A stretch of 13,842 nt of DNA from positions 1-13,842 of the forward strand of contig JALVZS010000177.1 in the NCBI GenBank assembly GCA_027022065.1, in the 5' to 3' direction. This document shows positions 1-13,842 of this stretch, piece after piece. The notes under the pieces were generated by a model that was not told the origin of the DNA, ran no database searches, and worked only from the letters and a program-made list of their open reading frames with translations. Numbering within the stretch: position 1 is the stretch's first letter; each line of letters opens with the position of its first letter. Position numbers and translations under genes: made by a program. Origin of the DNA: a bacterium (GTDB taxonomy: Bacteria > Thermosulfidibacterota > Thermosulfidibacteria > Thermosulfidibacterales > Thermosulfidibacteraceae).

Positions 1-363
1 TCTTAATCCTCGGCGTTGGAGTCGGTTGACCCAAAGCTCCCAGGCCTCTAGGTTTTGAATTTCATCAAAAAGGCAGTAAGGAGTTTCTCCATATATCTCC
101 CGCAAGGTTTTCAAAATCTTGTCGTAGTCTTTTATCCTGAGGAGACGCTCATCATCAAAGTTCAGATAAGCAAAGTTCAAGCCCTTTAACATTTGAAGGG
201 CAAAAACGGACTTTCCGGCTCTTCGTGGTCCAATTATGACCTTGATAAGGTCGTTCTTTAGAGATTCCCTTGCCAAAGGGAGCCCTTCACGCGGAACATA
301 GTTCTGAGCCAAAAGATAATCTCGCTCCTCCTTTTGGGAGATTATGATCTCTTTTATATTCAT
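1..363 (-). CDS. AAA_14/DUF4143-type ATP-binding protein, N-terminal part (runs off the window)
   Basis: Only the first 121 codons are present; the gene continues leftward past base 1. The protein is a P-loop ATPase: Walker A GPRRAGKS at residues 45-52, a YLNFDDERL segment at 66-74, and a Walker B region YCLFDEIQN at 96-104 followed by W..WVNRL. That DEIQ-then-Trp pattern is typical of the AAA_14 ATPases, usually 370-480 aa with a C-terminal DUF4143 domain that is not visible here. The cellular role of the family is poorly known. The ATG at 363-361 is the natural start, because the first residues (MNIKEIIISQKEERDYL) resemble family N termini. No Shine-Dalgarno is visible; the bases before the ATG are occupied by an inverted repeat. 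The gene has its own promoter and is separated by 62 bp from the glycosyltransferase operon upstream, so it looks like an independent, possibly mobile, accessory gene. The family call is firm and the function is unknown. Confidence 0.85.
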   Translation of the reverse strand, partial: MNIKEIIISQKEERDYLLAQNYVPREGLPLARESLKNDLIKVIIGPRRAGKSVFALQMLKGLNFAYLNFDDERLLRIKDYDKILKTLREIYGETPYCLFDEIQNLEAWELWVNRLQRRGLR

Positions 364-414
364 ACTGCACAAATGTCTGGATTTTTGTGCAGTATACTTA
401 ACAAACTGCACAAA
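364..414 (-). promoter_or_regulatory. Triple ACTGCACAAA repeat, probable operator of the ATPase gene
   Basis: The 10-mer ACTGCACAAA occurs at 364-373 and 405-414 on the plus strand and as its exact reverse complement at 384-393. The first two form a perfect inverted repeat with a 10-bp spacer. Repeat centres are 20 and 21 bp apart, close to two helical turns, so all three would face one side of the DNA. One copy lies between the -35 and -10 hexamers, one overlaps the -10 and the predicted start point, and one ends one base before the ATG. This layout fits a repressor or autoregulatory site. The binding protein is not known. Confidence 0.6.
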
Positions 415-419
415 AGCAA
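391..419 (-). promoter_or_regulatory. Sigma-70-type promoter for the ATPase gene
   Basis: On the minus strand TTGCTT (419-414) is followed by exactly 17 bp and then TATACT (396-391), five of six matches to the -10 consensus. Transcription would start near 384, leaving a leader of about 20 nt before the ATG at 363. The promoter begins just after the stop codon of the upstream glycosyltransferase gene. It is predicted from sequence only. Confidence 0.6.
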
Positions 420-425
420 GAAGCA

Positions 426-1997
426 CTAGGATTGTTTAGAGCGCAGAAGCAGGAAGAGCTTATCCCTGTTTCTCATTTTTAACGCTATGGAAAGTTTAGA
501 TTTAACAACTGGAGGGAGTTTCTTCCAGTTTCTCTCGCGGGTTATGATAAAGAACTTTTTGCTTGGTGGTTTTTGGAGGAGGCGTTCTAGATCTTTCGGG
601 CCCTCTACCTTGGGGATGTACAGTCTTCCCAGGTAGTACTCCAGGGCGGCGTCAAAGGAGCCGAGTCTGTAAAGGGGTTGGTCGTCCGCAATTTCTTTGA
701 TCTTTCGTGCAAGGGGTTTTGCGGAGCGGTGAAGCCTGTCGTAAACGGGCAGGAACCAAAGTACATATAAGGAGTAGGCGATAAAGGCCATGGCGAACAG
801 AAGGATAAGCGCGCTTATGAGGCTTTTTCTTTTTGCTGCTAGGTATGCGGCTGCTATTGGAACGGGAAAAAGCAGATAAAAAGCCTTGGGGCATGGGATC
901 CTGAACAGAATAGGGGCGAAGACCGCCAGTCCCATCAGGATAAAGGATAGGTGAACTCCCAGCCAGATGAGCTTTTTCAGGGGTTCGCTATTTTTTAATC
1001 CCTTGGCGGTGGTGATTCCGGCCGTCATCGCAAGGGCGGGGGCCAAGGGGAGTAGGTATATGACCCTTTTGGCCGCAGCAAGGGAGAATATGGTAAAGGT
1101 GAAGGTCGCCCAGGTTAGAGGCAGAAGCAGGGAGGAAGCTTTTCCCTCTCTTTTTTGAAGGCAGACAGCCGCGGGAACAAAGAAGGCGGATGGAGCATAG
1201 GAAACAGGAGCTGCCTCTATGTAAAAGTACCAGGGCTTTACATGGTCCAGCCCTTTTAGGGCGTGCTTCAGGTTGTGAAGGAGGAAAAATTCTCTGCAGA
1301 ACTCAGGCCCCACCGCTATGTACCAGGGAAGGGCTATTGCTGAAAAGAGCAGAAGTCCTTGAAGGGGCTTCATCTGCTTAAGCTCGTCAAGCCTTCCCAC
1401 GAGTGCAAGGAAGATGATGATTGTGCCTAAAGGGATGACCACCGCAACGGGCCCCTTGGTGAGAAATCCCAGTGCAGATGCCGCGTAGCATCCCAGGTGA
1501 AATTTCTTCCTTGAAGTTTTGAAGCCCTTGTAAAAGAAAAAGAAAGCTAAGGTTATGAAGAGGCACAGGGGAGCGTCAGGCAGGCACCTTCTTGCGGTTT
1601 CAAAGAACTCTACTGTGAATAGCAGGAAGATTCCCGATAGGATGCCAGCGGTTTCGTCCTCAAGCTCTTTTGCGAAGAGTATCGTCACCGCGATGCACAG
1701 AATTGCCGACAGGGCAAAGGAGATGCGGGCCACAAACTCGTTGATCTTTCCTCTGTTCAGAAGGACTGCGCTTATAATTATGAGCCAGTAGGTGAGCACA
1801 GGCTTGTCGGCCCTCAGCTTCCCTTTGTATATGGGGGTTATCCAGTTGTGAAGGATGAGCATGTTTCTTGCGGTGTGGGCGTATCGGGGTTCGTTGTTGT
1901 TCCAGAGGGATATCTTTCCCAGATTTGCGGTGAATAGGAATGCGGAGGCGGCTATAACCAGAACAAACAGGATGTTAAACTTCAAGCTCCTTGACAC
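426..1997 (-). CDS. ArnT-like (GT83) polyprenyl-phosphate sugar:lipid A glycosyltransferase, second copy (GT-B)
   Basis: This 523-aa integral inner-membrane protein would take a sugar from a polyprenyl-phosphate donor and attach it to lipid A or another acceptor on the periplasmic face. It has about a dozen hydrophobic segments and a soluble C-terminal tail. Family landmarks include NEPRYAHTARNM at 35-46, DKPVLTYW at 64-71, an acidic residue in ARRCLPDAP (D141), FLTKGP at 178-183, and AAAKRVIYLLPL at 307-318, all aligning with E. coli ArnT positions. The first motif carries Asn35 where GT-A and E. coli ArnT have Asp. The start is GTG at 1997-1995, backed by GAGGGAG a few bases upstream; this gives a 23-bp overlap with the GT2 gene, which suggests translational coupling. 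It is last in the five-gene operon. The donor could be a uronic acid, as in RgtD/RgtF-type enzymes, or an amino sugar, as in ArnT/FlmK; sequence alone does not decide. Confidence 0.8.
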   Translation of the reverse strand: MSRSLKFNILFVLVIAASAFLFTANLGKISLWNNNEPRYAHTARNMLILHNWITPIYKGKLRADKPVLTYWLIIISAVLLNRGKINEFVARISFALSAILCIAVTILFAKELEDETAGILSGIFLLFTVEFFETARRCLPDAPLCLFITLAFFFFYKGFKTSRKKFHLGCYAASALGFLTKGPVAVVIPLGTIIIFLALVGRLDELKQMKPLQGLLLFSAIALPWYIAVGPEFCREFFLLHNLKHALKGLDHVKPWYFYIEAAPVSYAPSAFFVPAAVCLQKREGKASSLLLPLTWATFTFTIFSLAAAKRVIYLLPLAPALAMTAGITTAKGLKNSEPLKKLIWLGVHLSFILMGLAVFAPILFRIPCPKAFYLLFPVPIAAAYLAAKRKSLISALILLFAMAFIAYSLYVLWFLPVYDRLHRSAKPLARKIKEIADDQPLYRLGSFDAALEYYLGRLYIPKVEGPKDLERLLQKPPSKKFFIITRERNWKKLPPVVKSKLSIALKMRNRDKLFLLLRSKQS

Positions 1998-2856
1998 GAA
2001 AGACTCCCTCTCTTTGAGCTTTGTTGAAGCGCTTGAGGTTTCTGTAGGCTATTAGGTTCAGTGCGAGAAATGCTGCAACTACTGAAGCTAAAATGGGCTT
2101 GCCCAGTATAAGGCAAAAGAAGAAAAAAGCTAAAAGCAAAAAGGCTGAGTACTTCAGTCTTTTCTGATTTTTTTCAGGCTCTTTTAGGACGAATCTTATG
2201 GTGAACAGCTCTCTTAGGACTTCAAACGTGCGCTTCAACCCGTAGTGGCTCTTTCCGAATCTGCGGGGCCTGTCCACCACCCTTATCTCTGTGACCTCGT
2301 GGTTCTTCACTCCAAAAACCGCCGGTATAAATCTGTGAAAGCCATGGGGTATCTGAATCCTTTTAACCACCTCGGCCCTGTAGGCCTTCAGACTGCACCC
2401 GTTGTCGTGAACCCTGACTCCCGTAATTAGCCCTATTATGCGGTTGGCTATCCACGAGGGGATCCGGCGGGTAAAAAGTGGTTCCTTTCTCTTTATACGC
2501 CATCCCGATACCACCTTGTAGTTGCCCTCTTTGAGTATTTTCACCATTTCGGGGATGTATGCGGGATCGTTCTGGCCGTCTCCGTCCATGCTTATCACGA
2601 TTTCCCCTCTTGCGTGGGCGAAGCCGGCGGTTAGTGCCGCCGCTTCGCCCCTGTTTCTGTCCATGTCCAGCACCCTTACCCTGGGGTCATTCTTTTTCAG
2701 TTTCAGAAGCACCTCCTTCGTGCCGTCTGTGCTTCCGTCGTTTACGTAGATAATCTCAAACTCCTCTTTTAGGCTTTCCAGGGCGGGTATAAGCTCTTGG
2801 TAAAGAGGCTCTATGTTCTTTTCCTCGTTGTGCACTGGTATTACCACCGATATCAT
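1975..2856 (-). CDS. GT2 polyprenyl-phosphate glycosyltransferase (ArnC/RgtE/DPM1-like)
   Basis: This 293-aa enzyme probably transfers a sugar from a nucleotide donor to undecaprenyl or dodecaprenyl phosphate on the cytoplasmic side, supplying the ArnT-like transferases in the same operon. The GT-A fold is visible: VVIPVHNEE at 4-12, VNDGSTD at 38-44, the metal-binding DGDGQNDP at 91-98, and a basic RRFGKSHYGLKR segment at 198-209 typical of dolichyl-phosphate-type synthases. Two membrane segments follow at about 236-272. The reading frame stays open 50 codons further upstream, but the ATG at 2856-2854 is preferred. It starts directly at the conserved MISVVIPVHN core, it has GGTGGAGG upstream, and it makes an ATGA overlap with the aminotransferase stop. 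The sugar is unknown; galacturonic acid (RgtE-like) is the favoured guess from operon context. Confidence 0.85.
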   Translation of the reverse strand: MISVVIPVHNEEKNIEPLYQELIPALESLKEEFEIIYVNDGSTDGTKEVLLKLKKNDPRVRVLDMDRNRGEAAALTAGFAHARGEIVISMDGDGQNDPAYIPEMVKILKEGNYKVVSGWRIKRKEPLFTRRIPSWIANRIIGLITGVRVHDNGCSLKAYRAEVVKRIQIPHGFHRFIPAVFGVKNHEVTEIRVVDRPRRFGKSHYGLKRTFEVLRELFTIRFVLKEPEKNQKRLKYSAFLLLAFFFFCLILGKPILASVVAAFLALNLIAYRNLKRFNKAQREGVFRVKELEV

Positions 2857-3965
2857 GAGAAGAACCCCTCCACCTCTTGGACTACCTTTTCCATCTCCTG
2901 CTGGGTCATTTCGGGAAACAGGGGTATGGCCAAGCCCTGGCTGCAGAGCCTTTCGGCAACGGGGAAGTCTCCCTCTTTGTGAGAAGCTAGCCCTGCGTTC
3001 TTCCATGCGGGCTGCAGGTGTAAAGGAATGGGGTAGTAAAGGCCCGTTCCTATGCCCTTTTCCTTCAGGTGCTTCTGAAGTGAGTCCCTTTTCGGGGTAA
3101 AGAGCATGAATCTGTGGTAGACGCTAAAGTTTCCTTTTTTATCCTCAGGAGGAAGCCTGAGCTCTTTTATGTGGGAAAGCCTCTTTCTGTAGAAGTCTGC
3201 AATCTGCCTCCTTATTCTGTTCTTCTCATCAAGCTTCTTCAGCCTCGCCCTCAAAACAACTGCCTGCAGCTCATCCAACCTGCAGTTGAAGCCGTAAAAG
3301 TGGGGCTCGTTCTTTTTCACCTGCCCGTGAACCCTCAGGAACTTCAGTCTGTGAGCCACCTCCTCGTCGTTGGTAATTACCAGGCCTGCATCTCCGAGGG
3401 CGTTGAGGTTCTTCACCACGCCGCAGCTGAAACAGCCTACCTTTCCAAAGGTGCCCACCTTTCTACCCCTGTACAGAGCTCCGTGGGCGTGGGCGGCATC
3501 CTCAATGAGGATGAGCCCGTGCCTCTCGCATATGTCCAGTAATTCTCCTATTTTGCAGGGGTGGCCGTACATGTGGACCGCAAGGACGGCTTTGGTTTTC
3601 GGCGTTATGGCCCTTTCAACAGCTTCGGGATCCGGGCCGAAGCTCTCCTCTTCCGCATCAACAAGCACAGGGGTCGCCTCGGTCCATATAACGGCCTCCA
3701 CATCCGCCACAAATCCGTTTGCCTGGACTATCACTTCATCGCCCCTTCCTATCCCGCAGGCTACCATGGCCAGCCAGAGTGCCTCTGTTCCGGAGCCCAC
3801 ACCGAACGCGAACTTTACTCCGAAGTACTGGGCCGCCTCCTTCTCAAAGGCCAGAAGATTATCACCGTTCAAAAGCTTCATGCTTTCCGTTACCTCTCTC
3901 CAACCCTTTTCCACCTCTTCTTTTATCTCCTGCCACTCCCTTTTAAGATCCAGAAGGGGTATCAT
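2853..3965 (-). CDS. DegT/DnrJ/EryC1/StrS-family PLP sugar aminotransferase (GnnB-like)
   Basis: This 370-aa cytosolic PLP enzyme would aminate a keto-sugar nucleotide. Family features: MIPLLDLKREW at the N terminus, the phosphate-binding GSGTEAL at 57-63, IEDAAHAHGA at 154-163 with PLP-ring Asp156, and Lys185 in the CFSCGVVKNLNALGD segment as the Schiff-base lysine. Length is normal. The ATG at 3965-3963 has GGGGAGG nine bases upstream and lies 2 bp after the dehydrogenase stop. Pairing with a Gfo/Idh/MocA dehydrogenase points to oxidation then amination at C3 of UDP-GlcNAc (GnnA/GnnB), or of the uronic acid (WbpB/WbpE). No WbpD-like acetyltransferase is present, and lipid A-type glycosyltransferases surround it, so GnnB is favoured. 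The family is near certain; the substrate is inference. Confidence 0.92.
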   Translation of the reverse strand: MIPLLDLKREWQEIKEEVEKGWREVTESMKLLNGDNLLAFEKEAAQYFGVKFAFGVGSGTEALWLAMVACGIGRGDEVIVQANGFVADVEAVIWTEATPVLVDAEEESFGPDPEAVERAITPKTKAVLAVHMYGHPCKIGELLDICERHGLILIEDAAHAHGALYRGRKVGTFGKVGCFSCGVVKNLNALGDAGLVITNDEEVAHRLKFLRVHGQVKKNEPHFYGFNCRLDELQAVVLRARLKKLDEKNRIRRQIADFYRKRLSHIKELRLPPEDKKGNFSVYHRFMLFTPKRDSLQKHLKEKGIGTGLYYPIPLHLQPAWKNAGLASHKEGDFPVAERLCSQGLAIPLFPEMTQQEMEKVVQEVEGFFS

Positions 3966-3967
3966 CT

Positions 3968-5035
3968 CTAGCGCCTCCCCAGCTTGGATTTTTGAGGGGA
4001 AAAGGGGAGCTTTACAGGCTCTCCCCTCTCCGCCGATTCATAAAGGGCCTGTATCAGCTGAACAGAAGAGAGAGCATCTTTTCCTATGCAGAGCTTCTCG
4101 TCGGGTTCTTCTCCCGCAAAGTACCTCAGAGCCGCTTCTATATAAGCCCTGTGGGAGTATCCCAGGGGATCCTCCGGGTTCTTCTTAAAGGCCTCTATTT
4201 CCTCATTTGGAAAATCCCTTTCCTCCGATGCTATGCTTATCAGCTCGTTCATGGCAAAGCCGCCAACTCTTGCATGTCCCTTCTCCCCCAGGATGGTGAG
4301 CTCTGCTCCGATGTCGCTGGGTCTTGCGCAGGTTGTGGCCTCTACGGTGCCAAGCGCTCCGTTTTTGAATTTCACCACTCCCACGAGGATGTCCTCCGCC
4401 TCTATTTCTGCCAGCCTTGTGGCCATCTGGGCGTAAACGCTTTCAACTTCACCTCCCAGCCAGCAGAGCATGTCCATGTGGTGGGCTCCCTGCTGTGCCA
4501 GAACGCCTCCATCGTAGGCCCAGGTGCCCCTCCAGGGGGAGCTGTCGTAGTAGCTCTGGTGTCTGCACCAGTAGAATCTTGCTGACACGAGGATAGGGTT
4601 GCCCAGCCAACCGGCATTTAAGGCGTTTCTTACAAGTTTTATGGGAAGGTTGAAGCGGTTCTGATATATGGTGACAAGCTTTAGATTAAGCTCTTCTGCC
4701 GTTTTTACCAACTCCTCAGCTTCATCAAGAAGCAGCGCTATGGGCTTTTCCATAAGGATGTGCTTTTTGAACTTTTTCATGATGGGTAAGCCGATTTCTG
4801 CGTGAAGGCCGGAAGGGACGGATATGTCCACAACATTTACTTCTGGATGTCTTTCCAGCATGTCTTGCCAGTTCGCAAAGGCTTCAGCTTCTGCCTCTTC
4901 GGCGAAGGCCCTCGCCTTCTCTTCCACTTCATCTGCCACCGCCATCACATTCACCCACTCTATCTGATTGTAGATCTTAAGGTGGCGGCTTGCCGCCTTT
5001 CCGCATCCTATTATGGCTATGCTGAGCGCTTTCAT
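3968..5035 (-). CDS. Gfo/Idh/MocA-family NAD(P)-dependent sugar dehydrogenase (GnnA/WbpB-like)
   Basis: This 355-aa cytosolic oxidoreductase has an N-terminal Rossmann fold with IAIIGCGKAA at 6-15, the EKPIALLLDEAEEL signature at 96-109 (catalytic-type Lys97), and the C-terminal substrate domain with GGVLAQQGAHHMDML at 176-190, where a His/Asp pair normally faces the substrate. With the adjacent aminotransferase it probably makes a 3-keto then 3-amino sugar nucleotide; the best match by context is GnnA, which oxidises the 3-OH of UDP-GlcNAc for 2,3-diaminoglucose lipid A. WbpB-type UDP-GlcNAcA 3-dehydrogenase is the main alternative. The ATG at 5035-5033 overlaps the stop of GT-A as ATGA and is preceded by GGGAGA. 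No truncation is seen. Confidence 0.88.
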   Translation of the reverse strand: MKALSIAIIGCGKAASRHLKIYNQIEWVNVMAVADEVEEKARAFAEEAEAEAFANWQDMLERHPEVNVVDISVPSGLHAEIGLPIMKKFKKHILMEKPIALLLDEAEELVKTAEELNLKLVTIYQNRFNLPIKLVRNALNAGWLGNPILVSARFYWCRHQSYYDSSPWRGTWAYDGGVLAQQGAHHMDMLCWLGGEVESVYAQMATRLAEIEAEDILVGVVKFKNGALGTVEATTCARPSDIGAELTILGEKGHARVGGFAMNELISIASEERDFPNEEIEAFKKNPEDPLGYSHRAYIEAALRYFAGEEPDEKLCIGKDALSSVQLIQALYESAERGEPVKLPFSPQKSKLGRR

Positions 5036-6618
5036 CTTTTCTCTCCCGCCTCAAATAGGGTAAACCTGTGCCCACAGGGCTGCTGGTATATGGGCCTGTA
5101 GCCCCGCTTGGCAAAGTAGCGCTTAAAGTACTTGCCCTTCGTTATCACATAAAGCTTTTCTTTGCTTTCAAGGATCTTCTGAACTTCCCTTCTTTTCACC
5201 ACAGGAAGTGGAAATCTCTTGGTGTAGAAGTTGAACTCTCCGGCGTGGGATGTGGTGATGCCAAAGAGCACTATGGGGGCACTGTTCTCTTCAGAAAGCC
5301 TCACCGCTTCTTCGCAAAGCCTCTTTGAGCTCTTGCACACATCCAGCTTGGAAAAGACAAAGGTAAAAGAAAACAAAAGCAGGGCCGAGGAGGCCAGGGC
5401 GATAAACTCCCTCATCTTTAGGGGATTTTCCTTTATGGTGAAAAGTCCGAGTGCGGTAAGAAGGGCACAAAGCAGTACCAGGGCAACGGACGGCCCAAGG
5501 AGGAATTTCAGCCTGAGGGATGCTACAATAGCGGTGAGGGCCACTAGAGGAAGCGCCGCTACCGTTGCGTAGAGGCAGTATTTCATCCACCTCGTTATAA
5601 TGCCCATGCTCAGATGTTCCTCAAGGTAAAGGGCGATTATCACGGCTATAGCTGGGTATACGGGGATGAGGTAGGGGCTTCTTTTGGTCTTGGCCAGGGA
5701 GAAGAAGATGAAGTTTGCGGTAAACCACCAGAAGAATAGGAGAAAGGGCCTTCTCTTAGGTTCAGGAAGCCTCAGGCCATAGTACAGAGCGGGAGGCAAA
5801 AAGAGCACCCAGGGGAAAGCATCTGCCAAAAGGTGGTAGAAGTAGTAAAAGAGGCCGTGTCTGTGAACGTTGGTGTGCAAAAAGAGGGCGGAGGTTCTGT
5901 AGTATATCTGCTCTAGGGCGTATCCCTTTCCCAGCTTGAAACAAGCGGGAACGAGCCAGGCCAGGTATATTAGCAGGGATACGGGAAAGGCCAGCCAGAA
6001 CTCCTTTTCCTTGAGGATGTGGAGGTCTTTGTTGTGTATGTGATAAGCGGCAAGGGCCAGGCCTGGGACCGAAAAGGCAACGGGGCCTTTGCATAGCGCT
6101 CCCACTCCTACTGCTGTGAAGCCCGCAAGGTAGAAAAGGAATTTTTTCCCTCTTTCCCGCCTGTTTATCAGGTTTCCAAAGTAGAAGGCCATTATGGCGA
6201 GGATGACGAATAGGGCGGTGGGAACATCCATCTTTGCCCTTCTTGCAAGCCAGGCAAACCAGGGAGTGGTTGAAAGAATTATCCCGCTCCAGAAGCCCAC
6301 AGATGGAGAAAAGACAAGCGAAGCAAAAACGGCGGTTAACATCACAGTTAGCAGCCCTGAAATAGCGGCGGGTATCCTTGCGGAGCTTTCCTTGATACCG
6401 AGAAGCTTGTAGGAAGTCGCTATCATCCAGAAAAGCAGAGGTGGCTTTCTGGTGTAGGTTTTTCCGTTAAGGTGGGGAATCAGATAGTCGTGGGTTACTA
6501 CCATTTCCCTAGCCACTTCTGCATAGCGGGGTTCATCCGGTGCCCAAAGGCCCCAACCACCCAGATTCCAGAAAAACAGCAACACCGCAGTGATAAGTAT
6601 AACAACCCATCTGGCCAT
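5032..6618 (-). CDS. ArnT-like (GT83) polyprenyl-phosphate sugar:lipid A glycosyltransferase, first copy (GT-A)
   Basis: This is the first gene of the operon, 528 aa. It is an inner-membrane transferase with many membrane segments up to about residue 420 and a periplasmic C-terminal domain at about 425-528. It has canonical family motifs: PDEPRYAEVAREM at 27-39 (D28/E29), RKPPLLFW at 58-65, RRAKMDVPTALF with D131, ALCKGPVAFSVP at 174-185, HRHGLFYYFYHL at 252-263 and SLAKTKRSPYLIPVYP at 307-322. The frame is open 11 codons further upstream to a GTG, but the ATG at 6618-6616 is chosen because GGGAGGT lies six bases before it and the protein then begins at the first membrane helix. It is a diverged paralogue of GT-B at the other end of the operon, suggesting two attachment sites or two acceptors. 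The sugar donor cannot be read from sequence. Confidence 0.85.
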   Translation of the reverse strand: MARWVVILITAVLLFFWNLGGWGLWAPDEPRYAEVAREMVVTHDYLIPHLNGKTYTRKPPLLFWMIATSYKLLGIKESSARIPAAISGLLTVMLTAVFASLVFSPSVGFWSGIILSTTPWFAWLARRAKMDVPTALFVILAIMAFYFGNLINRRERGKKFLFYLAGFTAVGVGALCKGPVAFSVPGLALAAYHIHNKDLHILKEKEFWLAFPVSLLIYLAWLVPACFKLGKGYALEQIYYRTSALFLHTNVHRHGLFYYFYHLLADAFPWVLFLPPALYYGLRLPEPKRRPFLLFFWWFTANFIFFSLAKTKRSPYLIPVYPAIAVIIALYLEEHLSMGIITRWMKYCLYATVAALPLVALTAIVASLRLKFLLGPSVALVLLCALLTALGLFTIKENPLKMREFIALASSALLLFSFTFVFSKLDVCKSSKRLCEEAVRLSEENSAPIVLFGITTSHAGEFNFYTKRFPLPVVKRREVQKILESKEKLYVITKGKYFKRYFAKRGYRPIYQQPCGHRFTLFEAGEKR

Positions 6619-6709
6619 AATAACCTCCCACTGCCGTAACTGTAATAGCACATAATAGGCAACTTATGCAGGTGAATGTTTTTTAACCTTGCTATTTTGT
6701 TTGCAAGAG
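6619..6709. promoter_or_regulatory. Divergent intergenic region between the lipid A operon and the c-di-GMP gene
   Basis: These 91 bp must hold the promoters for both the leftward operon and the rightward PAS-GGDEF-EAL gene unless transcription enters from elsewhere. The best -10-like match for the leftward operon is TATTAT (6657-6652), about 34 bases before its ATG, but no good -35 lies at 16-18 bp. For the rightward gene no convincing pair is seen. No operator-like inverted repeat or riboswitch was recognised. Confidence 0.35.
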
Positions 6710-8800
6710 ATGTATACTTTAGTAGCTGAGGGGGTGCCTGGTGGGGTTGAGGGGATTCTTGAAAAGCTTTTAACCATTCCCAGCGTATTTGTGGCCATCT
6801 TTAGAGAAACTTTTGTTTATCTTTCCCCTCCTTCTCTTGAGAGATTGGGATACTCTCCTGAGGAGCTGAAGGGCCTGAAGGTGTGGGAGCTTGTGCCCGA
6901 TGAGGGGCTTAGAGAACTTGTGAGGCGCAGGGTGAGGGAAAGGGTGTACGAGGGATTTGACGAGTCCATTGTTTACCCTCACATTCCTTTAAGATGCAAA
7001 GACGGCTCTATATTCGTGATGTACGCCGTGGCCACAACGGTGGAGCTTGAGGATGGAAGGGCCGTTCTAGCGGTTGGCTTTGACTTTACCAAGGAGTACA
7101 TGGAGGAGCAGAACCTTCGTAGGGAAAGAACCAACCAGATCCTGAGCCACATAAGGGATATCATCTGCATATTGGATGCAAGTGGAATAATTAAATACAT
7201 CAGCCCGTCTGTAAGAAGTGTTTTGGGGAAGGAGGAAGCGAAGTTTCTTAACAGCAACTTTTTTGATATTCTAAAGTGCTGCGTTTCTGAAAGGGATGTT
7301 GAAAAGCTTAGGAACTTGTTTGAAAGGGCCGTAGGACATCCAGGAATAGCGCTTTCAAGTGCTTTTGAGGTTACCTTTGAAGGAAGAAAGAGGTTCTTTG
7401 AGTTTTATATGCACCTTCCAAAAAACTGGAGGGAAGTGGGCATTGAAGGGCCTATTCTGTCCGTAAGGGATGTAACCGATGTAAGGCTTATGGAGAAGAA
7501 GCTGATTGAGCTTAGGTACTACGATGCGGTTACAGGGCTTCCCAGAAGGCCCCTTGTTATTGAGAAGATGGATAAGATGCTGAGGATCTCCCGCAGGGAA
7601 GGACACATGGTGGTGGTTATCGTTTTGGACATAATGGGCTTTAAGAATGTGAACATGCTCGTGGGCAGAAGGGGAGGAGACGAGTTTCTTAGAACCTTGG
7701 CGGATAGGCTTAAGGAATCCTTAAGGGAAAGCGACCTTATAGGAAGGCTTGAGGGGGATAGATTTCTCATCGTCTTTTCTGGCGTGGGGAGGATCTTTAG
7801 CCTGGAGAGGTTGCTTGAGAAGATCAGGGAGGTCATGAGGCGTTCTGTGGTTGAGAAAAATGGGGTTAAGTTAGAGCTTTCCGCCCGCATGGGCATTGCC
7901 GTGTTTCCTGTAGATGGGGACTCGCCCGATGAGCTTGTGGAAAAGGCAGAGATGGCTCTTTACAAGGCCAAGCAGGCGGGTAAGGAGCTTTATCTTTTCT
8001 CCAGCAACATAAAGAGGGAGCTTGAGAGGAAGCTACAGATGAAATGGGAGCTGAAGAGGGCCATAGATGACGGATCGCTTGTGCCCTTTTACCAGCCTGT
8101 GGTGGATGCCAAAGGCTTTAAAGTGGTGGGAGCGGAGGCCCTTGCGAGGTGGTTTCATCCAGAAAGGGGGCTTATCCCGCCTAAGGAGTTTATCCCTGTT
8201 GCTGAGGAAACGGGGGTTATTACTGATTTAGAACACTACATGCTGGTTAGAATCTTTAATGACATGTTCCTCATCCAAAACGGCAAAAGGCCTTTGTGGG
8301 TGGCCGTCAACTTTTCCCCTAGGCAGTTTTTTGACGCTCGTTTGTTGAACCGCCTTGAGGAGGTGGCAGAGAGGTTTCAGGATAGAACAAGGCATGTGGT
8401 TATTGAGATCACCGAGGATGCGGCTATAGAGAATCCCATGAGGGCTGCAGCCGTGATAAAGGACATAAAAAGCATGGGCTTCAGGATCGCTATAGATGAC
8501 TTTGGGAAGGGTTACTCTTACCTGAGCTATCTAGTGAAGCTGGATGTGGACAAGGTGAAAATTGACAAGCTCTTCGTGGACCAGCTGGTGGAAGATGCGA
8601 AGGTGAGGAAGGTAGTTAAGGCCATGGTGGAGCTTGCCCACTCCATTGGTGCACAGTGCGTTGCCGAGGGGGTGGAGAGAAGGGAGATGGTGGAGATACT
8701 GTCGGAATTGGGGTGCGATGAGTTGCAGGGCTTTTACTTTGCCCGCCCCATGGGTTTGGATGCTTTGAGAAGATTTCTTAAGAAGAGGGAAGCCCCATAG
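6710..8800 (+). CDS. PAS-PAS-GGDEF-EAL protein: c-di-GMP phosphodiesterase with degenerate GGDEF domain
   Basis: This 696-aa soluble protein has two PAS sensor domains (about 20-125 and 142-258), a GGDEF domain (about 265-433) and an EAL domain (about 444-690). The GGDEF active loop reads EGDRF (348-352), and the metal-binding stretch reads VLDIMGFKNVN, lacking the second Asp, so cyclase activity is doubtful; the inhibitory-site RxxD (339-342) is kept. The EAL side looks active: EALARW at 476-481, VNFSPRQF, EITED, IDDFGKGYSYL, KIDKLF and CVAEGVE...LGCDELQG are all present. It probably hydrolyses c-di-GMP, with the GGDEF domain possibly acting as a GTP or c-di-GMP sensor. No membrane segment is seen, so signals are likely intracellular (redox, gas or small ligand via PAS). 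ATG 6710 is chosen by default; in-frame TTG codons at 6689 and 6701 are possible, and no start has a strong ribosome site. Confidence 0.88.
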   Translation: MYTLVAEGVPGGVEGILEKLLTIPSVFVAIFRETFVYLSPPSLERLGYSPEELKGLKVWELVPDEGLRELVRRRVRERVYEGFDESIVYPHIPLRCKDGSIFVMYAVATTVELEDGRAVLAVGFDFTKEYMEEQNLRRERTNQILSHIRDIICILDASGIIKYISPSVRSVLGKEEAKFLNSNFFDILKCCVSERDVEKLRNLFERAVGHPGIALSSAFEVTFEGRKRFFEFYMHLPKNWREVGIEGPILSVRDVTDVRLMEKKLIELRYYDAVTGLPRRPLVIEKMDKMLRISRREGHMVVVIVLDIMGFKNVNMLVGRRGGDEFLRTLADRLKESLRESDLIGRLEGDRFLIVFSGVGRIFSLERLLEKIREVMRRSVVEKNGVKLELSARMGIAVFPVDGDSPDELVEKAEMALYKAKQAGKELYLFSSNIKRELERKLQMKWELKRAIDDGSLVPFYQPVVDAKGFKVVGAEALARWFHPERGLIPPKEFIPVAEETGVITDLEHYMLVRIFNDMFLIQNGKRPLWVAVNFSPRQFFDARLLNRLEEVAERFQDRTRHVVIEITEDAAIENPMRAAAVIKDIKSMGFRIAIDDFGKGYSYLSYLVKLDVDKVKIDKLFVDQLVEDAKVRKVVKAMVELAHSIGAQCVAEGVERREMVEILSELGCDELQGFYFARPMGLDALRRFLKKREAP

Positions 8801-8806
8801 AGGGGC
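8792..8806. terminator. Weak hairpin between convergent genes
   Basis: GCCCC (8792-8796) can pair with GGGGC (8802-8806) around a 5-nt loop, spanning the stop codon of the c-di-GMP gene. The leftward DUF302 gene ends 11 bp away. Neither strand shows a clear T-run after it, so it is at best a weak bidirectional terminator. Confidence 0.25.
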
Positions 8807-8811
8807 CCGGT

Positions 8812-9270
8812 CTATCTAAGGAAGCTTGTGATTTGGTCTTCCTCTTCTGCTACCTTTTTAAATACCTGTCCCAGCTCTCCTCCAAAGATGAGGGAGAAGA
8901 GCTTGATGTTCCTCTTTGACACGAATGTCCTGCCGTCCTTCTTCTCGTAAACACCAATAGCACAGGGCATAAAGGAAGAGATAACTTTTGAGCTGTCGCT
9001 TCGCAGTACCTTGGAGGCGTATTCTGGTTTGCATAGCTCTATGACCTTTACGGGACCCACCTCCACTCCGGCCTTTTCCTTGATGTTGTTACCCAAATCA
9101 TGGATGGTGGGTATGCCCCATCCCATATCCTTGGCCCTCTTTTCAATCTCCTCAACAGTCTTTTCAAAGTTATAGGGACTTTCCTTTTCCAAAAACATGA
9201 GCTTGGGCATGAGGAACTTCATGGCAACAGCACTTATGAGTATACCAACGATCAGCCCTAGCAGAAACAT
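8812..9270 (-). CDS. Membrane-anchored DUF302 protein
   Basis: This 152-aa protein has a single hydrophobic N-terminal helix (residues 1-22) and a DUF302 domain from about 35 to 150. Hallmarks are the ELCKPEYASKVL segment (79-90) and MPCAIGVYEK (101-110), plus IHDLGNNIKEKAGV; Cys80 and Cys103 sit at family-conserved places. DUF302 has no settled function. The anchor likely holds the domain at the inner membrane, but the side is not certain. ATG 9270-9268 is preferred over GTG two codons earlier because AGGAGG lies exactly five bases before the ATG and would overlap the GTG. It is 42 bp downstream of glnD with no terminator between, so it is probably the last gene of the rpe-ppx-glnD operon. 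Confidence 0.8.
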   Translation of the reverse strand: MFLLGLIVGILISAVAMKFLMPKLMFLEKESPYNFEKTVEEIEKRAKDMGWGIPTIHDLGNNIKEKAGVEVGPVKVIELCKPEYASKVLRSDSSKVISSFMPCAIGVYEKKDGRTFVSKRNIKLFSLIFGGELGQVFKKVAEEEDQITSFLR

Positions 9271-9312
9271 TTCCACCTCCTCTCTAGATTTTTGGCAGAG
9301 ATAAAAATAGTG

Positions 9313-11880
9313 CTAATCCAAGGCCTTTTTCAAGGTCCTTACTATCTCCGGGAACTGATACTCTTTAAGCTTTTTACCATCTTTTGTAACAAAGAAGGTG
9401 TCAACCGCCCTGTTGCCCTCGGTGCTTACCGTAGCCATGTGCAGCTCAAGCCCCATGGATAGAAGCTCCTTGGTTATTAGATAGAGCAGGCCCAGCCTGT
9501 CCTGAGTTTTTACCTCAAGGGCGGTGTAGATGGGATGTGTTGTATTGTTCAGCCTTATCTTGGTCTTGTTGTGGACCACTCTTTCCTTTTTGGAAAGCCT
9601 TATGTGCTTCTTCTTCAGCTCCTCTTCCACATCCAATCTGCCCTTTAGGGCATCAACCAGGGCCTTTTCAAGCTCTTCTTTCTTGAGGGAGTCCGTTAGT
9701 GGAGCGAGATTTGGCCTCGTAATGTCCACCGTGTAGACCTCTGTCCCGTCAAGGCACTTTATAAGGTGAGCGGATTGTATGTTTAGCCTTCTGGAGGAGA
9801 TGATGCCCACAACAGAGGTGAAGGCACCTTCCATTTCTCTATTTACCACAACGAGCTTGCTGGGAATCTTTGGGGTATCCATGGAGTTTTCTGTATGCCA
9901 TTTTATAGAAAATCCCTTTTTCTCTGCCTCAAGCATTCCTTCCACGATGATCGCCACAAGCTCTGGTGGCAGGGAGATAAGTTTGTCCTCGGGAATTAGC
10001 TGGATAATTTCTTTTACCTTGGACTTTGATATTCTCTTTCGGAGCTTTCTATGGATCTCATCTGCCAAAGTGCTTAAGCTTATTGCAGCCACCTCTTTGG
10101 TTTCTATCTCATTTTTTAGCAGCTTCTTCGTGTTTTCAAACAAGAAGGCTAGAAGATACGCCTTCCACTCGTTCCAGGAATCGGGCGATATGGCGGATAC
10201 ATCTCCGTAGGTCAGCACATACAGCATCTTTAGCCTTTCCTCATCCTCCATGAGGGAGGCAAAGGAGGCCACAGTTTTTACATCGTTCACATCCTTCCTG
10301 AAGGCGGTTTCCGCCATAACCGTGTGGTGCTTCACCAGAAATGTTACAAGCTCCGTTTCCTCTTCGGAAAAGCCCATCTTTTCCATGATCTCGGCAGTTG
10401 TTCTTGCTCCTCTTATGGCGTGCCCTCCGCCTTTTCCCTTTCCTATGTCGTGTAAAAGGAGGGCGAGCATGAGCAGGTATTTCTTGCCGGACGCTAAGAT
10501 CTCTTGGTAGGTTTCTTTTAGGCTCTGGTACATCTCGTCTGTCTGTTGGGGCAATGTTTCCACGTTTTTTATGGCCAGAAGCGTGTGTTCATCAACGGTG
10601 AACTTGTGGTAGAGGTCAAACTGCATGAGCCCTGTTACCTTGCTGAACTCTGGGATTATCCTTTCAATGAAGCCTATCTCGTGGAGGAAGTTTAGAACTC
10701 TATAGCTTTCGGGCAGGTTGAGCAGCTCCTTGAAGGCTTCCCTTGTCTCGTCGGAGTATATGTCTCTTTCCCTCCAGTGAAGGGGCGGTATCCAGAAGCC
10801 CTTGTAGAACTCCTCAAAGCTCGCACCGCTTCTGCTGAGCCTTATGACCTCCTTTAGGAACTTCCCCGGTGTTTCGTATCTCTCCTCAAGCAGCGTCTTT
10901 ATGTACATATAGGTAGGCTTGAGGTGGGGGAAGAGCTCCTCTTTGGTTCTCATCAGGAACGCCTTGGTGACTCTTCTTACATTTTTCAGGTGGGTGTAAA
11001 AGTCCTTCATGAAGTACTCAACGCCCAAGAGCTTTCCTACATCCCTGTAGCCCAGTATGTGGGCTATGGTAGGCTGTATGTCTATGGTGAGTATGTCGTT
11101 CTTTCTGTTTCTGAGGTCGTGGATGGCGTTTCTCACCCTCCACAGAAAGTCTCTGGCTTCTCTTAGCGTTTCGTACTCAAGGGGGGTTATGAGGCCTTTT
11201 CTCTTTAAGTCTGCAAAGCTCTTTATCTGGTATATTTCCTTTGCAGTCCAGAAGCAGGTGTGGATGTCCCTGAGACATCCGGGCCCTTCCTTAACATTGG
11301 GCTCAAGCAGGTACATGGACGAGCTGTACCTGTTGTGCCTTTCCTCAAGCCACTCCTCCATTGTTCTGAAAAAGCCCGAAGGGTCCTGGCCTAGAAGCCC
11401 TTTGGTCAGCCGCTTTGTAAAGACTAGATAGGGGTTCAGACTGCCTCCCAAAAGCCTTGAGTCTATATACGAGCATCTGGTTGCCTCGTCTTCCCTTGCA
11501 AGGATGATGGCTTCGTCCACGCTGCGTAGGGCGTGTCCTACATCAAGCCCAAGGTCCCAGAGCATCTGAACTATAAGGTTTATGCTTTCCTCCTCTTTCT
11601 CAGAGAGGGGACTCTGCCAGAGAAACATGATGTCCAGATCGGAGCACAGGTTGAGCTCCTTTCTGCCGTAGCCGCCCAGCGCCACTACCGAATAGGATGG
11701 AGAAGTTATTTTAAAGGCCTCTTTTAGAATGGAACGAACGATGTGGTCTATCTCCTTGGTGTAGGTGCTTACCTGAAACCAGCCTATTACCCCGCTTCTG
11801 TTCCACTCAACTATGAGCCTTTTTGCCTTTTCAACCGCTTCTCTGTAGCGGTTTATCTTTTTGTCTGTCTGCTTCTGCAA
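9313..11880 (-). CDS. glnD: GlnD: bifunctional [protein-PII] uridylyltransferase/uridylyl-removing enzyme
   Basis: This 855-aa cytosolic nitrogen sensor adds UMP to PII proteins when glutamine is low and removes it when glutamine is high. All four domains are present. The nucleotidyltransferase domain carries GGYGRKEL (69-76) and SDLD (80-83). A helical linker contains the conserved [10 protein letters not shown] (198-207). The HD hydrolase domain has [11 protein letters not shown] (425-433 and on), [15 protein letters not shown] (477-491) and [14 protein letters not shown] (517-530). Two C-terminal ACT domains (about 676-750 and 786-855) bind glutamine. Length is close to the 890 aa of E. 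coli GlnD. The start is TTG at 11880-11878, supported by AAGGAG six bases upstream; no better start lies nearby. It overlaps the end of ppx by 50 bp. No PII or ammonium transporter gene is in the window. Confidence 0.95.
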
Positions 11881-12763
11881 CGATAACTCCTTCCCTTATT
11901 CCCCACTCGCTTACAACGAGGGTCTTTGATTGAAAATACTTTAATGTCTCAACGGTTATAACGCAACCTGCAATTATGAGGTCCTCTCTGCCCTTTTCCA
12001 TGCCCGGAAGCTCTAATCTTTCTGAGGCCTTCATGGATGAAAGCCAGGAGAGCATCTCCTCAAGCCTTTCCAGCGATAGTCTGTAGCCGTGCACCTTTTC
12101 GGGATCGTAGGTCTTCAGCTTCATGTCCAAGGCGGCCAAAGTGGTTGGGGTGCCTGCAGTGCCTATGATGTCAAGACCGCTGCAGTTTTTCATGTCAAGG
12201 TTGCCAAGATAATGCCTAATCTTGCCCCTTAAAGCTTCAAGCTCCTCCTTCTTTGGGGGATCGCTTTTTACAAAGGTTTCTGTGAGCTTCACCACTCCCA
12301 TCTTTAAGCTCTTGTATTTCAACCCATTTGATACGCAGATGTACTCCGTGCTTCCCCCGCCTATGTCAAATATCATGGCCTTTTCGTTTATGTTGAGTCC
12401 GGCTTTTACACCAAGGTATGTGTAGTAGGCCTCCTCTTCCCCGGTTATGACCTTAACATCCCATCCCACAGATCTTTTAACCAGTTGTACAAAATCGGTT
12501 CCGTTTTTCGCTTCCCTAACAGCAGCAGTGGCTATGGGGATCACCTTTTCAGCGCCATATTTTTCGCAGGCTTCTTTGAACCTTAAAAGGGCCTTGATGG
12601 TCCTTTCCATGGCTTCTTTTTTAAGCAGGCCTGTGGAGGCAAGATTTTCCCCCAGCCTCACCACGGCCCTGTCCTGGTAAACGAGCTTAAGTCCCTCTTC
12701 CTCTACATCTGCTATGAGAAGCCTTACTGTGTTGGTGCCTATGTCAACGCTTGCCAGCCTCAA
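11831..12763 (-). CDS. ppx: Ppx/GppA phosphatase (exopolyphosphatase / pppGpp phosphohydrolase)
   Basis: This 310-aa protein has the ASKHA-type actin fold of the Ppx/GppA family: [16 protein letters not shown] at 4-19, [13 protein letters not shown] at 106-118 with the catalytic-type Glu cluster, [12 protein letters not shown] at 131-142, and [13 protein letters not shown] at 201-213. It releases phosphate from polyphosphate and/or converts pppGpp to ppGpp. It lacks the extra C-terminal domains of the roughly 510-aa E. coli enzyme and is close in size to the short Aquifex protein. The frame is open 27 codons further upstream, but TTG at 12763-12761 is chosen: GGAGG lies six bases before it and the conserved fold begins at once. 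It overlaps rpe by 20 bp and glnD by 50 bp. Which substrate it prefers cannot be read here. Confidence 0.9.
11887..11892 (-). promoter_or_regulatory. Ribosome binding site deciding the TTG start of glnD
   Basis: AAGGAG on the minus strand lies six bases before TTG 11880-11878, inside the 3' end of ppx. It is the only strong ribosome site near the conserved N terminus and supports a TTG start with translational coupling to ppx. Confidence 0.65.
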
Positions 12764-13421
12764 GGGCTTCCTCCGCCAGTTTTTTGAGGAGCTTAACCCT
12801 CTCTGCCGGGTTGTCTGATGAGAAGATGGATGAGCCTGCAACAATAATGTTTGCCCCTGCCCTCACCACATCCTTTATGTTGGTGGGGCCTATCCCGCCG
12901 TCAACTTCCAGATCCACCTTCAGCCCGGCAGATTCTATCATTTCTCTCAGTTTTGCGATTTTTTCTAGCACGAAGGGGAGGAACTTCTGCCCTCCAAATC
13001 CGGGATTAACCGCCATCAGCAGCACCATGTCCACATCGGGAAGCAGGTATTCAAGGAAAGAGAGGGGTGTTGTGGGATTGAGAACAACCCCAGCCTTTGC
13101 CCCTTCCGCCTTTATGCTCTGAATGACTCTGTTTGGATGGGGTGTGGCCTCCACATGAAAGGTCACTATATCCGCACCTGCCTCGCAGAAATATGGGACG
13201 TACCTTTCGGGATCCGTTATCATTAGGTGGACATCAAGGGGCAGCTTGGTCTTTCCCTTTATGGACTTGATTACGGGAATGCCTATACTGATGTTGGGGA
13301 CAAAGTGACCATCCATTACATCTATGTGCAAGAGATCCGCTCCCGCCTCCTCCACCTTCCTTATCTGCTCCCCCAGCCTCCAAAAGTCTGCGCTCAGTAT
13401 TGAAGGGGCTATCTTTATCAT
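12744..13421 (-). CDS. rpe: Ribulose-phosphate 3-epimerase
   Basis: This 225-aa TIM-barrel enzyme interconverts ribulose 5-phosphate and xylulose 5-phosphate in the pentose phosphate or Calvin-type pathways. Signature residues are clear: APSILSADF at 5-13, [14 protein letters not shown] at 30-43 (metal ligands His32, Asp34), VHLM at 64-67 (His65), VNPGFGGQ at 138-145 and the second catalytic Asp174 in EVDGGIG (172-178). Length is standard for the family. ATG 13421-13419 is preferred over an in-frame upstream extension of 41 codons, because it begins directly at the barrel and has AGGGTG just upstream. It sits 10 bp after the stop of the preceding frame and overlaps ppx by 20 bp. Confidence 0.95.
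12770..12774 (-). promoter_or_regulatory. Ribosome binding site deciding the TTG start of ppx
   Basis: GGAGG on the minus strand lies six bases before TTG 12763-12761 and within the last codons of rpe. It favours the short form of Ppx over the long upstream extension and suggests coupling to rpe translation. Confidence 0.6.
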
Positions 13422-13429
13422 TTCACCCT

Positions 13430-13562
13430 GGTTAGCACAACCGCACAACTGTGCAGTTGTGGCCGGGGTATTTGTTATCCGCCTTTTCAGGGTATCCCCA
13501 AGCCCCGGCTGGCGGTATTTTGGAGACACCCATAGCCCCCGCACCAGGTGCGGGAACTAACC
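13430..13562. repeat. 133-bp palindromic element with GGTTAG/CTAACC ends
   Basis: The segment begins GGTTAG (13430-13435) and ends CTAACC (13557-13562). Just inside each end is a CCGCAC motif, so the ends form imperfect inverted repeats of about 17 bp. Inside are two near-perfect palindromes: CACAACTG-TG-CAGTTGTG (13444-13461) and CCCGCACC-A-GGTGCGGG (13538-13554), with CCGCC/GGCGG pairing possible in the middle. It could be a MITE-like or REP-like insertion, or a structured leader RNA ending at the rpe ribosome site. Confidence 0.45.
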
Positions 13563-13842
13563 TTCTTGTTGCCTTCTCCCAGTCCCCCGAAACCAGAACA
13601 GGCTTCAGGGGTGAGAAGTCCCTTACGAAGGACTTCCCAAGAAGAGGGACAACAAGGGCTGCCCTGAGAACTCTCCAGCTTTTTTGTCTCTCTCTTGAGA
13701 GACCCCTCACGGGCTTGTTCTCTCCAGAGGCCCGCTGTTGGGTAGCTGGATCGCTTCCAGGGCTTTCTATTTCTTTGAGCCTTTCGGTTATTCTCCTTAT
13801 TTCGGCGTTTATGCGCTTTAAATCGGTTTTTATTGCATTCTT
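13432..13842 (-). CDS. C-terminal part of an unrecognised protein upstream of rpe (starts outside the window)
   Basis: A minus-strand frame is open without a stop from the window edge to TAA at 13434-13432, at least 136 codons. The first visible residues look coiled-coil-like ([24 protein letters not shown]) with codon use like the neighbours. A hydrophilic Ser/Arg linker, a short hydrophobic stretch ([15 protein letters not shown]) and a Pro/Gly-rich tail ending in TVVRLC follow. I recognise no family. The tail is encoded by strongly palindromic DNA, so the last 40 or so residues may come from an inserted repeat rather than the original gene. A second minus-strand frame is also open over most of this stretch, which lowers confidence. 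The stop 10 bp before rpe fits the packed operon style. Confidence 0.45.
13615..13636. repeat. Inverted repeat GAAGTCC / GGACTTC
   Basis: GAAGTCC (13615-13621) and GGACTTC (13630-13636) are perfect 7-bp arms around 8 bases, and two more pairs are possible inside with one bulge. It lies in the partial reading frame upstream of rpe. No T-run follows on either strand, so it is not a clear terminator. Confidence 0.4.
13686..13703. repeat. Inverted repeat GTCTCTC / GAGAGAC
   Basis: GTCTCTC (13686-13692) and GAGAGAC (13697-13703) are perfect 7-bp arms with a TCTT loop. On the minus strand it is followed, after a few bases, by a run of A rather than T. On the plus strand the T-run lies before it, so it fits a terminator poorly in either direction. 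Confidence 0.35.

Follow-up and report, generated by a model that had tools for sequence, protein, structure and literature searches.

The question raised by this locus is which sugar its genes produce and where that sugar is delivered. The window analyzed here, a stretch of 13,842 nucleotides, is contig JALVZS010000177.1 of the MAG GCA_027022065.1 (88% complete), which represents a hot-vent bacterium of the Thermosulfidibacteraceae. An earlier note, made from the sequence alone, had described a five-gene operon joining a GnnA/GnnB pair, for the synthesis of a diaminoglucose lipid A backbone, with the sugar capping of a phosphate-free lipid A by a GT2 and two GT83 transferases. The operon and the enzyme families named there were confirmed. 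Indeed, five intact ORFs lie on the minus strand in the order GT83, Gfo/Idh/MocA dehydrogenase, DegT aminotransferase, GT2, and GT83 (Table 1), and all of them gave Pfam matches (PMT_2, 2e-16 for GT83c and 3e-18 for GT83a; Gfo/Idh/MocA, 3e-25; DegT, 9e-111; Glycos_transf_2, 1e-36). The tight packing of the genes was also borne out, but not an ATGA overlap at every junction, since the junctions, in gene order, are a 4-bp overlap, a 2-bp gap, a 4-bp overlap, and a 23-bp overlap.

Table 1. Coordinates of the five operon genes in the window.
Feature	Position	Strand	Details
GT83c, ArnT-like polyprenyl-phosphate-sugar transferase, operon gene 1	5032..6618	-	528 aa
WlbA-type nucleotide-sugar 3-dehydrogenase, Gfo/Idh/MocA family	3968..5035	-	355 aa
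DegT-family PLP aminotransferase, dehydrogenase partner	2853..3965	-	370 aa
GT2, ArnC-like polyprenyl-phosphate sugar transferase, C-terminal membrane stretch	1975..2856	-	293 aa
GT83a, second ArnT-like transferase	426..1997	-	523 aa, GTG start

The operon is real and is not a chance arrangement, since orthologous blocks recur in four MAGs of the same order and in four Thermodesulfobacteria, the carriers including named lineages with cultured members (Thermosulfurimonas and Thermodesulfatator). Contamination of the MAG by Thermodesulfobacteria was considered and rejected, because the two GT83 proteins are of the same-order type and because glnD, located on the same contig, is closest to that of the same-family genome G002 (53-68% identity, two fragments), the corresponding values being 42-48% within the order and no more than 29-30% for Thermodesulfobacteria.

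The dehydrogenase is of the WlbA type according to its sequence, its position in the tree, and its predicted fold. Profile searches against the PDB retrieved WlbA at 8.6e-86, with a glucuronide 3-dehydrogenase in third place, and GnnA at 3e-12; in the phylogenetic tree, the protein falls within the WlbA clade, whose split from GnnA is strongly supported; and the top Foldseek match of the predicted fold is WlbA (3q2i, E 5e-29), the substrate of which is UDP-GlcNAcA according to the title of that PDB entry. In addition, the stretch R-x-x-x-YY...WRGTW is common to the window enzyme and WlbA, and is partly present in a glucuronide 3-dehydrogenase.

It is tempting to annotate the pair as GnnA/GnnB, supplying UDP-GlcNAc3N for the lipid A backbone, as the two superfamilies are the same and the window dehydrogenase does match the archaeal UDP-GlcNAc 3-dehydrogenase model, albeit weakly (112 bits, where the cut-off is 450). 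However, the host harbors a separate GnnA-type gene beside lpxA, whose product scores 253 bits on that model and whose best solved relative, by sequence (1e-46) and also by fold, is the GnnA of A. ferrooxidans. GnnA-like homologues are present in 9/9 genomes of the order and, wherever the neighborhood was read (6/6 genomes), the gene adjoins lpxA on a contig other than that of the operon; in genome G003, GnnA-type genes are present, and the window-type dehydrogenase was looked for and not found. As to the DegT protein, it clusters with those of the orthologous operons (support 100/100), whereas the GnnB sequences anchored by lpxA/gnnA synteny (L178, L185, and L215) form a separate DegT clade (support 96/95). 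On the basis of profile, tree, fold, and the separate lpxA-linked gene, we rejected the GnnA/GnnB annotation, which appears very improbable and is corrected here as wrong; diaminoglucose lipid A may nevertheless be made in this host by genes other than the operon pair. For annotation in general, this case suggests caution, in that a Gfo/Idh gene and a DegT gene beside lipid A-type transferases are insufficient to call diaminoglucose. The tree also sets the window DegT apart from a second DegT of the host, encoded on contig C2 next to a heptosyltransferase I-like gene. This second DegT may be the GnnB of the host, but its clade includes aminotransferases of WlbA-linked loci as well.

The other three proteins resemble enzymes of the Arn kind. 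The GT2 has ArnC as its best NCBIfam model, with a score under the cut-off, and as its nearest solved relative (9bhc/8vxh, E 1e-35), and its orthologues occur in all the related operons with 64-79% identity. Of the two C-terminal helices attributed to it previously, the hydrophobic C-terminal stretch was found, but a simple hydropathy scan returned one long segment, for which two helices are plausible. Both GT83 proteins match the NCBIfam ArnT model, under its cut-off; GT83c has ArnT (5ezm, E 7e-31) as its sole solved relative, and the identity with the orthologues in the same-order operons is 54-61% for GT83c and 51-53%, in four operons, for GT83a. In its first periplasmic loop, ArnT has RYA and KP motifs whose Tyr and Lys, respectively, are required for function (PMC5377068); both window proteins retain these motifs, GT83c exhibiting PDE...RYA and KPP. 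GT83c also keeps the Asp of the ArnT DE motif (PDEGRY in 5ezm), whereas GT83a and each of its four orthologues have Asn at this position, so that GT83a may be altered or inactive, judging from this residue.

A further question concerns the sugar that these enzymes might handle. The host possesses a single nucleotide-sugar 6-dehydrogenase, of the UDP-glucose type (595 bits for TuaD vs. 90 bits for the UDP-GlcNAc C-6 dehydrogenase TviB), with an orthologue in every same-order genome. No 6-dehydrogenase of the UDP-GlcNAc type was found in the host genome, and no WlbB-like acetyltransferase in the host or in any of ten operon-bearing genomes; the canonical Wlb clusters examined carry both a UDP-HexNAc-type 6-dehydrogenase and an acetyltransferase. 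Since the MAG is 88% complete, genes missing from the host might be missing data. The absence of a WbpD-like acetyltransferase, previously noticed in the window, thus extends to the whole genome; the GnnA/GnnB route does not follow from it, since a WlbA-type enzyme is present and the host lacks, together with that acetyltransferase, the UDP-GlcNAc type of 6-dehydrogenase that accompanies it in canonical Wlb clusters.

The single UDP-glucose-type 6-dehydrogenase and the lack of a WlbB-like acetyltransferase make UDP-3-amino-3-deoxy-glucuronic acid our best guess for the donor, even though UDP-GlcNAcA or UDP-glucose would also be compatible with the dehydrogenase sequence. In the former case, the donor would be UDP-GlcNAc3NA, the 2,3-diamino uronic product of true WlbA/WlbC enzymes, with UDP-GlcNAcA coming from the host Ugd or another enzyme and the sugar being transferred as a free amine. 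The fact that WlbA, the closest characterized dehydrogenase, uses UDP-GlcNAcA speaks for this idea, which we nonetheless regard as unlikely in view of the type of the sole 6-dehydrogenase, conserved throughout the order, and of the acetyltransferase that was not found. A neutral UDP-3-amino-3-deoxy-glucose of the kanosamine type, obtained via the oxidation of UDP-glucose, seems less probable still: UDP-glucose is available, antibiotic pathways do carry out glucose 3-oxidation and 3-amination by Gfo/Idh and DegT enzymes, and the solved relatives include KanD2 and NtdA, but WlbA, with its uronate substrate, is the nearest solved relative by a wide margin, and a glucuronide 3-dehydrogenase ranks third.

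Taking UDP-3-amino-3-deoxy-glucuronic acid as the preferred donor, we incline, with some reserve, to the view that the operon encodes a self-contained Arn-like pathway carrying a UDP-3-amino-3-deoxy sugar, via polyprenyl phosphate, to LPS, most likely to its lipid A end. The WlbA-type dehydrogenase would oxidize a UDP-sugar at C3, the most likely substrate being UDP-glucuronic acid, and the DegT enzyme would aminate the same carbon, yielding an unacetylated UDP-3-amino-3-deoxy sugar; the ArnC-like GT2 would load it onto polyprenyl phosphate; the lipid-linked sugar would be flipped by an enzyme encoded outside the window operon (a flippase-like gene lies inside the operons of the relatives); and the two ArnT-like GT83 proteins would then transfer it to LPS. 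The operon thus looks like a variant of the Arn/Rgt kind, related to the polymyxin-resistance (Arn) pathway. The DegT, GT2, and GT83 proteins correspond to the ArnB, ArnC, and ArnT steps, the nucleotide sugar is oxidized in both cases, and the ArnT donor likewise derives from UDP-glucuronic acid (PMC5377068). However, a WlbA-type C3 oxidation takes the place of the C4 oxidation and decarboxylation by ArnA, there are two or three GT83 genes, and neither the ArnA dehydrogenase/formyltransferase nor the ArnD deformylase nor the ArnEF flippase was found within the operon, which therefore lacks formylation and deformylation genes.

The four orthologous operons of the same order also embed an LpxE-like PAP2 protein, a flippase-like protein, and a third GT83. 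The best solved match of this PAP2 is the LpxE of Aquifex (6ebu, E 1.5e-6; next match, 0.0015), an enzyme whose substrates also include C55-PP and phosphatidylglycerol phosphate (PMC6581854). Unlike its relatives, the window operon contains no phosphatase gene and no flippase-like gene, and the only PAP2 match in the host is of another type, devoid of the K-x6-RP motif; the phosphate-free lipid A previously proposed for this host is, therefore, not supported. Capping of lipid A or the inner LPS, by contrast, remains likely as part of the same earlier proposal once its GnnA/GnnB backbone is removed, because of the ArnC/RgtE-like loader, the ArnT-like transferases, and the LpxE-like phosphatase of the relatives. 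It is also possible, though not what we would expect, that the pathway decorates the LPS core, the O-antigen, another surface glycan, or a protein. GT83 enzymes can act on core sugars, as do transferases of the RgtA/B/C kind, or on other glycans, and in Thermodesulfobacteria a gene for a methyltransferase or for an O-antigen-ligase-like (Wzy_C) protein comes after the block, with GT4 genes also nearby; against this stands the LpxE-like phosphatase that four genomes of the order encode within the operon, notwithstanding the other substrates of the Aquifex enzyme.

The lipid A end, the acceptor that we favor, invites comparison with other delivery systems. The rhizobial Rgt/LpxE system (RgtE, RgtD, RgtF, and LpxE) similarly combines a GT2 with GT83 proteins, and the same-order operons, with their LpxE-like PAP2, extra GT83, and flippase-like protein, recall the rgtE-rgtF-lpxE cluster of M. 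loti (PMC5644692); however, the operon brings its own amino-sugar synthesis pair, and in the window it lacks the phosphatase. The galacturonic acid-capped lipid A of Aquifex shares the vent thermophile setting. WlbA/WlbC (WbpB/WbpE), devoted to diacetamido uronic acids, have in common with the operon a WlbA-type dehydrogenase and a DegT protein, but they are tied to O-antigen assembly rather than to polyprenyl-phosphate loading and GT83 transfer, and the operon has no adjoining UDP-HexNAc 6-dehydrogenase, acetyltransferase, or 2-epimerase. In Francisella, FlmK transfers galactosamine from C55-P-galactosamine to the lipid A 1-phosphate (PMC6581854). Here, too, an ArnT-like enzyme moves an amino sugar off its lipid carrier and onto lipid A, but the donor sugar is galactosamine. 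To our knowledge, the FlmK system has no 3-oxidation/3-amination pair, and the list of sugars that reach lipid A from polyprenyl phosphate is short (aminoarabinose, galacturonic acid, galactosamine, and few others). If our reading is correct, the coupling of WlbA-type 3-oxidation/3-amination to lipid-carrier delivery would represent a new cap chemistry, and the cultured Thermosulfurimonas and Thermodesulfatator make it testable; a literature search for 3-amino-3-deoxy-glucuronic acid as an LPS constituent yielded no usable result. More speculatively, and rather doubtfully, two lineages of vent thermophiles might have their lipid A phosphates removed or covered and bear a zwitterionic 3-amino-3-deoxy-glucuronic acid, made from UDP-glucuronic acid by one operon, atop a diaminoglucose backbone built by the separate lpxA-linked GnnA. 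Plasmid-borne relatives (38-41%) were observed in Azospirillum, where they lie inside polysaccharide clusters with no GT83 annotated nearby.

All five ORFs of the operon are intact; they are encoded by the minus strand of C177, a contig of a host MAG of 1.57 Mb that is 88% complete. They are transcribed in the order GT83c, Gfo/Idh/MocA (Gfo), DegT, GT2 and GT83a; adjacent genes overlap by 4, 4 and 23 bp at the first, third and fourth junctions, and 2 bp separate Gfo from DegT at the second. The five-gene operon described in the earlier note is real, and the families it named match Pfam and NCBIfam. Two neighbours were treated as lying outside the system: a putative GGDEF/EAL-like signalling gene, divergent and about 70 bp upstream, and an AAA_14 ATPase fragment truncated where the contig ends. 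The family assignments are tool results; the sugar, its flipping and the acceptor are inferred. The best explanation is an Arn/Rgt-like pathway in which LPS (probably its lipid A) is capped by a 3-amino sugar that is probably uronic; the capping transferases had been reasonably read, but the dehydrogenase/aminotransferase pair had been misassigned as GnnA/GnnB.

Coordinates of the operon genes, their neighbours and related loci
Feature	Location	Position	Strand	Remark
GT83c	window	5032-6618	-	operon gene 1
Gfo/Idh/MocA	window	3968-5035	-	operon gene 2
DegT	window	2853-3965	-	operon gene 3
GT2	window	1975-2856	-	operon gene 4
GT83a	window	426-1997	-	operon gene 5
Gfo-DegT-GT2 block	window	1975-5035	-	
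GGDEF/EAL-like gene	window	6689-8800	divergent	
AAA_14 fragment	window	1-426	-	
second Gfo/Idh	host contig C58, locus L033	3073-4816		directly after lpxA
second DegT	host contig C2, locus L035	1771-3844		
PAP2_3 gene	host contig C133, locus L127	3428-5823		adjoins murJ
membrane protein gene	G007, locus L040	11571-12587		heads the operon

The best solved relatives of the window Gfo are two WlbA enzymes (2e-58), the WbpB-type 3o9z reaching only 4e-7, and a five-sequence profile gave 8.6e-86 for WlbA versus 3e-12 for GnnA (7bvj). A 111-row tree places the window Gfo with WlbA among 38 rows and GnnA among the remaining 73, each set having an SH-aLRT of 100; the AlphaFold model of the window Gfo (mean pLDDT 76) has WlbA with NADH and UDP-GlcNAcA as its top match (5e-29). 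The UDP-GlcNAc 3-dehydrogenase model scores 112 bits on the window Gfo versus 253 bits on the second host Gfo/Idh, which is closest to A. ferrooxidans GnnA in sequence (1e-46) and fold (2.4e-28, the match being named by its entry title). Homologues of this lpxA-linked gene occur in 9/9 genomes of the order (65-81%), its position beside lpxA is kept in the five further genomes whose neighbourhood was read, and many genomes of the wider set share the pairing, often without an adjacent DegT. A single clade (100/100) unites the window DegT with those of the orthologous operons; three aminotransferases, anchored as GnnB because they adjoin a GnnA-type gene, form a separate one (96/95). The GnnA/GnnB identity of the window pair was therefore dropped, so that a diaminoglucose backbone, which is possible in this host, would come from genes outside the operon. 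The second host DegT, which adjoins a heptosyltransferase I-like gene and accC, is a possible GnnB candidate.

Concerning the sugar, the single nucleotide-sugar 6-dehydrogenase of the host has a UDP-glucose dehydrogenase as its best solved match; scoring 595 bits on TuaD versus 90 on the UDP-GlcNAc C-6 dehydrogenase TviB, it is of the UDP-glucose type. Every other genome of the order has an orthologue (70-83%); of the four Thermodesulfobacterial genomes, three do too (59-68%), G301 has a short fragment only, and one of the four additionally has a UDP-HexNAc-type enzyme; this typing leaves out the G301 fragment and a few second copies in G005 and G007. In two WlbA-type loci from elsewhere, L042 and L046, our positive control, Gfo does adjoin both an acetyltransferase and a dehydrogenase of the UDP-HexNAc type. 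With the L046 acetyltransferase as query, no WlbB-like protein was found in any of the 10 operon-bearing genomes, and the absence of a WbpD-like one, stated in the earlier note, extends to the host genome; five weak matches sit in GlmU-sized frames (465-518 aa). The type of the host 6-dehydrogenase and the lack of a WlbB-like protein point to UDP-glucuronic acid as substrate and to a product that is an unacetylated 3-amino-3-deoxy-uronic acid, although UDP-GlcNAcA, the ligand of the WlbA fold match, or UDP-glucose is a possible substrate instead. With UDP-glucuronic acid, the 3-oxo intermediate should not decarboxylate, unlike the product of ArnA, because its ketone, at C3, does not lie beta to the carboxylate.

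As for delivery, the nearest solved relatives of GT2 are ArnC structures (1e-35), and the only one of GT83c is ArnT (7e-31). Both window GT83s retain two residues required in ArnT (PMC5377068), the RYA Tyr and the KP Lys. In GT83a and four same-order orthologues NNE replaces the PDE of ArnT (DE-motif Asp to Asn), and the GT83 of the Thermodesulfobacterial operons also lacks this Asp (GVEGRW).

Orthologous operons occur in four genomes (G004-G007) of another family of the order. G004 and G007 have the full block GT83a - PAP2 phosphatase - GT83b - flippase-like (PF03706) - Gfo - GT83c - DegT - GT2, and the other two the same gene set as far as contig or ORF calls reach; a phospholipid-methyltransferase-like membrane protein heads the G007 operon. 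In G002, which belongs to the host's family, GT83c (fragment) - DegT - GT2 lie where a contig ends. Scanning named genomes revealed GT83 - Gfo - DegT - GT2 in four MAGs, two of them named Thermodesulfatator and the others Thermosulfurimonas dismutans and Thermodesulfobacteriaceae. Downstream of the block in these MAGs lies either an O-antigen-ligase-like (Wzy_C) protein with a GT4 or a methyltransferase.

All the phosphatase motifs are present in the relatives' PAP2. Among solved structures it matches LpxE 6ebu best (1.5e-6; next best 0.0015), presumably the Aquifex aeolicus enzyme of PMC6581854. Because C55-PP and phosphatidylglycerol phosphate are further substrates of that enzyme (PMC6581854), the likeness supports, and does not prove, lipid A dephosphorylation. 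The clustering resembles that of rgtE, rgtF and lpxE in M. loti (PMC5644692). The LpxE search succeeded in the relatives' operons but not in the 88% complete host MAG, where the sole PAP2 match is a PAP2_3 protein lacking the K-x6-RP motif; the "phosphate-free" lipid A of the earlier note is therefore unproven in the host. This PAP2_3 protein is weakly similar to phosphoinositol dihydroceramide synthase. A BLAST survey had likewise missed LpxE in Aquifex (PMC7663294), where it was found later as a distant homologue (PMC6581854).

The operon is a mosaic, its Gfo-DegT-GT2 block being nearer to Thermodesulfobacteria and the flanking GT83 genes not. Identities of Gfo, DegT and GT2 are 65-66%, 70-72% and 74-79% with Thermodesulfobacteria, and 47-48%, 61-63% and 64-67% within the order; GT83c shows 56-59% within the order versus 30-32%. 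A tree uniting the order's Gfo genes was rejected (p-AU 1.6e-71), and one uniting its DegT genes was not (p-AU 0.11). The simplest reading is that at least the dehydrogenase passed from one of the two lineages to the other, in either direction. A contaminant contig was ruled out, since its glnD gene follows the host lineage.
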